This document shows positions 1-64,000 of a stretch of DNA of 64,000 bases, piece after piece; the stretch's first letter is position 1; every line of letters starts with the position of its first letter. The translations under genes and the position numbers were made by a program. Location of the stretch: assembly GCF_021353295.2 (NCBI RefSeq), contig NZ_CP120635.1, positions 2,311,501 to 2,375,500 on the forward strand. Direction: 5' to 3'. The DNA comes from Pseudodesulfovibrio thermohalotolerans (lineage in GTDB: Bacteria > Desulfobacterota > Desulfovibrionia > Desulfovibrionales > Desulfovibrionaceae). Below the pieces are notes generated by a model that saw only the letters and a list, made by a program, of their open reading frames with translations, searched no databases and was not told where the DNA came from.

Positions 1-1
1 C

Positions 2-292
2 GTGGCCATCGCCCGCGCCCTGGCCATGGACCCCAAGGTGATGCTCTTCGACGAGCCGACCTCGGCGCTGGACCCGGAAATGGTCGGAGAAGTCCTGGAT
101 GTCATGAAGGCCCTGGCCAAGGAAGGCATGACCATGGTTGTGGTCACCCACGAAATGGGTTTTGCCCGCGAAGTGGCCGACCAGGTGGTCTTCATGGACG
201 AAGGAAAGATCGTTGAGGTGGGCACCCCGGAGCACTTCTTCACCGACCCGCAGCACGACCGGACGAAGCTCTTCCTGAGCCAGATATTGTAA
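2..292 (+). CDS. Amino-acid ABC transporter ATP-binding protein (C-terminal part only)
   Basis: This is the tail of a GlnQ/HisP-type ATPase that powers uptake of a polar amino acid across the inner membrane. The frame is open at the left edge, so the Walker A half lies outside the window. Visible are the end of the signature helix (VAIARALAM), Walker B with its catalytic Glu ([13 protein letters not shown]), and the H-loop ([10 protein letters not shown]). The ending around [14 protein letters not shown] is typical of the GlnQ subfamily. The first codon shown is only the first in-frame triplet, not a real start. A 19-bp hairpin about 110 bases downstream could end the transcript. The specific amino acid cannot be told from this part. 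Confidence 0.93.
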
Positions 293-401
293 TCCGCCGG
301 AACGACCGACGACGGGAACTTTACGAAAAACAGGTCCGCCAAAGCGGATCATTGAGCGGCATCACCCCGGTGAACGGCGGATCAGGCCGCGCCGCTCGGC
401 A

Positions 402-443
402 GGGCCAGGCCGGAAGGAGAAGAATCTCCTTCCGGCCTGGCCC
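402..443. terminator. Perfect 19-bp stem, probable transcription terminator
   Basis: Left arm 402-420 (GGGCCAGGCCGGAAGGAGA), loop AGAA at 421-424 and right arm 425-443 pair without mismatch. The T-tract on the plus side is weak: four T's at 451-454. The position fits termination after the ABC transporter gene ending at 292. Confidence 0.6.
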
Positions 444-783
444 CTCTCCGTTTTGAGACAACACTCTCCCCTCAAATAATAGGCGTGCAATGTCGTTCCC
501 ACTTGCCATCGCACCCGTCCCGGCCAAACCGCATCCCGCACACGAGCCGCGTCTCAAGCCGCAAGGGGCCACTCCAGGCTCCGGGGCACGGTTTTACGGC
601 TACCGCACTACCAGGCAGCCGAGAAGGAAAGCGCGCCGAGGTCTTGCCGGACGACAATCCATACAGGCCGCCCCCCGCCGAGGCAGGGGGCGATCCGAAT
701 CAGCAATATGAGTTGGAAGAGACAAGAGGTCCAGGTTCAGAGGCAGAATGGCTCAGGACCTACGGCGATGCGCTGCCGCATGT

Positions 784-811
784 TGCTCTTGGAGATAATT
801 CTCCAAGAGCA
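784..811. repeat. 12-bp inverted repeat with TAAT loop
   Basis: TGCTCTTGGAGA at 784-795 pairs exactly with 800-811 around TAAT. It lies 56 bases beyond the stop of the minus-strand exporter gene. Neither side has a T-tract, so it may be a stem that only protects or weakly terminates the msbA transcript. Confidence 0.45.
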
Positions 812-866
812 CGGCCAGCCAAAGTTATATCGCCTTTACTTGTAAAAGCGGATTGAAAGGAGAGGC

Positions 867-2672
867 TTACCCCTCAACACTCAATTGGCGGACTTCGTCG
901 TCAGAAAGGGTTTCACAGAATTGCATCGAGTGAAGCTTGGCGTAGAGGGGACAGGTCTCCAGCAACTCCGCGTGGTTGCCAACGCCGACAACTTCACCCT
1001 TCTGCATGACGACAATCCGGTCTGCGTTGATAACCGTGGAAAGGCGGTGAGCGATCACGACGCTGGTTCTGTCCTGCATAAGATTCTGCAACGCCATCTG
1101 GACGATTCTTTCCGACTGAGTATCAAGAGCGCTGGTCGCTTCGTCCAGAATAAGCAGAGCCGGATTTTTAATCAGGGCTCTGGCGATGGTGATTCTCTGT
1201 TTCTGCCCACCGGAAAGTTTGACGCCTCTTTCCCCACAAATCGTGTCGTACCCCTCGGGCAACAACTCGATGAATTCGTGGGCATACGCGAACTTGGCGG
1301 CTTCGATAATCTGCTCCTCGGTCACGCCCGGGGAACCATAGGCGATATTCTCGCGGATGCTTCTGTTGAAGAGAATGGGGTCCTGGGAAACGATGCCGAT
1401 TGATCGACGCAGCGAGCCCAATTCGAGTTCGCGCAGAGGCGTCCCGTTGTAAGATATTTCCCCGCAGTCAACGTCATAGAATCGCGGGAAAAGATTAACC
1501 AGCGTGGTCTTGCCCGACCCGCTCGGCCCGACAAGGGCAATCCGTTCGTTGCGGTTGATCGTCAACGAGAAGTTCTTGAGCGCCGGTGTGGTGACGGTGG
1601 GATACGTAAAGGTGACGTCCTTGATCTCAAGCGTTTCAAGAGGACGCTCAAACGGGATGTTTCCGTTCTCTTCCGGACGAATATCGGTCGAGTCGAGAAG
1701 ACCGAAGACACGCTCGGCACTGGCCAAGGATTTTTGGATCACTTTGTTGGAATCGTTGATTTTCTTGATCGGCTCGTAAAGCATTATCAATGCCGTCACG
1801 AAAGAGAAGAAAGTACCCGGGGTAGACACGCCGTCCAGGACCTGCTTACCGCCGTACCAAAGGACGCCGCTGATGGCCACACCACCCGCAAGCTCCATTA
1901 TGCGGCTGGACATCTCGCTCGCCAGAACCTGTTTCTTGGACAGACCGACAATTTTGAAATTCTCTTTCTTGAACCGTTTAGCTTCCTTGCTCTCGGTGTT
2001 GAAAGCCTTGATGAGGCGAATGGCGCTGAAGTTTTCCTGGAGAACCGAGTTGATGTCCGCCCCCTGCGCCTGAAGCCGCCTGCCCAACATTCTCAATCGC
2101 TTGCCGAAATGAATAATGGGAACCGCGCATGTCGGGAGCACGATGATGGAAACCACCGCAAGCTTCCAGTTCTGATAAAAAACGACGCCGACGAGACCGA
2201 TGATGGTAATGAATTCGCGGATGCTCATGACCAATGTCGGCACGGATTCACGGATGCCGTTCACGTCGCCCAGCACTCGGGACATGAGCATACCAACCTG
2301 GCTTTCCTCAAAAAAACGCAGGGGGAGAAGAATGATGCGCGAAAACATCTCGTTGCGAAGCTGATACAAGACCAACAAGCCCGTGACGTTCATCAGATAG
2401 ACTTGCGTAAAACGAAAAATGGATTTGACGACGATCACGCTGAAAAAGGCCAGGGGCACCAGGACCAGCGAAACCGAGTCCTTTTGTATGAACACATTGT
2501 CCATGGCCGGTTTAACCAGATATGCCGTAGCTGCGCTGGTGCCCGAGACAATGATGGCGGAAATCATGCCTATAACGATTTTGAACGCATGAGGCTTAAA
2601 ATAGGAGACACAACGTTTCAGCAGATGACGATTGTCAAAATGTTCTATATTTCTAAGGTCATATTGAGACAA
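867..2672 (-). CDS. msbA: MsbA-type lipid/polysaccharide ABC exporter
   Basis: A 601-residue half-transporter with an N-terminal six-helix membrane domain (about residues 20-330) fused to a C-terminal ATPase domain. The ATPase shows Walker A (GPSGSGKTT, near residue 385), signature LSGGQKQR and Walker B LLILDEATSALD, followed by the H-loop (VIAHRLST). The length and fusion order are those of MsbA, which flips lipid A-core or a related lipid across the inner membrane as a homodimer. It lies beside a glycan gene island, which fits. The start is TTG at 2672, chosen because AGGAAG stands four to five bases before it and no nearby ATG keeps the first helix. A related exporter of another glycolipid cannot be ruled out. 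Confidence 0.88.
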   Translation of the reverse strand: MSQYDLRNIEHFDNRHLLKRCVSYFKPHAFKIVIGMISAIIVSGTSAATAYLVKPAMDNVFIQKDSVSLVLVPLAFFSVIVVKSIFRFTQVYLMNVTGLLVLYQLRNEMFSRIILLPLRFFEESQVGMLMSRVLGDVNGIRESVPTLVMSIREFITIIGLVGVVFYQNWKLAVVSIIVLPTCAVPIIHFGKRLRMLGRRLQAQGADINSVLQENFSAIRLIKAFNTESKEAKRFKKENFKIVGLSKKQVLASEMSSRIMELAGGVAISGVLWYGGKQVLDGVSTPGTFFSFVTALIMLYEPIKKINDSNKVIQKSLASAERVFGLLDSTDIRPEENGNIPFERPLETLEIKDVTFTYPTVTTPALKNFSLTINRNERIALVGPSGSGKTTLVNLFPRFYDVDCGEISYNGTPLRELELGSLRRSIGIVSQDPILFNRSIRENIAYGSPGVTEEQIIEAAKFAYAHEFIELLPEGYDTICGERGVKLSGGQKQRITIARALIKNPALLILDEATSALDTQSERIVQMALQNLMQDRTSVVIAHRLSTVINADRIVVMQKGEVVGVGNHAELLETCPLYAKLHSMQFCETLSDDEVRQLSVEG

Positions 2673-2735
2673 AATACTTCCTATGTGCTTGTGGGATTTG
2701 AATGTCCAGCGGTGACGATATTCAAAGGAGCCTTC

Positions 2736-2922
2736 ATGGAATTGGCAGATTCAAGCAAGCTGCTCATCAAACATAGCGAATCCATCTGCCGGAAGGACCT
2801 GTTTTTCTTCTCCACCGGACAAATTCTTCAGATAAGACTCAGCGGAAATAGCCCAATTTAATCCCGAGGTCAAAAGGTTGCGCGAGGAGAAAGCCTGCCA
2901 AATCACGCCCATTCGTAGCTAA
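2736..2922 (+). pseudogene. Possible relic of a small gene with one frameshift
   Basis: An ATG at 2736 has an excellent ribosome site (AAAGGAG, six bases upstream) and opens a 41-codon frame ending at 2861. Near 2833-2836 the +1 frame takes over with protein-like sequence (DSAEIAQFNPEVKRL) to a stop at 2920-2922. Removing one base would join the parts into about 61 residues. I do not recognise the product. It stands divergently just upstream of the msbA-type gene and is poorer in GC than the core genes. It may be a decayed gene, a real 41-aa peptide or chance. Confidence 0.3.
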
Positions 2923-3553
2923 ACGCATGATGTACAGCCTTAATCAAGCTCTCATTTTCCAGGCGGAAGGTGATTAAATGAGAATCATCAGATGATAGTC
3001 AAAATATATCTGCGCCCCTCCCCTCGCACAAAAACGCCCAGGATATCCGGGGAACCCCGCCAAACACATGCCCGAGGACAGCAATCGTCGGCATTGGTCG
3101 CCTTGATCCGGGGAAAGCATCCGCGTATCCACCACAACTGAATTGCGGAACCCGGATGACTCCTACCAGAACAAATCATCGTTGCGCCACAAGCTCGTTC
3201 AGATATCTTTTTTATGGTAAGTTCCCAATAATCAGGCGAGGCCAAGCATCTGGCCTGCCCGCGCCAAACCCATATTTGCAGTTGGAAAACGCATTGCTTT
3301 TGTTTAAGAAGCCAAGAGTCGCCCGCTTCAATTCAGTTCCCCTCGGATTGGCCTTGCGCAACCAGTTGGGGATACTGTCTCAGCCTTGGCGGCGGCAGCG
3401 ATGTCGAAAGATTGGTTGTGACCAGACATTGAGTCCTCCACTCCTTCAAGACTGCCGATATTCTTATTTCCCGGCCAACCACGCCTTGAAGGGCGTTGGC
3501 CAGCCACCCCTGCTTCCGGAACGCGTAACAAAACAGAGGACACAAGAGAAAGA
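2923..3553. other. Long intergenic region before the glycan island
   Basis: I find no frame here with both a ribosome site and a recognisable protein. The frames present (for example 3156-3563 plus and 2988-3245 minus) have biased, low-complexity composition. The stretch presumably carries the promoter for the glycosyltransferase at 3554. I could not fix that promoter with confidence. Confidence 0.5.
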
Positions 3554-4762
3554 ATGCCGTTGAATGTCCTTTTTTTCGAGTCCGGTATATCCGGGGGCGG
3601 ATCATTCGAAAGCCTGCACCAACTGCTGCGAAAGATTGATCGGAGCAGGATACGGCCTGTCGTCGGTTTCCTGAACAAAACCAGATACTTCGATATTGTT
3701 CGCAATCTTGATGTGCCGACGTATTTGTTGACCGACCTCGTTTACACGCAAAAGATACCGAAAATCCTGCGGGGAAATCTTGAGCGCCGGGTGGACAGAG
3801 TCTTCCTCAACCGCCCACAGCTCGCTGATTTTGTCGTCAGCCTTGGGCACGGCTGGCTGATATCGCAATTATGCTCCATCGCGCGGAAGGAAAAAATAGA
3901 TATCCTGTACTGCAACGACAACATTAATCGGGACATCTTCGGCTGTTACGTCGCCAAAAAGATGAACATCCCGTTTGTGAGCCATTTACGCAGTACGGAT
4001 GGAAAAACCTTTGCCGGAGCCAAAGTCGATTTCGCCAACAGGTGGGTGGACTCGTACATAGCCAACTCGGATCAGTGCGCCACGTATTGGATTGGACGGG
4101 GAGCGGCGTCCCGGAAAATGCACGTGGTTTACAATGCGGTCGAACAAGTCGACTCCCCTTCCGTTGACATCAGGAAAGAATTGCACATCCCCGCCAACAC
4201 GAAAATCATCGTGAGCATGGGACGATTGGTGCCGTTGAAGGGGCATCCCTTCCTGCTGAATTCTTTTGCGGACCTGCTGAAAAATGGTGTGAACGCCCAC
4301 CTGGTAATTGCGGGCGACGGTCCGGACAGGACCAAACTCGAAGCGTTGGCCAAGTCGCTGGGGTTGGAGGGACGTGTTTCCTTCATCGGACATGACTCCA
4401 GGGGGAGTGCGCTGATAGCGGGAGCGGATCTCCTGGCGTTGACTTCAAACAAGGAATCTTTCGGCCGCGTTTTGATCGAGGCCATGCAGGTCGGCGTGCC
4501 TGTCGTCGGCACAAATATCGGCGGAATCCCGGACGTAATCCAGCATGAAAAGAACGGATTGCTAGTCGAATACGATGATCGTACAGGCCTGTCCAATGCG
4601 TTCAAACGACTGCTTGAGGATCAGGAATTGCGTCTGCGGTGTATTGAAAACGGGCAGTTGGTCGTTGCCGACAAGTTCGATTTGAATGTTCACGTCAACG
4701 AAATTGAAAGAATAATCGAAGCGGTATCGGCGAAGGCGAACCGGATGACGGAGCAAAGATGA
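3554..4762 (+). CDS. Glycosyltransferase, GT4 family (GT-B fold)
   Basis: A 402-residue retaining glycosyltransferase expected to add a sugar to a lipid-linked or surface glycan at the cytoplasmic membrane. The N-terminal domain opens with a Gly-rich nucleotide-fold loop (FFESGISGGGSFESL). The C-terminal domain begins near residue 215 (IIVSMGRLVPLKGHPFLL) and contains the E-x7-E region (ESFGRVLIEAMQVGVPVVGTN) and a donor-site GGIPDV. The acceptor and sugar are unknown. Its stop overlaps the start of the next glycosyltransferase by four bases (ATGA), so the two are translationally coupled. Confidence 0.88.
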   Translation: MPLNVLFFESGISGGGSFESLHQLLRKIDRSRIRPVVGFLNKTRYFDIVRNLDVPTYLLTDLVYTQKIPKILRGNLERRVDRVFLNRPQLADFVVSLGHGWLISQLCSIARKEKIDILYCNDNINRDIFGCYVAKKMNIPFVSHLRSTDGKTFAGAKVDFANRWVDSYIANSDQCATYWIGRGAASRKMHVVYNAVEQVDSPSVDIRKELHIPANTKIIVSMGRLVPLKGHPFLLNSFADLLKNGVNAHLVIAGDGPDRTKLEALAKSLGLEGRVSFIGHDSRGSALIAGADLLALTSNKESFGRVLIEAMQVGVPVVGTNIGGIPDVIQHEKNGLLVEYDDRTGLSNAFKRLLEDQELRLRCIENGQLVVADKFDLNVHVNEIERIIEAVSAKANRMTEQR

Positions 4763-5928
4763 AGATAGCCGCCCTGCTGTGGGACAACATATTCAAGACC
4801 GGCGGACGCGAGGTCTTCACCATAAATCTGCTCACCCGTCTTGCGAAACGGGGACATTCCGTGACCCTGTATGTGCCCGAGCGGGAAAAACGGAAACGCA
4901 GCCTCCTCTACAATCTGCTCCCCTTCGAGGTTCGATATTTCCCCTACTGGCAGCGGTATGCCTGGAGCCATTGCCCGCGTCTGCTGCAATTATGGCTCAA
5001 GCGTGAACAGAAAAAACACGCATATGATTTGTGGCAAGGGATGGGGGCGTATCCCGAATCCTACCTGCTTGCGGCGGTTTCCGCCCCATGCGTGGTCAGG
5101 ATGTACGGCGAGGATGTCCAGATTCACGAAGGGTTGAATTATGGCGCCCGGCGTAATCCAATCATCCGGGACAGGGTCCGGCAAGGGTTCTCCAACATGA
5201 CCGGCATCATTGCGATGACCCCCTCCCTGGCGCAGGATGCGCTTAATGCGGGGGCGAAGCGGGAAGCTGTCCGCATTGTGCCCAACGCCATCGATTTCAA
5301 GCGACTTCAATCCGGGCACGGAGATAAATTTCGAAGGGATTACGGGCTCGACAATGACACCGTCGTCCTTCTCACGGTGGGCCGCAATCACGCCAAAAAG
5401 GGATTCGACCTGATTCCTGAAATCGGAAGCAGGCTATCGCCCGGCAAGTGGAAATGGTTCATCATCGGCTCTGGAACGAACGACCTGCTGGCTGAGATCA
5501 GCGCGAGGGGATTGGATGGACGAATCATCCCGCTTCAGAACATGGCCTCCAGCGAGGAAGACCTCAAGGAAGGCAGCCTGGCCGTCCCGCCGCAACCCTT
5601 GATTGACGCTTTCGCAGGCGGCGACGTGTTTGTCTTGCCATCGAGGATTGAAGGTTATTCCAGAGTGATAGCGGAAGCCATGGGCGCGGGGCTGCCGGTG
5701 ATTACAACCGATGCTCCCGGGTGCGGTGAAATTTTCACCCATGGCGTCGAAGGGCTGGTTTCTCCTGTTGACGATGTGGCGTCCATGGCGGCGGATATCG
5801 ACTCGTTGGTGGAGGATGCGGACTTGAGAAACTCGCTTTCGGCCAATGCCGTCTCCATGGCCGGGAAGCTGGACTGGAATCGTATTGTCGACGCTTACCT
5901 GAAGACTTATGACGAGTTGCAAGGGTGA
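4759..5928 (+). CDS. Glycosyltransferase, GT4 family
   Basis: A 389-residue GT-B enzyme overlapping the preceding glycosyltransferase by four bases. The first lines (IFKTGGREVFTINLLTRLAK) are a typical GT4 acceptor-domain start. The second domain begins near residue 200 (LLTVGRNHAKKGFDLIP) and holds the donor-site Glu pair (PSRIEGYSRVIAEAMGAGLP). Residues near 125 (RMYGEDVQIHEG) resemble the YGxD motif of lipopolysaccharide mannosyl/glucosyltransferases. Its role is likely one step of the same surface glycan as its partner. The sugar is not predictable here. Confidence 0.88.
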   Translation: MKIAALLWDNIFKTGGREVFTINLLTRLAKRGHSVTLYVPEREKRKRSLLYNLLPFEVRYFPYWQRYAWSHCPRLLQLWLKREQKKHAYDLWQGMGAYPESYLLAAVSAPCVVRMYGEDVQIHEGLNYGARRNPIIRDRVRQGFSNMTGIIAMTPSLAQDALNAGAKREAVRIVPNAIDFKRLQSGHGDKFRRDYGLDNDTVVLLTVGRNHAKKGFDLIPEIGSRLSPGKWKWFIIGSGTNDLLAEISARGLDGRIIPLQNMASSEEDLKEGSLAVPPQPLIDAFAGGDVFVLPSRIEGYSRVIAEAMGAGLPVITTDAPGCGEIFTHGVEGLVSPVDDVASMAADIDSLVEDADLRNSLSANAVSMAGKLDWNRIVDAYLKTYDELQG

Positions 5929-6031
5929 CCCCTTCAGGTGCATAACGGCGTCTTGACCCGATTTGGTGTCCCGAGTAACTAGACCCGTTTGTCAGCGGAC
6001 GTGATTACGAAATTGGAAATAAGGAATACAC

Positions 6032-7063
6032 ATGGGCAGAACACAGAAGCTTGTCGACGAGACTCTGGAAATGGTTGCCAATATGGGGCCGGACGCGGAA
6101 GTAAAGAAAGAATGCAAAGGCGTATACCGCACCTTGGCCTCTCTTCTTCGGCGATTCGGGCACACTTTGCTCCCCGCAGAGTATGCGGAAAGACTCAAGG
6201 CAAACCAGGTTGCGCCCAAAAGAGCCGCCGGAATGCTCCGGGAATTGATTACTGCCCACGAGGAATTTGACGCGATCTATCCCCTGCTTGCCGATCAGGA
6301 ATCGAAGGAGTTGGTTGATCGACTGATTCGCTTCAGGACGGCATGGGGATTTCTCGGGTCCGAAAGAACGACTCGCCTGTTCCCCGCGCCGCTGACGCTG
6401 GAGCGGTACGAGGAGGCAATCAAAGCCTGCTCCGGCAAATCCAGTCAGCTCGGCATTCCCGCCAAATACGTAGCCCTGTTATGGGAGCTGGGTCATTATT
6501 CCCTGAAAGGCGTCTGTGAAGTGGAACCTGGCGATACCGTCATGGACATCGGGGCTTTTCGTGGGGACAGCGCCCTGTTCTTTTCCGAGAAGTGCGGTTC
6601 CGCCGGAAAGGTCTATGCATTCGAGGCGCTGCCCAAACACGTTGCCGAGATTCAGGCGCACGCAAACAAGGCTGATTGTCCGATAGAGGTGGTTCCGTTT
6701 GCCGCCTGGGACGAGCCCGGTCGCTTGAACATCACCTCGTCGGGCGGAGAGTCGACAGTGAACATGAATGGGGAAGGCGATGGAGTTGATGCCGAAACCA
6801 TAGACAATATCGTCCGGGATCGGGAAATAGCCACAGTCGATTTCATCAAGATGGATATCGAGGGAGCCGAGATTCGCGCATTGAAAGGCGCGGAAAGAAC
6901 CATTGTCGAGCACAAGCCAAAGTTGGCAATCAGCGTCTACCATCTTGCAGACGATCTCTACACGATCCCCAACCTGCTCAAGGCTTTCAACCCGGACTAC
7001 ACGTTCTACCTGCGCCAATATCACCCGCGCCACGACGAAACGGTGCTGTACGCGGTTCCCTAA
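6032..7063 (+). CDS. FkbM-family SAM-dependent methyltransferase
   Basis: 343 residues. The C-terminal half (about 165-340) is an FkbM methyltransferase: motif I VMDIGAFRGDSALFF, motif II-like YAFEALPKH, and the family hallmark FIKMDIEGAEIRALKGAE. Members O-methylate sugars and other small molecules. In this island a methylated glycan residue is the natural guess. The N-terminal 160 residues are helical and charged with no domain I recognise. A purine-rich AAGGAA lies seven bases before the ATG. It converges with the minus-strand gene that ends at 7070. Confidence 0.85.
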   Translation: MGRTQKLVDETLEMVANMGPDAEVKKECKGVYRTLASLLRRFGHTLLPAEYAERLKANQVAPKRAAGMLRELITAHEEFDAIYPLLADQESKELVDRLIRFRTAWGFLGSERTTRLFPAPLTLERYEEAIKACSGKSSQLGIPAKYVALLWELGHYSLKGVCEVEPGDTVMDIGAFRGDSALFFSEKCGSAGKVYAFEALPKHVAEIQAHANKADCPIEVVPFAAWDEPGRLNITSSGGESTVNMNGEGDGVDAETIDNIVRDREIATVDFIKMDIEGAEIRALKGAERTIVEHKPKLAISVYHLADDLYTIPNLLKAFNPDYTFYLRQYHPRHDETVLYAVP

Positions 7064-7069
7064 GCCCGT

Positions 7070-8563
7070 TCAGCCTCGCTTGAACCCTTTTGGCGTTAGC
7101 CCGGCCAGCATATTTTCTATCCCGACACAGATAGGAGCGCATATTTCATTCAGTTTTTCTTTTGAAGTCTCTCTCCAAAGACTCATGAAATCACCTTTCA
7201 CGCACCATTGATCCAGAGTTCCAATCCGTTCGATGCTGTCGTCTTCCACCGGATTCGAAATCAAATCGTAGATCACACCAGGGAGAAGCGTGAGGTCCGA
7301 GCATTGTTTGATCGCCTTCCCGACCGGATACAGAGGGTTGCCAAGCAGCAGTGAACTCTTTTTCATATTGGCGGCTTCCCAACAGCAGGACCCGGTTATG
7401 CTGACCACGAGGGAAGATGCGGCCATAAGCTGATGGGTGTCTTCCCACGGCGATATCAGCCTTACATTGCTCAACTTCTTAAGACTGTCGTAGAAGCCCC
7501 TGGGGCGTTTTCCGACCATGGACTGGTGATCTTTCACATAGAGTTTATGCGAAAGAGGAATCGCCTTGCTCAAGGCTTCAGCAACCGCGGTCTGATCCGT
7601 ATAGGCAGGCGCGAAGAGCATTGTGGAAGCTTCTGGGTCCACGTGAAGCGGGAAAAGCACAAAGGGTTCATTTCGAGGGGACTCAAAACCGAAATCGTAT
7701 GCCGAAGCCTGGGCTATCTCGAAATTGGCCTTGCACCACCATTCGGACAGGGGAAGCTTCTCATACGCTGATTTCGGCGTATGAAACAAAGTCCTGAGCG
7801 CAAGCTTGACGAATCGTCTCCCATATCTCCAATAGAGCTTGAACTTCCCTTTTTTCTTCAGATTTTGCTGGCGGCTTATGTATGCCTCTTTCCAAATGGG
7901 AACAGGCACTTTTCTGCCGGAAAACTTATCGTGGTACTCTTCAAGGGAAGCATCAAGTTCCGTGTTTTCGCAGGAAGCGTACGCTTCCTGCGAAGGATAA
8001 AGGCCGAAGCTGAGTTGTATCCTGTTGGGAAGCAGACACGGACAAATTCGAATCGTGGGAATTCCGAAATGGGTGGCAACGTGCCCCAAGGCCACGGCAT
8101 GTGCTGCGGCGACTGCGGGCAGAAAGACTATATCCGGTTTGAATTCGGTCAGACGCTTTTCATAATATGCCAGCAAACGGCAGGTGACTTTTTGTTGAAA
8201 TTCATGATCGATCAGTTTGGTCAGAGCGATCTGCGGATAACGCCCCCCCACGGAATATTCCCTGCCGAACTGCCTGTCGGCAACGATCATATCCCTCAAT
8301 CCCAAGCCCAGCTTCTTTTCCCAGGCCTGAGTTTCGGCGACGGACGCCGCGCCGTTCACGGCCTCTTCAACAAGCTCTTCATAGGAATCAAGAAACTCGT
8401 ACTTCGCATCATCCTGGCTATTCAGCCAGCCCTTGAGATCATAATCCTTGGCGACAAAAAGACCTGCAAACTGAGCCGTGGGATCCTTGGCCTTCCAATA
8501 AGCCGCCATGGCATGGCAAAGAACGGCCTGTTTTTTCATGTTGAAAGAGAAAAAAACTTTCAT
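7070..8563 (-). CDS. KpsS/capsule-synth-like protein at the end of the pseudaminate operon
   Basis: About 497 residues, not firmly recognised. The region around residues 340-450 follows the pattern of Capsule_synth (KpsS/KpsC-like) and related surface-carbohydrate proteins: LYVKDHQSM, then a Gly-Phe-Tyr segment, then NVRLISPWEDTHQLMAASS and a Gly-Ser/Trp-Glu-Ala motif (ITGSCCWEAANMKK) before LLGNPLYPVG. These proteins are GT-B-like enzymes that transfer ulosonic or other sugars, so a role in moving the finished nonulosonic acid onto its acceptor is an inference. I chose ATG at 8563 with GGGGAG just upstream over the upstream TTG at 8575. It is the last gene of the operon, 131 bases after pseI. 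Confidence 0.6.
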   Translation of the reverse strand: MKVFFSFNMKKQAVLCHAMAAYWKAKDPTAQFAGLFVAKDYDLKGWLNSQDDAKYEFLDSYEELVEEAVNGAASVAETQAWEKKLGLGLRDMIVADRQFGREYSVGGRYPQIALTKLIDHEFQQKVTCRLLAYYEKRLTEFKPDIVFLPAVAAAHAVALGHVATHFGIPTIRICPCLLPNRIQLSFGLYPSQEAYASCENTELDASLEEYHDKFSGRKVPVPIWKEAYISRQQNLKKKGKFKLYWRYGRRFVKLALRTLFHTPKSAYEKLPLSEWWCKANFEIAQASAYDFGFESPRNEPFVLFPLHVDPEASTMLFAPAYTDQTAVAEALSKAIPLSHKLYVKDHQSMVGKRPRGFYDSLKKLSNVRLISPWEDTHQLMAASSLVVSITGSCCWEAANMKKSSLLLGNPLYPVGKAIKQCSDLTLLPGVIYDLISNPVEDDSIERIGTLDQWCVKGDFMSLWRETSKEKLNEICAPICVGIENMLAGLTPKGFKRG

Positions 8564-8694
8564 CTCACTCCCCAAGCTTGCTGAAATTGCGCGTAGTCGC
8601 CTTGGTGTCGTCTGAAACGATCAGTATTCGCTGAAATTGTGGCATATACGGCCAGCTCCATGAGCCAACCGGCTCCGCCGATGATCCAGAAGGG

Positions 8695-9744
8695 CTAGCC
8701 GATCTTATCCCAACCGAGCGGGGTCCCGCGCGGGATATCCACAACCGCCTTCTTACCCAGAACGACCTTGAGATATCTCGTGTGCAGACCATACCCCGGA
8801 CGAATGCTCCGTACATTGCGTTCGGTCAGTTCTTCGCCGGCCTTGATATCTTCCACAACGAAAAGGGAGCGTCGGAACACCTTGCTGTCTTTCTGTTTTC
8901 GAGTGATTTCATATGAGACCTCTCCCAGCGCCTTTTCCGCCATGCGAATATCGGCGACCATGGACGCGAATTCGTCCGGTTCCATGGAAAACGCGCTGTC
9001 CGGCCCTCCCTGCGACCTGTCTATGGTGAAATGCTTTTCGACGATGCAGGCGCCGAGAGCCACCCCCGCAATCGCCACTCCGTTTCCCATGGTGTGATCG
9101 GAAAGACCGGCAGGCAGGCCGAAAGACTTGGCCAAGTGCGGAATAGTCCTGAGATTCGCCTCTTCCGGGCTGGCCGGGTATGCGCTGGTGCATTTCAGCA
9201 ATGCGATGTCCGTGGCTCCATTCGCCCTCAACGTGCGTACGGCTTCGTCTATCTCGGAAAGAGAGGCCATCCCGGTCGAAACGATGACAGGCTTTCCGGT
9301 GGAGGCGATCTTTTCCAGGAGAGGAATGTCGACTATTTCGAAGGATGCGACCTTGTATGCGACAACCCCCATCTCTTCCAGAAAATCCACTGAAGTGAAA
9401 TCGAATGGAGAGGAAAAGCAATCCATGCCCAACGATTCCGCATACTCCTTGAGCTTGGGTTGCCACTCCCATGGGGTGAAAGCCTCCCCATACAACGAAT
9501 GGAGATTCTTCCCTTCCCATATGGTTCCATGAATACGAAACCATTCGTTATCGCAGTCGATTGTCATGGTGTCAGGGGTATAGGTCTGCAACTTGACGGC
9601 ATCCGCCCCGGCCTTGTGGGCGGCTTCGATAATCCTTAGCGCCTGGTCGAAATCATGCCCGTGATTCGCCGACATTTCCGCGATGATATACGCGGGCTGC
9701 CCTTCGCCTATGAGCCGGTCGCCAATCCTGATCGTATTCTTCAT
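8695..9744 (-). CDS. pseI: Pseudaminic acid synthase
   Basis: A 349-residue NeuB-family synthase that condenses phosphoenolpyruvate with 6-deoxy-AltdiNAc (or its 4-formamido analogue) to give pseudaminic acid. The TIM-barrel domain starts with IIAEMSANHGHDFDQAL and contains KLQTYTPDTM, KVASFEIVDIPLLE, KCTSAYPA and SDHTMG, plus the metal/PEP-site VEKHFTIDR. A C-terminal antifreeze-like SAF domain (about 285-349: RRSLFVVEDIKAGEELT) completes the fold. The EMSANH opening and YTPDTMT motif favour PseI over NeuB or LegI. The start lies two bases after the formyltransferase stop, consistent with coupled translation. Confidence 0.93.
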   Translation of the reverse strand: MKNTIRIGDRLIGEGQPAYIIAEMSANHGHDFDQALRIIEAAHKAGADAVKLQTYTPDTMTIDCDNEWFRIHGTIWEGKNLHSLYGEAFTPWEWQPKLKEYAESLGMDCFSSPFDFTSVDFLEEMGVVAYKVASFEIVDIPLLEKIASTGKPVIVSTGMASLSEIDEAVRTLRANGATDIALLKCTSAYPASPEEANLRTIPHLAKSFGLPAGLSDHTMGNGVAIAGVALGACIVEKHFTIDRSQGGPDSAFSMEPDEFASMVADIRMAEKALGEVSYEITRKQKDSKVFRRSLFVVEDIKAGEELTERNVRSIRPGYGLHTRYLKVVLGKKAVVDIPRGTPLGWDKIG

Positions 9745-9746
9745 GA

Positions 9747-10391
9747 TTAATCGTCCGCTTTATTGATTTTGATTGTATACTTGTGCCCATTGAGCTCGAA
9801 GTACGCAGGGTAACTCTCATTATCGACGACTCGCAGCAAATTGAACTGGGCGGCTATTGTCTCATTGGGATCAAGTCGCGAATCGCTGGCGACCCGCCGC
9901 GGATAATAAGTGGGTTCCCCTACCTGCTGCTTCGCGTTGGCGACGATGTCATGGTAATCGACGACGAATTCCTCGCACAGCTCGATGGTCATCAGCGCGA
10001 GGGCTTCCCTGAGTTCATCGATAAGTTCATGCCCTTCAAACTCAAGCAGCTTTTGAAGATAAATCTGGCCGGAATCGACATGTTCTTCCGCTTCGAACAG
10101 CGTAATGGGGATCGTGTTCTCCCCTTCAAGAATTTGCCATGTCATAGGCGACCACCCTCTTCCTTTCGGAAGACAGCTGGCATGAACAACCAGATTGTGG
10201 GAATTCTTACTGAGAATATCTTTCGGAACAAGCTGATTGCAACTCAGATAAAAGGCGATGTCACATGCGGTTATCTGATAAACGTCATGAAGAAGCCGGA
10301 CATCGTGGCCCAGAGCCCCGAGCTTTTGGACAAGCGTTTCGATATAGTCGTTGAGCCAACTGCTCTTAGTGGTGACAATCTGGATTTCCAT
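9747..10391 (-). CDS. Formyltransferase-fold protein, probable sugar N-formyltransferase in pseudaminate synthesis
   Basis: A 214-residue protein with the core of the formyltetrahydrofolate-dependent formyltransferases: VVHASCLPKGRGWSP followed by ITLFEAEEHVDSGQIY. The His and the downstream Asp of the N-x-H...D catalytic set are present. The Asn two residues before the His is Val here, so the subfamily is divergent. It sits between pseG and pseI, where pathway order expects an amino-sugar acyltransferase. I infer that it formylates the 4-amino group made by PseC, as described for PseJ-type enzymes leading to 7-formamido pseudaminic acid. No C-terminal FMT domain is seen. The last 35 residues are unassigned. 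Confidence 0.72.
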   Translation of the reverse strand: MEIQIVTTKSSWLNDYIETLVQKLGALGHDVRLLHDVYQITACDIAFYLSCNQLVPKDILSKNSHNLVVHASCLPKGRGWSPMTWQILEGENTIPITLFEAEEHVDSGQIYLQKLLEFEGHELIDELREALALMTIELCEEFVVDYHDIVANAKQQVGEPTYYPRRVASDSRLDPNETIAAQFNLLRVVDNESYPAYFELNGHKYTIKINKADD

Positions 10392-10400
10392 ATGATTTCC

Positions 10401-11453
10401 TCAAATGAGAAGCGTTGAATAAATGGAGTCGACCACCCTTGATGCCCCATTGCCATCAACCAATTCCCGGGCGTTAAGCGATAATTCGTTTCTGCGGGCG
10501 GGCGAATCAAGCAAACCGGCGCAGAGGCGCTCCAGTTCACCCACCGTCACATCTTCATGCCAGCCCGCGTAGATTGCCGCGCCGTTCTTATCCAAGTCTC
10601 TCGCGATTCCCAACTGGTTGTCGGCCGTTGCGACAAGAATGGACGGGATTCCGTAAAGACAGAGTTCCCAGCACGTAGACCCGCCGGCGGAGATGCACAT
10701 GTCCGTCCGTTCAAGGACTTTCGCCATGTCGTGAACCGAATGCAGCAGGGTAACATCGCTGGACGATCGCTCGATTGCGGCGTTCAGCGACTCCAGATTC
10801 GGATTGGCCGCCCCGGCGATGATGCTGACGGACGCCTTGGCATTTATATTCGTCAGAGCCGTCAAAACCTTGAGCGTGACATTGTGGATATCCTCACCGC
10901 CCATGGTGATGAGAATACTCTTAACGGAATCGGAGTGGGCGGACGGCCTCCCGCGCCGGAGGAACTCCTTGCGAATGAGGGCGAACTTCGTTCCGATCAA
11001 CAAGCGATCGGCAGGGAGATCATATTGGATGCTCCCGGCGGATACGTTCTGATTGAGAAGCATGTCGGGACCATAACTCGCCAAATGATGAAAATCATCC
11101 ACGACAAGCGTCTTGGCCCCCAACTCCCGAACCGCCGAATGGTATGCCCCGTCGAAATGGTATCCGTCGATGACGACCGCTCCCAGGCGGCCGATCCTGG
11201 CAAGGACTTCCCCCAGAGCACGCAGATCGCCGTCATCCGGATAATGACCGGACATAAGGAAGACCTCGACGCCCTCCTCCTTCAATCTTTCGACGATAAG
11301 CGGATATTCGCAATGGGTTACAAAGATGACCTTGTCCCCCCGGGCCATGAACTCCTGGGCAAGGGCCAGGCTCCGCATTATGTGACCCGTGCCCAGGCCC
11401 TGAAAAGCATCTGCACGGATCACATGTGTGAGCTGATCTGTACCGGTGCGCAT
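10401..11453 (-). CDS. pseG: UDP-2,4-diacylamido-2,4,6-trideoxy-altropyranose hydrolase
   Basis: About 350 residues with a GT-B fold used hydrolytically: it removes UDP from the altrose derivative before PseI acts. Recognisable are the N-terminal GLGTGHIMRSLALAQEF loop with the catalytic His, VVDDFHHLASYGPDMLLNQN, LITMGGEDIHNVT and the donor-site SAGGSTCWELCLYGIPSILV. I take ATG at 11453, which overlaps the upstream stop as TAATG, rather than TTG at 11471, because family members begin close to the RADAFQGLG segment. No PseH acetyltransferase domain is fused to it, as happens in some species. Confidence 0.92.
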   Translation of the reverse strand: MRTGTDQLTHVIRADAFQGLGTGHIMRSLALAQEFMARGDKVIFVTHCEYPLIVERLKEEGVEVFLMSGHYPDDGDLRALGEVLARIGRLGAVVIDGYHFDGAYHSAVRELGAKTLVVDDFHHLASYGPDMLLNQNVSAGSIQYDLPADRLLIGTKFALIRKEFLRRGRPSAHSDSVKSILITMGGEDIHNVTLKVLTALTNINAKASVSIIAGAANPNLESLNAAIERSSSDVTLLHSVHDMAKVLERTDMCISAGGSTCWELCLYGIPSILVATADNQLGIARDLDKNGAAIYAGWHEDVTVGELERLCAGLLDSPARRNELSLNARELVDGNGASRVVDSIYSTLLI

Positions 11454-12529
11454 TACCTGAAATCGCCCCAAGCCAGCTTTTCCCCCGCAGCAATATTGCG
11501 CTGGGATACCCGGCCTATGACGTGCGAATCCAGATTGGCGGGAATTCCGTCTCCGGGGCGAGCATAGTCGATCATTTCCTGAACGATTTCTTCCCCGACC
11601 GAGATATCCCTGGCCGCGATGATGCTCCGGCGGACAACGGTTCTGCCTTCAATCAGCGTCTTGGCAGTCATGGTCCGGCGGGGGGTTCCGAGCGCGATTT
11701 CAAGCTCGCGGATGCTTCGAACGAAATCGGCGGCTTCATCGGGTTCCAGGGACATGATGTGCTCGGGGCTCTTGATGGTCTTGTCCAGAGTGATCGTTTT
11801 TTCGATCATGTTCGCCCCGAGGGCCACGGCCGCCACGTCCATGGTGCACCCGGGATTATGATCTGAAAAAGCAATGGGATAAGGAAAGAGCTGTTGCAGC
11901 GAGGTGAGAGTCCGCAGATGAACGGACTCCAGGTAGGCCGGATAGCCGGACGGGCAATGGTTGATGATGATTTTCCGGCAACCCGCTCCTTCCAGGACAT
12001 CCACGGCCTGCTCCACTTCGGCTATGCTGGAAGACCCCGTGTCGATTTGCACCGACCAGTCATACTCGCTGGCTTGCCGCAAGAAGTGGTGATAGGTGAT
12101 ATCGCCCGAGGCTATCTTCACGGTGTCCACGCCATGCGCAGAGAGGAAGTCCAGTTCCGCCTTATTTGATGCGGTGGAAAAGAAAATTAGGTTCTTCCGC
12201 TTGCAATAGGCGATCAATTCCGCCCATTCATCACGAGTGAGTTCACGGCGCTTCAGGATTTCCTGAAGGGATTCCGTGACGGTCTCCACCTCGTTGGTCT
12301 CCTTGTCCTTCAGATACCTGTAGGTGAACATCGTCTCTTTGGACGGGACCAGCTTCTCGGAATCGATCAATTGAAATTTAACCGCATCCGCACCCGCATC
12401 AGCCGCCACGTCAACCAGCTTCTTGGCGGTTTCAAGACCATCGTGGGTGGGGCCGCACTCGAAGACTATGAAGCAGGGATGCCCCAATCCGAGGGGCTTG
12501 CCTTCGATCGTGATCGCTTGGCTATTCAT
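11453..12529 (-). CDS. Second NeuB-family nonulosonic acid synthase
   Basis: 358 residues with the NeuB fold: IVFECGPTHDGLETAKKLV, DAVKFQLIDSEKL, KIASGDITYHHFLR, NHCPSGYPAYLESVHLRT, FSDHNPGCTMDVA and MIEKTITLDKT, then a SAF domain (about 290-358). It clearly differs from PseI in the same operon, as in CPSGYP against CTSAYP. Either it makes a second nonulosonic acid or it acts on a related substrate. The start is ATG at 12529, with AGGA upstream inside the end of the cytidylyltransferase gene (8-base overlap). A longer frame extends 84 codons upstream but only overlaps the neighbour antiparallel to its logic. The substrate is unknown. Confidence 0.8.
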   Translation of the reverse strand: MNSQAITIEGKPLGLGHPCFIVFECGPTHDGLETAKKLVDVAADAGADAVKFQLIDSEKLVPSKETMFTYRYLKDKETNEVETVTESLQEILKRRELTRDEWAELIAYCKRKNLIFFSTASNKAELDFLSAHGVDTVKIASGDITYHHFLRQASEYDWSVQIDTGSSSIAEVEQAVDVLEGAGCRKIIINHCPSGYPAYLESVHLRTLTSLQQLFPYPIAFSDHNPGCTMDVAAVALGANMIEKTITLDKTIKSPEHIMSLEPDEAADFVRSIRELEIALGTPRRTMTAKTLIEGRTVVRRSIIAARDISVGEEIVQEMIDYARPGDGIPANLDSHVIGRVSQRNIAAGEKLAWGDFR

Positions 12530-13222
12530 CAAATTTTCCTTTTTCAATGAGGTATTGTGCGTATTCGAAGTCTTCAATGCTGTCGATGTCGACACATCGT
12601 TCCGACGGCATGATGTAATGGAGCAGCGGAGTTCCGAAATACGTCCTGCTTTCGACGAAAGCGGGGACATCCAGAATGTGGATCGCACCATTCGGACGGT
12701 ATGCCTTCGGAACCTCATGGCGCTTTGCGCCGACATACTCCGGGAAACAGGGGATGACCGTTTCCGGATGATTCTCGTCAATTTTCAACATGGAGTAAGG
12801 GAGGTGCTCGCTCTCGTTGACGCTCATCAGGAATTTGCCCCGATTCGCGTCAAAGATGCGATTCGCCTCGACAATATCCTCGCCCGAGCGGAAGGGAGCC
12901 GTCGGCAGCAAGATTATCAGCTTGTCATACGTCTTGCCGCGCCGCTCGAATTCCTCAAGCATGAACAGGCAGACATCGGCAACTCCGTACGGGTCCCGGG
13001 CGAGATGTTCAGGCCGAAAAAAGGGAACCAGGGCCCCCTCTTGCTCGGCCACTTCCTTGACGCGCCCGCTCTCCGTAGAGACCACGACATCCCCACACAC
13101 GCCGGATTCAAGCGCGGCGCGCACGCTCCATCCCAGCAGGGGACGATTGCCCAACAGCCTGATATTCTTTTCTGGAAGCCGCGTCGAGCCGAGTTTCGCA
13201 GGTATTATCGTTAAAGTGGCGC

Positions 13223-13226
<4 letters not shown>
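12522..13226 (-). CDS. pseF: CMP-nonulosonate (pseudaminic acid) cytidylyltransferase
   Basis: A 234-residue NeuA-like enzyme that activates the nonulosonic acid with CTP. The N-terminal nucleotide loop is IIPAKLGSTRLPEKNIRLL, followed by VVVSTESGRVKEVAEQ, LLPTAPFRSGEDIVEA and the terminal metal-site Asp pair (CVDIDSIEDFEYAQ). The variant PAKLGSTRLP replaces the usual PARxGSxRLP. It overlaps pseC by four bases and the second NeuB gene by eight. It is the only cytidylyltransferase in the operon although there are two synthases, so it may serve both products. Confidence 0.88.
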
Positions 13227-15375
<2,149 letters not shown>

Positions 15376-15518
15376 TTAATATTGGCAGGTTGCACGCAGA
15401 GCCCGTTCCGACCTGCTGAAGAGAGCGTTCAGCCGGTTGTTTCAGCCCGAAAATAAAAGCAGATTTGCCCGTTGGTGTCTAGGTGATTGTCCATACGTCC
15501 CATCGCCGGAAAGTCCCG

Positions 15519-16634
15519 CTACCCGAGAATTTCCCTATAAATGCCCTTAAGCCGTTTGAGATAGTTTTCCATGGAAAAACGCGGAGCGGTTGACAGTGCG
15601 CGCCGGGACATGTCCTGGTACAATTCCTCGTCGTTGAGGAGCTGTATCAACTTGGCCGCAATGTCGTCCGTTTCCGTCTTGCAAATCAGAGAGGAATCCG
15701 CGGCGACCTCCTTTGACGGGACAAACTCGGAGATGACTGCCGGGAGTCCGCAGAAAAGAGCTTCGACATGGGTTATCGGGAGCCCCTCGTAGTCCGAAGG
15801 CATGGCCAGGATGTGCGATGCGCGAAGATATTTGGGCACATCGGCATTGGGAACGTAGCCGACAAGGTGGACAACGTCTTCCAAGCCGAGTTCGGCACGC
15901 AGCTCCCGGAGCGCGGGCATCTCGCCGCCGTCCCCGAGAATTAACAGCGAGACGTCGTCGACCTCCCTGCGCACCTTTTCGATGGCCCGGATAAGCAGGT
16001 CGAAATTCTTCTGCTTAACCAGACGCCCGACACCTATGACGACCCGGCCCGTGATGTTGTGCTTTTCCTTCAGATCGAAGGCCTCGACATCAAGTTTAGC
16101 AGGATTGACCGCGTTGTAAACGACCTCTACCGGGCGTTTGGCCGCATTGTGTTCCCGTTCGATGGTCTCGGCAGCCGCCTGGGACACCGAAAGGTATTTC
16201 GTCGTTTTCCATGACAGCAATTTATTGAAAAACCGGCGTCTGGCCTTGGTCTCGGACTTGATGTTCCTGATGTGGGTGATGACCGGAACGCCGAGTCCGA
16301 TGGAGGCCAAACGGCCAAAAAAATCGCCCGAAAAATGCAGGGTATGAATGACGTCCACCCGCAAAGTCTTGAGGACCTTGCGCAGGGCCAGGACGGTATC
16401 GATCCTGTGGGTTTTGATGGTGGCCTTGTCGTTTCCGATGCATATGACATTTATGCCACATTCCTCATACCTGGGCATGAGCTGCCCTGTTCCGGAAACA
16501 TTGATGACAAACGGCGTGACGGAAGGGTCGCCCCGCAAATTCAGCATAAGATCGAGCAGCCAGTTCTCGACTCCCCCGAAAGGGAGTCCGCCGATGACGT
16601 AGGCTATTTTAATGGGAGTGTTTTCTTCGGGCAT
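15519..16634 (-). CDS. Glycosyltransferase, GT4 family
   Basis: About 371 residues from ATG 16634. The frame stays open upstream to a TTG at 16733, and neither start has a clear ribosome site. The protein begins IKIAYVIGGLPFGGVENWLLDLM, the classic GT4 acceptor-domain loop, and its second domain starts with VVIGVGRLVKQKNFDLLIRA. The donor-site segment is MPSDYEGLPITHVEALFCGLPAVISE. It likely extends the same surface glycan as the two plus-strand glycosyltransferases. If the TTG is used, 33 residues with an SxFDWFLNRL start would be added. Confidence 0.85.
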   Translation of the reverse strand: MPEENTPIKIAYVIGGLPFGGVENWLLDLMLNLRGDPSVTPFVINVSGTGQLMPRYEECGINVICIGNDKATIKTHRIDTVLALRKVLKTLRVDVIHTLHFSGDFFGRLASIGLGVPVITHIRNIKSETKARRRFFNKLLSWKTTKYLSVSQAAAETIEREHNAAKRPVEVVYNAVNPAKLDVEAFDLKEKHNITGRVVIGVGRLVKQKNFDLLIRAIEKVRREVDDVSLLILGDGGEMPALRELRAELGLEDVVHLVGYVPNADVPKYLRASHILAMPSDYEGLPITHVEALFCGLPAVISEFVPSKEVAADSSLICKTETDDIAAKLIQLLNDEELYQDMSRRALSTAPRFSMENYLKRLKGIYREILG

Positions 16635-17059
16635 TGGTCGGGCCGATTTTGTTAGGTGACTCTTAAAGTGCAATAGCCGGTTCAGGAACCAGTCGAAGGT
16701 CGACTGTTTAACCCCAATAAAGGCTTCTTTCAAACGAAAAGGGCCTCAACTTTTTGTCAAGGCCCATGCTGTCTGTGACGCCGAAAAGAAAACTCGACCC
16801 CCTACGCGGGGCCACGCACCAGCCCCATGAAATTTGCGAGCCCATCAATTTCAATACATCTTCGCAAGAATTAATCTCCTCGCCCATCCCTGTCAACAGA
16901 CACGCGCCGGCCTTAAAACGAAAGGACGCAACCACAAAGATATTTGCTTCGTTGCGGGCCATGTTTCAAGCAGGAACGAAGAGCGGCAAGAGCATCCACG
17001 CGATGCGTCTTAATCGGCTTCCCGCCGTTTCCAAGGGAAACGATCTCTTGACCGGGTAC
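16635..17059 (-). other. Intergenic region between glycosyltransferase and heptosyltransferase genes
   Basis: A hairpin that could end the heptosyltransferase transcript is present at 16737-16763: GGGCCT and AGGCCC arms, followed on the minus strand by TTTTCGTTT. The rest (16764-17059) shows no gene I can support. Part of 16635-16733 may belong to the next gene if its TTG start is real. Confidence 0.45.
16737..16763 (-). terminator. Probable terminator after the heptosyltransferase gene
   Basis: Read on the minus strand, GGGCCT (16763-16758) pairs with AGGCCC (16746-16741) and is followed directly by TTTTCGTTT. The stem is only about six base pairs with a long loop, hence moderate confidence. 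Confidence 0.45.
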
Positions 17060-18121
17060 TTATTGCGCCCCCCCCCGACGCTTCAGGCAATCTTCCAGAA
17101 AATCTGAGAACTTGGAGAGAACCTGCTCGGGCGTATGGTCCCTGAGACATTCCATCGTTTCGATCTTGCAGGTATTTTCGTTGCACCCATGGCATCCCTC
17201 CCGCCGGATGAGGCTCAAATGCTCATCGCTGGGGAATCGCCATGCGGTGCTGGTCGCGCCCTGAATGGTCACGCTCGGGGTGCCGACGGCCACCGCGAAA
17301 TGACGGGGCGAAGAACAGTTGCCCAAGTGCAACACCGCTCTTTCCATCACCGCAGCCATCTGCCGGAGGGTCAACATTTTGTTGGAGAGAACAACATTGG
17401 CGCCGCTTTCCGAATGGATGCGGTCCGCCAGCTCCTTCTCCCCAGGACCGTAGAGAAGAAAAATCTTCAACTCCGGGTGCCGTTCTTCGAGCAGCTTGAA
17501 CAAGCTCGCATAATGTTCCGCAGGCCACCGCCGAGTCTCGCGGCGATGGCTGGGCCCGACGGTGATGAACGGTCCATTGGACAGCCCCTCCCCTTCGAGG
17601 AAATCCGAAGCTTCGGCGCGTTCCTCGGCGGTGAGAAAGATTTCAGGTCGTTGCCTGTCCCACTCGATTCCGAGGGGGCTGAGCACACTCGCCTTGGCCT
17701 TGGCCGCATAACCGCGCGCCATGTCCGACCAGTGCGTATAAAGGAACTTGTTGTACCACGGAGGCGTAAAGGTCAATTTCACGGGTGCGCGGGAAAAAAG
17801 CAGTACCCACTTGCATCGGGGAAGCTGCTGGAAATCCACAATCAAATCATACCCCGCTCCGCCTACTTTCGCATAATACCGCAGGGCCTTGAGGGGATTC
17901 TTCAACGCCTTTTTATCAATAGGCCAAACCCGCTCCAGGTGGGGATTGTTTTCCAGCACCGGCGCGCACTTTTTCTCTGTAAGCATGTCTATCTCCGCTT
18001 CCGGGTACTTCTCTTTGAGCAACCGGATCGCGGGAGTGGACAGCAACACATCGCCGATCTGCCTCAATTGGCAGACAAGTATGCGCTTCGGATGAATATT
18101 GGTGATATCGTCTTTCGTCAT
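17060..18121 (-). CDS. Lipopolysaccharide heptosyltransferase, GT9 family
   Basis: About 353 residues from ATG 18121 (a TTG at 18136 is the alternative). It matches ADP-heptose:LPS heptosyltransferases (WaaF/RfaF type): start KRILVCQLRQIGDVLLSTPAIRLLKEKYP, middle FITVGPSHRRETRRWPAEHYASL, and the donor-site HLGNCSSPRHFAVAVGTPSVTIQG. Expected role: adding heptose to the inner core at the cytoplasmic face. Usual family motifs have NDSGP where this protein has NCSSP. The last codons contain a run of nine G's (17068-17076), so slippage there would change only the C-terminal tail. Confidence 0.88.
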   Translation of the reverse strand: MTKDDITNIHPKRILVCQLRQIGDVLLSTPAIRLLKEKYPEAEIDMLTEKKCAPVLENNPHLERVWPIDKKALKNPLKALRYYAKVGGAGYDLIVDFQQLPRCKWVLLFSRAPVKLTFTPPWYNKFLYTHWSDMARGYAAKAKASVLSPLGIEWDRQRPEIFLTAEERAEASDFLEGEGLSNGPFITVGPSHRRETRRWPAEHYASLFKLLEERHPELKIFLLYGPGEKELADRIHSESGANVVLSNKMLTLRQMAAVMERAVLHLGNCSSPRHFAVAVGTPSVTIQGATSTAWRFPSDEHLSLIRREGCHGCNENTCKIETMECLRDHTPEQVLSKFSDFLEDCLKRRGGAQ

Positions 18122-18456
18122 AGAACCCGTGAACAAATAAAATTCAAAGCAAAACCACCCCGGCGAAACCCCGGGCGGACTCCGAAAAAACGTTATTGAT
18201 CGGCGCTCGTCTCATGGACTTCCCGAGTCGGGAATCCCGTCCGATATTACGCCTGATGAAGATTCCGGTACAGCGGACAACACTCGGGCCCATCCGCGCG
18301 GCGCACAATATCCACAATTTTCCCCTTGCCCACAACCACAATCTTGCGCCCTATCCGCATACGCCCACACCTTGGAGTCCAACGCAACGACGCAAACGTA
18401 CTTGCAATTCAAAGGACAGAGATAAAATCCATAAGTCACACAACCTACGGCTGTGC
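18122..18456 (-). other. Intergenic stretch with a Cys-rich, possibly frameshifted fragment
   Basis: No intact gene is recognised. Reading minus after the methyltransferase stop, one frame gives a Cys-rich segment (FYLCPLNCKYVCVVALDSKV). A second frame then carries a 37-codon ATG frame (18247-18360) beginning MRIGRKIVVVGKGKIVDIV and ending at a TAA. Joined by a frameshift they would look protein-like. I cannot assign a family, and chance remains possible. Confidence 0.3.
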
Positions 18457-19170
18457 TCAATCCCCGTTTTTTTCAAGCCGTACAACCACGTTGGCCAAGC
18501 TGAAATACTTCAGGAAGGTATACCGCCGCTTTGCGTTGGAGACACGCCTCTCCAAAAAGGTTTCGATCGGAACGGCATAGTTCAGCGAAGTTGCAAAGCC
18601 CGAATGCCCTACCAATATTTTCGGAGTAAAACCGACCTGGCGCGCCGCATCCATCAACTCCCTGTACGTTGGGAGGCCGATGTGGCCGGGGATATGCTGC
18701 CTGATATTGAACAAGTGGGGCGTGCGAATGAAAAAGACCCCGGTATTGGAGAGAGCATCATAAACGACTTTCAAAAAGGAGACGTGATTCTCGTAGGCAA
18801 TATGCTCATACACATCAAACGAATAGGCATAGTCAAACATTTTGCCTTTGAGTTCATGTATATCCGCGCACACGAAATCAACGTTTTCAATGGAAAGAGC
18901 ATCGGAAAGCGCATGAGCCGCCTTGATCGATTTGTCAGACAAATCAATGCCGGTAAGGTTGAACCCTTTCTGAGCCAAAGCACATGTCAGGCCGCCTCCG
19001 CCGCACCCGACATCCAGACCGGGCCTGCCTTGAAAACTATTCAAGGCCTTGAAAACAGGTCGAATCTTATTCGATAATTTCTTCCCGAAGCAGCCCTTGT
19101 ATGCTTCCATGTTTTTTTTGAAGACCTTTTGCTCATCCTCGGAAAGCAAATCATATTTTGCTGACTCCAT
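18457..19170 (-). CDS. Class I SAM-dependent methyltransferase
   Basis: 237 residues from ATG 19170, chosen over a TTG at 19242 because GAGGA stands five to six bases before it. Motif I is GLDVGCGGGGLTCALAQKG (near residue 50). Post-motif I is GIDLSDKSIKAAHA, and motif II is DYAYSFDVYEHIAYENH, the pattern of UbiG/methyltransf_11-type enzymes. The C-terminal part (IPGHIGLPTYRELMDAARQVGF) fits small-molecule or glycan methyltransferases. Located in the glycan island with an FkbM enzyme, it probably caps or decorates the surface glycan. The substrate is not known. Confidence 0.82.
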   Translation of the reverse strand: MESAKYDLLSEDEQKVFKKNMEAYKGCFGKKLSNKIRPVFKALNSFQGRPGLDVGCGGGGLTCALAQKGFNLTGIDLSDKSIKAAHALSDALSIENVDFVCADIHELKGKMFDYAYSFDVYEHIAYENHVSFLKVVYDALSNTGVFFIRTPHLFNIRQHIPGHIGLPTYRELMDAARQVGFTPKILVGHSGFATSLNYAVPIETFLERRVSNAKRRYTFLKYFSLANVVVRLEKNGD

Positions 19171-19639
19171 TCTTGTCCTCAAGATTCTGTTAAATTTCAC
19201 GTCCGCTTTATCGTCAGGAAACACGAAAAGCCCAGCGACCAACCTCGCGCCTCGCCCTCAGGGAGAAGGCTCAAGGCAGTGCCTATGCAGTCTTTCCCGG
19301 CCTTATCCGTGGGGAACGCTCCCGAGAACATGCTGCGACGTCATTGGTTGTATGAAATCCATGGACCAAACGGGGTTGTCTGGCTCAGGCGCTAAACAAC
19401 GCCTATTTCCTTATTTTTGAGCATTCAGCACGGGGAACGCAAGTTATGGAATAGGGCTCAGCCACACAATTCTCCGAACAGGAGCCCGCCATCGGAACGC
19501 CGCCCCCGGCCCGCCACGAAGCTGCCAAAATCCGCAGATTGGGATAACGGAGCTTCTTCAGACCAGTTTTCTATGCTGTCCTTACGAGAAAATGCTATTT
19601 TTTAGAACCACTATTTTGAGGGGGGGGGGAATTGCCGTC
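19171..19639. other. Intergenic region, no supported gene
   Basis: Short frames here have no ribosome site or recognisable product. A run of ten G's (19620-19629) stands next to the end of the small membrane-protein gene. It marks the border between the glycan island and the iron cluster. Confidence 0.5.
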
Positions 19640-19834
19640 CTAATCCTTGCGATCATCCTGACGGTTCTTGAAAGTGATGGACGCAAGGCAACCCGCGAGC
19701 CCGCCGAGCACCACGGCCTTGCCCGCTGCCATCATGCCCGTGAAGCTGAAGAGATAGCCGATGGCCGCCCCCGCGATTATGCCCTTGGCCAGGACGTCGA
19801 TCCATTGCATGAACTCTCTTCCGTCATCACCCAT
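19640..19834 (-). CDS. Small membrane protein, function unknown
   Basis: 64 residues from ATG 19834, chosen because GGAGAG precedes it by five bases. The longer frame to 19924 lacks such a site. After a polar start (MGDDGREFMQWIDVL) comes a Gly/Ala-rich hydrophobic stretch, about residues 14-52, long enough for two short helices (GIIAGAAIGYLFSF and VVLGGLAGCLASI), then a charged end (KNRQDDRKD). No family recognised. It is transcribed divergently from the Fur-box-controlled ferrous iron genes, 241 bases away. Confidence 0.55.
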   Translation of the reverse strand: MGDDGREFMQWIDVLAKGIIAGAAIGYLFSFTGMMAAGKAVVLGGLAGCLASITFKNRQDDRKD

Positions 19835-20000
19835 TGGAACTCTCCGCGACTGTTGCGAGGTTAGTGGTTGCCGGACGCGCGCATTGTCATTATCATCCGC
19901 GCTCAAGCTTCGGAATATGAGCATAAAAATCCCCGGAAGACAAGGAATACCGGGCTATTCACCCCTCAGACGGGAAAAGCTTTTTTTTGAGGCTTGCTGC

Positions 20001-20029
20001 TTGACATTGATTCTCAACATCACTATCAA
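20001..20029 (+). promoter_or_regulatory. Promoter with overlapping Fur-like operator upstream of the feo cluster
   Basis: TTGACA (20001-20006), a 17-base spacer and TATCAA (20024-20029, four of six consensus) form a good sigma-70 promoter. Inside it, GATTCTCAACATCACTATC (20009-20027) matches the 19-base Fur consensus at about 13 positions. A repressor bound there would cover the -10. The first gene starts 47 bases later. Confidence 0.6.
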
Positions 20030-20075
20030 GTTTTTGTCCGGCATTGATGTCGGAAAAAACTTTGAGGGAATCGTC

Positions 20076-20258
20076 ATGCTCGACACCATAATCGTCGTCG
20101 CAATCATTGCCGTTGCGGCCTTTTTCGTGGGCCGCAGGCTGTTCAGGACCTTCACCGCCAAGCAACCCTCCTGCGGATGCAGCGGTTGCGGCCAATCCGG
20201 ATCATGCTCCGGCAGCAAGGACGGCCCCGGCAGCAACTGCGGTTGCGATCCGCGCTAA
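20076..20258 (+). CDS. FeoB-associated Cys-rich membrane peptide
   Basis: 60 residues. The start is ATG 20076 with GAGGGA upstream. One N-terminal membrane helix (about 3-20: DTIIVVAIIAVAAFFVGRRL) is followed by a cytoplasmic or periplasmic tail with six Cys (CGCSGCGQSGSC...CGC). This is the FeoB_associated (PF12669-like) pattern. Such peptides accompany ferrous iron transporters and are thought to handle iron or stabilise FeoB, but their function is not settled. It lies between two Fur-like boxes and before feoA. Confidence 0.8.
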   Translation: MLDTIIVVAIIAVAAFFVGRRLFRTFTAKQPSCGCSGCGQSGSCSGSKDGPGSNCGCDPR

Positions 20259-20275
20259 TTTTTTTGACCGACCGT

Positions 20276-20290
20276 TGATAACAATTCTCA
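20276..20290 (+). promoter_or_regulatory. Fur-like operator upstream of feoA
   Basis: TGATAACAATTCTCA fits the 7-1-7 Fur box (TGATAAT-N-ATTATCA) at 12 of 14 positions. It lies inside the wider palindrome GTTGA...TCAAC (20274-20292). It stands 29 bases before the feoA start, so iron would control feoAB separately from, or in addition to, the upstream promoter. Confidence 0.65.
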
Positions 20291-20319
20291 ACTAACCAGC
20301 TTTTCAAGGAATTACTGAA

Positions 20320-20562
20320 ATGGCGCAAGACATGTGTTTACGCAAAGCCAAGGTCAACCAGAAACTCAAGATCAGAACAGTAAGCGCCGACGGCGAACTA
20401 GGCCGCCGCATCCGCGACATGGGGCTCATTCCGGGTACCGAGGTCACGGTCATCGGCAAGGCTCCCCTTCGTGATCCCGTGGCCCTGCGGCTCCGCGACT
20501 TCACGCTGACCTTGCGCAACAGCGAGGCCGACCACATCACCGTCACCCCTCTGGAGGACTAG
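20320..20562 (+). CDS. feoA: FeoA, SH3-like accessory protein of ferrous iron transport
   Basis: 80 residues with the FeoA SH3-like fold: RIRDMGLIPGTEVTVIGKAPLRDPVALRLRDFTLTLRNSEA, where the MGL-PG and P-DP-A motifs are diagnostic. FeoA is cytoplasmic and is thought to interact with FeoB to support Fe2+ uptake. A Fur-like box precedes it, and feoB starts three bases after its stop. The short N-terminal tail (about 10 residues, MAQDMCLRKAK) carries one Cys. Confidence 0.93.
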   Translation: MAQDMCLRKAKVNQKLKIRTVSADGELGRRIRDMGLIPGTEVTVIGKAPLRDPVALRLRDFTLTLRNSEADHITVTPLED

Positions 20563-20565
20563 CGC

Positions 20566-22701
20566 ATGGGTAAATACACCATCGGCATCGCGGGCAACCC
20601 GAACTGCGGAAAAACCACCATGTTCAACGCCCTGACCGGGGCACGGCAACACGTTGCCAACTGGCCCGGCGTGACCGTCGAAAAAAAGGTCGGGCACATC
20701 CACATGGGGGAAGATTCCATCGAGCTCGTGGATCTGCCCGGCACCTATTCCCTGACCGCCTACACCCAGGAAGAGTTGGTCGCCCGGAATTTCCTCGTGG
20801 ACGACCGGCCGCAGGCGGTCATCGACATCATGAACGCCGACGCGCTTGAACGAAACCTCTACCTCGCCGTCCAGATATTGGAACTCGGCGTGCCCCTGGT
20901 TCTGGGCCTGAACATGATGGACGAAGTGCGCAAGTCGGGCAAACGGATCGACAGCGCGCGCCTCGCGGCCCTTTCCGGCTGCACCGTGATCGAAACCGTG
21001 GCCCGGTCCGGCCACGGGGCCAAGGAGTTGCTGGCTTCCACTCTCGAAGTGGCCAAAAACCAGACGGGAGAATGGACTCCTCTGAACATCTCCTACGGCC
21101 CGGACCTCGACCCGGTTCTCGGCAAGATGGAAAAAATCATCGAAGAGGCAAAATTCCTGACCGACAAGGCACCTGCCCGCTGGACCGGAATCAAATACCT
21201 GGAGCGCGACGAGGACGTCATCGTCAAGGGCCGCATGGCCAACACCGCGCTCTCCGAACAGCTTGAAGCCATGGCGGCCGAAGTGGCCGCCCACACCAGA
21301 AAGACTCTCAACATGCGGCCCGACGCGCTTATCGCCGACTACCGCTACGGCTTCATCGCCTCCATGGTCAAACATGTGGTCACCTACCCCGCATCGAACG
21401 CGGACCGCATCAGCCGGTCCGACAAGATGGACAAGGTCCTGACCCACAAATTCCTCGGCCCCCTGATTATGCTCGGCATCGTCTACCTCATCTATCAGGT
21501 GACCTTCGCCGTGGGTGAAATCCCCATGGGCTGGCTTGAGGCCCTCTTCGGCTGGATAGGCGACACCGCCACAAACCTCCTGCCCGAAGGCTACCTCCAG
21601 TCCCTGATCGTCTCCGGCATCATTGACGGTGTGGGCGGCGTCATGGGCTTCGTGCCGCTCATCATGTTCATGTTCCTGATGATTTCCGCTCTGGAGGACT
21701 CCGGATACATCGCCCGCATGGCCTACATGCTTGATCGTGTCTTCAAGATTTTCGGACTGCACGGCACCTCGGTGCTCCCCTTCATCGTCTCCGGCGGCAT
21801 CGCGGGCGGCTGCGCCGTCCCGGGCGTCATGGCCAGCCGCACCCTGCGCTCGCCCAAGGAAAAACTGGCCACCCTGTTCGTGGCCCCGTATATGACCTGC
21901 GGCGCCAAGGTGCCCGTTTTCCTCATGCTGGCCGCGGCCTTCTTCCCCGAGGATTCGGCCACGGTCATGCTGATCATCACCCTGTCCGCCTGGGGCATGG
22001 CCCTGCTCGTGGCCCGACTGCTGCGCTCCACCGTCATCCGGGGCGCATCCACCCCGTTCGTCATGGAACTGCCGCCCTACCGTATGCCCACGCTCCAGGG
22101 CGTGCTCATCCACACCTGGGAACGGACCTGGGAGTACATGAAAAAGGCAGGTACCGTCATTCTCGGCATTTCCATCCTCATCTGGGCCATGATGACCTTC
22201 CCCGAGCTGCCCGCCGATCGCGTGGCCCACTATGAGGCGCAACGCGCCGCGGCCCAGACCGAAGAGCAGATCGCCGAAATCGACAACACCCAAGCCGAGG
22301 AAGCCGTCCGCCACACCCTGGCCGGTCGCATCGGCACCGCGCTCGAACCCATCTCCGAACTGGCCGGTTTCAACTGGCGCGTGAACATCGCCCTGACCGG
22401 CGGCTTCGCGGCCAAGGAAGTCATAGTCTCCACCTTGGGCACGGCCTACTCCCTGGGCGAAGTGGACGCCGAGGAATCCCAGCCGCTGTCCGAACGGCTG
22501 GTGGCCGACCCGGCCTTCTCCCCGGCCACGGCCATAGCCCTCATCATCTTCACCATGCTCTACGCGCCCTGCTTCGTGACCGTCGTCACCATGGCCCGCG
22601 AATCGAGCTGGCGATGGGCCGCCTTCAGCGTAGTCGGCTCCACCGGCCTGGCCTACGTCATGGCCGTCATCGGATACAACGTGTCCAAGGCGTTCCTGTA
22701 A
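20566..22701 (+). CDS. feoB: Ferrous iron transporter B
   Basis: 711 residues. The N-terminal GTPase domain has G1 GNPNCGKTTMFN (10-21), G3 DLPGTYSL and G4 LNMMDEVRKSG. A helical GDI-like region follows, and then the membrane part with two Gate domains (MGFVPLIMFMFLMISALEDSGYIARMAYMLDRV and FIVSGGIAGGCAVPGVMASRT, then IALTGGFAAKEVIVSTLGTAYSLGE). Conserved Cys residues in GGCAVPG and YMTCGAKVPVF are in place. It imports Fe2+ across the inner membrane under GTP control. Translation is linked to feoA, and a clear terminator follows. Confidence 0.97.
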   Translation: MGKYTIGIAGNPNCGKTTMFNALTGARQHVANWPGVTVEKKVGHIHMGEDSIELVDLPGTYSLTAYTQEELVARNFLVDDRPQAVIDIMNADALERNLYLAVQILELGVPLVLGLNMMDEVRKSGKRIDSARLAALSGCTVIETVARSGHGAKELLASTLEVAKNQTGEWTPLNISYGPDLDPVLGKMEKIIEEAKFLTDKAPARWTGIKYLERDEDVIVKGRMANTALSEQLEAMAAEVAAHTRKTLNMRPDALIADYRYGFIASMVKHVVTYPASNADRISRSDKMDKVLTHKFLGPLIMLGIVYLIYQVTFAVGEIPMGWLEALFGWIGDTATNLLPEGYLQSLIVSGIIDGVGGVMGFVPLIMFMFLMISALEDSGYIARMAYMLDRVFKIFGLHGTSVLPFIVSGGIAGGCAVPGVMASRTLRSPKEKLATLFVAPYMTCGAKVPVFLMLAAAFFPEDSATVMLIITLSAWGMALLVARLLRSTVIRGASTPFVMELPPYRMPTLQGVLIHTWERTWEYMKKAGTVILGISILIWAMMTFPELPADRVAHYEAQRAAAQTEEQIAEIDNTQAEEAVRHTLAGRIGTALEPISELAGFNWRVNIALTGGFAAKEVIVSTLGTAYSLGEVDAEESQPLSERLVADPAFSPATAIALIIFTMLYAPCFVTVVTMARESSWRWAAFSVVGSTGLAYVMAVIGYNVSKAFL

Positions 22702-22727
22702 CGCCAAAAGGTTTCGCACAACATGAA

Positions 22728-22753
22728 GGGAGCCCTCCGGGGCTCCCTTTTTT
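22728..22753 (+). terminator. Rho-independent terminator after feoB
   Basis: GGGAGCCC (22728-22735), loop TCCG, GGGCTCCC (22740-22747), then TTTTTT. Perfect eight-pair stem with a strong T-tract. Confidence 0.9.
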
Positions 22754-22921
22754 ATTCCCCGCGTCCCCGCCGAAACGCCTCGCGGCGGACTGTATCCGAG
22801 ACAGCGTCAAAGCGAACAGCAAACAGCTTCCTAAGACCCGAGGCGGATGGACGAATCAGCGCCCGCCTCTTTCCTTTTCGGGAAGGATACCCTATTGTCC
22901 GCACGGCAAAGGAAACCGATC

Positions 22922-23887
22922 ATGACAAGACTCATCACCATACTGAAAACGATCTTCCGCGAGACCGCCGACGCCTGCCTGCAGTTGTTCAAGGTCATGA
23001 TTCCGATACTCATCCTGGTCAAGATTCTCCAGGAACTCGATCTCATCAAGTACCTGGCCTGGCCGCTTGAGCCCCTCATGGGGGTTATCGGGCTGCCCGC
23101 CGAGATGGGGCTTGTCTGGGCCACCACCCTCATCAATAATATCTACACCGGCATGATCGTCCTGGCGTCCTTCACCGGCGACGCCCCGCTGACCTCGGCC
23201 CAGGCCACGGTCCTCGGCGTGCTCATGCTCGTGGCCCACGGTCTGCCCGTTGAGACCGCCATCGCCGACCGCTCCGGCGCACGGTTCCTCTTCCAGTGCT
23301 TCGTACGCATGGCCGGGGCGTTCATCCTGGCCTGGCTGCTCCACCTGATCTACTCGGCCACAGGCGCCCTGAGCGGCCCGGCCGCCATGCTATTCCAGAC
23401 CGACGCGTCCGCCGGGACCGGCTCCCTCGCGACCTGGGCATTTGGACAGGCCAAGAACCTGCTGTCCATCTTCTGCATCATATTCGCCCTCATCTCCATC
23501 ATGCGCGTGCTCCGCGCCATCGGCGCAATCGACCTCATGAACCGCATCCTCCGGCCCGTGCTCAACCTCATCGGCATCGGTCCCAAGGCCTCGGCCATCA
23601 CCGTCATAGGCCTGACCATGGGACTCTCCTACGGCGGCGGACTCATCATCAACGAAGCGCGCAACGGCGTCCTGAGCAAGGAGGACGTCTTCTATTCCCT
23701 GACTTTCATGGGCTTGTGCCACTCGCTCATCGAAGATACCCTGCTCATTGCGCTCATTGGCGGACATATGAGCGGGGCGTTCTGGGGACGATTGATCTTC
23801 GCCGTGCTGGCCATGGCCCTCATCGTCCAGATTGTCCGCCGTGTCCCGGAACGGGCCCGCACAGCCTATCTGTGGGCCGAGAAGTAA
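22922..23887 (+). CDS. Nucleoside-recognition (Gate) domain membrane protein
   Basis: 321 residues from ATG 22922 (AAGGAAACC upstream). The longer frame to 22847 lacks a site. About eight hydrophobic segments hold two Gate/nucleoside-recognition repeats: ETADACLQLFKVMIPILILVKILQEL with LAWPLEPLMGVIGLPAE, and RVLRAIGAIDLMNRILRPVLNLIGIGPKA with MGLSYGGGLIINEARNG. The family is related to SpmA/SpmB and the FeoB gate. Transport function is likely but the substrate is unknown. Its position right after feoB is suggestive only. Confidence 0.75.
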   Translation: MTRLITILKTIFRETADACLQLFKVMIPILILVKILQELDLIKYLAWPLEPLMGVIGLPAEMGLVWATTLINNIYTGMIVLASFTGDAPLTSAQATVLGVLMLVAHGLPVETAIADRSGARFLFQCFVRMAGAFILAWLLHLIYSATGALSGPAAMLFQTDASAGTGSLATWAFGQAKNLLSIFCIIFALISIMRVLRAIGAIDLMNRILRPVLNLIGIGPKASAITVIGLTMGLSYGGGLIINEARNGVLSKEDVFYSLTFMGLCHSLIEDTLLIALIGGHMSGAFWGRLIFAVLAMALIVQIVRRVPERARTAYLWAEK

Positions 23888-23907
23888 CCCTCCACAAGGA
23901 GAACATC

Positions 23908-24291
23908 ATGTCTGACATCCAATTGATCCACACGGAGAAAGCCCCGGCCGCCGTGGGCCCCTACTCCCAGGCCACCGCCGTGAACGGCATGATCCACGTG
24001 TCCGGCCAGCTCGGCATCATCCCCTCCGAAGGCAAGCTGGCCGAAGGCTTCAAAGCCCAGACTCGCCAGGCCCTGAAAAACCTGAAGGCCATCCTCGAAG
24101 AAGCCGGTTCCTCCCTGGACAAGGTCCTCTCCGTGGACGTGTTCATCATGGACATGGGCCGCTTCGCCGACCTCAACGGCATCTACGCCGAGTTCTTCAC
24201 CGACCACAAGCCCGCTCGCGCCGCAATTCAGGTGGCGGGTCTGCCCCTTGGCGGCCTGGTCGAATTCAAATGCGTGGCCGTCATCGACTAG
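23908..24291 (+). CDS. ridA: RidA family enamine/imine deaminase
   Basis: 127 residues, start supported by AAGGAG six bases upstream. Matches the Rid/YjgF family: EKAPAAVGPYSQATAVNGMIHVSGQLGI, LKNLKAILEEAGSSLDKVLSVDVFIMDM and the substrate-binding Arg in KPARAAIQVAGLPLGGLVEFKCVAV. It hydrolyses reactive 2-aminoacrylate and related imines formed by PLP enzymes. The catalytic Arg and Glu positions are kept. It follows the Gate-domain gene by 20 bases. Confidence 0.93.
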   Translation: MSDIQLIHTEKAPAAVGPYSQATAVNGMIHVSGQLGIIPSEGKLAEGFKAQTRQALKNLKAILEEAGSSLDKVLSVDVFIMDMGRFADLNGIYAEFFTDHKPARAAIQVAGLPLGGLVEFKCVAVID

Positions 24292-24355
24292 TCAAACCAG
24301 CAAGCAGCGAAAACTTTACTTGACAGGCTCTCCGCAAAGTGGATACCTGAAAATC

Positions 24356-24430
24356 ATGCACAACATCACCGCCCGTTTCTTTTTCTTTTTTAGCTTTATC
24401 AGGAACGCCTGCGGTCTTGGTGTGCGCTAG
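24356..24430 (+). CDS. Phe-rich leader peptide of an attenuator (24 residues)
   Basis: The frame ATG 24356 to TAG 24430 encodes MHNITARFFFFFSFIRNACGL plus four codons, with Phe at residues 8-12 and 14. It closely recalls the E. coli pheA leader peptide ([15 protein letters not shown]). No strong Shine-Dalgarno is visible; GGA lies 13 bases upstream. Five of the six Phe codons are consecutive, so uncharged tRNA-Phe would stall ribosomes just before the antiterminator segment at 24407-24421. The Phe codons are mixed TTC and TTT, so they are not explained by a simple homopolymer. Its role as a sensor is inferred from the surrounding RNA structure. Confidence 0.75.
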   Translation: MHNITARFFFFFSFIRNACGLGVR

Positions 24431-24492
24431 TCTTTATTCAATAGGGATTCAAACCAAGAGGCCGCGGGCATAGTCCGCGGCCTCTTTTTTTT
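24407..24492 (+). promoter_or_regulatory. Transcription attenuator (terminator and competing antiterminator) upstream of aroA'
   Basis: The terminator is GAGGCCGCGG (24458-24467), loop GCATAGT, CCGCGGCCTC (24475-24484), then eight T's (24485-24492). An alternative stem pairs 24407-24421 (GCCTGCGGTCTTGGT) with 24453-24469 through 15 pairs, with one G-U and a two-base bulge. It uses most of the terminator's left arm. The 5' strand of this antiterminator overlaps the end of the Phe leader peptide. GCGGT at 24411-24415 can instead pair with ACCGC at 24368-24372 near the peptide start. Confidence 0.72.
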
Positions 24493-24531
24493 CGGGCCGC
24501 GCCGCAGCCGAAAGCAGCAAGGAGAAACACC

Positions 24532-25323
24532 ATGCATCTCGGAAAAGCCATTCGGATGGAACGCATCATGAACCGCAACAATGGCCGGACCATCGTGGTC
24601 CCCCTGGACCACGGCGTGACCGTCGGCCCCATCTACGGCATCGTGGACCTGCGCGACACCGTCAACCAGGTGGCCGACGGCGGCGCCAACGCCGTGCTCA
24701 TGCACAAGGGCATCCCCCGCTGCTCCCACCGCGCGGGCGGCAAGGACATCGGCCTTATCATCCACCTCTCCGCCTCCACCTCCCTTTCTCCACACCCCAA
24801 CGCGAAAACCCTGGTGGGTTCCGTCACCGACGCGCTGAAGCTCGGCGCGGACGCCGTGTCCGTGCACGTCAACCTCGGAGACGAGACCGAACCCAGAATG
24901 CTCTCGGACCTCGGCGCGCTCTGCTCCGAAGCTTCGGAATGGGGTATGCCCGTGCTGGCCATGATGTACGCCCGAGGCCCCAAGGTAGAAAACGAATACG
25001 ATCCCCAGGTAGTGGCTCACTGCGCCCGCGTGGGCGTGGAACTCGGCGCCGACATCGTCAAGGTCAACTACACCGGCGATCCCGAGTCCTTCTCCCGCGT
25101 GGTCGAGGGATGCTGCGTGCCCGTCGTCATCGCGGGCGGTCCAAAACTCGAAAGCGAACGCGACCTCGTCCAGATGGTCTACGACTCCATCCAGGCGGGC
25201 GGCAGCGGGCTTTCCGTGGGCCGGAACATCTTCCAGCACCCGACCCCGGCCAAGATCGTAGCCGCCCTCAACAAGGTCGTCCACGAAGACTGGGACGTCG
25301 ACGCAGCCATGGAGCTGTTGTAG
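24532..25323 (+). CDS. aroA': 2-amino-3,7-dideoxy-D-threo-hept-6-ulosonate (ADH) synthase, AroA' type
   Basis: 263 residues of the DhnA-type class I aldolase family, closest in pattern to the Methanocaldococcus MJ0400 protein: [45 protein letters not shown] and [23 protein letters not shown]. The Schiff-base lysine is K177 in DIVKVNYTG. The enzyme starts the DAHP-independent route to 3-dehydroquinate used by many archaea and by Desulfovibrio. A Phe attenuator precedes it, which supports an aromatic role over glycolytic aldolase. The DHQ synthase II partner is not in this window. Start ATG 24532 has GGAG upstream. Confidence 0.85.
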
Positions 25324-25585
25324 GCGAAACCGCCTGGACAGGGAGAAAGGGGAAGGAGGGATCCGGTGGATCGGGTTCCCCGTCCCCTCTTCTTTCCTCA
25401 ACTTTCCTGTAGCCGTACCACTGAGCGGCAGAGTATGGAACGCGCAGTCGTTTTGTTCGGTGTGATTTAAGTAGGAACGGTCGGCAGAATGAAAAAGCGG
25501 CTTATAGTGCCTGGCCTGTAGCGGAAAAAACATGAGAAGCCATCGCGATGGGCTCCGGTCGGACCGGCACGCGGCTGAAATGTGA

Positions 25586-25894
25586 TCAGCCGTCGAATTC
25601 GACCTGAACGGTGTCGAGATAGTGAGCCAGATTGTCCACGTGTCTTTCGATGGCGGCGGGATCGCGTTCAAGAGCGGCCAATTCGATGTCATAGCCTATC
25701 CTGCCCATCCCCTTGAACCCGTAACCGCTGCCCGTTCCGCGCGCCGTATGGCCCAACCGCGCCAGGGTATTGAAATCCCGGCCGTGCAGCGCGTCGCGCA
25801 TCAGTTCAAGATCCTGACGGCAGACGGCGAAAAAACGATCCAGCAATTCTTGCAGGTCGGACGGTATCCGTTCGACCTCCGGAGATTCGGGCAT
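25586..25894 (-). CDS. Histidine phosphotransfer (HPt) protein
   Basis: 102 residues, all helical, with the HPt phosphorylation motif LARLGHTARGTGSGYGF; the accepting His is H49. Such proteins relay phosphate between a hybrid sensor kinase and a response regulator in the cytoplasm. It is a stand-alone gene with a GAGGACC ribosome site, and its kinase partner is not adjacent. The C-terminal helix ends with DTVQVEFDG. Confidence 0.85.
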   Translation of the reverse strand: MPESPEVERIPSDLQELLDRFFAVCRQDLELMRDALHGRDFNTLARLGHTARGTGSGYGFKGMGRIGYDIELAALERDPAAIERHVDNLAHYLDTVQVEFDG

Positions 25895-26013
25895 GACAAG
25901 GTCCTCGGTGCAAATTCATGCACCCGGTTGAATATGTGCCGATAAAAACGTAAGATTCGGCGAACACTAAGGATAGCCGAAGAGCTGTCAAATAAAACAT
26001 TCTCAACAAAGAT

Positions 26014-27171
26014 ATGGCACGAACCCTTTTCATCCTGGCCCTGCTTGTCCTGACCGCTTCCTGCTCGCGGCACGACGCCGTGCGCATTGCCCGCGCAGCC
26101 GCGACCGGCAATCCCGCTGCCGCCGCCGAAGCCCTTGCCCGCGACAAGGCCATCGGCTATGCCTCCAACCCGGCCGCGCTGGGCAACGACCTGAAGAACT
26201 TCAAGGAGCTCGTGGAGACCTTTATTGAGGCCATCACCGGGGTCTGGGGCAAGGACGACGCGCGTATGCCCGCGCCCAAACAGTACGTGAAGTACACCCA
26301 AAACTATCTCTCGCGAGCCAGTGTGGATTTCGACACGGGACAGATCGTGGTCGAGACCGTGGCTGACGACGACCCTCTCGGTAGCCTGCGCAACGCCATC
26401 GTCACCACCCTGCTCACCCCCGCCGATCCGCGCTCCGTGGACCTCTATTCGGCCAGCACCGTCAAACTCGGCGATACTCCCTTCCTGCTTGGCGAGGTCA
26501 AGGACACAAAGGGCAAAGACATCCGCTGGGAATGGCGGGCCAGGCAATACGCCGACCATCTCGTGGACACGAGGCTGCAAACCCGCAAAGTCAAGGGGAA
26601 AACCGCCCGATACGTTACCTTCCACATGGTCCGCGACCACCTTACGGTGCGCGCGGCCAAATATCGCGAGCTGGTGGAGAAGACCGCCGAGCGGTATCGG
26701 ATCAGCCGGAACCTGGTTTACGCGATCATGAAGGTGGAGTCCGACTTCAACCCGTTCGCGGTCAGTTCCGCCTCGGCCGTGGGGCTGATGCAGGTGGTCC
26801 CGTCCACTGCGGGCAGTGACGTGTACCGTTTCCTGCACGGCAAACCTGGCCAGCCCTCGCGCGAGGACCTGTTCGAACCGCCCGCCAACATCACCTACGG
26901 CACGGCCTACCTCCACCTTCTCGACACCCGCTTCCTGGGCGGCGTCACCGACCCTGTGTCCAGAGAGTATTGCGTCATCGCCGGATACAACGGCGGCGCG
27001 GGCAGCGTGCTGAAAACCTTTGACGGAAACAAGACCCGCGCGGTGAGCAAGATCAATGCGCTGCCGCCCGCCGACGTTTACGGCACCCTGCGCCGGAAGC
27101 TTCCCTACGCCGAAACGCAACGCTATCTTGGCAAGGTTCTTGAAGCCAAGAAGCAGTTCGTCAACTTCTAG
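26014..27171 (+). CDS. mltC: Membrane-bound lytic murein transglycosylase C
   Basis: 385-residue lipoprotein. The signal peptide ends at lipobox LTASC with lipidated C17. Residues of about 20-200 correspond to the MltC N-terminal domain, and about 215-360 to an SLT/GH23 domain. The catalytic Glu lies in IMKVESDFNPFAVSSASAVGLMQVVPSTAG, and the family motif YNGGAGSVLKTF follows. It cleaves peptidoglycan glycan strands with formation of 1,6-anhydromuramic ends and sits on the inner leaflet of the outer membrane. The overall arrangement matches MltC rather than MltA, B, D or Slt70. The next gene follows by 12 bases. Confidence 0.9.
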   Translation: MARTLFILALLVLTASCSRHDAVRIARAAATGNPAAAAEALARDKAIGYASNPAALGNDLKNFKELVETFIEAITGVWGKDDARMPAPKQYVKYTQNYLSRASVDFDTGQIVVETVADDDPLGSLRNAIVTTLLTPADPRSVDLYSASTVKLGDTPFLLGEVKDTKGKDIRWEWRARQYADHLVDTRLQTRKVKGKTARYVTFHMVRDHLTVRAAKYRELVEKTAERYRISRNLVYAIMKVESDFNPFAVSSASAVGLMQVVPSTAGSDVYRFLHGKPGQPSREDLFEPPANITYGTAYLHLLDTRFLGGVTDPVSREYCVIAGYNGGAGSVLKTFDGNKTRAVSKINALPPADVYGTLRRKLPYAETQRYLGKVLEAKKQFVNF

Positions 27172-27183
27172 CCGCCGCGCACC

Positions 27184-28110
27184 ATGGATTTGCAGGAACT
27201 CATCGCATCCGCCGGAGAGCAACTGGACCGCCTCATCACTCTGCTCTTTCCGGGCATCTCCCCCGAGCACCTTACCTCGGCCGGGGCCGCGTTGCTTGGC
27301 GCTCCAGCCCTCGCACTGCTGCTCATCGGCCTGCGGCTCCTGCTTCGTCCCGCGCGCAACTCGGAGTCCACGCGAACGGGTATCCCCCGCGTTCTGCAAC
27401 ACAAGGGCGTTGTCGTGGACATTCTGGCGGGACCGGACGACGAGTCCGTGGCGGCGCGCTGTGTGATTACCTCGGTAAAATCAAACCGTATCCGGTGCGA
27501 GATCATCGAGCGGCTGGACACCATCAAGACAAGGCCGGGCAACGACCTTGTCTGCGTATTCGCCCCCATGAAAACGCGCAACGGCCGGGTCAATTCCTTC
27601 ACGGCCACCCTGCTGGAGCCGAATCGCGGCAACCGGCGGACGGATCGCCTCATTCTTGCCGGTCCAACGGACTACGCCCTCATTCCGCGCCGCAAGTACC
27701 AGCGCAAACGCGTGGCCGACCAGCAGTTCATCAGGGTCAAGCTGTGGGCCGCCTCGCCCGGGACCTCGGAGCTGGCGTTCGAAGACGCCACACCGCAAAT
27801 CGGCGTCAACACCTTCGCCGCAAACGGGCATGACCAGAGCATCAACGCGGTCATCAACATCTCGGACGGCGGGCTCGGCCTGTCCGTACTGAGCCGCCTT
27901 ATCCCCGAAACCTGCACTGTGTCGACGCCGGTGGTCGTCAACCTGTTCATGTTCAATTTTCAGGAAAAGACGTTCCGGCCGTATTGGTACGCAGGCGAAA
28001 TCCGCTCGCTTGAAGACGGCCGCCCGGGATTCACCCGCATGGGCATCGAATTCACGGCAGCCGCCGAAGCGGACCGGAACACCGGCCGCCTTAACTGGAT
28101 CAATCTATAG
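27184..28110 (+). CDS. PilZ-domain protein with one N-terminal membrane segment
   Basis: 308 residues. A hydrophobic helix near 34-55 (GAALLGAPALALLLIGLRLLL) anchors it. A YcgR-like flavodoxin-unrelated N domain follows (about 65-160: RVLQHKGVVVDILAG...). The PilZ domain carries RxxxR as R170-R174 (RRKYQRKR) and NISDGGLGLSV, the two motifs that bind cyclic di-GMP. About 40 residues lie between the motifs that would not be expected in a minimal PilZ. It probably couples c-di-GMP to motility or surface functions. No ribosome site is evident, and the gene starts 12 bases after mltC, suggesting cotranscription. Confidence 0.78.
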   Translation: MDLQELIASAGEQLDRLITLLFPGISPEHLTSAGAALLGAPALALLLIGLRLLLRPARNSESTRTGIPRVLQHKGVVVDILAGPDDESVAARCVITSVKSNRIRCEIIERLDTIKTRPGNDLVCVFAPMKTRNGRVNSFTATLLEPNRGNRRTDRLILAGPTDYALIPRRKYQRKRVADQQFIRVKLWAASPGTSELAFEDATPQIGVNTFAANGHDQSINAVINISDGGLGLSVLSRLIPETCTVSTPVVVNLFMFNFQEKTFRPYWYAGEIRSLEDGRPGFTRMGIEFTAAAEADRNTGRLNWINL

Positions 28111-28243
28111 TCTGTGGATGGACGAAGGAAACACTCGTCCGCGACCACCCTTTTCACAGACGCCGGCGCATAAAAAAGGGCTCATAAGGACATGGCGTCA
28201 ACCCGTTGGAAGCATTGCCAACCATCGGGAGATGGCTGTCGAC

Positions 28244-28871
28244 ATGTCCACGATTTTCCTCCATCACGCGTTCGGTTCTACGACTACGTTCCGCAGGATT
28301 TTATCGCCGCCAACATCATCATAAAGGGCAGCTCAAGGACTATTTGGCTTGCTGTCCGTGCTGCCGCTCCAAAAACGTCATTCGACATGGCTTTGCCGAA
28401 CGTTGGATCCAAACCGTGCCCTTCGGTTTCAAGCCCGTCTGGCTGGTTGTTCCCGTGCAACGAGTAGGATGTCGTAATTGCGGTGCCGTCCGTTTGATTG
28501 ACATACAGATGGCCGAGCCAAGGCGATGGCGCATCAAGGCCTTTGAGCGTTACGCCTCGCCTTGACGAAGAAGGAGGCCATCCAAGCTGTGGCCGATCTG
28601 CTTGGCGTCGCCCGGAACACCATCAAGTCGATTTCCCAACGATATCTATTCCTCGGAGATAGCTCCAACTCAGGTCATGGCAAGGACGTTCGCCGGGTAT
28701 CGCTTCACCCTTCTCGCACACTACGATCATCCCATCTCATCAGGCCCAATCGAAGGGACGAACAACAAGATCAAGACGCTGAAACGGCAAGCCTACGGCT
28801 ATCGGGATACGAAGTTCTTCAAGCTCAGGATTATGGGGATTCATGAAGCGAAGTACGCTTTAGCCGGATGA
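28244..28871 (+). pseudogene. Decayed ISL3-family transposase
   Basis: Fragments in three frames add up to the two ends of an ISL3-type transposase. The start is MSTIFLHHAFG. After frame changes come YDYVPQDFIAAN and a zinc-finger region with CPCC and CRNC pairs (LKDYLACCPCCRSKNVIRHGF...GCRNCGAV). A helix-turn-helix follows (VADLLGVARNTIKSISQRYL). The C-terminal end is HYDHPISSGPIEGTNNKIKTL with the family's catalytic Glu and QAYGYRDTKFFKLRI. Most of the central catalytic core is deleted and at least two to three frameshifts are present, so it cannot be active. No inverted repeats or target duplication were seen. It lies just before a terminator of the minus-strand operon. Confidence 0.85.
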
Positions 28872-28875
28872 ACCC

Positions 28876-28905
28876 AAAAAAGCCCCGGCCTGACGACCGG
28901 GGCTT
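28876..28905 (-). terminator. Rho-independent terminator of the minus-strand operon
   Basis: Minus-strand AAGCCCCGG (28905-28897), loop, CCGGGGCTT (28888-28880), then a T-tract (28881-28876). Perfect nine-pair stem, 24 bases after the last gene of the unit. Confidence 0.88.
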
Positions 28906-28928
28906 GAACTTCGTTCACCGAAGAAAGA

Positions 28929-29285
28929 TCAGCCTTTCTTGTTGAGAAACCGTTCCTTGGCGAGCCTCGACATATTCCCGGCCCCAAAGCTGTATCCGGC
29001 TATACGGCGATTCTGCCGCTTCATGCTGGTCAGGTCGTTCTTCAAGGCCTGCCTGAGCTTCCGGGCCTCACCGGTAATTTCGTCGTGCAGGGATTTCATC
29101 TCCACAAGCTTGTCGGCAAGAAGCTCCAGGTTCTCTCCGGACAGACCGCGCACGGCCGCATCCAGAATATCCTCCCTGGAACGGGCGAACCGTTCGGCCT
29201 CGAACACATCTCCGGCCACAAGGGAATCGAGCTCCCTGCGGCCGATGGCGATGGCCTCGTCGAGCATGTGCCTGCGTTCGGCCAT
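28929..29285 (-). CDS. Small helical protein, possible chaperone-like partner
   Basis: 118 residues from ATG 29285; the longer frame to 29396 overlaps the upstream gene and lacks a ribosome site. It is Glu/Arg/Lys-rich and predicted almost wholly helical and coiled-coil (MLDEAIAIGRRELDSLVAGDVFEAER, KLVEMKSLHDEITGEARKLRQAL). That layout resembles FlgN/FliT-type secretion chaperones, but no specific motif supports it. The last residues (GNMSRLAKERFLNKKG) are basic. It overlaps the end of a transcription unit with an acidic protein (start two bases after that stop), so the two may form a complex. No family assigned. Confidence 0.55.
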   Translation of the reverse strand: MAERRHMLDEAIAIGRRELDSLVAGDVFEAERFARSREDILDAAVRGLSGENLELLADKLVEMKSLHDEITGEARKLRQALKNDLTSMKRQNRRIAGYSFGAGNMSRLAKERFLNKKG

Positions 29286-29287
29286 GT

Positions 29288-29890
29288 CTACTTCTTCGCT
29301 TTGCGGATGTCGTCCCGCAGGGACTTGATGACCTTTTTCCATTTCTCCACCGCGGGCAGAAATTCGTATTCGAGCAGGTCGGCGAGCAAAATCCAATCCT
29401 CGTTCTCAAGCACGGTGCTCATCTCGGTGAACATGGAGTTGAATTCCTCGGCGCTCTCCAGATAGACCTGATTGTCCTTGAGTGAATACTCGTCGCGCAG
29501 AATACCGATCATGTTCAGGAAGTTGCGCATGACGTCGATGAGATCCTGATAGGTCTCCAGCGCCTCGGCGTCGTCGGCCTGACGGAACAATTCAGCCACG
29601 CGCTTGCCGCCTTCGCTCATAAGGTTGACGACCTTGTAGAGTTCCAGGGTAATCTCGACGGCCATTTCCTCCGTGGCCATGGTGACGATCTCCACGGACT
29701 CCACCTCGGCCAAGTCGATATCCTCGGCCTGGTGCGGATAAATTTCGGTGAACGGCTCCTTGTTGACCATGACGTCGGTCACGATGCGGTCTTCCAGATG
29801 GCCGTCCTCGACCACCTTGTTGAAGACCTGCTCCAGGTTCTCGAAATTGTGTTCCCCGATATCATATTGTTTTCCATCGATGATGATCAT
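29288..29890 (-). CDS. Acidic helical protein of unknown function
   Basis: 200 residues from ATG 29890 with GGAGGAGAAGG upstream, a strong site that fixes the start. It begins with a small beta-rich piece (MIIIDGKQYDIGEHNFENLEQVF) and continues with long acidic helices (DIDLAEVESVEIVTMATEEMAVEITLELYKVVNLM; EEFNSMFTEMSTVLENEDWILLADLLEYE). I do not recognise a family. It lies between a GT9 glycosyltransferase and the small coiled-coil protein, which suggests a joint role in a surface or flagellar structure, but this is only context. Confidence 0.6.
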   Translation of the reverse strand: MIIIDGKQYDIGEHNFENLEQVFNKVVEDGHLEDRIVTDVMVNKEPFTEIYPHQAEDIDLAEVESVEIVTMATEEMAVEITLELYKVVNLMSEGGKRVAELFRQADDAEALETYQDLIDVMRNFLNMIGILRDEYSLKDNQVYLESAEEFNSMFTEMSTVLENEDWILLADLLEYEFLPAVEKWKKVIKSLRDDIRKAKK

Positions 29891-29968
29891 GCTGACCTTC
29901 TCCTCCGTGAGTAGATAAAATTTGCCGATTGTACCGGTGTGAACCGGGTAATTCAAGATTCATGCCGG

Positions 29969-31513
29969 TCAGGCCAGGTCGTCCAGCAGCGCGGAAAGAA
30001 GCTTCAGGTGGCGTTCCGCCACAGCCAGCAGGGAATCAAGATCCCCGCCCCGCCGCTGGCTCTCGAACATCCACAATAACGACAATACTTTCAAGTAATT
30101 GTTTGACGAAAGAATATTCTGCACCCGCTGCCAGGAAGCCAAAAACTTGTTTTTGGCCTGGGGCCGTGGGTTCACTCGCAGGAGCGCGCCCTGCCTGGTG
30201 AGCAGGAAAAGCATGTCCCGTGCGCTCGTCAAAGTTTTGGACAACTCCGCTCTCAGGACCGGACCGAGCCGCTGACCGAGCCCGGTCCGCACCGCCTCGC
30301 CGCCGTCCAGGAACGAACGAAAATGCGCCCGCTGAAGACCTATCCACACGGCCCTTTCCGTGGCGTCGTGACCGGACAGCGATTCCAGCTCCATAAGTCC
30401 GTCATCGCCGATTAGGGTACGCCACAGGCGCGCGCCGCCCACGGGTTCCGGCTCGCGGCCACGCACCAGCGATGCGGCACAGGCGTACATCGCCTCGGAA
30501 GTGACGGCCCTGCGGCACGCTTCCCCATTGGGACACGCTTCGCCGAACTCGCACGGATGGCAGTCCATGTCCGGCTCCAGGCAGATATCGCCCGCGCGAT
30601 ACGGGCCGGTGTCCCAGGGCTGGGCCGTGGCCAGGAAGACCGCGCACAGAGGCACGTCCAGCCCGGCGGCCAGGTGCATGGTCCCGGTGTCGTTGGTCAA
30701 AAGCACCCTGCAACGGGTCAGGACGGCTGCCAGTTCGGTCAAGGAAGTCCGGCCGACGCAATCCACAAAGGAAAAATCCGCGCCCGCCGCGAAACGTCCC
30801 GCCAGTTCCGCCTCGCTCGCGGTTCCCAGCAGCACGGGCACCAGGCCATCACGCTCGTAAAGCATACGGGCCGTATCCACGAAATGGGACACGGGCCAGC
30901 GGCGGCGATCCTCGCTGGCCCCCAACTGCACTGCCGCGAAACCGCCCGGCCCTTCCAGACCGGCCAGCAATTCATCGGCGCGGGCAACGGCCTGTCCATC
31001 CGGACGGGCCAGAACGGAATCACTCCCCTCGCGATCGAGCCCGGCGGCCCGGCGGAACAGGTCGCAGACGTTGAATGGACTGGCCCCGCGATTGGCCCCG
31101 GCCATTTGCAGAAAGGCCGCCCAGGACGAAGTGTCCGCGTTGAAGCCGAACTCGTCCACGGTAAAGCCGGTTGTCCGTCCGGATTCAGGCGTAAGGGCGT
31201 AGGCGAGAAGCCGGGAGGAGACCGACGGCGTCAGGTTGACGGTCTCGTCCGGCGGGAATTCAGCGAACACGCCGCGCCTGAACTCCTCGGCGTCCCGCAC
31301 GGCCTGCCGCCAGTCCGCGTCCAGCCCTGCCAGCAGGGATGCGCCTGAAAGAGGAAACACCCGGTCCACGCCGTCGAGCAGACGGGCAGCCGAGGCGAAG
31401 TTGGCCAGGCAGACCAGCCCCACCGCATGGCCCCGGCTCTTGAAACCGGCGATCACGGGCTGAGTCTGGATGAGATCGCCGAAGCGGGTCAGATTGACAA
31501 TCAGAACATTCAC
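29969..31513 (-). CDS. GT9-family glycosyltransferase (heptosyltransferase-like)
   Basis: 514 residues from GTG 31513, which AAGGATT precedes by eight bases; the frame extends to 31579 without a site. The start NVLIVNLTRFGDLIQTQPVIAGF and the donor-site segment LLTNDTGTMHLAAGLDVPLCAVFLATAQPWDTGPY are GT9 hallmarks. Between them are FAAVQLGASEDRRRWPVSHFV and a Cys-rich loop (DCHPCEFGEACPNGEAC) seen in a Desulfovibrio-type subgroup. The extra C-terminal 150 residues are helical and of unknown role. It shares an operon with a nucleotidyltransferase and two acidic proteins, which hints at glycosylation of a protein rather than of LPS. Confidence 0.82.
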   Translation of the reverse strand: MNVLIVNLTRFGDLIQTQPVIAGFKSRGHAVGLVCLANFASAARLLDGVDRVFPLSGASLLAGLDADWRQAVRDAEEFRRGVFAEFPPDETVNLTPSVSSRLLAYALTPESGRTTGFTVDEFGFNADTSSWAAFLQMAGANRGASPFNVCDLFRRAAGLDREGSDSVLARPDGQAVARADELLAGLEGPGGFAAVQLGASEDRRRWPVSHFVDTARMLYERDGLVPVLLGTASEAELAGRFAAGADFSFVDCVGRTSLTELAAVLTRCRVLLTNDTGTMHLAAGLDVPLCAVFLATAQPWDTGPYRAGDICLEPDMDCHPCEFGEACPNGEACRRAVTSEAMYACAASLVRGREPEPVGGARLWRTLIGDDGLMELESLSGHDATERAVWIGLQRAHFRSFLDGGEAVRTGLGQRLGPVLRAELSKTLTSARDMLFLLTRQGALLRVNPRPQAKNKFLASWQRVQNILSSNNYLKVLSLLWMFESQRRGGDLDSLLAVAERHLKLLSALLDDLA

Positions 31514-31592
31514 GAACCAAATCCTTAAATATAACAGGGTACGCCGTCGAAAAATCGCCGGACCGGAAGAACATTGCAAAAAGGGAGCCGAA

Positions 31593-32657
31593 TCAGAGGC
31601 CTGAACCGGCCTGGACCAATCTGACGAGTTTTTCCACCGCGTGAATGGCCGCCTTAAGCCGGATCTGCTCGGTCCGATCCAGGATGGCGGGCTTCACGTA
31701 GTTGTGGGGCGGCAGACCGGCGCGATCGCAGTCCAGCCCGATGTCGAACCGCTTGCGCTGGAGATATTCCCAGCCGTCCAGGAGGGAGCCTCCGTGATTG
31801 GCCGCGATGTGCCCGGCCCCGGTCAAGGCGCGGATACGATCGCAGGTATTATGCGGGCGAACGCCGTGCTTGAGCGCCAGAATGCGCGCGCTGTTGGTCA
31901 GATGGGCCAGGACGGACTTCTTGATATTCAGCCAGCCGTGCCACGGCCCCTCGCGTTCGGTGATGAACGCCCCGAACAAGGTCAGGGGCAGCCGATACAC
32001 GGTCAGCTCGCTGACCAGCAAGGACAGCGCGATGGGCTTGGTGCGGACGTGCTCCCAGAGGCGCTCGCGCAGCCGCCCGACCTCCTCCTCCGCGCCGAAC
32101 ACGGGCTGGAAGTCGAGAATCAGGCCGGACTGCCACGGCCCCTTCTCGGCGGGATTGGACAGCCAGCCGGTCAGCCGGGAGAGCCACGCGTCGAAATCGC
32201 CGCGCCACTCGGGGTTGCTGACCATGACCCCGCCGTCGCACAGGGACAACCCCGCGCCGTCCAGGGCGATGACGATGGACTGGGTGCAGTCGTCCACCTC
32301 AGCCTCGTCCACCTTCACCTCCACGGGAATGAGCAGCCCGTTGTCCTGATCGGAGCCAAGCACCATCTCCCCACGGCCGCCCGAACCAAACTCCATGAAA
32401 GTGCACTGCGAAAGCCAGGGGTATTCCAGGGCATGGGCCTCCAGCACGGCGGAGGTCACTTCGCGATTGAACAGGGTCAGCCGCTTGCAGGTCTCCTCGG
32501 CGGACAATCCATGGTCAAGCCATTCCCCGACGAGATCGAGCCGGGTCCGGCCGATGCCGGTCAGCTTGCCCTCGCGGGCCATGACCCGCAGTTCGGCGAA
32601 AAGACCGTCCGGGACGCCCGATTCGCCGTTCACGGGCATCTCGCCGTTCAAAATCAT
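31593..32657 (-). CDS. DUF294-type putative nucleotidyltransferase
   Basis: 354 residues from ATG 32657 (GCGAGG seven bases upstream), in place of TTG 32663. The nucleotidyltransferase signature is FMEFGSGGRGEMVLGSDQDNGLLI (GS-GR-E with the D-D metal pair), the DUF294 motif related to GlnD uridylyltransferase. The C-terminal DUF294_C part (FDIGLDCDRAGLPPHNYVKPAI) follows. No CBS domain is present, unlike many relatives. Function is unproven: such proteins may modify proteins or sense nucleotides. It heads the minus-strand unit of four genes. Confidence 0.75.
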   Translation of the reverse strand: MILNGEMPVNGESGVPDGLFAELRVMAREGKLTGIGRTRLDLVGEWLDHGLSAEETCKRLTLFNREVTSAVLEAHALEYPWLSQCTFMEFGSGGRGEMVLGSDQDNGLLIPVEVKVDEAEVDDCTQSIVIALDGAGLSLCDGGVMVSNPEWRGDFDAWLSRLTGWLSNPAEKGPWQSGLILDFQPVFGAEEEVGRLRERLWEHVRTKPIALSLLVSELTVYRLPLTLFGAFITEREGPWHGWLNIKKSVLAHLTNSARILALKHGVRPHNTCDRIRALTGAGHIAANHGGSLLDGWEYLQRKRFDIGLDCDRAGLPPHNYVKPAILDRTEQIRLKAAIHAVEKLVRLVQAGSGL

Positions 32658-32850
32658 GCCCAACCTCGCGCTCCGTGGCCTAAAGGCCGACCGTTAACCG
32701 GAAGAAACCGTCCGTTCGCCGCCGCCGAGAAAAGCCCGAATCCCGCGACCGTACAGGTTCGACCGCTTACCTGAAAAGGCGTGCTTGTCTTTTTTTACCT
32801 ACTGTAAAAGGGCATCAACGGCAAACTTTCAACCGTATCGGGGGTACAAA

Positions 32851-33117
32851 ATGGATCAGATCGAAAGGATTCGGAAACGGCAACTTCAATTCGCCCTGGG
32901 CGTGGGCGTGCCCTACTTCGCCTTTGTCATCGGCATCTTCCTGCTCGTCTATCTGGCAGGGGCATGGGTAGCCGGAGTATCCATCCTCGGCTTCCCCCTG
33001 CACTACTGGCTGGTGGCCATCGCCATCTATCCCATTACTTGGGGACTGTTCATCTGGTACGTGGGCAAGGCCAACCGAATCGAAGACGAAATAGCCGAAA
33101 CAGTCGAAGGAGAATAA
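32851..33117 (+). CDS. DUF485 small membrane subunit beside an ActP symporter
   Basis: 88 residues from ATG 32851 (GGGGGT upstream; the frame opens earlier at 32785 but without a site). Two hydrophobic segments (about 20-45 VPYFAFVIGIFLLVYLAGAWVAGV and 50-72 HYWLVAIAIYPITWGLFIWYVG) in a charged frame match YjcH-type DUF485 proteins, found next to acetate permease ActP. The biochemical role is unknown. The stop is one base before the start of the next gene. Confidence 0.82.
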   Translation: MDQIERIRKRQLQFALGVGVPYFAFVIGIFLLVYLAGAWVAGVSILGFPLHYWLVAIAIYPITWGLFIWYVGKANRIEDEIAETVEGE

Positions 33118-33118
33118 C

Positions 33119-34693
33119 ATGGAACTCGGATACCAAATACCGGTCACCGCGCTGCTCCTCATCGGGTGCATGTTGGCCTTCACGGTGGTCACCACCTTCA
33201 TGTTCCGCAGCCAAAAGACCTCGGCCGACTATTACCTCGCCGGACGCAAGGTCAATTCCTTCATCAACGCCTCGGCGATCTCCTCGGACTACCTGTCCGC
33301 AGCCTCCTTCCTCGGTGTGGCGGGCGTAGCCTTTCTTTTCGGCTTCGACGGCATCATCTACGCGTTGGGCTTCTTCGTGGGCTATATCGCCCTGCTCCTC
33401 TTCCTGGCCAGCCCCCTGCGCAAGTTCGGACGATACACCATACCCGACTTCATCTCGGAACGATTCCACTCCAAACCGGCCCGCATCCTCGGAGTCATCG
33501 GCGTGCTCTTCATCTCCCTCTTCTACATGGCCCCACAGATGCTCGGCGCGGGCAAGGTCATGGGGCTTTTGCTCAACCTCGAATACGGCACCTCGATCAT
33601 CATCATCGCCTGCATCATCACCTTCTACGTCACCGTGGGCGGCATGAAGGCCACCACCGTCAACCAGCTCGTCCAGTTCTGGATTCTGTTCGGAGCCATG
33701 TTCCTGCTGGCCTTCATCCCCTTCATGCTTAAAGGATACACCTACGCCGACGTGGTCAAATTCCTGCACGAATTCAAAGGTCCCGCGCCCATCACCGGCA
33801 AGGAATTCGACGGCGCGGCCTACACCAGCCCGGCCTACTGGCTTACCAACCTCAAGGACACGCTCTCCCTGCTCCTCGCGCTCATGTTCGGCACCGCCGG
33901 GCTGCCCCACATCCTGGTGCGCTTCTACACCGCCCCGGACGGCAAGGCCGCCCGCAAGACCGTCATCTATGTACTCTTCCTCATCGGCATGTTTTATATC
34001 CTGAGTCCCTACGTGGGCCACGTTGTCCGCTACGTCTTCCTCAACGGCGACGTCCTGGGCGTGTCCCCGCATCTCATGCACTGGCTGGCCGACAACGGCA
34101 AGAACCTCGCCGTTCCCGTGGCGGGCTCCCACTTCGGCGGACAGATTCTTCTGGGCATCGTGGTGGCCGGGGCGTTCGCCGCCATCCTGTCCACCGTGGC
34201 CGGGCTGATCATCGCCAGTGCCGGAGCCATCGGACACGACCTCGTGGTCAACGTCTTCAACCCGAACATGCCCGAACGCTCCCGCGTCATGGTCGCCCGC
34301 GTGGCCTCCGTCGCCGTGGGGCTGCTCGGCATCCCGCTTGGCTTCTGGGCCGAATCTATGCAGATCGCCATCCTCGTGGGACTGGCCTTCGCCATCGGTG
34401 CCTCCACCTTCTTCCCGGTCCTGGTCATGGGCGTGTGGTGGCCGAAAATGACCAAGAACGGCGCCTGCGCGGGACTCGTCACCGGCATCGTCGGCTCGTT
34501 CTTCATGATTTTGGGCAAATCCATGCTGCCGGAATTCCTGCAATACAACAACCCGGGCGGATTCGTCATGCTCCTGACCTTCATCGCCATCTACGTGACC
34601 TCCAAGATGGAATACGCCGCCAAGGGCGAAGCAGCGCTGCCGCCCGATACCATGGAAGTCATGGCCCTGCTCCACGGTCCCGAAAAAACATAA
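33119..34693 (+). CDS. ActP-type sodium:solute (acetate/monocarboxylate) symporter
   Basis: 524 residues, a sodium:solute symporter with 13 or so hydrophobic segments. The SSF landmarks are TSADYYLAGRKVNSFINASAISSDYLSAASFLG near the start, GLPHILVRFYTAPDGKAARKT and VAGLIIASAGAIGHDLVVNV in the middle. The order and the upstream DUF485 gene match YjcH-ActP, which takes up acetate or small monocarboxylates by cation coupling. The exact substrate is uncertain. A ribosome site GAAGGAG precedes the ATG. A GC-rich hairpin follows. Confidence 0.88.
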   Translation: MELGYQIPVTALLLIGCMLAFTVVTTFMFRSQKTSADYYLAGRKVNSFINASAISSDYLSAASFLGVAGVAFLFGFDGIIYALGFFVGYIALLLFLASPLRKFGRYTIPDFISERFHSKPARILGVIGVLFISLFYMAPQMLGAGKVMGLLLNLEYGTSIIIIACIITFYVTVGGMKATTVNQLVQFWILFGAMFLLAFIPFMLKGYTYADVVKFLHEFKGPAPITGKEFDGAAYTSPAYWLTNLKDTLSLLLALMFGTAGLPHILVRFYTAPDGKAARKTVIYVLFLIGMFYILSPYVGHVVRYVFLNGDVLGVSPHLMHWLADNGKNLAVPVAGSHFGGQILLGIVVAGAFAAILSTVAGLIIASAGAIGHDLVVNVFNPNMPERSRVMVARVASVAVGLLGIPLGFWAESMQIAILVGLAFAIGASTFFPVLVMGVWWPKMTKNGACAGLVTGIVGSFFMILGKSMLPEFLQYNNPGGFVMLLTFIAIYVTSKMEYAAKGEAALPPDTMEVMALLHGPEKT

Positions 34694-34717
34694 CCCCATT
34701 ATACATCGCTTCCCCCA

Positions 34718-34749
34718 AAGGCGGGCCGGTCGTTCCGGTCCGCCTTCTT
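34718..34749 (+). terminator. Hairpin after the symporter gene, probable terminator
   Basis: AAGGCGGGCCGG (34718-34729) pairs with CCGGTCCGCCTT (34735-34746) with one G-T wobble and a TCGTT loop. The tail (CTTCC) is only weakly T-rich. Confidence 0.55.
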
Positions 34750-34832
34750 CCGCGTCTTCCCCCGCACGCATTGCTTGACACTGCTGACGCCGATACCTAC
34801 TTAAGGGCTCACCACAAACCAAGGAGACCCAC

Positions 34833-35159
34833 ATGAGTTATGACATTCGGCTCGTCAAGCTGGTCAGCGGCGAGATGGTCGTCGGCAACTTCGCCGGTAG
34901 CGACATCGAGGAACCCGCCATCCTGCAGGCCATGCCCACCCAACAGGGCACCCAGATGATCCTCCTGCCTTACGGATATCCCTTCGACCAGGAAATGCAG
35001 GGCAAGATCGCTCAGAGCCACGTGCTGTTCGAGTACAAGACCTGCCCTGAAGAGTTGAAGACCAAATATATCGAAGCCAAAACCAATATCTCCATGTCCA
35101 GCGGCGGACTCGACCTGTCCGGCCTGGGCGGCCAGGGCGGCGGCCTCGATCTCGGCTAG
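34833..35159 (+). CDS. Conserved small protein of unknown function
   Basis: 108 residues, good ribosome site (AAGGAG six bases upstream). The first 90 residues look like a small beta-rich fold (YDIRLVKLVSGEMVVGNFAG, GTQMILLPYGYPFDQEMQGKIA) that could be LSm-like, followed by a Gly-rich tail (SSGGLDLSGLGGQGGGLDLG). I cannot name a family or role. It is a single gene between two hairpins, so it is probably transcribed alone. Confidence 0.65.
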   Translation: MSYDIRLVKLVSGEMVVGNFAGSDIEEPAILQAMPTQQGTQMILLPYGYPFDQEMQGKIAQSHVLFEYKTCPEELKTKYIEAKTNISMSSGGLDLSGLGGQGGGLDLG

Positions 35160-35186
35160 CCGACCCAAGCGAAAACTGCTATCCCG

Positions 35187-35223
35187 AACGGGGCTGGTTC
35201 AGTGAAGCCAACCCCGTTTTTTT
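35187..35223 (+). terminator. Rho-independent terminator
   Basis: AACGGGGCTGG (35187-35197) pairs with CCAACCCCGTT (35208-35218) with one G-U; T's run from 35217 to 35223. It ends the gene for the small unknown protein. Confidence 0.88.
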
Positions 35224-35247
35224 CCGTTCACCGATCTACCTGCGACC

Positions 35248-37794
35248 ATGAAAGAATTATTGCCTATCCTCCCCCGCCCCTCTCGCTACATTGGTAGCGA
35301 ATGGGGGGCTGTGTTCAAGGACCCGACCAAGGTAACCGTACGGTGCGCCCTGGCATTTCCAGACATGTACGAGGTGGGCATGTCCTACCTCGGCCAGAAA
35401 ATCCTGGCCCAGGCTCTCAATGCCCGCCCGGAATTCTGGGCCGAACGGGTCTTCACGCCCGACGAGGAGGCCGGAACCATCCTGCGCGAGCAGGGAGTTC
35501 CGCTGGCCACCCTTGAATCGGACACCCCGCTGGGGGAGATGGACGTCATCGGCTTCAGCCTGACCCACGAGCTTTGCTACACAAACATCCTGTACATGCT
35601 TGATCTGGCTGGCATTCCTGTTCGCAGTGCGGACCGTGAAGCCCCCTTCCCGCTCATCATCGCGGGCGGAGGCGCGGCCTTCAACGCCGAACCCATGGCC
35701 CCGTTCTTCGATGCCATGGTCCTCGGCGACGGCGAAGAAGCCATGCCGCAGGTCCTGACCGCAGTGGAACGCACCAAGGCCCAAGACTTGTCCAAGGAGG
35801 ACCTGCTCTCGGCCCTGGCCGAGATTCCCGGCCTCTATATCCCGTCGTTCTTTGAGGACCAGGGACAGGACAAGCCGCTGAAACCGTTGCGCGAGGGATA
35901 TGAAACCGTGGAAAAAGCCGTGGTTGACGATCTCAACCGCGCTCCCTTCCCTACGGGCCAGGTCATTCCCTTCGGGGCCATCCACGACAGGCTGACCATG
36001 GAAATAGCGCGAGGCTGCACACGCGGCTGCCGCTTCTGCCAGGCGGGCATGATCTACCGCCCGGTCCGCGAACGGTCTCTGGACGGCCTGAACGACATTC
36101 TTACCAATGGGCTGGCCGAGACCGGATACGAGGAAACCTCCATGCTGTCGCTGTCCACCGGCGACTTCTCCGGCCTGGACTCCCTCTTCACCCGAAGCTT
36201 CGACAAGTGCGCGGCCGAACAGATCGCCATATCCCTGCCGTCCCTGCGGGTAGGCTCTCTTTCCGCGCCGATCATGGAACGCATCTCGTCCATCCGGCGC
36301 ACGGGCGCGACCATCGCCCCCGAGGCGGGCAGCCAACGGCTACGCGACGTCATCAACAAGGGCGTGGACGAGGAAGGCCTCCTCGAACACGTCCGGCTGC
36401 TCTTCGAGAACGGCTGGCAGGGGGTAAAGCTCTATTTCATGATCGGCCTGCCCACCGAAACGGACGAGGACCTGGACGCCATCCTGGACCTTTGTATCAA
36501 GGTGCGCGATGCGGCCGGACGGCATATAAAGAGGCTCCAGGTCACGGCGGCGGTTTCGCCCTTCGTGCCTAAGCCGCACACCCCGTTCCAGTGGGAACCG
36601 CAGATTCCCTTGGAAGAAATATACCGGCGCATCAGCCATCTGCGAAACATTTTCCGCCCGCACAAGCGCATTTCCATCAAGTACCACGAGCCGGAGATGA
36701 CCTCGCTGGAAGGCGTCTTCTCGCGCGGCGACCGCCGGTTGGCCGAGGTCGTGGAGCGGGCCTACGCAAAGGGCGCGCTTTTCTCCAGTTGGAAAGACCA
36801 CCTGCGGCTCGAACCGTACCGAGAGGCCATGAACGAGGCCGGGCTCGACTGGGATAAATACACCGGCCCGCGCGATCCCGAAGGCCCCCTGCCCTGGGAC
36901 CACCTGTCCAGCGGACTGACCAAGCGGTTCCTGCTCAAGGAGCGCGAACGCGCCCTCGACGAAAAGATCACCAACGACTGCCGCTATGGGGCGTGCCGCA
37001 ACTGCGGCGTCTGTCAATTCGACGGCCGAATTTCGACTCTGAAGCACCAGGCCGAATACAAGGACATCCGCCCCAAACTGGTCTTTCACAAACGGGACCA
37101 GGAAGGCGAACAGCCGCCCTACACCGTGGAGAAGCCGGACCTGACCGGCAAGGCCGCCCATTATCGCATATGGTACGAAAAGACCGGCCCCGCCGCCTTC
37201 CTCAGCCAACTGGAGTTGCAGGCCGTATTCGAGCGCGCCTTCAGACGAGCCGTGCTGCCCATGACATTCTCGGCCGGATTCCATCCCATGCCCAGGCTCT
37301 CCTTCGGCAAGGCCCTGCCCGTGGGCGTGGAAAGCCGCTGCGAGTGGATCAACGTTTTCCTGCGCAAGGACTTCGCGCCCGAAGAGGTGATCGAACGACT
37401 CGCCCAAAACATGCCCAAGGGGATCGTCCCGTTCAATGCGGAACGCCTGTCCCTGGGGCGCAAGCAGCCCCAGGCAGTGGAAGAGGTCTATACGCTGCGT
37501 TTCGTCGGCGATGACCAGCGCCGCAAAGCGCAATGGCGGGAATTCATGGCCGCCGACAATCATTTCATCGAGAAACGGACCAAGAAGGGCAAACCCAAGC
37601 AGGTGGACCTTCGGCCCATGGTCCGCGAGGCCACGGAGACCGGGGACGAACTGACCCTGGTTCTGGACTGGCGGGATCAATACATGAGCCCGCTGGTCTT
37701 GTGCTTCGCCGTCATGGAAGACGCGGGTCTGCTGGACTTCACCCTGATGAAGACCGAGCAGCGTTTCGAGGCGAAACCGGACGAAACGGCCTAA
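35248..37794 (+). CDS. B12-binding/radical SAM protein fused to a DUF2344 domain
   Basis: 848 residues. The N-terminal part (about 1-200) resembles the cobalamin-binding fold used in this family (DMYEVGMSYLGQKILAQ, ISHEL-type LTHELCYTNILYMLDLA). The radical SAM core (about 245-480) has the cluster motif C257-x3-C261-x2-C264 (CTRGCRFCQAG). The C-terminal 200 residues start at HYRIWYEKTGPAAFLSQLELQAVFERAFRRA (DUF2344). This is the TIGR03960 plus TIGR03936 arrangement, often found near ribonuclease E/G genes. The reaction is unknown, perhaps RNA or protein modification. No clear Shine-Dalgarno is visible. Confidence 0.85.
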   Translation: MKELLPILPRPSRYIGSEWGAVFKDPTKVTVRCALAFPDMYEVGMSYLGQKILAQALNARPEFWAERVFTPDEEAGTILREQGVPLATLESDTPLGEMDVIGFSLTHELCYTNILYMLDLAGIPVRSADREAPFPLIIAGGGAAFNAEPMAPFFDAMVLGDGEEAMPQVLTAVERTKAQDLSKEDLLSALAEIPGLYIPSFFEDQGQDKPLKPLREGYETVEKAVVDDLNRAPFPTGQVIPFGAIHDRLTMEIARGCTRGCRFCQAGMIYRPVRERSLDGLNDILTNGLAETGYEETSMLSLSTGDFSGLDSLFTRSFDKCAAEQIAISLPSLRVGSLSAPIMERISSIRRTGATIAPEAGSQRLRDVINKGVDEEGLLEHVRLLFENGWQGVKLYFMIGLPTETDEDLDAILDLCIKVRDAAGRHIKRLQVTAAVSPFVPKPHTPFQWEPQIPLEEIYRRISHLRNIFRPHKRISIKYHEPEMTSLEGVFSRGDRRLAEVVERAYAKGALFSSWKDHLRLEPYREAMNEAGLDWDKYTGPRDPEGPLPWDHLSSGLTKRFLLKERERALDEKITNDCRYGACRNCGVCQFDGRISTLKHQAEYKDIRPKLVFHKRDQEGEQPPYTVEKPDLTGKAAHYRIWYEKTGPAAFLSQLELQAVFERAFRRAVLPMTFSAGFHPMPRLSFGKALPVGVESRCEWINVFLRKDFAPEEVIERLAQNMPKGIVPFNAERLSLGRKQPQAVEEVYTLRFVGDDQRRKAQWREFMAADNHFIEKRTKKGKPKQVDLRPMVREATETGDELTLVLDWRDQYMSPLVLCFAVMEDAGLLDFTLMKTEQRFEAKPDETA

Positions 37795-38243
37795 TCGAGC
37801 CAGGCGTTGCCCGAGCCTATGCTCACAGCGACCTGCCGGTAAACGACCGTTTCACCCCCGGCCTCGGGGGTCATCCTGATGAGCACGTCCGTCGCCCCTT
37901 CCTCAAGGGCCGAGAACAGATAGCGCGCTCTGGGGCCACTATCGTCGTCATACTCAAAATACCGCTCCATGCGCAGCATTTCCGGGTCGAACGCCGCCCC
38001 GGAGATGCGGTACCCCTTGGAAGACGGCCTGCTCACGTCCAAAGCGAATACATCATTCTTTTCTACGTTGACGGCAGCCCCATATTCATCGTCCAAAACA
38101 ATTGTTTCAACGGGGGAAATCCCACCATCGACAGACGAAAAACCCGAGCAACCAAATAAAAACAGAACAAAATACGAACTCATCGCCAAAAAAATTATTT
38201 TTCTGAACAAGATTCGCCTCCCCACGTATATCGGCAAATTCAT
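37791..38243 (-). CDS. Small lipoprotein with possible chagasin-like fold
   Basis: 150 residues if started at ATG 38243 (other in-frame ATGs at 38297 and 38180; no strong ribosome site at any). The start RRILFRKIIFLAMSSYFVLFLFGC gives a lipoprotein signal with lipidated C32. The mature part is beta-rich: FALDVSRPSSKGYRISGAAF and ARYLFSALEEGATDVLIRM. It could belong to the I42 protease-inhibitor fold (TGY- and F-x-A-x-x-x-G-like positions), but the match is loose. It ends by overlapping the stop of the radical SAM gene convergently. Confidence 0.5.
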   Translation of the reverse strand: MNLPIYVGRRILFRKIIFLAMSSYFVLFLFGCSGFSSVDGGISPVETIVLDDEYGAAVNVEKNDVFALDVSRPSSKGYRISGAAFDPEMLRMERYFEYDDDSGPRARYLFSALEEGATDVLIRMTPEAGGETVVYRQVAVSIGSGNAWLD

Positions 38244-38434
38244 TACGCTATTGTTAAAGCCTGGCGAAGCGTGTATGACTATTTCGTTTATGCCCATTAA
38301 AACTACGCTGTCTCAAGGGTTCCATGCAACCCTTGTTCGGAGGTGTTTTTTGTGGGTTGCGCCCGGTGTGGTGCAAGAGAGGTATGGATCGCGCCGTGCT
38401 GGCGCATTCGGATCAATTTATGGAGGAACAAACA

Positions 38435-40060
38435 ATGAAAGTGTCGACGTTCAAAGCCGCCGGCAAATTCTCCCTGCTCGTTCTCTCGCTCCTGGTTGCC
38501 GCCCTCATGTTGGTCGGCTGCGGCGGTGAAGAGAAGAAAGAAGCAGCCGAGAAAGCCGCTCCCGCTGCCCCTGAAAAAATCACCCTCAAGCTCGCAATGG
38601 ATGCCGACCCGGTATCCCTTGACCCGCATGTCCAGCTTTCCGGCGGCATGCTGCAGTTCTCCCACCTGGTCTTCGACCCGCTGATTCGCTATGACAAGGA
38701 TATGAACTTCGTGCCCCGTCTGGCCGAGAGCTGGGAGCGCATTGATGATCTGACCATGCGCATGCACCTGCGCAAGGGCGTCAAGTTCCATTCCGGCAAC
38801 GAGTTCACCGCCAAGGACGTGGTTTTCACCGTTGACCGCCTGAAGAAGTCCGAGGACTACAAGGGCCTCTTCGAGCCGTTCACCGGCGCCGTGGCCGTCG
38901 ATGACTACACCGTGGACCTGGTCACCAAGAAGCCTTACGGCCTGGTGCTCAACATGGCCACCTACATCTTCCCCCTGGACAGCAAATTCTACTCCGGCAC
39001 CGACGATAAGGGCAAGGCCAAGGACGCCATCGTCAAGACCGACTACTCCTTCGCCAACGTGAACGAGTCCGGGACCGGTCCCTTCACCGTCATCAGCCGC
39101 GAGCAGGGCGTGAAGACTGTCTTCGCACGGTTCAAGGACTACTGGAACAAGGACACCGGCAACGTCGAGGAAATCGTTCTCTCCCCGATCAAGAATGACG
39201 CCACCCGCACCGCCGCCCTCATGTCCGGCGACGTGGACTTCGTCATGCCCGTGCCTCCGCAGGACCTGGAGCGCCTCAAGACCACCGACGGTCTGCATCT
39301 CGTCACCATGTCCGGCTCCCGCATCATCTCCATGCAGCTGAACCAGAAGCGCAACCCGGCCCTGGCCGACCCGAAGGTCCGCCTGGCCATGGCATACGCC
39401 TATGACAACCAGGGTGTGGTCGAGAAGATCATGAACGGCTTCGCCACCGCGGCAGGCCAGATGTCCCCCAAGGGCTACGTCGGTCACCTCGAATCCCTGA
39501 CCCCTCGCTTCGACCTCGAAAAGGCCAAGGCCCTGATGGCCGAGTCCAACTTCCCCAACGGTTTTGAAGCGACGATGATCTCCCCGAACAACCGTTACGT
39601 GAACGACGAGAAGATCGCCGAGGCCTTCGCCTCCATGATGTCCAAGATCGGCATCAAGGTCTCCCTGAAGACCATGCCCAAGGCGCAGTACTGGGATCAG
39701 TTCGACGCCCAGGTCGCCGACATCCAGTTGATCGGCTGGCACTCCGACACCGAGGACTCCGGCAACTTCTTCGAGTTCCTGTCCATGTGCCGCAACACCG
39801 AGACCGGCTACGGCCAGTACAACTCCGGCAACTACTGCAACGCCAAGGTCGACGAGCTGACCCTGGCCGCACAGACCGAGACTGATCCCGCCAAGCGCGC
39901 CGCCGACCTTCAGGAAGCGGAAAAGATTCAGTACGACGAAGCCGGCTTCATCCCGCTGCACTGGCAGAACCTGTCCTGGGCTTCCAAGGCCAACATGAAC
40001 ACCGAAGACATCGTGAACGTCATGAACTTCCCGTACTTCGGCGACCTGGTCATCAACTAG
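38435..40060 (+). CDS. Peptide-type ABC transporter substrate-binding lipoprotein
   Basis: 541 residues from ATG 38435 (GGAGGAA upstream). The signal ends at LVGC (C29), followed by a charged linker rich in Glu, Lys, Ala and Pro. The SBP_bac_5 domain shows LKLAMDADPVSLDPHVQLSGG, VPRLAESWERIDDLTMRMHLRKGVKFHSG, and YNSGNYCNAKVDELTL near the end. It captures oligo- or dipeptides, or nickel/other small ligands, for the permeases that follow. A terminator between it and the permease genes gives the usual excess of binding protein. Confidence 0.92.
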   Translation: MKVSTFKAAGKFSLLVLSLLVAALMLVGCGGEEKKEAAEKAAPAAPEKITLKLAMDADPVSLDPHVQLSGGMLQFSHLVFDPLIRYDKDMNFVPRLAESWERIDDLTMRMHLRKGVKFHSGNEFTAKDVVFTVDRLKKSEDYKGLFEPFTGAVAVDDYTVDLVTKKPYGLVLNMATYIFPLDSKFYSGTDDKGKAKDAIVKTDYSFANVNESGTGPFTVISREQGVKTVFARFKDYWNKDTGNVEEIVLSPIKNDATRTAALMSGDVDFVMPVPPQDLERLKTTDGLHLVTMSGSRIISMQLNQKRNPALADPKVRLAMAYAYDNQGVVEKIMNGFATAAGQMSPKGYVGHLESLTPRFDLEKAKALMAESNFPNGFEATMISPNNRYVNDEKIAEAFASMMSKIGIKVSLKTMPKAQYWDQFDAQVADIQLIGWHSDTEDSGNFFEFLSMCRNTETGYGQYNSGNYCNAKVDELTLAAQTETDPAKRAADLQEAEKIQYDEAGFIPLHWQNLSWASKANMNTEDIVNVMNFPYFGDLVIN

Positions 40061-40096
40061 CGCCCAAGCGACTTGCATTAATCAAAAAATAACAAT

Positions 40097-40131
40097 AAAG
40101 GGGAACCCCGGCCTCGCCAGGGTTCCCCTTT
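40097..40131 (+). terminator. Intra-operon hairpin after the binding-protein gene
   Basis: AAAGGGGAACCC (40097-40108) pairs exactly with GGGTTCCCCTTT (40120-40131). It probably stops a share of transcripts after the first gene or protects its 3' end. Confidence 0.8.
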
Positions 40132-40226
40132 CATACAAAAGTGCGCCTGGGGCCGGGATTGTTGCGGTCCACCCCAAATTCCGGTCACAACCCCGTGCCT
40201 GGACAACATAAAGTCAACGAGTCGAC

Positions 40227-41204
40227 ATGTTTGCATTCACTGTAAAACGAATCCTGCAAGCCGTGGTCGTCATGCTGATCATCAGCTTCATCGGATTCGC
40301 CATCAAACACAACTTTGGCGATCCGGTCCGCGATCTGGTGGGACAGCGGGTCACGGCGACCGAGCGTGCGGAAATCCGCGACCGCCTCGGTCTCAATGAT
40401 CCATTCCCCGTGCAATACGCAAGATTCCTGCGTGACGCCCTGCGCGGCGATCTGGGTCAGAGCTATTTCTTCAAAAAGCCCGCCACGGAAGTCATTATCA
40501 AAAAGGCTCCAGCTACACTGGAACTGGTTTTCTGTGCAGCCTTCATTATCGTGGTCTTATCCATTCCGCTCGGCATTTACTCGGCCATTCGCCCTAAAAG
40601 CCTATTTTCGCGGTTCGTCATGGGTGGGTCCATAGTCGGGGTTTCCATGCCCGTCTTTCTCACGGCCATCCTGCTCATCTACATTTTTTCCGTGGAGTTG
40701 CACTGGCTGCCATCCTATGGCCGAGGCGAAACCGTGCTCCTCTTCGGCTGGTGGGACAGCGGGTTGTTCACCGTTGACGGCCTCCTGCATCTGGTAATGC
40801 CGTCCATTGCCCTCTCCTCCATCATGCTCCCGTTGTTCATCCGGCTCATTCGTTCCGAGATGATGGAGGTGCTGGAAACCGAATACGTCAAGTTCGCCTG
40901 GGCCAAAGGCATCAAGCCCTGGCGCGTCTGGCTGGTACACGCCTTCAAGAACACCCTGCTCCCGGTCATTACCGTGGGCGGTGTGCAGCTCGGTATCATG
41001 GTGGCCTTCACCATCCTCACCGAGACCGTGTTCCAGTGGCAGGGAATGGGCTCCATGTTCATCGAGTCAGTGGAACGTTCCGACACCTCGCTCATGGTCG
41101 CCTACCTTGTCTTCGTGGGCATCGTCTTCGTGCTTGTGAACACTTTTGTGGACATCATCTACGGCCTGGTCAATCCCACGGTCCGAGTGGCAGGGAGGCA
41201 GTAG
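40227..41204 (+). CDS. DppB/OppB-type permease
   Basis: 325 residues, six predicted membrane helices, the inner-membrane BPD_transp_1 fold with the EAA-loop (EYVKFAWAKGIKPWRVWLVHAFKNTLLPV). The early loop RVTATERAEIRDRLGLNDPFPVQYARFLRDAL is the DppB/OppB family marker. It pairs with the next permease. It is separated from the binding-protein gene by the terminator at 40097. Confidence 0.92.
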   Translation: MFAFTVKRILQAVVVMLIISFIGFAIKHNFGDPVRDLVGQRVTATERAEIRDRLGLNDPFPVQYARFLRDALRGDLGQSYFFKKPATEVIIKKAPATLELVFCAAFIIVVLSIPLGIYSAIRPKSLFSRFVMGGSIVGVSMPVFLTAILLIYIFSVELHWLPSYGRGETVLLFGWWDSGLFTVDGLLHLVMPSIALSSIMLPLFIRLIRSEMMEVLETEYVKFAWAKGIKPWRVWLVHAFKNTLLPVITVGGVQLGIMVAFTILTETVFQWQGMGSMFIESVERSDTSLMVAYLVFVGIVFVLVNTFVDIIYGLVNPTVRVAGRQ

Positions 41205-41205
41205 C

Positions 41206-42123
41206 ATGAGATCCCGTTGGCAACGTTTCAAAGAATCCTACATGCTTTACAGCTTCCTGCGTGACCATATGGCCGTGACCTGCTTCGTCATCCTGGCCAT
41301 ATTGGTAACCACGGCGTTCACCGCGCCGATCATTGCGCCGCATGATCCGTACGACACCAAGACCATCGACATCATGAACGCCCAGCTTCCGCCCGTCTGG
41401 TCCGACGGAGGCACCGCCGACTTCCTGCTCGGCACCGACGCCCAGGGCCGCGACATGCTTTCGACCATGCTCTACGGTATGCGCGTTTCCATCATCATCG
41501 GCGTCGGCGCGGTCTGTCTTCAGGCATTCCTGGGCATCGTGGTGGGGCTGCTCTCCGGCTACATCAAGCGGCTGGACAACATCCTCATGCGTATCGCGGA
41601 CGTCCAGCTCTCCTTCTCCACCTACATGGTGGCCATCTTCATCGGCGCCATCGTCCAGACGGCTTTCGGCGTGGCCGGATACGACAAGGTCGCCGTGCCG
41701 CTTATCATCGTCATCATCGGTTTGGCCGAATGGCCCCAGTACGCCCGAACCGTCCGCGCCTCGGTGCTGGCCGAACGCAAGAAGGAATACGTCGAGGCGG
41801 CCCGAGTCATCGGCCTGTCGAAATCCCGCATCATGTGGCGGCACATTCTGCCCAACACACTCTCTCCGGTGCTCGTTATCTCCACCGTCCAGGTGGCCAA
41901 CGCCATCATGAGCGAGGCGGCCCTCTCCTTCCTTGGACTGGGAATGCCCGTGACCAAACCTTCGCTGGGATCGCTGATCACCGCCGGTTTCGAATACATC
42001 TTCTCCGGCTCCTGGTGGATCACCATCTTCCCCGGCTTCCTGCTGGTCACCCTGATCCTGGTCATCAACCTCCTGGGCGACTGGGTCCGGGACTTCCTCA
42101 ACCCCAAACTCTACAAGGGGTAA
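41206..42123 (+). CDS. DppC/OppC-type permease
   Basis: 305 residues from ATG 41206 with AGGGAGG upstream; the longer frame to 41146 overlaps the previous gene. The typical DppC periplasmic loop FLLGTDAQGRDMLSTMLYGMRVSIIIG is present, as is the cytoplasmic EAA-loop (EYVEAARVIGLSKSRIMWRHILPNTLSPV). It forms the channel with the DppB-type protein. It begins one base after the upstream stop. Confidence 0.93.
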   Translation: MRSRWQRFKESYMLYSFLRDHMAVTCFVILAILVTTAFTAPIIAPHDPYDTKTIDIMNAQLPPVWSDGGTADFLLGTDAQGRDMLSTMLYGMRVSIIIGVGAVCLQAFLGIVVGLLSGYIKRLDNILMRIADVQLSFSTYMVAIFIGAIVQTAFGVAGYDKVAVPLIIVIIGLAEWPQYARTVRASVLAERKKEYVEAARVIGLSKSRIMWRHILPNTLSPVLVISTVQVANAIMSEAALSFLGLGMPVTKPSLGSLITAGFEYIFSGSWWITIFPGFLLVTLILVINLLGDWVRDFLNPKLYKG

Positions 42124-42126
42124 GGC

Positions 42127-43098
42127 GTGGAAAAACTCATAGATATAAAAAACCTGCGCGTGGACTTCGCCCTGCGCTCCGGCAGAGTCCGGGCCGTGCG
42201 CGATGTCAGCCTGGTCATCAATAAAGGCGAACGCCTCGGCATTGTCGGCGAATCCGGCGCGGGTAAATCCGTGCTCGGCTTCTCCATCATCAACCTCATC
42301 TCCAAGCCCGGCAGAATCACCGGCGGAGAGATTCTCTTCGAAGGCATGGACCTGGTCAAAATCAATGCAGACCAGATGCGCCACGTCCGCGGCAATGAAA
42401 TCTCCATGATCTTCCAGGACCCCATGATGACCCTCAACCCGGTGCTGACCATCGGCACCCAGATGAAGGAAACCATCCGGGCCCACATGAACGTCTCCGA
42501 CAAGGAAGCCGAGGCCATCTGCCTGGACAAACTGCGCAAGGTCTACATTCCCTCCCCGGAAAAACGGCTCAAGCAGTACCCGCACGAGTTCTCCGGCGGT
42601 ATGCGCCAGCGCATCGTCATCGCCATCTCGCTGCTGACCAACCCCAAGCTCATCATCGCCGACGAGCCCACCACGGCCCTTGACGTGACCATCCAGGCCG
42701 AGATCATGGACCTGCTCCTGGAGCTCTGCGAAAAGGAAAACATGGGGCTGATCCTCATCACCCATGACCTGGCGGTGGTCTCCGAGGTCACTCAACGCAT
42801 CGCCGTGCTCTACGCGGGCAAAGTGGTGGAACTCGGCGCAGCCAACCAGCTCATCTCCAACCCGCAGCACCCCTACACCAAGGGGCTCATCCAGGCTTTG
42901 CCGCAGATGGCGGGCGGAGCAAGGCGGCTCAACCAGATTCCCGGCATGATGCCGTCCCTGCTGAACATGCCCAAGGGATGCCCCTTCGAACCGCGTTGCA
43001 CCGTCGGCAGCGAACGCTGCAAGACCGAGATCCCCAAACTCCACGCTCTCGAAAACGGCACGCAGGTCGCCTGTTTCAAATGTGAAGGAGGCGAATAG
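42127..43098 (+). CDS. DppD/OppD-type ATPase
   Basis: 323 residues, GTG start at 42127 with AAGGGGTAAGG before it. Walker A GESGAGKSVLGF, signature FSGGMRQRIVIA, Walker B IIADEPTTALDV and the C-terminal oligo_HPY extension with four Cys (GCPFEPRCTVGSERC...ACFKC), which in relatives binds a [4Fe-4S] cluster. It supplies ATP energy for peptide uptake together with the next gene. Two bases separate the genes. Confidence 0.94.
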   Translation: MEKLIDIKNLRVDFALRSGRVRAVRDVSLVINKGERLGIVGESGAGKSVLGFSIINLISKPGRITGGEILFEGMDLVKINADQMRHVRGNEISMIFQDPMMTLNPVLTIGTQMKETIRAHMNVSDKEAEAICLDKLRKVYIPSPEKRLKQYPHEFSGGMRQRIVIAISLLTNPKLIIADEPTTALDVTIQAEIMDLLLELCEKENMGLILITHDLAVVSEVTQRIAVLYAGKVVELGAANQLISNPQHPYTKGLIQALPQMAGGARRLNQIPGMMPSLLNMPKGCPFEPRCTVGSERCKTEIPKLHALENGTQVACFKCEGGE

Positions 43099-43100
43099 CC

Positions 43101-44108
43101 ATGAGTGCCATCCTCGAAGTCAAGGACATCGACAAACACTTCGACATATCCGGCTCGGTCATCGACCAGCTTCGGCTCACCGGCGGCAAGATCACCCGCA
43201 AAAAAACAGTGGTCAAGGCTGTCAACAGCGTCTCCCTGGAAGTCCAGGCGGGCGAAACCCTGAGCGTGGTCGGTGAATCCGGCTGCGGAAAATCCACCCT
43301 GGCCCGTACGGTCATGGGCCTGTACCGGCCCAACAAGGGCGAGATTCACTATCGGGGTGCGCGCATCGACAACCTGAGCTCCCACAAGATGCTCCCCTAC
43401 CGGACCAAAATGCAGATGGTCTTCCAGGACCCTTACGCATCCCTCAACCCGCGCATGACCGTGCGCCAGATTCTTGAGGAGCCGGTCCGCTTCCACAACC
43501 CCGACATGAGCCGCGACGAGGTCAGCGACCGCGTTGCCGAGGTCATGTGCCAGGTGGGTGTGGACCCGGTCTGGGCCACCAACTTCCCGCACGAATTCTC
43601 CGGCGGTCAGCGCCAGCGCATCTCCATCGCCCGCGCCCTGGTCCTCGACCCGGAATTCATCGCGGCCGACGAGCCCATCGCAGCCCTGGACGTTTCCATT
43701 CAGGCCCAGATTCTCAACCTGCTCATGGACGCCCAGGAACAGCGCGGGCTGACCTATCTGTTCATCAGCCATGACCTGAGCGTGGTCGAGCACATTTCGA
43801 ACCGCGTGCTGGTCATGTATCTCGGTTGCGTCTGCGAGCTGGGTACCGCCAAGGAGCTGTTTTCCAACCCGAAGCACCCCTACACCCAGGCGCTGCTTTC
43901 GGCGATCCCCAAGCTCGGCGGAACGGCCGGCGGCCACGTCAAACTGTCGGGTGACGTGCCCACTCCCATCAACCTGCCCACCGGCTGCGTTTTCCATGGC
44001 CGGTGTCAGCACGCCAACGAGCGCTGCACCCGGGAAATCCCCAGACAGCAAACGCTCGCCAACGGCACCGTGGTAGCCTGTCACGGCGTCGAGGAAGGCC
44101 GCCTGTAA
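43101..44108 (+). CDS. DppF/OppF-type ATPase
   Basis: 335 residues. Walker A GESGCGKSTLAR, signature FSGGQRQRISIA, Walker B FIAADEPIAALDVS. Residues 20-40 hold the DppF-type insert (QLRLTGGKITRKKTVVKAVN). The C-terminal Cys set (GCVFHGRCQHANERC...ACH) repeats the cluster pattern of the partner. It closes the operon, and the strong terminator at 44197 follows 89 bases later. Confidence 0.94.
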   Translation: MSAILEVKDIDKHFDISGSVIDQLRLTGGKITRKKTVVKAVNSVSLEVQAGETLSVVGESGCGKSTLARTVMGLYRPNKGEIHYRGARIDNLSSHKMLPYRTKMQMVFQDPYASLNPRMTVRQILEEPVRFHNPDMSRDEVSDRVAEVMCQVGVDPVWATNFPHEFSGGQRQRISIARALVLDPEFIAADEPIAALDVSIQAQILNLLMDAQEQRGLTYLFISHDLSVVEHISNRVLVMYLGCVCELGTAKELFSNPKHPYTQALLSAIPKLGGTAGGHVKLSGDVPTPINLPTGCVFHGRCQHANERCTREIPRQQTLANGTVVACHGVEEGRL

Positions 44109-44196
44109 CCTGCCAAGGCGTTCCCTCGTCCCGCTTTTGCCGAGACTTCGCTTGAAGCCCGCGGGGAAACGAACGAGACGGATCGATATGCAACAA

Positions 44197-44232
44197 AAAA
44201 AACGGCGCACCGTAAATGGTGCGCCGTTTTTT
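44197..44232. terminator. Bidirectional Rho-independent terminator
   Basis: A-rich tract then CGGCGCACC (44203-44211), loop GTAAAT, GGTGCGCCG (44218-44226) and TTTTTT. A's on the left serve as T's for the minus strand, so it can serve both the peptide operon and the convergent reductase gene. Confidence 0.9.
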
Positions 44233-44276
44233 ATTGTCGATTGGTCGGGCTGAAAGTTATCTTCAGCCGCCCGGCC

Positions 44277-45986
44277 CTACAGGTCAATGCCATATTTCTT
44301 GATGGCCGCCATGCCGCCGTGGATGTTGGTCACATCCTTGTATCCCTTGTCGTCAAGCATGATCTGCGCCTCGTAGGAACGCGCTCCGGTATTACAGATC
44401 AGCACGATGGGCCGATCCGTGGGGATTTCGTCCAGACGGTCGTAAATCTCGCCCTGCGGGACGTTATGCCAGAACTCCGGATTGCGTTCCATGAACGGTC
44501 CGGCGTCCCCTTTCTCCCGGCAATCCAGGAAGAAGCAGGCATCCTTGTCGCGATGCTCCCACAGCTCCTTGAACCCGGCAGGACCCACGCCGCGGTTGAT
44601 GCCGCGCAACGCGTTGTCCGCAAGGTTGGCAAGGGTGTTGAGGATGTCCATGGCCGCAGCGAACGGCGGAGAATAGGCCAATTCCATATTGGATACGTCA
44701 TCAATGGTGGGAGACGACTTGAGAATGGCGGCCACCGCGTTGATGCGGCCCACCATGGCGTCTCCGGAGGAACCAAACCCCTGAACGCCGAGCACGCGGC
44801 GGGTGGGTTTGTCCACAACCATCTCAAGAGTCATCAGCTCCTTGGTCGGATAGAAATGCGCCCGGTCCAGTTGAATGAGCAACACGGACATGGCGTCGAA
44901 ACCGGCGGCCTTGGCGGATTCCAGGCTCAGGCCCGTGCCCGCCATGGAGGTCTCGAACAGCTTGACCACAAAGGAACCGACCACGCCGTCGAACATCGCC
45001 GAACCGCCCGCCAGATTGGTGCCGATGATGCGCCCCTGGCGGTTGGCCATGGAACCGAGCGGCAGGAAGGCGTCCGTGCCGGTAACGAGGTTCTTCACGA
45101 TGCAGCAGTCGCCGCCAGCATAGATGTCCGGATCGTTGGTACGCAGACATTCATCCACATACACTCCGCCGCGCTCATGCACGGCCAGTCCGGCTTCCTT
45201 GGCCAGGTCCGAATTGGGAACGACACCCGCCGAGATGATTACGGCGTCGGCATCGAGCACACGCTTGTCCGTGACCACCCGCTTGACCACGCCGCCCTCG
45301 CCCTCAATGGCCTTGACGGTCTCGCCGAAATAGAAGGAAACGCCGTTCTCTTCCATATGTTTTCGGCCCATGGTGGCCAGGGTCGGACTCACCAGACGAG
45401 GCATGATCTGGTCAGTGATCTCCACCACGGAAGTCTCAACGCCCCACATATCGGCGAACGCCTCCGCCATCTCCAGGCCAATGAAGCCCGCGCCGATAAT
45501 CACGGCGTTGCTTACCTCGCCCTTGGAGATGGACTCGCGGATGCGGGTTGCGTCGCCGGGATTGGCCACGTAGTTGACGCCCTTGAGGTCCTCGCCGGGC
45601 AAGCCCAGCCTGCGCGGGGAGGCGCCGGTGGCGATGACCAGCTTGTCATACGCTATGCAATCCTTTTCGCCGGTCTCGACGTTCTCCACCTCAACGCACT
45701 TCCTTTCACGGTCGATGCGCGTGGCTTTGGTCAGGACGCGGACGTCCACGCCCTTGACCTGCTTGAAGAACTTCGGATCGCGCAGCATGTGGAAGCTGGT
45801 GGTGCACAGCTCCGACGCGTCCGACACGTCGCCGGACACGTAATAGGGGATGCCGCACCCGCCGTAGGAAATCATGGCGCTCTGGTCGATCATGGTCACC
45901 CGGGACTCGGGCTCCAGCCGCTTGAAGCGGCAGGCGGCCTTGGGCCCGAGGGCCACACCGCCGATGACTACGATATGCTGAGACAT
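44277..45986 (-). CDS. CoA-disulfide reductase fused to a rhodanese domain
   Basis: 569 residues. The FAD-binding N-terminus (VVIGGVALGPKAACRFKRL) and active-site Cys C44 in SYGGCGIPYYVSG mark CoA-disulfide/NADH:persulfide reductases. NADH-domain motif is VIIGAGFIGLEMAEAF. A rhodanese domain (about 470-569) ends with the active Cys loop VLICNTGARSYEA. Such fusions (CoADR-RHD, Npsr) reduce CoA polysulfides or persulfides in sulfur metabolism, which fits a sulfate reducer. The Gly-rich loop GGVALGP is a slight variant of the usual GGVAGGASAA. An AAGGATT ribosome site is present. Confidence 0.9.
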   Translation of the reverse strand: MSQHIVVIGGVALGPKAACRFKRLEPESRVTMIDQSAMISYGGCGIPYYVSGDVSDASELCTTSFHMLRDPKFFKQVKGVDVRVLTKATRIDRERKCVEVENVETGEKDCIAYDKLVIATGASPRRLGLPGEDLKGVNYVANPGDATRIRESISKGEVSNAVIIGAGFIGLEMAEAFADMWGVETSVVEITDQIMPRLVSPTLATMGRKHMEENGVSFYFGETVKAIEGEGGVVKRVVTDKRVLDADAVIISAGVVPNSDLAKEAGLAVHERGGVYVDECLRTNDPDIYAGGDCCIVKNLVTGTDAFLPLGSMANRQGRIIGTNLAGGSAMFDGVVGSFVVKLFETSMAGTGLSLESAKAAGFDAMSVLLIQLDRAHFYPTKELMTLEMVVDKPTRRVLGVQGFGSSGDAMVGRINAVAAILKSSPTIDDVSNMELAYSPPFAAAMDILNTLANLADNALRGINRGVGPAGFKELWEHRDKDACFFLDCREKGDAGPFMERNPEFWHNVPQGEIYDRLDEIPTDRPIVLICNTGARSYEAQIMLDDKGYKDVTNIHGGMAAIKKYGIDL

Positions 45987-46036
45987 AAAACCAATCCTTG
46001 GAATCTTGGCTCCGGGCGTCCCTCAAACCCGGGGCG

Positions 46037-47215
46037 TTACTTCAGGAACGAACCGATGGCCCTGCCAAGACGCTTGATGCCTTCCTCAATGCGGACTTCG
46101 TCCGAGTTGGAGAAGTTCAGACGCAGGGTGTTGTCGCCGGAACCGTCCACGTAGAACGGCTTGCCGGGCACAAAGGCCACCTTGTCCTTCACGGCCATAT
46201 CCAGGAGCTGCATACTCGAACATTCCTCGGGCATGGTCACCCACAGGAACATGCCGCCTTCGGGCCGGGTGATGGTGACGCCGTCCGGGAAATACTTGCC
46301 GATCATCTCCACCATACACTCCCGCTGGCGGCCGTACCGCTCACGGATGAGCTCCACATGGGAATCGATGTCGTTGGTTTCGAGATAACGACGCATGATC
46401 GCCTGGGACACGGTGGAAGTATGGAGATCAGCGGCCTGCTTGGCGACGACAAGCTTGTCGTAGATATCCTTCTCCGGCGCGACCACCCAACCGATGCGGA
46501 AGCCCGGCGCGGCGATCTTGGAGAACGAACCGCACAGAAGGCCCTTATGCTCGCAGAACGAGAAAACGCTCGGCAGGTCTTCGCCCAGGAAGCGGAGCTC
46601 GCCGTAGGGGTCGTCCTCGACAAAGAGCACACCGTACTGGTCGCACAACGCCGCGACACCCTTGCGTTTCTCAAGCGAATAGCTTACGCCCGACGGGTTC
46701 TGGAAGTTGGGCACGGCGTAAAAACACTTGGCCCCTTCCTTGAACGCCGCTTCAAGCTCGGCGAGGTTCGGCCCGTCGTCCTCAAGAGACACGGTCACGA
46801 ACTCGGGCTCAAACAGGGAAAACGCCTGAATGGCTCCGAGATAGCCGGGCCGCTCGATGACGACCCTGTCGCCCCGGTCAAGAAAGACCTTGGCGCTGAT
46901 GTCGAGAATCTGCTGCGAACCCGAGGTCACCAGAATGGTATCCGGGTCCACGGTCAGGCCGCGCTTCAGATATCGCTGCGCGATGATCGCCCGCAGGCCC
47001 GCATCGCCTTCAGTGGTTGAATATTGCAGAGCGCTTGCCCCGATGTCCTTGAAGACCTCGTGAGCGGCCGCATCCATGGCGGGAACGGGGAAAAGTTCGG
47101 GATTGGGCAAACCGCCCGCAAAAGAAATGATCTCCGGATCAGCCGTGACTTTCAGAATTTCCCGGATGAATGAGCGATGAACGGTGCCCATCCTCCGAGC
47201 GAAACGTTGGGACAT
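46037..47215 (-). CDS. Class I/II PLP aminotransferase (2-aminoadipate/MocR-like type)
   Basis: 392 residues from ATG 47215 with GGAGG nine bases upstream. Fold-type I motifs: ALQYSTTEGDAGLRAIIAQR, YAVPNFQNPSGVSYSLEKR, VEDDPYGELRFLG and the PLP lysine in GSFSKIAAPGFRIGWVVA, with a final Arg for the carboxylate in NTLRLNFSNS. It resembles LysN/ARO8-like enzymes that transaminate aromatic amino acids, 2-aminoadipate or leucine. The exact substrate is uncertain. Its 5' leader holds hairpins (47321-47348). Confidence 0.88.
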   Translation of the reverse strand: MSQRFARRMGTVHRSFIREILKVTADPEIISFAGGLPNPELFPVPAMDAAAHEVFKDIGASALQYSTTEGDAGLRAIIAQRYLKRGLTVDPDTILVTSGSQQILDISAKVFLDRGDRVVIERPGYLGAIQAFSLFEPEFVTVSLEDDGPNLAELEAAFKEGAKCFYAVPNFQNPSGVSYSLEKRKGVAALCDQYGVLFVEDDPYGELRFLGEDLPSVFSFCEHKGLLCGSFSKIAAPGFRIGWVVAPEKDIYDKLVVAKQAADLHTSTVSQAIMRRYLETNDIDSHVELIRERYGRQRECMVEMIGKYFPDGVTITRPEGGMFLWVTMPEECSSMQLLDMAVKDKVAFVPGKPFYVDGSGDNTLRLNFSNSDEVRIEEGIKRLGRAIGSFLK

Positions 47216-47580
47216 GTTTTTTTCCTCCAAGCCACTTCGGATACTCCGAAAGCTGCTGCCTTGCAAGAGGATGCCCGCCCAAAGAGCGGATAAAAAACAC
47301 AGCCTTCCGGCTCAAAAGATAGAGGACCGGGGATCAAGCCGGTCCTCTGGGGGCAAGAAGAGGAGAATATGCATGTACCATGCGGTTCAGCCGCCCCGTC
47401 CAAACGGACACGCTCCGCTTGGGGATGGAGCCGCCAATACCCTAATAATAACTATTAACGAAACACTGTCAAGTTCTCCTGATCGCGAACACCCGCAGTC
47501 GGTTATTCCTTTCCCGAACACATGGAACGAATATTGCTTTTAACGTATCAGCCATTGAACCGCGGACAAAAGGATAAATA
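47216..47580. promoter_or_regulatory. Divergent regulatory region with leader hairpin and Fur-like motif
   Basis: Between the aminotransferase (minus) and the binding-protein gene (plus). AGAGGACCGG (47321-47330) and CCGGTCCTCT (47339-47348) make a perfect ten-pair stem in the aminotransferase leader, and AGCC-GGAA-GGCT with a following T-run stands just after it (minus sense). TAATAATAACTATTA (47443-47457) fits the Fur 7-1-7 box at 11 of 14 positions and shares AATAACTATTA with the ferredoxin promoter at 62924. Promoter boxes were not fixed. Confidence 0.45.
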
Positions 47581-48333
47581 ATGAAATCCATCCCCGCCAT
47601 AGTTTTGTTCATCGGCCTGCTTGCGGCCGCGACAATCCCCGCGCACGCCGGGGGATTCATCGCCATGGCCGCTCCCTATCCACCCTATTCCGAGAGCAAC
47701 GGGCTGTCCGTCAAAGGCATGACGGTGTCCACCCTGACCACCATCATGGACAAGTGCGGCACCCCCATCGCCGACCGCGAGATAAAGCTCATGCCGTGGG
47801 CCTACGCCTGTGAAAGCGCCGCCCGGCAACCGGGCCGCATTCTGCTCAACGCCAATCGAACGCAAGAGACGGAACACCTGTACAAATGGGTTGGACCGGT
47901 GGCCACGGCCAAAATCGTGCTCATCGGGCGCAAGCAAGACCGGCTGCGTATCCCCTCCCGCGCGCACCTGAGCGGTTATCGCATCGCCACGGTGCGCTGG
48001 AGCCGTCCGGAAAAGAATCTTCTGGCAGGCGGTCTGAAGGCGGAGCAGCTCATGCGCAGCCCGAGCCATGTCCAGGCCCTGCGGCAGCTCGGCAACGGAG
48101 ACGCCGACCTCTTCGCCACGACGGAACTCGACGCGCCCCGCCTGCTGGAAGGGTTGGGAATGCGCCAAGAAGACTACACGGTCTATTTCGTCTTCAACGA
48201 AGAGTCTCTGTATTTCGCTTTCAGCCGCGACACGGACGATGACCTCATCGACAAGCTCAATCTGGCGCTGGAGGAAATCAGGGCCTCGGAAGCCCGTGGA
48301 ACAAACAGGTTCGAAATGACATGCGCCCAATAG
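47581..48333 (+). CDS. Periplasmic solute-binding protein family 3, stand-alone
   Basis: 250 residues with a cleavable signal peptide (about 1-23, ending AHA). The mature protein follows the SBP_bac_3 plan: AAPYPPYSESNGLSVKGM, KLMPWAYACESAARQPGRILLN, and ATTELDAPRLLEGLG with the YRIATVRWSR hinge. It lacks companion permease or ATPase genes, so it may bind a ligand as a sensor part or serve another locus. The start has an AAAGGATAA ribosome site. Confidence 0.75.
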   Translation: MKSIPAIVLFIGLLAAATIPAHAGGFIAMAAPYPPYSESNGLSVKGMTVSTLTTIMDKCGTPIADREIKLMPWAYACESAARQPGRILLNANRTQETEHLYKWVGPVATAKIVLIGRKQDRLRIPSRAHLSGYRIATVRWSRPEKNLLAGGLKAEQLMRSPSHVQALRQLGNGDADLFATTELDAPRLLEGLGMRQEDYTVYFVFNEESLYFAFSRDTDDDLIDKLNLALEEIRASEARGTNRFEMTCAQ

Positions 48334-48416
48334 AAAAGAGAAACGGATTCGATCAAACGAATCTGGAAAAAAACCGATAAAACCCGGCACAAAGGGTGAG
48401 GCGGCAGAACAGAGAA

Positions 48417-48434
48417 AGGGGCCTGGCGGCCCCT
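48417..48434. terminator. Hairpin between convergent genes
   Basis: AGGGGCC (48417-48423), loop TGGC and GGCCCCT (48428-48434) form a perfect seven-pair stem, extended by CAGAG/CTCTG flanks. On the minus strand it is followed by TTTCTCT, so it may end the small gene. Confidence 0.6.
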
Positions 48435-48441
48435 CTGTCAT

Positions 48442-48612
48442 TTATTCCTTATCCGGTGACCAGTTCGGGTCGCGATATTTGTCGGGATTGTAAAGACGCC
48501 AATCGGAACCGTCATCATACTTCTCGTCCGCACCCGGATACGGAGTGTAGATGTTGTCCCGCTTGCTGGTTTCTTCGTGGCTATCCACATCTTCAATGAA
48601 TACATGTTCCAT
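48442..48612 (-). CDS. 56-residue acidic protein of unknown function
   Basis: The frame runs from ATG 48612 to TAA 48442-48444. An AGAGG ribosome site lies seven bases upstream. The product is acidic and Tyr/Pro/Asp-rich (MEHVFIEDVDSHEETSKRD, then IYTPYPGADEKYDDGSDWR, then a tail with NPDKYRDPNWSPDKE). The spaced aromatic and Asp residues suggest a small structured or binding peptide, but no family is recognised. It lies alone between a binding protein and the fumarase operon, with a hairpin at its end. Codon use and the good ribosome site support a real gene. Confidence 0.6.
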   Translation of the reverse strand: MEHVFIEDVDSHEETSKRDNIYTPYPGADEKYDDGSDWRLYNPDKYRDPNWSPDKE

Positions 48613-48703
48613 GACAAACCTCTAATATCCTGAACTTTATTCACCTCGATACGGATCGTGTTTCGAGGCGGGACGCCATGCGCCCCGCCCTTTCGTGAAT
48701 CAA

Positions 48704-49255
48704 TTACCCGGCAGTGTCAAGCTTGGGCTTGACGTACAATTCACCACCGTGACAGTCGTTGATGACCAGCAGCGGGAAATCCTTGACCTTCATGGCACGG
48801 ATGGCCTCCGGCCCCAATTCATCGAAGGCGATGACCTTGGATTCCACGATGGAGTTTGACAGCAGCGCGCCCGCCCCGCCCGTTGCGCCGAAGTAGACGC
48901 CCTTGTGTTTCTTCATGGCTTCCCGGACTTCATCCGACCGCTTGCCCTTGCCGATGGACGCCTTCATGCCCAGGGAATGAAGCCTCGGCGCGTAGGTATC
49001 CATACGATAGGAGGTGGTCGGCCCGGCGGAACCGATGGGACGGCCCGGAGGAGCCGGGCTGGGACCGACGTAGTAGATGGCCGAGCCCTCAAGCTCGAAG
49101 GGCAGCTCCTTGCCCGCATCCAGCAGTTCGAAAAGTTTCTTGTGGGCCGCGTCGCGCGCGGAATGGATGGTGCCGGACAGAAAAACGACGTCTCCGGCCC
49201 GCAACTGCTCAATGGCCTCGTCCGTAAGCGGCGTGTTCAATTTATATTCGGCCAT
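48704..49255 (-). CDS. Fe-S fumarate hydratase, beta subunit
   Basis: 183 residues from ATG 49255, coupled to the alpha subunit stop as TAATG with GAGGAGG upstream. It is the C-terminal half of class I fumarase as a separate protein: LNTPLTDEAIEQLRAGDVVFLSGTIHSARDAAHKKL, PIGSAGPTTSYRMDTYAP, YFGATGGAGALLS and VINDCHGGEL. With the alpha subunit it interconverts malate and fumarate. Confidence 0.93.
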   Translation of the reverse strand: MAEYKLNTPLTDEAIEQLRAGDVVFLSGTIHSARDAAHKKLFELLDAGKELPFELEGSAIYYVGPSPAPPGRPIGSAGPTTSYRMDTYAPRLHSLGMKASIGKGKRSDEVREAMKKHKGVYFGATGGAGALLSNSIVESKVIAFDELGPEAIRAMKVKDFPLLVINDCHGGELYVKPKLDTAG

Positions 49256-50094
49256 TACAGCACGACCTCCTCGTGTCGCTGGGAGTGACACTGGACATTG
49301 ACCGCCAGCGGCAGGCTGGCCAGGTGGCATGGTTCCATGGTGATCTTCACGCCGAGCACGGTGGTCTTGCCGCCCAGCCCCATGGGGCCTATCCCCAGCG
49401 CGTTGAGCGCCTCTTCCAATTCCTTCTCCATGGCCGCGACCGCGGGGTCGGGATGGGTGTCGTCAAGCTCGCGCAAAATCGACTTCTTGGCGATCTTGGC
49501 CGCGTGCTCGAAAGTACCGCCGATGCCGATGCCGATAACGGTCGGCGGACACGGATTCGGTCCTGCCTCGGCCACCCGCTCGACCACGAATTTCTTGATG
49601 CCCGCCCAGCCCTGGGCCGGAGCGAGCATGGTTACGCGGGACATGTTCTCGGCCCCGCCCCCCTTGGCCATGTAGGAAATCTTGAGCCGGTCGCCCGGGA
49701 CCATGTCGAAATGAATGATGGCCGGGGTGCCGTCGCCGGTGTTGGCGCGGGTCATGGGATCGCACGCAGATTTTCGCAGATAGCCGTCCGCGTATCCTTT
49801 GCACGTCCCTTCGTTGATAAGCTCACGCAGGTTGCCGCCCACGACCCGGCAATCGTCGCCGATCTCCACGTAGAATACGGCCAGACCGCAATCCTGGCAC
49901 AGCGGCAGCTTGGTGTCATGGGCCAGATCAGCATTCTCCAACAACTGGCGCAAAACCTCTTTCGCCGAAGGAGAATCCTCCTCGGCCATGGCCTGTTCCA
50001 GCCTTCTGCGAACATCCTGCGGCAGCTCCGTGTTCGCCTTCATGCACATGGCGGCCACGGCCTCGACCACATCCTTTCCCTGAATTTCTCTCAT
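49255..50094 (-). CDS. Fe-S fumarate hydratase, alpha subunit
   Basis: 279 residues, the cluster-bearing half of class I fumarase. Cluster-site Cys are in LPLCQDCGLAVFYVEIG, near NTGDGTPAI and in GPNPCPPTVIGIGIGGT, the expected [4Fe-4S] ligands of the two-subunit type. It is followed with one-base overlap by the beta subunit. A palindrome at 50127-50158 separates it from fumarate reductase upstream. Together with frdCAB it supplies and reduces fumarate. Confidence 0.94.
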   Translation of the reverse strand: MREIQGKDVVEAVAAMCMKANTELPQDVRRRLEQAMAEEDSPSAKEVLRQLLENADLAHDTKLPLCQDCGLAVFYVEIGDDCRVVGGNLRELINEGTCKGYADGYLRKSACDPMTRANTGDGTPAIIHFDMVPGDRLKISYMAKGGGAENMSRVTMLAPAQGWAGIKKFVVERVAEAGPNPCPPTVIGIGIGGTFEHAAKIAKKSILRELDDTHPDPAVAAMEKELEEALNALGIGPMGLGGKTTVLGVKITMEPCHLASLPLAVNVQCHSQRHEEVVL

Positions 50095-50126
50095 TGATTA
50101 GCCTCCAATGATTACCTCCGGCGGCC

Positions 50127-50158
50127 AGAGGGGAAACTTTTGGAAAAGTTTCCCCTCT
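50127..50158. repeat. 15-bp palindrome between fumarate reductase and fumarase genes
   Basis: AGAGGGGAAACTTTT (50127-50141) pairs exactly with 50144-50158 around GG (an effective hairpin of about 13 pairs). It may act as an intra-operon terminator or as a dispersed palindrome. A related T-rich sequence, CTTCAAAACTTTTT, follows on the plus side. Confidence 0.6.
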
Positions 50159-50255
50159 GAACTCTCCTTCAAAACTTTTTGCGGCTCCCTCCGCCCAAAG
50201 CCGTGCGAGCGCGTTGATGCATTCCGAGTCCCCTGCAAATGGGGGGGCAACCTGC

Positions 50256-50993
50256 TTATTTCCTGAAAAGACGTTTCAGGGACGTGATGCCCATTTTGCG
50301 CCGCAGAAATCCGAGCTGGTTCTGAAGCGGCAGGTGTTTGGGGCAGACATCTTCGCAAGCGAGCAGGCCCATGCAGCCGAATATCCCCATGTCGTTGCCG
50401 ATAATCTCGTAGTAGTCGTGCTCGGTCCGCTCGTCGCGCGGGTCGATAAGGAACCGGGCCACGCGGTTGAGCGATGCCGCCCCCAGGAAGTCCTCGCGCA
50501 GCCGGGCCGTGCCGCAGGCGGCGATACAGCATCCGCACTCCACGCACCGCTCCAGCTCGTAGATGGCGACGGCGTCCTTGTTGTCCATGCGCTCTTCCAG
50601 CGCGGTGGGATCGAAGATCTTCTTGGTGTGAATCCAGGACTCGGTCTTGGTGTACATCTCACGGAACCAGGTGCCGGTGTCCACGGACAGGTCGCCCACG
50701 AGCTTGAAGACAGGCAGCGGCAAAAGGGTTATCTCGCCCGGCAGGTCCCGGGTCTTGGTGTGGCAGGCCAGGCCCGGACGGCCGTTGATGACCATGCCGC
50801 AGGAACCACAGATGCCGGCCCTACAGCAGAAATCAAACTGGAGAGACGGGTCCTGCTCCTCGCGGATGCGATTGAGCGCGATGAACAGGGTCATGGAGTC
50901 GGTCTCTTCCAGGACGAACTCCTGCATATGCGGCATGGACAGCTCGTCTTCGGGATTATACCGGAAGATATTGAGTTTGAGTAATCTGGACAT
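50256..50993 (-). CDS. frdB: Fumarate reductase/succinate dehydrogenase iron-sulfur subunit
   Basis: 245 residues. Three clusters are visible: a plant-type [2Fe-2S] site (CCRAGICGSCGM), then two bacterial motifs, CVECGCCIAACG and CMGLLACEDVCPKHLPL, for [4Fe-4S] and [3Fe-4S]. It passes electrons between the flavoprotein and the membrane cytochrome. Two bases separate it from frdA, whose stop is followed by the GGAATAG site. Confidence 0.96.
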   Translation of the reverse strand: MSRLLKLNIFRYNPEDELSMPHMQEFVLEETDSMTLFIALNRIREEQDPSLQFDFCCRAGICGSCGMVINGRPGLACHTKTRDLPGEITLLPLPVFKLVGDLSVDTGTWFREMYTKTESWIHTKKIFDPTALEERMDNKDAVAIYELERCVECGCCIAACGTARLREDFLGAASLNRVARFLIDPRDERTEHDYYEIIGNDMGIFGCMGLLACEDVCPKHLPLQNQLGFLRRKMGITSLKRLFRK

Positions 50994-50995
50994 GG

Positions 50996-52831
50996 CTATT
51001 CCTTCCTGTCGTCGGCGCTGATGATTTGCGAATGGCCGTAGCCCCGGTCACCCGGCGGAATTTCCACGACGGTGGTGGCGGGCTCGTATTCGAGAGTCGG
51101 GAGGGTGTCCTCCGGCTTTTTCCAATAGGCCAGGGTGCGGGTCAGCCAGTCGCGGTCGTTACGCGCGGGGAAGTCCTCGCGGTTGTGCGATCCGCGCGAC
51201 TCGGTGCGCATGAGCGCGCCGTAGGCGACCATCAGGGCGAGCCGGACCTGGCCTTCGAGCTTGAGGGCGGCGGCCAGCTCGGGGTTGACGCCCTTGCCGT
51301 TGGAACGCAGCCCGACCTTCTTGGCCCGAATGAGGGCCTCCTGCAATTCGGCCACGCATTTTTCGAGCCCTTCCTGAGTGCGGAAGATGTTCGCGCCCTT
51401 GTGCAGGGCCTCCTGCATGGCGGCGCGGACCTTGTAGACGTTCTCCGAGCCGTTGGCGCCGGAGATCAGCGCGTCGATGCGGGCCTGCTGCCTGCCGACC
51501 TCGTCGTTGATAAGACCGGTCTTGAACTCGGTCTCGCACCCTTCGAGGTATTCGGCGACCTTGCGGCCGATAATGCCGCCGGCAACCACGGTCTCGGCCA
51601 GAGAGTTGCCGCCCAGCCGGTTGAAGCCGTGCATGTCCCAACAAGCGGCCTCGCCCGCGGCGAACAGTCCCTTGAGGCCGTAGGCGGCCCCGTCCCTGTT
51701 GGTGCGCACGCCGCCCATGGAATAGTGCTGGGTCGGGCGCACGGGGATGAGCTGATGAATGGGGTCCACGCCCAGGAACGAGGTGCATATCTCGTAGACC
51801 TCACGCAGCTTGCCGGTAATGTGCTCCTCGCCCAGATGGCGAATATCGAGCCAGAGATGCTCGCCGTAGGGCGACTTCACGCCGTGGCCTTCTCGCATGT
51901 GGTGGGTCATCCAGCGTGAGACCACGTCGCGGGAGGCCAGCTCGGCCTTCTCGGGTTCGTAGACGTGCATGAACCGCTTCTCGTCCACATCGAGCAGGGT
52001 GCCGCCGTCGCCCCGGCATCCTTCGGTGACCAGGATGTCGGTGGGCACGATGCCGGTGGGATGGAACTGGACGGCCTCCATGTTGCCCATGGGAACCACG
52101 CCGGTGTTGACGCACATGGTGTGCGCTCCGCCGTCGCAGATGACCGCGTTGGTGGTGTTCGGGTAGATGCGGCCGAACCCGCCCGCCGCGATCATGGTCG
52201 CCTTTGACAGATAGACGCGCAGTTCCCCGGTGCGCAGGCAGCGGGCGACCACGCCGAAGCAGGTCTCGCCGTCCTGGAGCAGGGCGATGGCTTCGGTCTT
52301 GTCGTGGACCTCCACGCCCTTTTCCGCGCAACGGTTGTCCATGGTGCACATGACCGCGTGGCCGGTGCCGTCCGAGGTATAGCAGGTGCGCCATTTGGCC
52401 GTGCCGCCGAAGGAACGGGCCATAATCAGCCCTTCCTTCTCCTTGGCCTCGACCTTTTCATATTGCTTGCCGCCCTTGTAATAGATGGACTTGCCGGGAA
52501 CCACGCGGTTCCACGGAACGCCCCAGTGGGCAAGACGACGCATCTCGATGGGAGCGGCGTCCGCGAACAGCCGGGCGACCTCCTGGTCGCACCCCCAGTC
52601 CGAGCCCTTGACCGTGTCCGCGAAATGGACGTCGGGACAGTCGCCCTCGCCCATGACGGAATTGCCCAGGGAGGCTTGCATCCCGCCCTGCGCGGCGGAG
52701 GAATGGGACCGCCGGGCCGGGACCAGGCTCAGACAGACGACGGAGAAACCGGCTTCGGCCGCTTCCACGGCCGCCCGCTCGCCCGCCAACCCCGCGCCGA
52801 CAACAAGAAAATCGGTGTAGACAGTCTGCAT
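50996..52831 (-). CDS. frdA: Fumarate reductase/succinate dehydrogenase flavoprotein subunit
   Basis: 611 residues. FAD covalent-binding loop SHSSAAQGGMQASLGN, preceded by VVGAGLAGERAAVEAAEAGFSV; substrate-side YSMGGVRTNRDGAAYGLKGLFAAGEAA; the two Arg/His of the active site lie in HRLGG-like and HSIGGxRT-like surroundings. The order cytochrome-flavoprotein-FeS and the single cytochrome subunit match quinol:fumarate reductase of Wolinella or Desulfovibrio, where it reduces fumarate or oxidises succinate. Confidence 0.96.
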   Translation of the reverse strand: MQTVYTDFLVVGAGLAGERAAVEAAEAGFSVVCLSLVPARRSHSSAAQGGMQASLGNSVMGEGDCPDVHFADTVKGSDWGCDQEVARLFADAAPIEMRRLAHWGVPWNRVVPGKSIYYKGGKQYEKVEAKEKEGLIMARSFGGTAKWRTCYTSDGTGHAVMCTMDNRCAEKGVEVHDKTEAIALLQDGETCFGVVARCLRTGELRVYLSKATMIAAGGFGRIYPNTTNAVICDGGAHTMCVNTGVVPMGNMEAVQFHPTGIVPTDILVTEGCRGDGGTLLDVDEKRFMHVYEPEKAELASRDVVSRWMTHHMREGHGVKSPYGEHLWLDIRHLGEEHITGKLREVYEICTSFLGVDPIHQLIPVRPTQHYSMGGVRTNRDGAAYGLKGLFAAGEAACWDMHGFNRLGGNSLAETVVAGGIIGRKVAEYLEGCETEFKTGLINDEVGRQQARIDALISGANGSENVYKVRAAMQEALHKGANIFRTQEGLEKCVAELQEALIRAKKVGLRSNGKGVNPELAAALKLEGQVRLALMVAYGALMRTESRGSHNREDFPARNDRDWLTRTLAYWKKPEDTLPTLEYEPATTVVEIPPGDRGYGHSQIISADDRKE

Positions 52832-52844
52832 GGCTTATTCTCCG

Positions 52845-53495
52845 TCAGTTGGTGCTCAGGAAAAGGAAACGGGCCAGGGTAATCAGGCCGATGCCTATAA
52901 AAATGAAGGTAAGCAGGTTCTCACCGCGCTTGAACTTGCCGCGCTCCCGATCCTTGATGAATCCCCACTTGACCCCGATACGGTAAAAGCCGATGCCTAC
53001 GTGCAGTTCGGCCAAGGGAAGCAGGAACAGATAGAAGACGGCCCAGAACCCGCTCTGAACGCGGGCTGCGGACTTTGCCGCCGTAATCGGCAGGTCGGTC
53101 AGCACCACCCACATGTGGATGGAGCCCATGACCAGGATAAGCATGGCCGAGACCACCTGAACCACCCACAGCCAGGTGTCGCCGTGGTGCATCATCTTTG
53201 CGTGCTGCCAGATGGTCTTCTGGCCCTCGGCCCGGAAGGGTATCTTTCTGGCGGCCAGAACAAAGTGCGTCAGGAAGACGAGAAAGATGAGCGGACCGCC
53301 CACCTGGGCCATCATTGTCGCCTCGAAAAACTCGGCGATGGCGTTCATCAGACGGGGGCTGACCACGACGCTGGATACCAAGAGCATGTGACACCACATG
53401 AACAAAATCAGGCTGGCACCGGACAGCATTTGCAGCCAATCCATGACGCCGTCCCACTTGCCGGTTTTTCCGGCTGGCGCATAACTAATGGACAT
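52845..53495 (-). CDS. frdC: Fumarate reductase cytochrome b subunit
   Basis: 216 residues with about five membrane helices (for instance QMLSGASLILFMWCHMLLVSSVVV, GPLIFLVFLTHFVLAARKI, TWLWVVQVVSAMLILVMGSIHMWVVL). His residues in FMWCHM, LTHFV, MMHHG and SIHMW supply the haem ligands of a diheme cytochrome b. It anchors the enzyme and takes electrons from menaquinol. First gene of the operon; start ATG 53495 has GGAGGAATGA upstream. Confidence 0.94.
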   Translation of the reverse strand: MSISYAPAGKTGKWDGVMDWLQMLSGASLILFMWCHMLLVSSVVVSPRLMNAIAEFFEATMMAQVGGPLIFLVFLTHFVLAARKIPFRAEGQKTIWQHAKMMHHGDTWLWVVQVVSAMLILVMGSIHMWVVLTDLPITAAKSAARVQSGFWAVFYLFLLPLAELHVGIGFYRIGVKWGFIKDRERGKFKRGENLLTFIFIGIGLITLARFLFLSTN

Positions 53496-53848
53496 TCATT
53501 CCTCCGTTTGGTTGGACACGGAAACACCCTAGACAATCGTCTGCCTACGTAGGCTTGAAAAAAGAAATCTGTCAATATCTCCAAGCCCATCTCACCGACT
53601 CGTCATCTGGAAATGACGGTTTTTCCCCGCTACGAGAGCGAAATCGGCCGTGCAAACCCGCCGCGACCGGAAGCCGCCCCCTTTTGCGGTTTCCATTTCA
53701 GGCCGCCTCGGGTAGGGTACCCTACTCCTGCTGTGGATCTCCCTCCGCCAGACTTGCCATTCCGACATCAGGACTTATCTTATTGGCCGTGTTGAAATTG
53801 ATTCAATGCGACAGCAGAAAGTAAGACCAACTTTATGGAGTCGTATCC
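53496..53848. other. Divergent intergenic region, frd promoter and possible small terminator
   Basis: No gene is supported. CGTCAT-CTGGAA-ATGACG (53601-53618) followed by GTTTTT on the plus strand resembles a small terminator, perhaps of an unseen short transcript. On the minus strand a perfect TTGACA (53575-53570) lies upstream of frdC, but a matching -10 was not found. Confidence 0.4.
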
Positions 53849-56563
53849 ATGTTCCGAAAACTGTTACTGCTCGCAGGGCTCACGCTGATCCTTGCGGCCT
53901 GCCAAACCGCGACTATGAATAAAAGAACCGAAACCGTCCCCTCCCCGACCCCGGATACCTCGACCGCCAAGGCGGCTTCCCTTCCCTCCCTGGACGGCGA
54001 CGACCAGGGCGCGACGCACATCGTCAAGCTGAAGAACGGCCTGACCGTTCTCATCAAGGAAGACGACAGGTTCCCGCTGGTCAACGTCCGCCTCTACGTC
54101 CACGCGGGCAGCGCCTATGAAACGCCCGAAATAGCGGGCATCAGCCACCTGCTCGAACACATGGTCTTCAAGGGCACGGACAACCGGGGCCCCGGAGAAA
54201 CCGCCCGGCAGATCGAATCCGTTGGCGGCAGTCTGAACGCGGCCACCAGCTTCGACTACACCGTCTACTATGTGGAAGTGCCCGAGACCCAATGGAAACT
54301 TGGCATGGACGTGGTCACGGACATGGCCTTTCACCAGACCATCGACCCCAAAGAGCTGGAGAGCGAAAAGAAGGTCGTCCTCGAAGAACTTGAGCGCGGC
54401 GAAGACACGCCCACCAGCAAGCTGTTCAAGACACTCCAATCCATGGTCTGGAAGGAGACCAGCTACGAGTGGCCGATCATCGGCTTCCGCGACACCGTCT
54501 CCGGCATCACCCGTCCGCAGATAAAGCAATACATCGCGACCCACTACCAGCCGCAATCCATGCTGCTGGCCGTGGTCGGCAAGGTCGATCCCGACAAGAT
54601 TCTGGCCGAGGCCAACGATCTGGTCGGCAGCCTTTCGAACACCCGCTCCTTCACCCCGCCCGCGCCCCTGCCCATCCCCGAGGCGGGTGACGGTCCGCAG
54701 GCGGTCAAGCTGTCCGGCAAATGGAACAAGGTCTACATGGGAGCGGCCTTTCCCATCCCTTACGGGACCTCGGCCGAAATCCCGGGCCTGGAAATGCTCT
54801 GCCAGCTTCTGGGCGGCGACGACACCTCGCGGCTCTACAGGACCTTCAAATACGAGAAACAGTTGGTGGACGACATCTCTATCGCGCCCCTCTCCCTTGA
54901 ACGCGGCGGGATGCTCTATGTCCACGCAGTGCTGGACGCCGACAAGGTCGATGAGTTCTGGACCGAACTGAACAAGGAGATGGCTTCCTTCGATCCGGCG
55001 GACTTCACCGACCGCGAAATCGAACGCGCACGCCTGAACCTTGAGAACAGCCTGTTCCTGGCCAAGGAAACCCTGTCCGGCCTGGCTGGCAAGCTCGGCT
55101 ATTTCCAATTCCTCGACAACGGCGAGCAGGCCGAGAAGAACTATCTCTTCTCGCTGAACCAGGTGAACCGCGCCGAGCTCAAGCGGCTGTTCGACGAATA
55201 CGTCCGGCCCGACCGGCTCGCCTTGGCCGTGCTCACGCCCGAAAACTCCACGGTCTCTGCCGAAGGCCTGACCGACATCACCAAGGCCAACTGGCCCAGC
55301 AAAAAGGCGGCCGAGGCCAAGCAGGCCGCCGAACAGGCCGCAGGCCCGGCCGAAGTTGCCCTGCCCGGCGGCTCCAAGCTGATCCTTTTGCCCGACAACA
55401 CCCTGCCCTACACGGCCATGTCCATGTACTGGACCGGCGGCGACGGCGAACTCGACCCGTCTCAACAGGGACTGGCCGCGCTGACCGCCAACACCCTGAC
55501 CAGAGGAACCTTGCGGATGTCCGCCACCGAGTTGCAGGACTTCCTGTCCGACCACGCGGCCAGCCTCGGCTCCACTGCCGGACGCAACGTCTTCGCCCTG
55601 GAGGCCAAGTTCCCCACCCGGTTCACCGATCAGGTGCTCCCTGTAATCACCGACACCCTGACCTCACCGTCCTTCAACCAGACCGAGGTGGATCGGGCCA
55701 AACAGGACCAGATCGCGGCGATCAAGCAGAGTGAAGACAGGCCCCTCGGCCTGGCCTTCCGGCACCTCTTCCCGTTCCTGTACAAGAGCGGCCCCTACGC
55801 TCTGTTTCATCAGGGCACTCCCGAAGGCGTCGAGCAATTCACCACCGCCGACATCATGCGCTTCTGGGGCCGCCAGTCCATGCAGCCCTTCACCCTGGCC
55901 GTGTGCGGCCGGTTCGATCAGGCATCCATGGAAGCCTTTGCCACACGCATAGCCCAAACGCTGACCGCGCCCACCGGCGAATACCTCTTCTCCACCCCCG
56001 AATGGGGAGGCGAAAAGGAAGAGGCCCTGCACCTGCCTGACCGGAACCAGGCGCACCTCCTGATGATCTTCCCCACCCCGGGCAAGACCGACCTGGAGGC
56101 TTCGTCCAAGCTCGAACTGCTGCGCGCCGCCCTGGCGGGCCAGTCCGGCCTGCTCTTCCGCGACCTGCGCGACAAACAGGGGCTCGCCTACACGGTCACC
56201 GCCATGCTCTGGCAGAGCCGCAACACCGGGTTCATGGCCCTCTACATCGGCACCGGCCCGGAAAAGGTCGACCAATCCATCGCCGGATTTCACAAGGTGC
56301 TGGGCGAGCTGGCCGCAACCCCGCTTCCGCAGGACGAGATCGACCGCGCCCGGAACATCCTCACTGGCGACTACTACCAGGAACACCAGTCCCTGCTCTC
56401 CCGTAGCCGCGAGGCCGCCAGCCTCCAGTCGCGCGGGTTTGACCTCGACTATGAGCGGAAGCTCATCGAACGGGCCCAGACCGTCACCCCCGCCGAAGTT
56501 CAGGCCATGGTCAAGGAGTACCTCGACCCGGCCAAGGCGTACCTCATGAAGGTCACCCCGTAG
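53849..56563 (+). CDS. M16 family zinc metalloprotease lipoprotein
   Basis: 904 residues. Lipoprotein signal with lipobox LAAC (C18). The N-terminal M16 domain has the inverted zinc motif HxxEH as H100-E103-H104 (ISHLLEHMVFKGT), and the distal Glu in KKVVLEELERGED. A second, non-catalytic M16 domain (about 500-900) contains DRNQAHLLMIFPTPGKT and FRDLRDKQGLAYTV. It is anchored in a membrane and likely degrades peptides in the periplasm or outer membrane. Length equals two-domain relatives of pitrilysin-like proteins. Confidence 0.92.
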   Translation: MFRKLLLLAGLTLILAACQTATMNKRTETVPSPTPDTSTAKAASLPSLDGDDQGATHIVKLKNGLTVLIKEDDRFPLVNVRLYVHAGSAYETPEIAGISHLLEHMVFKGTDNRGPGETARQIESVGGSLNAATSFDYTVYYVEVPETQWKLGMDVVTDMAFHQTIDPKELESEKKVVLEELERGEDTPTSKLFKTLQSMVWKETSYEWPIIGFRDTVSGITRPQIKQYIATHYQPQSMLLAVVGKVDPDKILAEANDLVGSLSNTRSFTPPAPLPIPEAGDGPQAVKLSGKWNKVYMGAAFPIPYGTSAEIPGLEMLCQLLGGDDTSRLYRTFKYEKQLVDDISIAPLSLERGGMLYVHAVLDADKVDEFWTELNKEMASFDPADFTDREIERARLNLENSLFLAKETLSGLAGKLGYFQFLDNGEQAEKNYLFSLNQVNRAELKRLFDEYVRPDRLALAVLTPENSTVSAEGLTDITKANWPSKKAAEAKQAAEQAAGPAEVALPGGSKLILLPDNTLPYTAMSMYWTGGDGELDPSQQGLAALTANTLTRGTLRMSATELQDFLSDHAASLGSTAGRNVFALEAKFPTRFTDQVLPVITDTLTSPSFNQTEVDRAKQDQIAAIKQSEDRPLGLAFRHLFPFLYKSGPYALFHQGTPEGVEQFTTADIMRFWGRQSMQPFTLAVCGRFDQASMEAFATRIAQTLTAPTGEYLFSTPEWGGEKEEALHLPDRNQAHLLMIFPTPGKTDLEASSKLELLRAALAGQSGLLFRDLRDKQGLAYTVTAMLWQSRNTGFMALYIGTGPEKVDQSIAGFHKVLGELAATPLPQDEIDRARNILTGDYYQEHQSLLSRSREAASLQSRGFDLDYERKLIERAQTVTPAEVQAMVKEYLDPAKAYLMKVTP

Positions 56564-56578
56564 ATTCCACGACATCCG

Positions 56579-56612
56579 AAAAAAGAGGCCGGTCCCACCG
56601 GCCTCTTTTTTT
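56579..56612 (+). terminator. Rho-independent terminator after the M16 gene
   Basis: A-rich tract, GAGGCCGG (56585-56592), loop TCCCA, CCGGCCTC (56598-56605), then TTTTTTT. Works in both directions. Confidence 0.9.
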
Positions 56613-56802
56613 GCGCCCATCCCCGCCGTCCGCCCCGTGACGGGGAGTGCAACCGGCTATCAACCTCGATATAGTGAAATCCCGGCCCCCGCCCGATCCA
56701 CGGCAGGCCCCGAACGGCCCGCCCAAAGGGTTGCCCCCCGCCCCCCGGTGCGCTACAAATCGCTAACGACAACTTTCAGTTACCTACATCGAGGGGAGAC
56801 GC

Positions 56803-57141
56803 ATGGCGCTTATATTCGGTTCACCCAGGAAACAGGCCGCGGACAAGGACGACACCGGCACCGACCAACGCCTGACCCTGGCCAAGGACATCTACATGGC
56901 CGGGAAAATGAAAATCGTCACCACCGAAGCCGTACCGGGCCGCGACATCCAGTCCGCCTTCGGGCTCCTGGTCTGCCGCAGCTACGTCTTCGACAACGCC
57001 TTCTACGGCCTCATGGCCCAAGCCGTCGACGTCAACGCGGACGCCATCGTCGGCTATCGCGAGTCTGTGGCTTTCCACCCCGAAGGCGACAAATACTATT
57101 CCTGCTACGGCACGGCGGTCCGCATGAAAAAGCTCAAGTAG
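56803..57141 (+). CDS. YbjQ-family (UPF0145) protein
   Basis: 112 residues with GAGGGGAGA before the ATG. A leading segment of about 35 residues is followed by the YbjQ core: MKIVTTEAVPGRDIQSAFGLLVCRS, GLMAQAVDVNADAIVGYRESVAF and a final YGTAVRMKK. The family forms pentameric beta-barrels, sometimes annotated as heavy-metal binding. Its function is not known. The following gene starts three bases after the stop. Confidence 0.82.
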   Translation: MALIFGSPRKQAADKDDTGTDQRLTLAKDIYMAGKMKIVTTEAVPGRDIQSAFGLLVCRSYVFDNAFYGLMAQAVDVNADAIVGYRESVAFHPEGDKYYSCYGTAVRMKKLK

Positions 57142-57144
57142 GAC

Positions 57145-57756
57145 ATGCAAAACGAATCCGCCCTGTCACGCCTGTTCCCGCACGGCCTGGCCATCGCCTT
57201 TCTGGTCCTCTGGACCGCGCTGGCGGTGAACCCGGCCATGCGCGACGTCTGGTGGGCCGAGAACGTTCCGGCCATGGGGGTCTTTCTGCTCCTGGCCGCC
57301 ACCTACAGGGTCTTCCGCTTCTCCAACCGGGCCTACGCGCTGATGGCCTGCTGGCTGTTCATCCATACCATCGGCGGGCATTACACCTTCGCCAACGTGC
57401 CTTTTGGCTTCGTCACCGACCTTTTCGGGTTCGAACGCAACCATTTCGACCGCCTCGGGCACTTCTCCATCGGCCTCTACGCCTTCCCCATCGCGGAACT
57501 ATTGACGCGCAAGAATCTCGCGAAACCGCTGATCATCCGGCTCTTCGCCCTGTTCGCCATCATGGCGCTGGCCGCAGGTTACGAGATCATCGAATGGTGG
57601 GCCGCGGAGCTGGCGGGCGGCGAGGCGGGCATAGAGTTCCTCGGCTCACAGGGCGATGTATGGGACGCCCAGAAGGACATGCTCTGCGACACGCTGGGCG
57701 CGGTTACGGCCCTGGCGCTGTTCGCTTTCTCGGGAATCAAACCCGACAGGGCCTAG
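57145..57756 (+). CDS. YjdF-like DUF2238 membrane protein
   Basis: 203 residues with five or six hydrophobic segments (for example LAIAFLVLWTALAVNPAM, MGVFLLLAATYRVF, YALMACWLFIHTIGGHYTF, GALAAGYEIIEWWAAEL). The DUF2238 signature is HTIGGHYTFANVPFGF and RLGHFSIGLYAFPIAELL, followed by GDVWDAQKDMLCDTLGA. An integral inner-membrane protein of unknown role, probably cotranscribed with the YbjQ-like gene. Confidence 0.82.
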   Translation: MQNESALSRLFPHGLAIAFLVLWTALAVNPAMRDVWWAENVPAMGVFLLLAATYRVFRFSNRAYALMACWLFIHTIGGHYTFANVPFGFVTDLFGFERNHFDRLGHFSIGLYAFPIAELLTRKNLAKPLIIRLFALFAIMALAAGYEIIEWWAAELAGGEAGIEFLGSQGDVWDAQKDMLCDTLGAVTALALFAFSGIKPDRA

Positions 57757-57937
57757 ACTCCCCATTCCCCCAAAACGGCTTATTCCATTTGAGCGGACAT
57801 TCCCACGCAGGGGCCGCGCCTTATCCGTTGCCTTGATTCGTCAAAGCCGCGCGGGCTGCCGCCGGACCGGGCGGCTCCCATTACGCGCATTCATTGAATC
57901 GCGCCCAAAAGCACGTCTGTTGACACCATGATCCCAA

Positions 57938-57975
57938 ACACATGGGGCCGATGCGCGTCAACGCATCGGCCCCGT
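57938..57975. terminator. Hairpin downstream of aroC
   Basis: CACATGGGGCCGATGCG (57938-57954) and CGCATCGGCCCCGTG (57961-57975) pair through about 15 bases with a two-base bulge and loop CGTCAA. It sits 27 bases after the aroC stop; the T-tract on the minus strand is poor. Confidence 0.6.
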
Positions 57976-58001
57976 GATATCGGACTTTTGCCGGACAATC
58001 G

Positions 58002-59066
58002 CTAATCGCGCACGCCCAACCTCCGGTCGAGGAGCAGGAGGTCCGCGACGGTCAGGGCCATCATGGCCTTGAGCACCGGGTTAATACGGGGGATCGCGCT
58101 GATGTCGTGGCGGCCGCCAACCATGATGAAGGTCGGCTCGCCTTTGGTGGTGATAGTCCGCTGTTCCTGAAGAATGGACGGGATAGGCTTGACGTAAGCC
58201 CTCGCGATGACGTCCTGCCCCGAGGATATGCCGCCGAGAATACCGCCCGCGTTGTTGGAAAGGAAGCCGTCCGGGCCGATGGGATCGTTGTTCAGGCTGC
58301 CCAGCGAACGCGCCGCCGCCATGCCCGAACCGATCTCCACTCCCTTGACCGCGCCCACGGACATCAACGCCCCGGCGATGCGGGCGTCGAACTTGCCGAA
58401 TACCGGCTCTCCGAGACCGGCGGGAAGGCCGGAGACGCGGATTTCGACCACGCCGCCCAACGTGTCCTCGTCGTCGCGCACCTTGGCGACGCGATCGTTC
58501 CATTTCTCAATCACATCCGGGTCCGGGCTGAAATAGGGCCTGTCCTGCGCGTTCTCATAGTCCTTGGTCTCGGCCGGGATGCCGCCCAACTCGACGGTAT
58601 AGGCGTGAACCGAAATGCCTTCGAGACGCAGCAGCTCCTGGGCGACGGCTCCACCCGCCACGCGGGACACGGTCTCCCGCCCTGAGGAGCGTCCGCCCCC
58701 CCGATAATCGCGGAAGCCGTACTTGGCGTTGTAGGTAAAATCCGCGTGGCCGGGACGGAACACGTCCTTGATCTTGGAATAGTCGTGGGAACGCTGGTTG
58801 GTGTTCTCCACGAAAAAGCCAATGGGCGTGCCCGTGGTCCGGCCCTCGAATACGCCGGACAGGATACGGACCTGGTCCGGTTCCTGGCGGGTGGTCGAAG
58901 CCAGGCCGCCCTGGCCGGGCCTGCGCCGGTCCAGCTCAAGCTGAATAATGGATTCGTCCAGTGGGATGCCGGGGGGGCAGCCGTCCACCACGCCGCCCAG
59001 GCCCGCGCCGTGGGACTCGCCGAAGGTGGTCAGCCGAAAAATGCGTCCAAAGGTATTGCCGCTCAT
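58002..59066 (-). CDS. aroC: Chorismate synthase
   Basis: 354 residues. Family motifs: GRIFRLTTFGESHGAGLGGVVDGCPPGI, RPGQGGLASTTRQEPDQV, PGHADFTYNAKYGFRDYRGGGRSSGRETVSRVAGGAVA and DPIGPDGFLSNNAGGILGGISSGQDV. It makes chorismate from EPSP using reduced FMN, the common precursor of Phe, Tyr, Trp and folate. The potassium genes stand immediately upstream in the same direction. GGAGC precedes the ATG. Confidence 0.97.
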   Translation of the reverse strand: MSGNTFGRIFRLTTFGESHGAGLGGVVDGCPPGIPLDESIIQLELDRRRPGQGGLASTTRQEPDQVRILSGVFEGRTTGTPIGFFVENTNQRSHDYSKIKDVFRPGHADFTYNAKYGFRDYRGGGRSSGRETVSRVAGGAVAQELLRLEGISVHAYTVELGGIPAETKDYENAQDRPYFSPDPDVIEKWNDRVAKVRDDEDTLGGVVEIRVSGLPAGLGEPVFGKFDARIAGALMSVGAVKGVEIGSGMAAARSLGSLNNDPIGPDGFLSNNAGGILGGISSGQDVIARAYVKPIPSILQEQRTITTKGEPTFIMVGGRHDISAIPRINPVLKAMMALTVADLLLLDRRLGVRD

Positions 59067-59083
59067 ACTCGCTCCATGCCTGA

Positions 59084-59743
59084 CTAATATTTCTCCACGC
59101 GCATGATGTCCTCGGTCCTGCCGAGAATTACCAGCACGTCCCCTACCTTGAGCGCCCTATCCGCCTGGGGCACGAAGTGGAACTCCGAATCCCCGGCCAG
59201 CCGGAAAGCGATGACCTGCACCTGATACTTGTTGGTCAGGTCGAGATCGCGCAAGGTCTTTCCAACCCAATTCTCCACGATGATTTCCCGCACGGCCACG
59301 TCCTTGCCGAGCCCGAAGTATTCCTGCAGGCCGGGAGCGGTAAGGCGGTTGGCCATCTGGGCCGCGACGAACGCCTCCGGGAAAACCACGAAGGGCACGC
59401 CAAGCTTGTAGAGCACCCGCTCATGCGCCTCGCTGATGGCCTTGACCCAGATATTCTTGACCCCCACGGCCTGGAGGTTCAGAACCACCAGGATGCTCGC
59501 TTCCATGGAATCGCCGGTGGAAACGATGACCCGGTCCAGCTCCTGAATGCCGATCTGGCTGAGCATCTTCTCGTCGGTGGCGTCCGCCTCGTAGGCCTGG
59601 GCGATGATGTCCTGGGCCCGGCGCACAAACTCGGGGTCAATGTCCACCCCGACCACAGAATGGCCAAGCTCGGTCAAGGCCTTGGCCAGGGAGAACCCGA
59701 ACTTGCCGAGACCGATGACGGCTATTTCCTTTTTTACAGCCAT
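59084..59743 (-). CDS. ktrA: KtrA-type RCK regulator of potassium uptake
   Basis: 219 residues, one Rossmann NAD/ATP-binding domain (VIGLGKFGFSLAKALTELGHSVVGVDID, about 8-40) and a C-terminal RCK_C domain ending in GDVLVILGRTEDIMRVEKY. The length is the KtrA type (about 220), not the duplicated TrkA. It gates the KtrB channel encoded just upstream in the operon. AAGGAG lies about eight bases before the ATG. Confidence 0.92.
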   Translation of the reverse strand: MAVKKEIAVIGLGKFGFSLAKALTELGHSVVGVDIDPEFVRRAQDIIAQAYEADATDEKMLSQIGIQELDRVIVSTGDSMEASILVVLNLQAVGVKNIWVKAISEAHERVLYKLGVPFVVFPEAFVAAQMANRLTAPGLQEYFGLGKDVAVREIIVENWVGKTLRDLDLTNKYQVQVIAFRLAGDSEFHFVPQADRALKVGDVLVILGRTEDIMRVEKY

Positions 59744-59762
59744 TGAAACTTCTCCTTATCTT

Positions 59763-61127
59763 CTAACCGAAGGGCAGCGTGGAGGTCGGCACCTTGAAAC
59801 GCCGCTCGGTCTGCCAGCTCTGTAGGGCCGAAAGCATCCAGATGGGCCCCAGCCGCCCCACGAACATGAGCACGATGAGCGTCACCCGCTCGAAGTCGTT
59901 GAGCAGCGAGGTCATGCCCGTGGACAGCCCCACCGTCGCAAAGGCGGAAATGGTTTCGAACATGTCGGCGATAAACTCGCCTCGCGCCATGAGGTAGGAA
60001 CTGTCCCCGCTTTCCAGCGCGGTCAGGACCATGGTGCCCGCGCCCACCAGGAGCAGGCTCATGGTCACCAGGGAAACCACCTTGTTCATGGCTTTCTGAT
60101 CCAAGGCGAAGCGGCCGATGCGCACCTGCTCCCACCCTCGGAATTCGGCCCAGACAAAGCCGACCAGGGCGCGGAAAGTGGTGGTCTTGATGCCGCCCGC
60201 GCAGGACCCCGGCGAACCTCCAATGAACATGAGGACCATCATGAAGGCCAGGGAAACATTGGTCATGCCGCCGATGTCCACGGTATTGAAGCCTGCCGTG
60301 CGGCAGGTTACCGACTGGAACAGGGCGTTCCAGAAATGTTCGAGAAAATTGTCCGGCGCGTTGCCCGCCGCGCCCTCGGCCACAAAGATGACCACGGTTC
60401 CGGCGGCCACCAGGATCAGAGATGTCTTGAGCACGATGGCCGTGTGCCAGCTCATGCGCGGTCGGCCCAGCCTGCGCCCGTTACGCCCGAAGAGCGCGTT
60501 CCAGATCAGGATACCGCACTCGTTGAGCACGTAGAAGCCGAGCCCGCCCGCAGTGATGAGCACGATAAAGACCATGTTGACCCCACCGTTCCCGGACCAT
60601 TGGGTCAAGGAATCGGGATACAGGGAGAACCCGGCGTTGCAGAACGCCGACACCGAATGAAAAACGGCCGAATAGGGATTGAAACCGACGGGGTCCATCA
60701 GCCACAGGCTGAGCGCGCCGGCGGCTTCGAAGGAAAAGGCCCAGACCACCACGCGCATGAGGAATCGGGGCAGGCTGAAGGACGGATCGTGCAGCAGGGA
60801 TTGTCCCACGGCAAGCCTGTCGTTCAGGGAAACGTGCCTGCCGAGCAGGTGGATGATGAGCGTGGTGAAGGTCATGATCCCCAAGCCGCCGAGCTGGATA
60901 AGGACCAGAATGACGTCCAGGCCAAGAGTCGAGAAATATGAGCCGGTGTCCACCACGGCCAAGCCGGTGACACACATGGCCGAAGTGGCCGTGAACACCG
61001 CGTCCACAAAGGACAACGTGCCGCCGGGGTGGCTCACGTCCAGATGCAGGATGAGTGCGCCGATCAGTATGGCCCCGGCAAAGAACCAGACCGGCAGCCA
61101 ATACGGCGAAAAGACTTTAGTTCGCAT
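59763..61127 (-). CDS. ktrB: KtrB/TrkH-type potassium transporter
   Basis: 454 residues with four pore repeats. Selectivity-filter loops are seen in VDAVFTATSAMCVTGLAVVDT, FHSVSAFCNAGFSLYPDS, ALFQSVTCRTAGFNTVDIGG and ETISAFATVGLSTGMTS, all with the single Gly/Thr-Val/Gly pattern of the TrkH superfamily. Sits in the inner membrane and takes up K+ with KtrA. A GTGGAGGACC site overlaps the region before the ATG. Confidence 0.93.
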   Translation of the reverse strand: MRTKVFSPYWLPVWFFAGAILIGALILHLDVSHPGGTLSFVDAVFTATSAMCVTGLAVVDTGSYFSTLGLDVILVLIQLGGLGIMTFTTLIIHLLGRHVSLNDRLAVGQSLLHDPSFSLPRFLMRVVVWAFSFEAAGALSLWLMDPVGFNPYSAVFHSVSAFCNAGFSLYPDSLTQWSGNGGVNMVFIVLITAGGLGFYVLNECGILIWNALFGRNGRRLGRPRMSWHTAIVLKTSLILVAAGTVVIFVAEGAAGNAPDNFLEHFWNALFQSVTCRTAGFNTVDIGGMTNVSLAFMMVLMFIGGSPGSCAGGIKTTTFRALVGFVWAEFRGWEQVRIGRFALDQKAMNKVVSLVTMSLLLVGAGTMVLTALESGDSSYLMARGEFIADMFETISAFATVGLSTGMTSLLNDFERVTLIVLMFVGRLGPIWMLSALQSWQTERRFKVPTSTLPFG

Positions 61128-61163
61128 GGTCCTCCACGCTTATATGCCTGACGGGCCAACCTG

Positions 61164-61694
61164 TCAAAAACGCTCGAAGATGGTTTTCACGATCCCGTAT
61201 GCCCGCTCCACCGTGCCATCCAGGTCCACGCCCTCGACAACGTGATGCGCGCAGCCTTCGTAGAGCCCAGCGCGCTCGGCCAGGACCTCGCGGACCTCGT
61301 CGGCCAGGGATTTGCCGGTCAGGGATGGACGTTGGGAAGCGAGCGGGTCGGCCGCCAGCCGACGCGCCAGCTCATCGGGGCCGGTCTTGAGATACAGCGT
61401 CAGCCCCCCGGCCAGCACGGCCCGGTTCTCCTCGCGCAAAACGATGCCCCCGCCGCAACCGATGACGCGCCCGCCGGACGCGGCCTCGCGTTCGAGCGTT
61501 CTGGCTTCCTCGTCGCGAAAGGCGTCCCAGCCGTTGGCTTCGACGAACGACGCGATGTCCATGCCCACGGCCTCGACAAAAGCATGGTCCGTGTCCACGA
61601 ACTCCATGCCCAACCGTTTGGCCAGGGCTCGGCCGACGCTGGTCTTTCCGCAGGCGCGCGGTCCGATGAGAAAAATGTTCCTCGCCTTGTGCAT
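61164..61694 (-). CDS. aroK: Shikimate kinase
   Basis: 176 residues if started at ATG 61694; an in-frame ATG lies at 61748. Walker A is IFLIGPRACGKTSVGRAL, with the shikimate-site Asp/Arg/Gly pattern in FVDTDHAFVEAVGM, ARTLEREAASGGRVIGCGGGIVLREENR and LAADPLASQRPSL. It phosphorylates shikimate with ATP. RACGKTS instead of MGxGKS recalls AroL. Together with aroC in this segment and aroA' at 24532 it belongs to the aromatic pathway, though the genes are not one operon. Confidence 0.9.
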   Translation of the reverse strand: MHKARNIFLIGPRACGKTSVGRALAKRLGMEFVDTDHAFVEAVGMDIASFVEANGWDAFRDEEARTLEREAASGGRVIGCGGGIVLREENRAVLAGGLTLYLKTGPDELARRLAADPLASQRPSLTGKSLADEVREVLAERAGLYEGCAHHVVEGVDLDGTVERAYGIVKTIFERF

Positions 61695-61838
61695 TCCGAG
61701 CACCGTAAGGGAAAACCGTCCAGCATTCAATGATTTGCCCGGCCCCATCCGCTTTGCATCCCCGTCGATAACTGATACCTTCCGCCATGCCCCTCATGGG
61801 CATTTTTCCAGCCACCCGAATAAGCGAGGGAAAAGCAC

Positions 61839-62852
61839 ATGAAAACAGCCATCTTCGGCTTCTCCGGCTCAGGCAAAACCGACCTCTTCGCCGCCTTGGC
61901 GGGCCCGGACGCGGCCGCCTCGGGCAATCGGGCCATGGTCAAGGTCCCGGACGCCCGGCTCGACCCGCTTATCGAACTTTTCACCCCCAAAAAAGTCACC
62001 TACAGCGAAATCGAGTACCTCGACATCCCCGGCGGAGGCGGCAAGGGCGCGGGACTGGGCGAACGCGTGCTCAACGAAGTGCGGCCCTACGACTGCTTCA
62101 TTGGCGTACTCGACTGTTTCTCGGGCATGAACGACCCCGAGCAGCAATGGCAGGCCATCGAGGCGGACATGATGGTCTCGGACCTGGCCGTCATCGAGAA
62201 ACGACTGGAAAAGCTCTCCGCCGACGGCAAGAAGAACAAGGCGCTGGTGGACCCCAAGGAGGAGGCCGCCCTCAAGCGAGCCCTCGCCCTGCTTGAAGAG
62301 GAACGCCCCCTGCGCTCGGATGTGGAGGTTTGCGGACTGCCCGAACTCAGGGGCTACAAATTTCTCTCCGCGCGGCCCATTCTCTACGCCTGGAACTGCC
62401 CCGAGGGCGGGGAAGCGGATCGCAAGCTCCCAGAGGACTCCCTGGGCATGGCCCATATCGCCGTATCGGCCAAGCTTGAACGCGAACTGGCCGAGATAGA
62501 CGATCCCGAGGAAAAGGCCATGTTCCTGAACGACCTGGGCATAACCGAATCCGCTTTGGACAAGGTCATTGCCAAGACCTACCAGCTCCTCGGCCTCATT
62601 TCCTTCCTGACGGCGGGCGAGGACGAATGCCGCACCTGGCCCCTGCGCGTCGGCTCCACAGCTCCCCAGGCCGCGGGCGTCATTCATACGGATTTCGAAA
62701 AAGGATTCATCCGCGCCGAAGTCATCGGTTACGACGACTTCCTGACCTACGGCGACTTCAAGAAAGTCAAGGAGGCCGGCAAGGCCCGGCTGGAAGGCAA
62801 GGACTACATCGTCGAAGACGGCGATATCATCGAATTCCGGTTCAACGTGTAG
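61839..62852 (+). CDS. Divergent YchF/Obg-family GTPase
   Basis: 337 residues. G1 is GFSGSGKTDLF (7-17); the G3 region IEYLDIPGGGGKGAGLGERVLNEVR matches the YchF pattern, as does the C-terminal TGS-like domain (DFEKGFIRAEVIGYDDFLTYGDFKK...VEDGDIIEFRF). The canonical G1 GxPNVGKST and the NKxD-type G4 are absent, so it is a paralogue rather than YchF itself. Likely binds a nucleotide and ribosome or tRNA-related targets, but the role is open. Start has GAGGGAAAA. Confidence 0.8.
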   Translation: MKTAIFGFSGSGKTDLFAALAGPDAAASGNRAMVKVPDARLDPLIELFTPKKVTYSEIEYLDIPGGGGKGAGLGERVLNEVRPYDCFIGVLDCFSGMNDPEQQWQAIEADMMVSDLAVIEKRLEKLSADGKKNKALVDPKEEAALKRALALLEEERPLRSDVEVCGLPELRGYKFLSARPILYAWNCPEGGEADRKLPEDSLGMAHIAVSAKLERELAEIDDPEEKAMFLNDLGITESALDKVIAKTYQLLGLISFLTAGEDECRTWPLRVGSTAPQAAGVIHTDFEKGFIRAEVIGYDDFLTYGDFKKVKEAGKARLEGKDYIVEDGDIIEFRFNV

Positions 62853-62912
62853 CCAACGCTGCGACCCAATTCCAAGGCAGAACCGTTCGCTCTATCTGCC
62901 GTTAGATTGCAC

Positions 62913-62942
62913 TTGCCAAATTGGATAACAATAACTATTATT
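62913..62942 (+). promoter_or_regulatory. Promoter with Fur-like box directly at the ferredoxin gene
   Basis: TTGCCA (62913-62918), 17-base spacer, TATTAT (62936-62941, five of six). GATAACAATAACTATTATT (62924-62942) agrees with the 19-base Fur consensus at 14 positions. The ATG at 62948 lies only six bases after the -10, so the transcript would begin at or next to the start codon. Confidence 0.6.
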
Positions 62943-62947
62943 AAAAT

Positions 62948-63166
62948 ATGAACGATACCAATACCTGTACAAAGCATCGTGAAGTGGCCATCGAGTTGGG
63001 AGACTGCCGCTCCTGCATGGGGTGCATTGACCTCAACCCCGATGTTTTCCAGTGGGACGATGCCCTGGACATGCCCTACGTGTGCCGCTCCAAGGTCACC
63101 GAGGAAGAAGTCCGCGACATCATGAACTCGTGCCCCGAAGGCTGCATCGTCTTCGTGGACTGTTGA
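62948..63166 (+). CDS. Single-cluster-type ferredoxin-like protein
   Basis: 72 residues. One ferredoxin cluster: C-x2-C-x2-C in DCRSCMGCIDLNPDVFQWDD and a distal Cys-Pro in SCPEGCIVFVDC. It lacks a second full motif, so it is a one-cluster [4Fe-4S] (or [3Fe-4S]) ferredoxin used as an electron carrier in the cytoplasm. No Shine-Dalgarno stands before the ATG; together with the promoter spacing this suggests leaderless translation. A Fur-like box suggests iron control. Followed by a strong terminator. Confidence 0.85.
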   Translation: MNDTNTCTKHREVAIELGDCRSCMGCIDLNPDVFQWDDALDMPYVCRSKVTEEEVRDIMNSCPEGCIVFVDC

Positions 63167-63188
63167 CCCGCTCCAACCTCATTTCCAC

Positions 63189-63218
63189 AAAAAAGCCGGG
63201 CTCATGCCCGGCTTTTTT
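63189..63218. terminator. Bidirectional terminator after the ferredoxin gene
   Basis: AAAAAAGCCGGG (63189-63200), loop CTCATG, CCCGGCTTTTTT (63207-63218). The stop of the minus-strand neighbour lies in the loop, so both convergent genes use it. Confidence 0.92.
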
Positions 63219-63765
63219 CTTGTGAGGCAACTGCCTGGCGCCAACGTTCGCGCAGCAGACCGCAGAGCTTTTCACAGGACATTGCCGTTTTCCCCGCAAT
63301 ATCCAAAATGATGCGCCCGTCCTTGACCACATAACCGCTCATCGTGGCGTGAAACCGATTGTCGAACAGAAGTTCGTCCACGGAATGCAATTCGATGACA
63401 AGTTGCCTGACCGTGATCTTGGAAGAGGAAAGCAAAAGGCCCTTTCCCATGTCCCGTTCCACGGACATGACCGCGATGTCCCTGATATTCGCCCAGGGGC
63501 AGTACCATCGAACCATGCTTCCGGCCATGACGCCGTCATCACTCGTTTCCAGAAACGGCTTGTCTGAGGCCAAAGAATACAGGGAAAAGACTGAGGCCAC
63601 ACCGACGGCAAGACCGAGCGCGAGAATCCGAATGTCGAGATCAATCTCCACCCCCGGAAGAGTCGTGAAATACAGGCAGATCACGACCAAAGAACCGGCA
63701 AGCCCCACCCAGGCGAAGAACCAGGAAAGGGCCCGGCTGACCTGTTCGATGACGACCTCGGCCAA
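63202..63765 (-). CDS. Two-helix membrane protein of unknown function
   Basis: 187 residues from TTG 63765 (no ATG earlier; weak GGGCGG upstream). Two N-terminal membrane helices (about 12-35 LSWFFAWVGLAGSLVVICLYFTTL; 45-65 ILALGLAVGVASVFSLYSLA), then a beta-rich cytoplasmic domain (VRWYCPWANIRDIAVMSV, SKITVRQLVIELHSVDELLF, YVVKDGRIILDI) that may be PH-like. No family recognised with confidence. The last codons run into the terminator stem. Confidence 0.55.
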   Translation of the reverse strand: MAEVVIEQVSRALSWFFAWVGLAGSLVVICLYFTTLPGVEIDLDIRILALGLAVGVASVFSLYSLASDKPFLETSDDGVMAGSMVRWYCPWANIRDIAVMSVERDMGKGLLLSSSKITVRQLVIELHSVDELLFDNRFHATMSGYVVKDGRIILDIAGKTAMSCEKLCGLLRERWRQAVASQEKSRA

Positions 63766-63771
63766 ACCGCC

Positions 63772-64000
63772 CTACTTTTTCGGCGGCATGGGCGGCAGCG
63801 AACATTCGCAATGGTCGCCGCACACGAAACCGCAGTAAGTGTGGAAAACGCGTGTTTGCCGCTCCCGCTGCTCGTCGGTCAGCGGCGTGAATTCCGCCTC
63901 CCCGACCATCCGCATGAGCCGTTCATAATCGGGAACCGCGTCCATGCTCCGGGCGATCTCCTCGCCGGTTCGCACATCCAGGAGGGTGGCGTCCATGGTG
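63772..64000 (-). CDS. Cys-rich-tailed protein, partial at the window edge
   Basis: At least 74 residues visible from the first in-frame ATG (63996), but the frame is open to the right edge and the true start is probably outside. The visible part (LLDVRTGEEIARSMDAVPDYERLMRM) reads like the end of a longer, possibly lipoprotein, sequence. It ends with Cys and Pro residues (YCGFVCGDHCECSLPPMPPKK). The stop lies six bases before the start of the next minus-strand gene. No family assigned. Confidence 0.4.
   Translation of the reverse strand, partial: TMDATLLDVRTGEEIARSMDAVPDYERLMRMVGEAEFTPLTDEQRERQTRVFHTYCGFVCGDHCECSLPPMPPKK

Follow-up and report, generated by a model that had tools for sequence, protein, structure and literature searches.

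Attenuation at pheL-pheA of Escherichia coli provides the classical arrangement for control by phenylalanine, in which a short, Phe-rich leader open reading frame (ORF) and a terminator that competes with an antiterminator precede a gene for aromatic biosynthesis. For the archaeal-type entry into aromatic biosynthesis, through 2-amino-3,7-dideoxy-D-threo-hept-6-ulosonate (ADTH) synthase, we know of no described control apart from a listing for D. vulgaris made in 2005. That listing, which goes back to the Merino website (PMC1173090, Table 7), places a putative attenuator before aroA'>aroB'>aroQ-pheA>aroF>tyrA>[trp]; nowhere does the paper use the words ‘leader peptide’. In Acholeplasma, the uORFC-13-1 motif comprises a Phe-coding upstream ORF before aroF, which encodes a DAHP synthase (PMC8632094), and in Sinorhizobium meliloti the trp attenuator RNA begins at the ATG of trpL itself (PMC7298713). 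The first-step isozymes AroF, AroG and AroH of E. coli are placed under separate Tyr, Phe and Trp control (PMC5343134).

The window considered here, a stretch of 64,000 nucleotides from Pseudodesulfovibrio thermohalotolerans (contig NZ_CP120635.1, positions 2,311,501 to 2,375,500), carries a comparable element on its forward strand, which also bears the promoter, the aroA' gene and the RidA-family gene described below. The leader ORF, MHNITARFFFFFSFIRNACGLGVR, runs from an ATG at 24356 to a TAG stop at 24428-24430 (24356-24430; 24 codons), with its control codons at 24377-24397; the five consecutive Phe codons plus a sixth that had been described from the letters of this DNA alone (hereafter, the sequence-only reading) are indeed present, as codons 8-12 (24377-24391) and codon 14 (24395-24397). 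Downstream, behind a Shine-Dalgarno sequence AAGGAG (24519-24524), lies an aroA' gene (24532-25323), identified as an ADTH synthase gene by TIGR01949 (401.5 bits, cut-off 299.45) and by alignment over residues 2-261 with MJ0400 (2qjg; E 1.5e-96), which sets its Tyr146 and Lys177 against Tyr153 and Lys184 of MJ0400, residues that we take to be catalytic. The target had thus been named correctly as aroA', with the correction that it is one of three paralogs, stands alone and does not head a pathway operon. On the upstream side, a gene for FeoB (20566-22701; TIGR00437, 542 bits) is followed by one for a membrane protein (22847-23887) and then by a RidA-family gene (23911-24291; TIGR00004, 151 bits); we saw no link between these and the attenuator.

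A run of Phe codons is, by itself, not improbable, since five-Phe-codon runs occur at seven separate sites in the 3.89-Mb, single-contig genome (eight rows, two of them overlapping), against nine for a reversed control pattern, and such runs exist elsewhere in the genome without any attenuator-like context. Both strands of the window together hold 429 distinct small ORFs that start with ATG and encode 8-50 amino acids, and the leader alone among them has a Phe run of five or more. What stands above chance is the combination of Phe run, reading frame, stems and conservation.

The terminator occupies 24456-24492, with a stem of 24456-24469 against 24473-24486 and a U tract at 24485-24492; RNAfold gives 14 pairs and a 3-nt loop, at -27.8 kcal/mol for 24445-24495. 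The eight T's previously reported are there, the first two of them doubling as stem bases, but the stem begins 25 nt after the leader stop rather than the 28 bases given earlier. When the 3' arm of the terminator is withheld, RNAfold pairs 24407-24421 (‘region 2’, the 5' arm of the antiterminator, within leader codons 18-22) with 24453-24469 (‘region 3’, the 3' arm, overlapping the 5' arm of the terminator), with 15 pairs, a 2-nt bulge and -30.9 kcal/mol for 24400-24472. As 24456-24469 is common to both structures they are mutually exclusive, which bears out the alternative 15-pair stem of the sequence-only reading. A possible pause or protector hairpin (‘1:2’; 24358-24425, -22.8 kcal/mol for 24350-24445) spans the leader ORF and, together with the probable promoter described below (24320-24347), is a feature that the sequence-only reading did not contain. 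A simple scan of 23800-25800 returned this terminator only; shuffled sequence yields a mean of 2.0, so that the scan alone provides no evidence.

The orthologs of this gene, which we term P1, were found in 33 of 36 genomes of the genus, the three that lack it (G008, G013, G019) being 81-87% complete. The stems were assessed on an alignment of the 33 P1 sequences against 500 shuffles that do not preserve relatedness, so that the counts overstate independence. For the terminator, 94.9% of cells are paired and five pairs show double changes, neither value being reached in any of the 500 shuffles; slid versions pair in only 35-61% of cells, whilst one of the five measures (further pair types) was reached by 472 of the shuffles. 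The antiterminator has 90.3% of cells paired and double changes in four of its 15 pairs, a number reached by five shuffles; the same stem slid by -2 also gives four double-change pairs, but with 42% of cells paired, and we regard its apparent covariation as modest. For the 1:2 hairpin the figures are 88.7% of cells paired and a number of double-change pairs that 59 of the 500 shuffles reach, and the support for this hairpin is poor. When region 2 is shuffled 100 times, no more than five versions pair with region 3 as well as the native sequence does in 31 of 33 P1 sequences and in all 35 of the second paralog, P2. Both alternative stems, terminator and antiterminator, are conserved, and the covarying pairs that comparison with relatives had been expected to reveal are present.

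The same comparison finds a Phe-rich leader upstream of all 33 P1 loci, the weakest (L024) having four Phe codons and a longest run of two. An upstream ORF with at least six aromatic residues in ten is found at 32 of the 33 loci and in none of 330 dinucleotide shuffles, and on these grounds a chance ORF was rejected. Together the 33 leaders hold 223 Phe, 21 Tyr and 1 Trp codons. In the 32 of 33 loci with the motif, the distance from ATG to the core of region 2 takes seven values between 40 and 61 nt, all of them 1 modulo 3, whilst between the stop codon and the terminator core all spacings of 24 to 32 nt occur; a fixed phase on one side and a free spacing on the other are to be expected if the ORF is translated and the spacer after it is not. 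At one locus (L023) region 2 is divergent. A crude version of the frame test is clean for P1 (32/32) and P2 (34/34) and mixed for loci outside the genus (19/23) and for the symporter leaders introduced below (12/27); when an exact motif is used, agreement in frame rises to 24 of 25 for the symporter leaders. A looser pattern was set aside, as its alternatives do not share a starting base and its offsets were mixed.

These observations bear on whether the structure is simply the terminator of ridA, with the Phe run a coincidence or low-complexity pyrimidine sequence. The RidA-family gene does lie just upstream on the same strand in the window and is found at 28 of the 33 P1 loci, a terminator after it would be ordinary, and five-Phe runs are not unusual in themselves. 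However, the element is kept at the five P1 loci that have no ridA in the examined flank, the stretch that separates ridA from the leader contains a conserved -35 box, the reading frame is maintained, as is an antiterminator strand for which a plain terminator has no need, and related elements precede other transcription units (a supraoperon and a symporter operon, see below). We consequently reject a plain ridA terminator, to which we would give only a very slim chance.

Instead, we propose that the window element is a classical pheL-type, ribosome-mediated transcription attenuator that would sense Phe, a reading to which we assign a probability of roughly 0.88. The element is real and conserved, and from its sequence features very probably functions as a Phe attenuator; the attenuation proposed in the sequence-only reading is supported by the comparisons above, and we infer its second part, control by the charging of Phe-tRNA. 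In this model, RNA polymerase would start some 0-2 nt 5' of the leader AUG, and a ribosome would load onto the bare AUG. With Phe-tRNA charged, the ribosome would reach the UAG at 24428-24430 and cover 24407-24421, such that 24456-24469 could pair with 24473-24486 and transcription would end at the U tract. With Phe-tRNA scarce, we suggest that the ribosome would wait on codons 8-14 and leave 24407-24421 free to capture 24453-24469, whereupon the terminator could not form and aroA' would be transcribed. Should the leader go untranslated, the 1:2 hairpin (24358-24425) may sequester region 2, making termination the default. The geometry of the ribosome footprint is taken from trpL and pheL.

The proposed start rests on the layout of the probable promoter, with TTGACA at 24320-24325 and GATACC at 24342-24347. 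This promoter was missed by a simple consensus promoter scan of 23800-25800; in the P1 alignments the TTGAC part of the -35 box is conserved, and the -10 box reads GATAAT or GATAAC in some relatives. In the window, 8 nt separate the -10 box from the leader ATG. The distance from the start of the -35 box to the ATG is 36 nt in 23 of 32 P1 loci (37-44 nt in the other nine), 36-37 nt in 27 of 35 P2 loci, 35-37 nt in all 28 symporter loci and 35-40 nt in 17 of 24 loci outside the genus; several outliers of 5-32 nt are taken for chance matches of a loose motif. A Shine-Dalgarno-like 4-mer at -16 to -4 was found for 2/32 P1, 0/35 P2, 3/24 outside-genus and 3/28 symporter leaders, as against 32/32, 35/35, 19/24 and 21/28 of the respective main genes (the 24 outside-genus loci of both counts include L118, which probably has no leader). 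Leaders that lack a Shine-Dalgarno sequence and place their ATG some 36 nt from the -35 box suggest that the mRNA is probably leaderless, beginning about 0-2 nt 5' of the AUG, a layout that would resemble that of S. meliloti trpL.

The genome contains three aroA' paralogs, P1 in the window, P2 (C1:1064558-1065340) and P3 (C1:3719962-3720741); three matches are present in 30 of the 36 genomes of the genus, and P1, P2 and P3 form three clades (FastTree, midpoint root, support values not considered). The leader of P2 (L031), MKTSIVTTAYFSNFYFWYWYSHARGLGRGAV, mixes Phe, Tyr and Trp codons and stands before P2, which heads the aroB'-pheA-aroA-tyrA-trp supraoperon. Behind P2 lie genes for aroB' (dehydroquinate synthase II), chorismate mutase-prephenate dehydratase and EPSP synthase; next comes a gene for a prephenate dehydrogenase-like protein, below family cut-offs, followed by ORFs that we read, by eye, as trpE, trpG, trpD and trpC. 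One mixed attenuator thus precedes genes for all three aromatic amino acids. Such a leader is found at all 35 P2 loci, every one of them keeping Tyr; in total, 128 codons specify Phe, 119 Tyr and 57 Trp. Its terminator has 98.2% of cells paired and three double-change pairs (reached by 2/500 shuffles) and its antiterminator 91.3% and six (27/500). aroB' lies downstream in 34 of 35 P2 loci and in none of 33 P1 loci, 32 of which cover at least 1.8 kb downstream. At P3, an ORF with at least six aromatics in ten was found at 0 of 33 loci, a looser cut giving a weak candidate at two. The three copies of aroA' therefore differ, P1 having a Phe leader, P2 a Phe, Tyr and Trp leader and P3 none. The upstream regions of P3 share a stretch near the start, TGTATTATGTG (L032 at 1900-2463, L095, L080, L100).

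A second of the five-Phe sites, at C1:2027901, lies within another leader, MQTPHNRFGFFFFFSFRFFRSACGFEVCV (L246:975-1064, corresponding to C1:2027874-2027963), with terminator and antiterminator strands of its own. Behind it come genes for two proteins. The first is a symporter small accessory protein (NF045580, 52.6 bits); the second is a sodium:solute symporter of the SSS family (L246:1304-2911), related to PutP/PanF and below every family cut-off. A search of 60 genomes for the symporter gave a match at E <= 1e-100 in 35, and a Phe leader is found at 28 of the 29 symporter loci read; L277 shows none, though L296, on another contig of the same genome, does, and L275 has too little upstream sequence. 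A strict terminator pattern is found at 17 of the 29. The 28 leaders hold 237 Phe, 12 Tyr and 1 Trp codons, and on the strength of these codons the symporter is a predicted Phe importer.

A covariance model, R1, groups these elements. From 96 aroA' loci, 88 leaders were extracted, L023, L034 and L054 having failed the region-2 pattern and five second copies of family f5 (see below) lacking a terminator of this kind. The model was built on an alignment of 48 of the 88, including P1 and P2 of the window genome and no symporter leader. Across this genome the model scored 79.2 bits at P1, 68.5 at P2 and 58.7 at the symporter, which lay outside its training set; the next match scored 33.6, and P3 was not among the matches. 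The search of this genome thus shows three aromatic attenuators that are related to one another, those of P1, P2 and the symporter. A wider aromatic regulon was considered and rejected: three of 55 rows are clear matches, and none of the 12 that were looked at among the 52 weaker ones (L282-L293) has an aromatic leader, one of the 12 being the opposite strand of the symporter element. At E <= 1e-6, matches occur in all 36 genomes of the genus, with exactly three in 26 and two in G020, G029 and G030 (no symporter match) and in G014, where the divergent P1 element (that of L023) was missed; the fourth match has the appearance of an ordinary terminator in both G028 and G016, and that in G001 is the opposite strand of the symporter match. 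A match adjoins the symporter in 31 of the 36 (coordinates matched by hand), and 140 of 150 genomes of the order have a match.

It might be argued that the P1 attenuator senses Phe plus Tyr, or general translation stress, rather than Phe specifically. One or two Tyr codons are present in 16 of the 33 P1 leaders (the 21 Tyr codons counted above), so that Tyr may contribute to sensing, and leaders elsewhere in the order are mixed. Set against this is the division of codons, with Tyr in all 35 supraoperon leaders and 57 Trp in that group, whereas Trp is all but missing, and Tyr scarce, in the leaders of P1 and the symporter; a sensor without selectivity would have no need of such a split. Tyr runs on stand-alone aroA' copies of Solidesulfovibrio-like genomes (described below) point the same way, and we consider a sensor of this less specific kind unlikely.

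That a protein or small molecule, and not a ribosome, selects the hairpin, in the manner of a riboswitch or of TRAP, is a further alternative, given that two stems which exclude each other do not by themselves reveal what is sensing. No Rfam family, riboswitch or leader, matches the window at gathering level; the best that was seen is a weak match to Phe_leader (RF01859; 21.2 bits, E 0.19, against a gathering score of 55), which means that the element is not a member of that sequence family. Moreover, control codons follow the downstream genes across the paralogs and the leader stays in frame, whereas a ligand sensor would need neither, and we hold this alternative to be exceedingly improbable. 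Many P1 leaders end in NACGLGV, and a conserved peptide end, together with the S. meliloti precedent of an attenuator whose leader peptide and RNA (peTrpL and rnTrpL) act in trans (PMC7298713), raises the thought that here, too, the peptide or terminated small RNA acts in trans and attenuation is secondary. Yet this peptide end is encoded by region 2, which is already constrained by RNA pairing, and related attenuators keep the pairing with different peptide ends; trans-action as the main function seems very unlikely to us, and we retain the Phe-sensing attenuator as the preferred reading.

Where the sequence-only reading had spoken of Desulfovibrio, the genus is in fact Pseudodesulfovibrio. 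Across the order, the leader most often mixes Phe, Tyr and Trp codons. An aroA' match was found in 23 of 24 genomes of the order outside the genus, each of the 23 having one aroA' with a mixed leader; more distant matches, at 43-49% identity, were left out of the comparison. The 23 mixed leaders contain 117 Phe, 73 Tyr and 26 Trp codons, in a tally that omits L118 and L123 (small ORFs without a terminator), and aroB' lies downstream in 22 of the 28 outside-genus loci. Five of these 28 are second aroA' copies of family f5, which have no leader; they share the motif TTGATTTTTG ... TAGAT. In a larger set, the best 80 matches in named genomes, an ORF with at least six aromatics in ten is present in 58 of the 77 loci with enough upstream sequence (1/770 shuffles), some of the 77 repeating loci already counted or being P3-type copies. 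Across the phylum, all 27 best-scoring loci, which are not a random sample, have such an ORF (3/270 shuffles), and aromatic leaders, as leader peptides alone, are also seen in Desulfobacterales and other orders. In Nitratidesulfovibrio and relatives (L162, L164, L165, L177) a mixed leader of the MLSTSATFTTAYRTNYYFWYFFSYGEARGRMERA type sits about 400-410 nt before aroA', with some 300 nt separating leader and gene, and at aroA' loci of more distant Desulfobacterota (L235, L236, L238, L240 and others) the aromatic leaders are of a different make, RGFYFSYYYF...CASTFKSP.

In the genomes compared in this respect, single-amino-acid leaders accompany stand-alone aroA' genes and mixed leaders accompany copies linked to aroB'. 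Genus g272 (G531) has all three elements, with a mixed leader at aroA'-aroB', MNTRIRNAFFFSFFFFRCACGLGVSL at a stand-alone aroA' and a Phe leader at the symporter, and in G356 a Phe-type leader is found on a stand-alone aroA', the aroB'-linked copy being mixed. In genus g16 (G272, G336, G450), which we call Solidesulfovibrio-like because its loci L214-L216 group with the named L137 and L139 in a second tree (see below), the second aroA' has a leader reading YYYYGY or YYYGY with a terminator (L297, L299, L300) and no aroB' in about 2 kb downstream (L317-L319), the other copy having a mixed leader and aroB'; similarly, the leader of L203 (Solidesulfovibrio magneticus MBC34) reads PYYYYG, with no aroB' within 1.5 kb downstream.

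In this second tree (midpoint root, support values not considered), the Phe-only copies, namely P1, L140, L309, L311 and L312, cluster together, next to L313 (F6Y2) and L152. The last of these, from Desulfovibrio sp. isolate Madre1, contains a tandem aroA' pair directly before aroB' and behind a mixed leader (L152:1501-3789), and is possibly an intermediate of the duplication that gave rise to the stand-alone copies. A Phe-type leader is also found on a Humidesulfovibrio copy (L163) elsewhere in the tree, a placement that hints at re-tuning on more than one occasion. We suggest that the P1 element most likely arose through duplication of a mixed-codon attenuator along with aroA', followed by loss of Trp and most Tyr codons, the direction being our reading of the series.

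Taking these strands together, we lean towards a model in which a Desulfobacterota attenuator sensing Phe, Tyr and Trp would gate the aromatic supraoperon, and in which, after duplication of the first gene, the replacement of codons would have re-tuned copies to a single amino acid, Phe in the case of the Pseudodesulfovibrio clade and Tyr in that of Solidesulfovibrio-like genomes. ADTH synthase would then come under isozyme-wise end-product control, as E. coli achieves with its feedback-sensitive DAHP synthases, the Phe-tuned copy of the attenuator would additionally drive a Na+ symporter with a predicted role in Phe import, and all would be read from leaderless mRNAs. On this evidence, codon changes appear to have altered what an RNA switch responds to, with its RNA pairing retained.

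The findings provide a concrete and easily tested control for the ADTH synthase route in a large group of sulfate reducers, together with a natural series on homologous genes (F/Y/W, F only, Y only and none); they name a candidate phenylalanine importer through the Phe leader on the symporter, and leaderless initiation on leader peptides could now be studied beyond Sinorhizobium. Our searches of the literature turned up neither the aroA' copies with a Phe-only or a Tyr leader, nor the symporter element, nor any mixed leader described from a sulfate reducer, although subscription papers (e.g. Vitreschak 2004, on proteobacterial attenuators) may mention them. The mechanism is textbook; the element departs from the known cases in the enzyme that it targets, in the way control codons are divided between paralogs, in the link to a symporter and in a start that is likely leaderless.

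The nearest model remains E. coli pheL-pheA, which the window element resembles in its Phe-codon leader ORF, its competing hairpins and its aromatic biosynthesis target, and from which it differs in that the target is ADTH synthase and not prephenate dehydratase, in the lack of a Shine-Dalgarno sequence and in belonging to a paralog series. The pairing of a Phe attenuator with an ADH synthase gene, put forward as new in the sequence-only reading, is in part anticipated by the D. vulgaris listing (PMC1173090) and by Acholeplasma (PMC8632094). The D. vulgaris attenuator is probably the same element as the mixed attenuator of P2 and its relatives; the listing gives an attenuator only, for the supraoperon copy, and not the stand-alone Phe copy or the symporter. 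The Acholeplasma motif likewise has a Phe-coding upstream ORF and a terminator ahead of the first enzyme of the pathway, but belongs to another enzyme family and another phylum, has a ribosome-binding site and has a U run that codes for at least one Phe. S. meliloti trpL (PMC7298713) shares a leader ORF at the extreme 5' end of the RNA and ribosome-mediated attenuation of one of several pathway operons, with the differences that its codons are for Trp, its target is trpE(G) and its host is one of the Alphaproteobacteria. Finally, whereas the DAHP synthases of E. coli are divided by feedback inhibition along with TyrR and TrpR (PMC5343134), the aroA' series concerns a different enzyme and carries the split in its leader codons.
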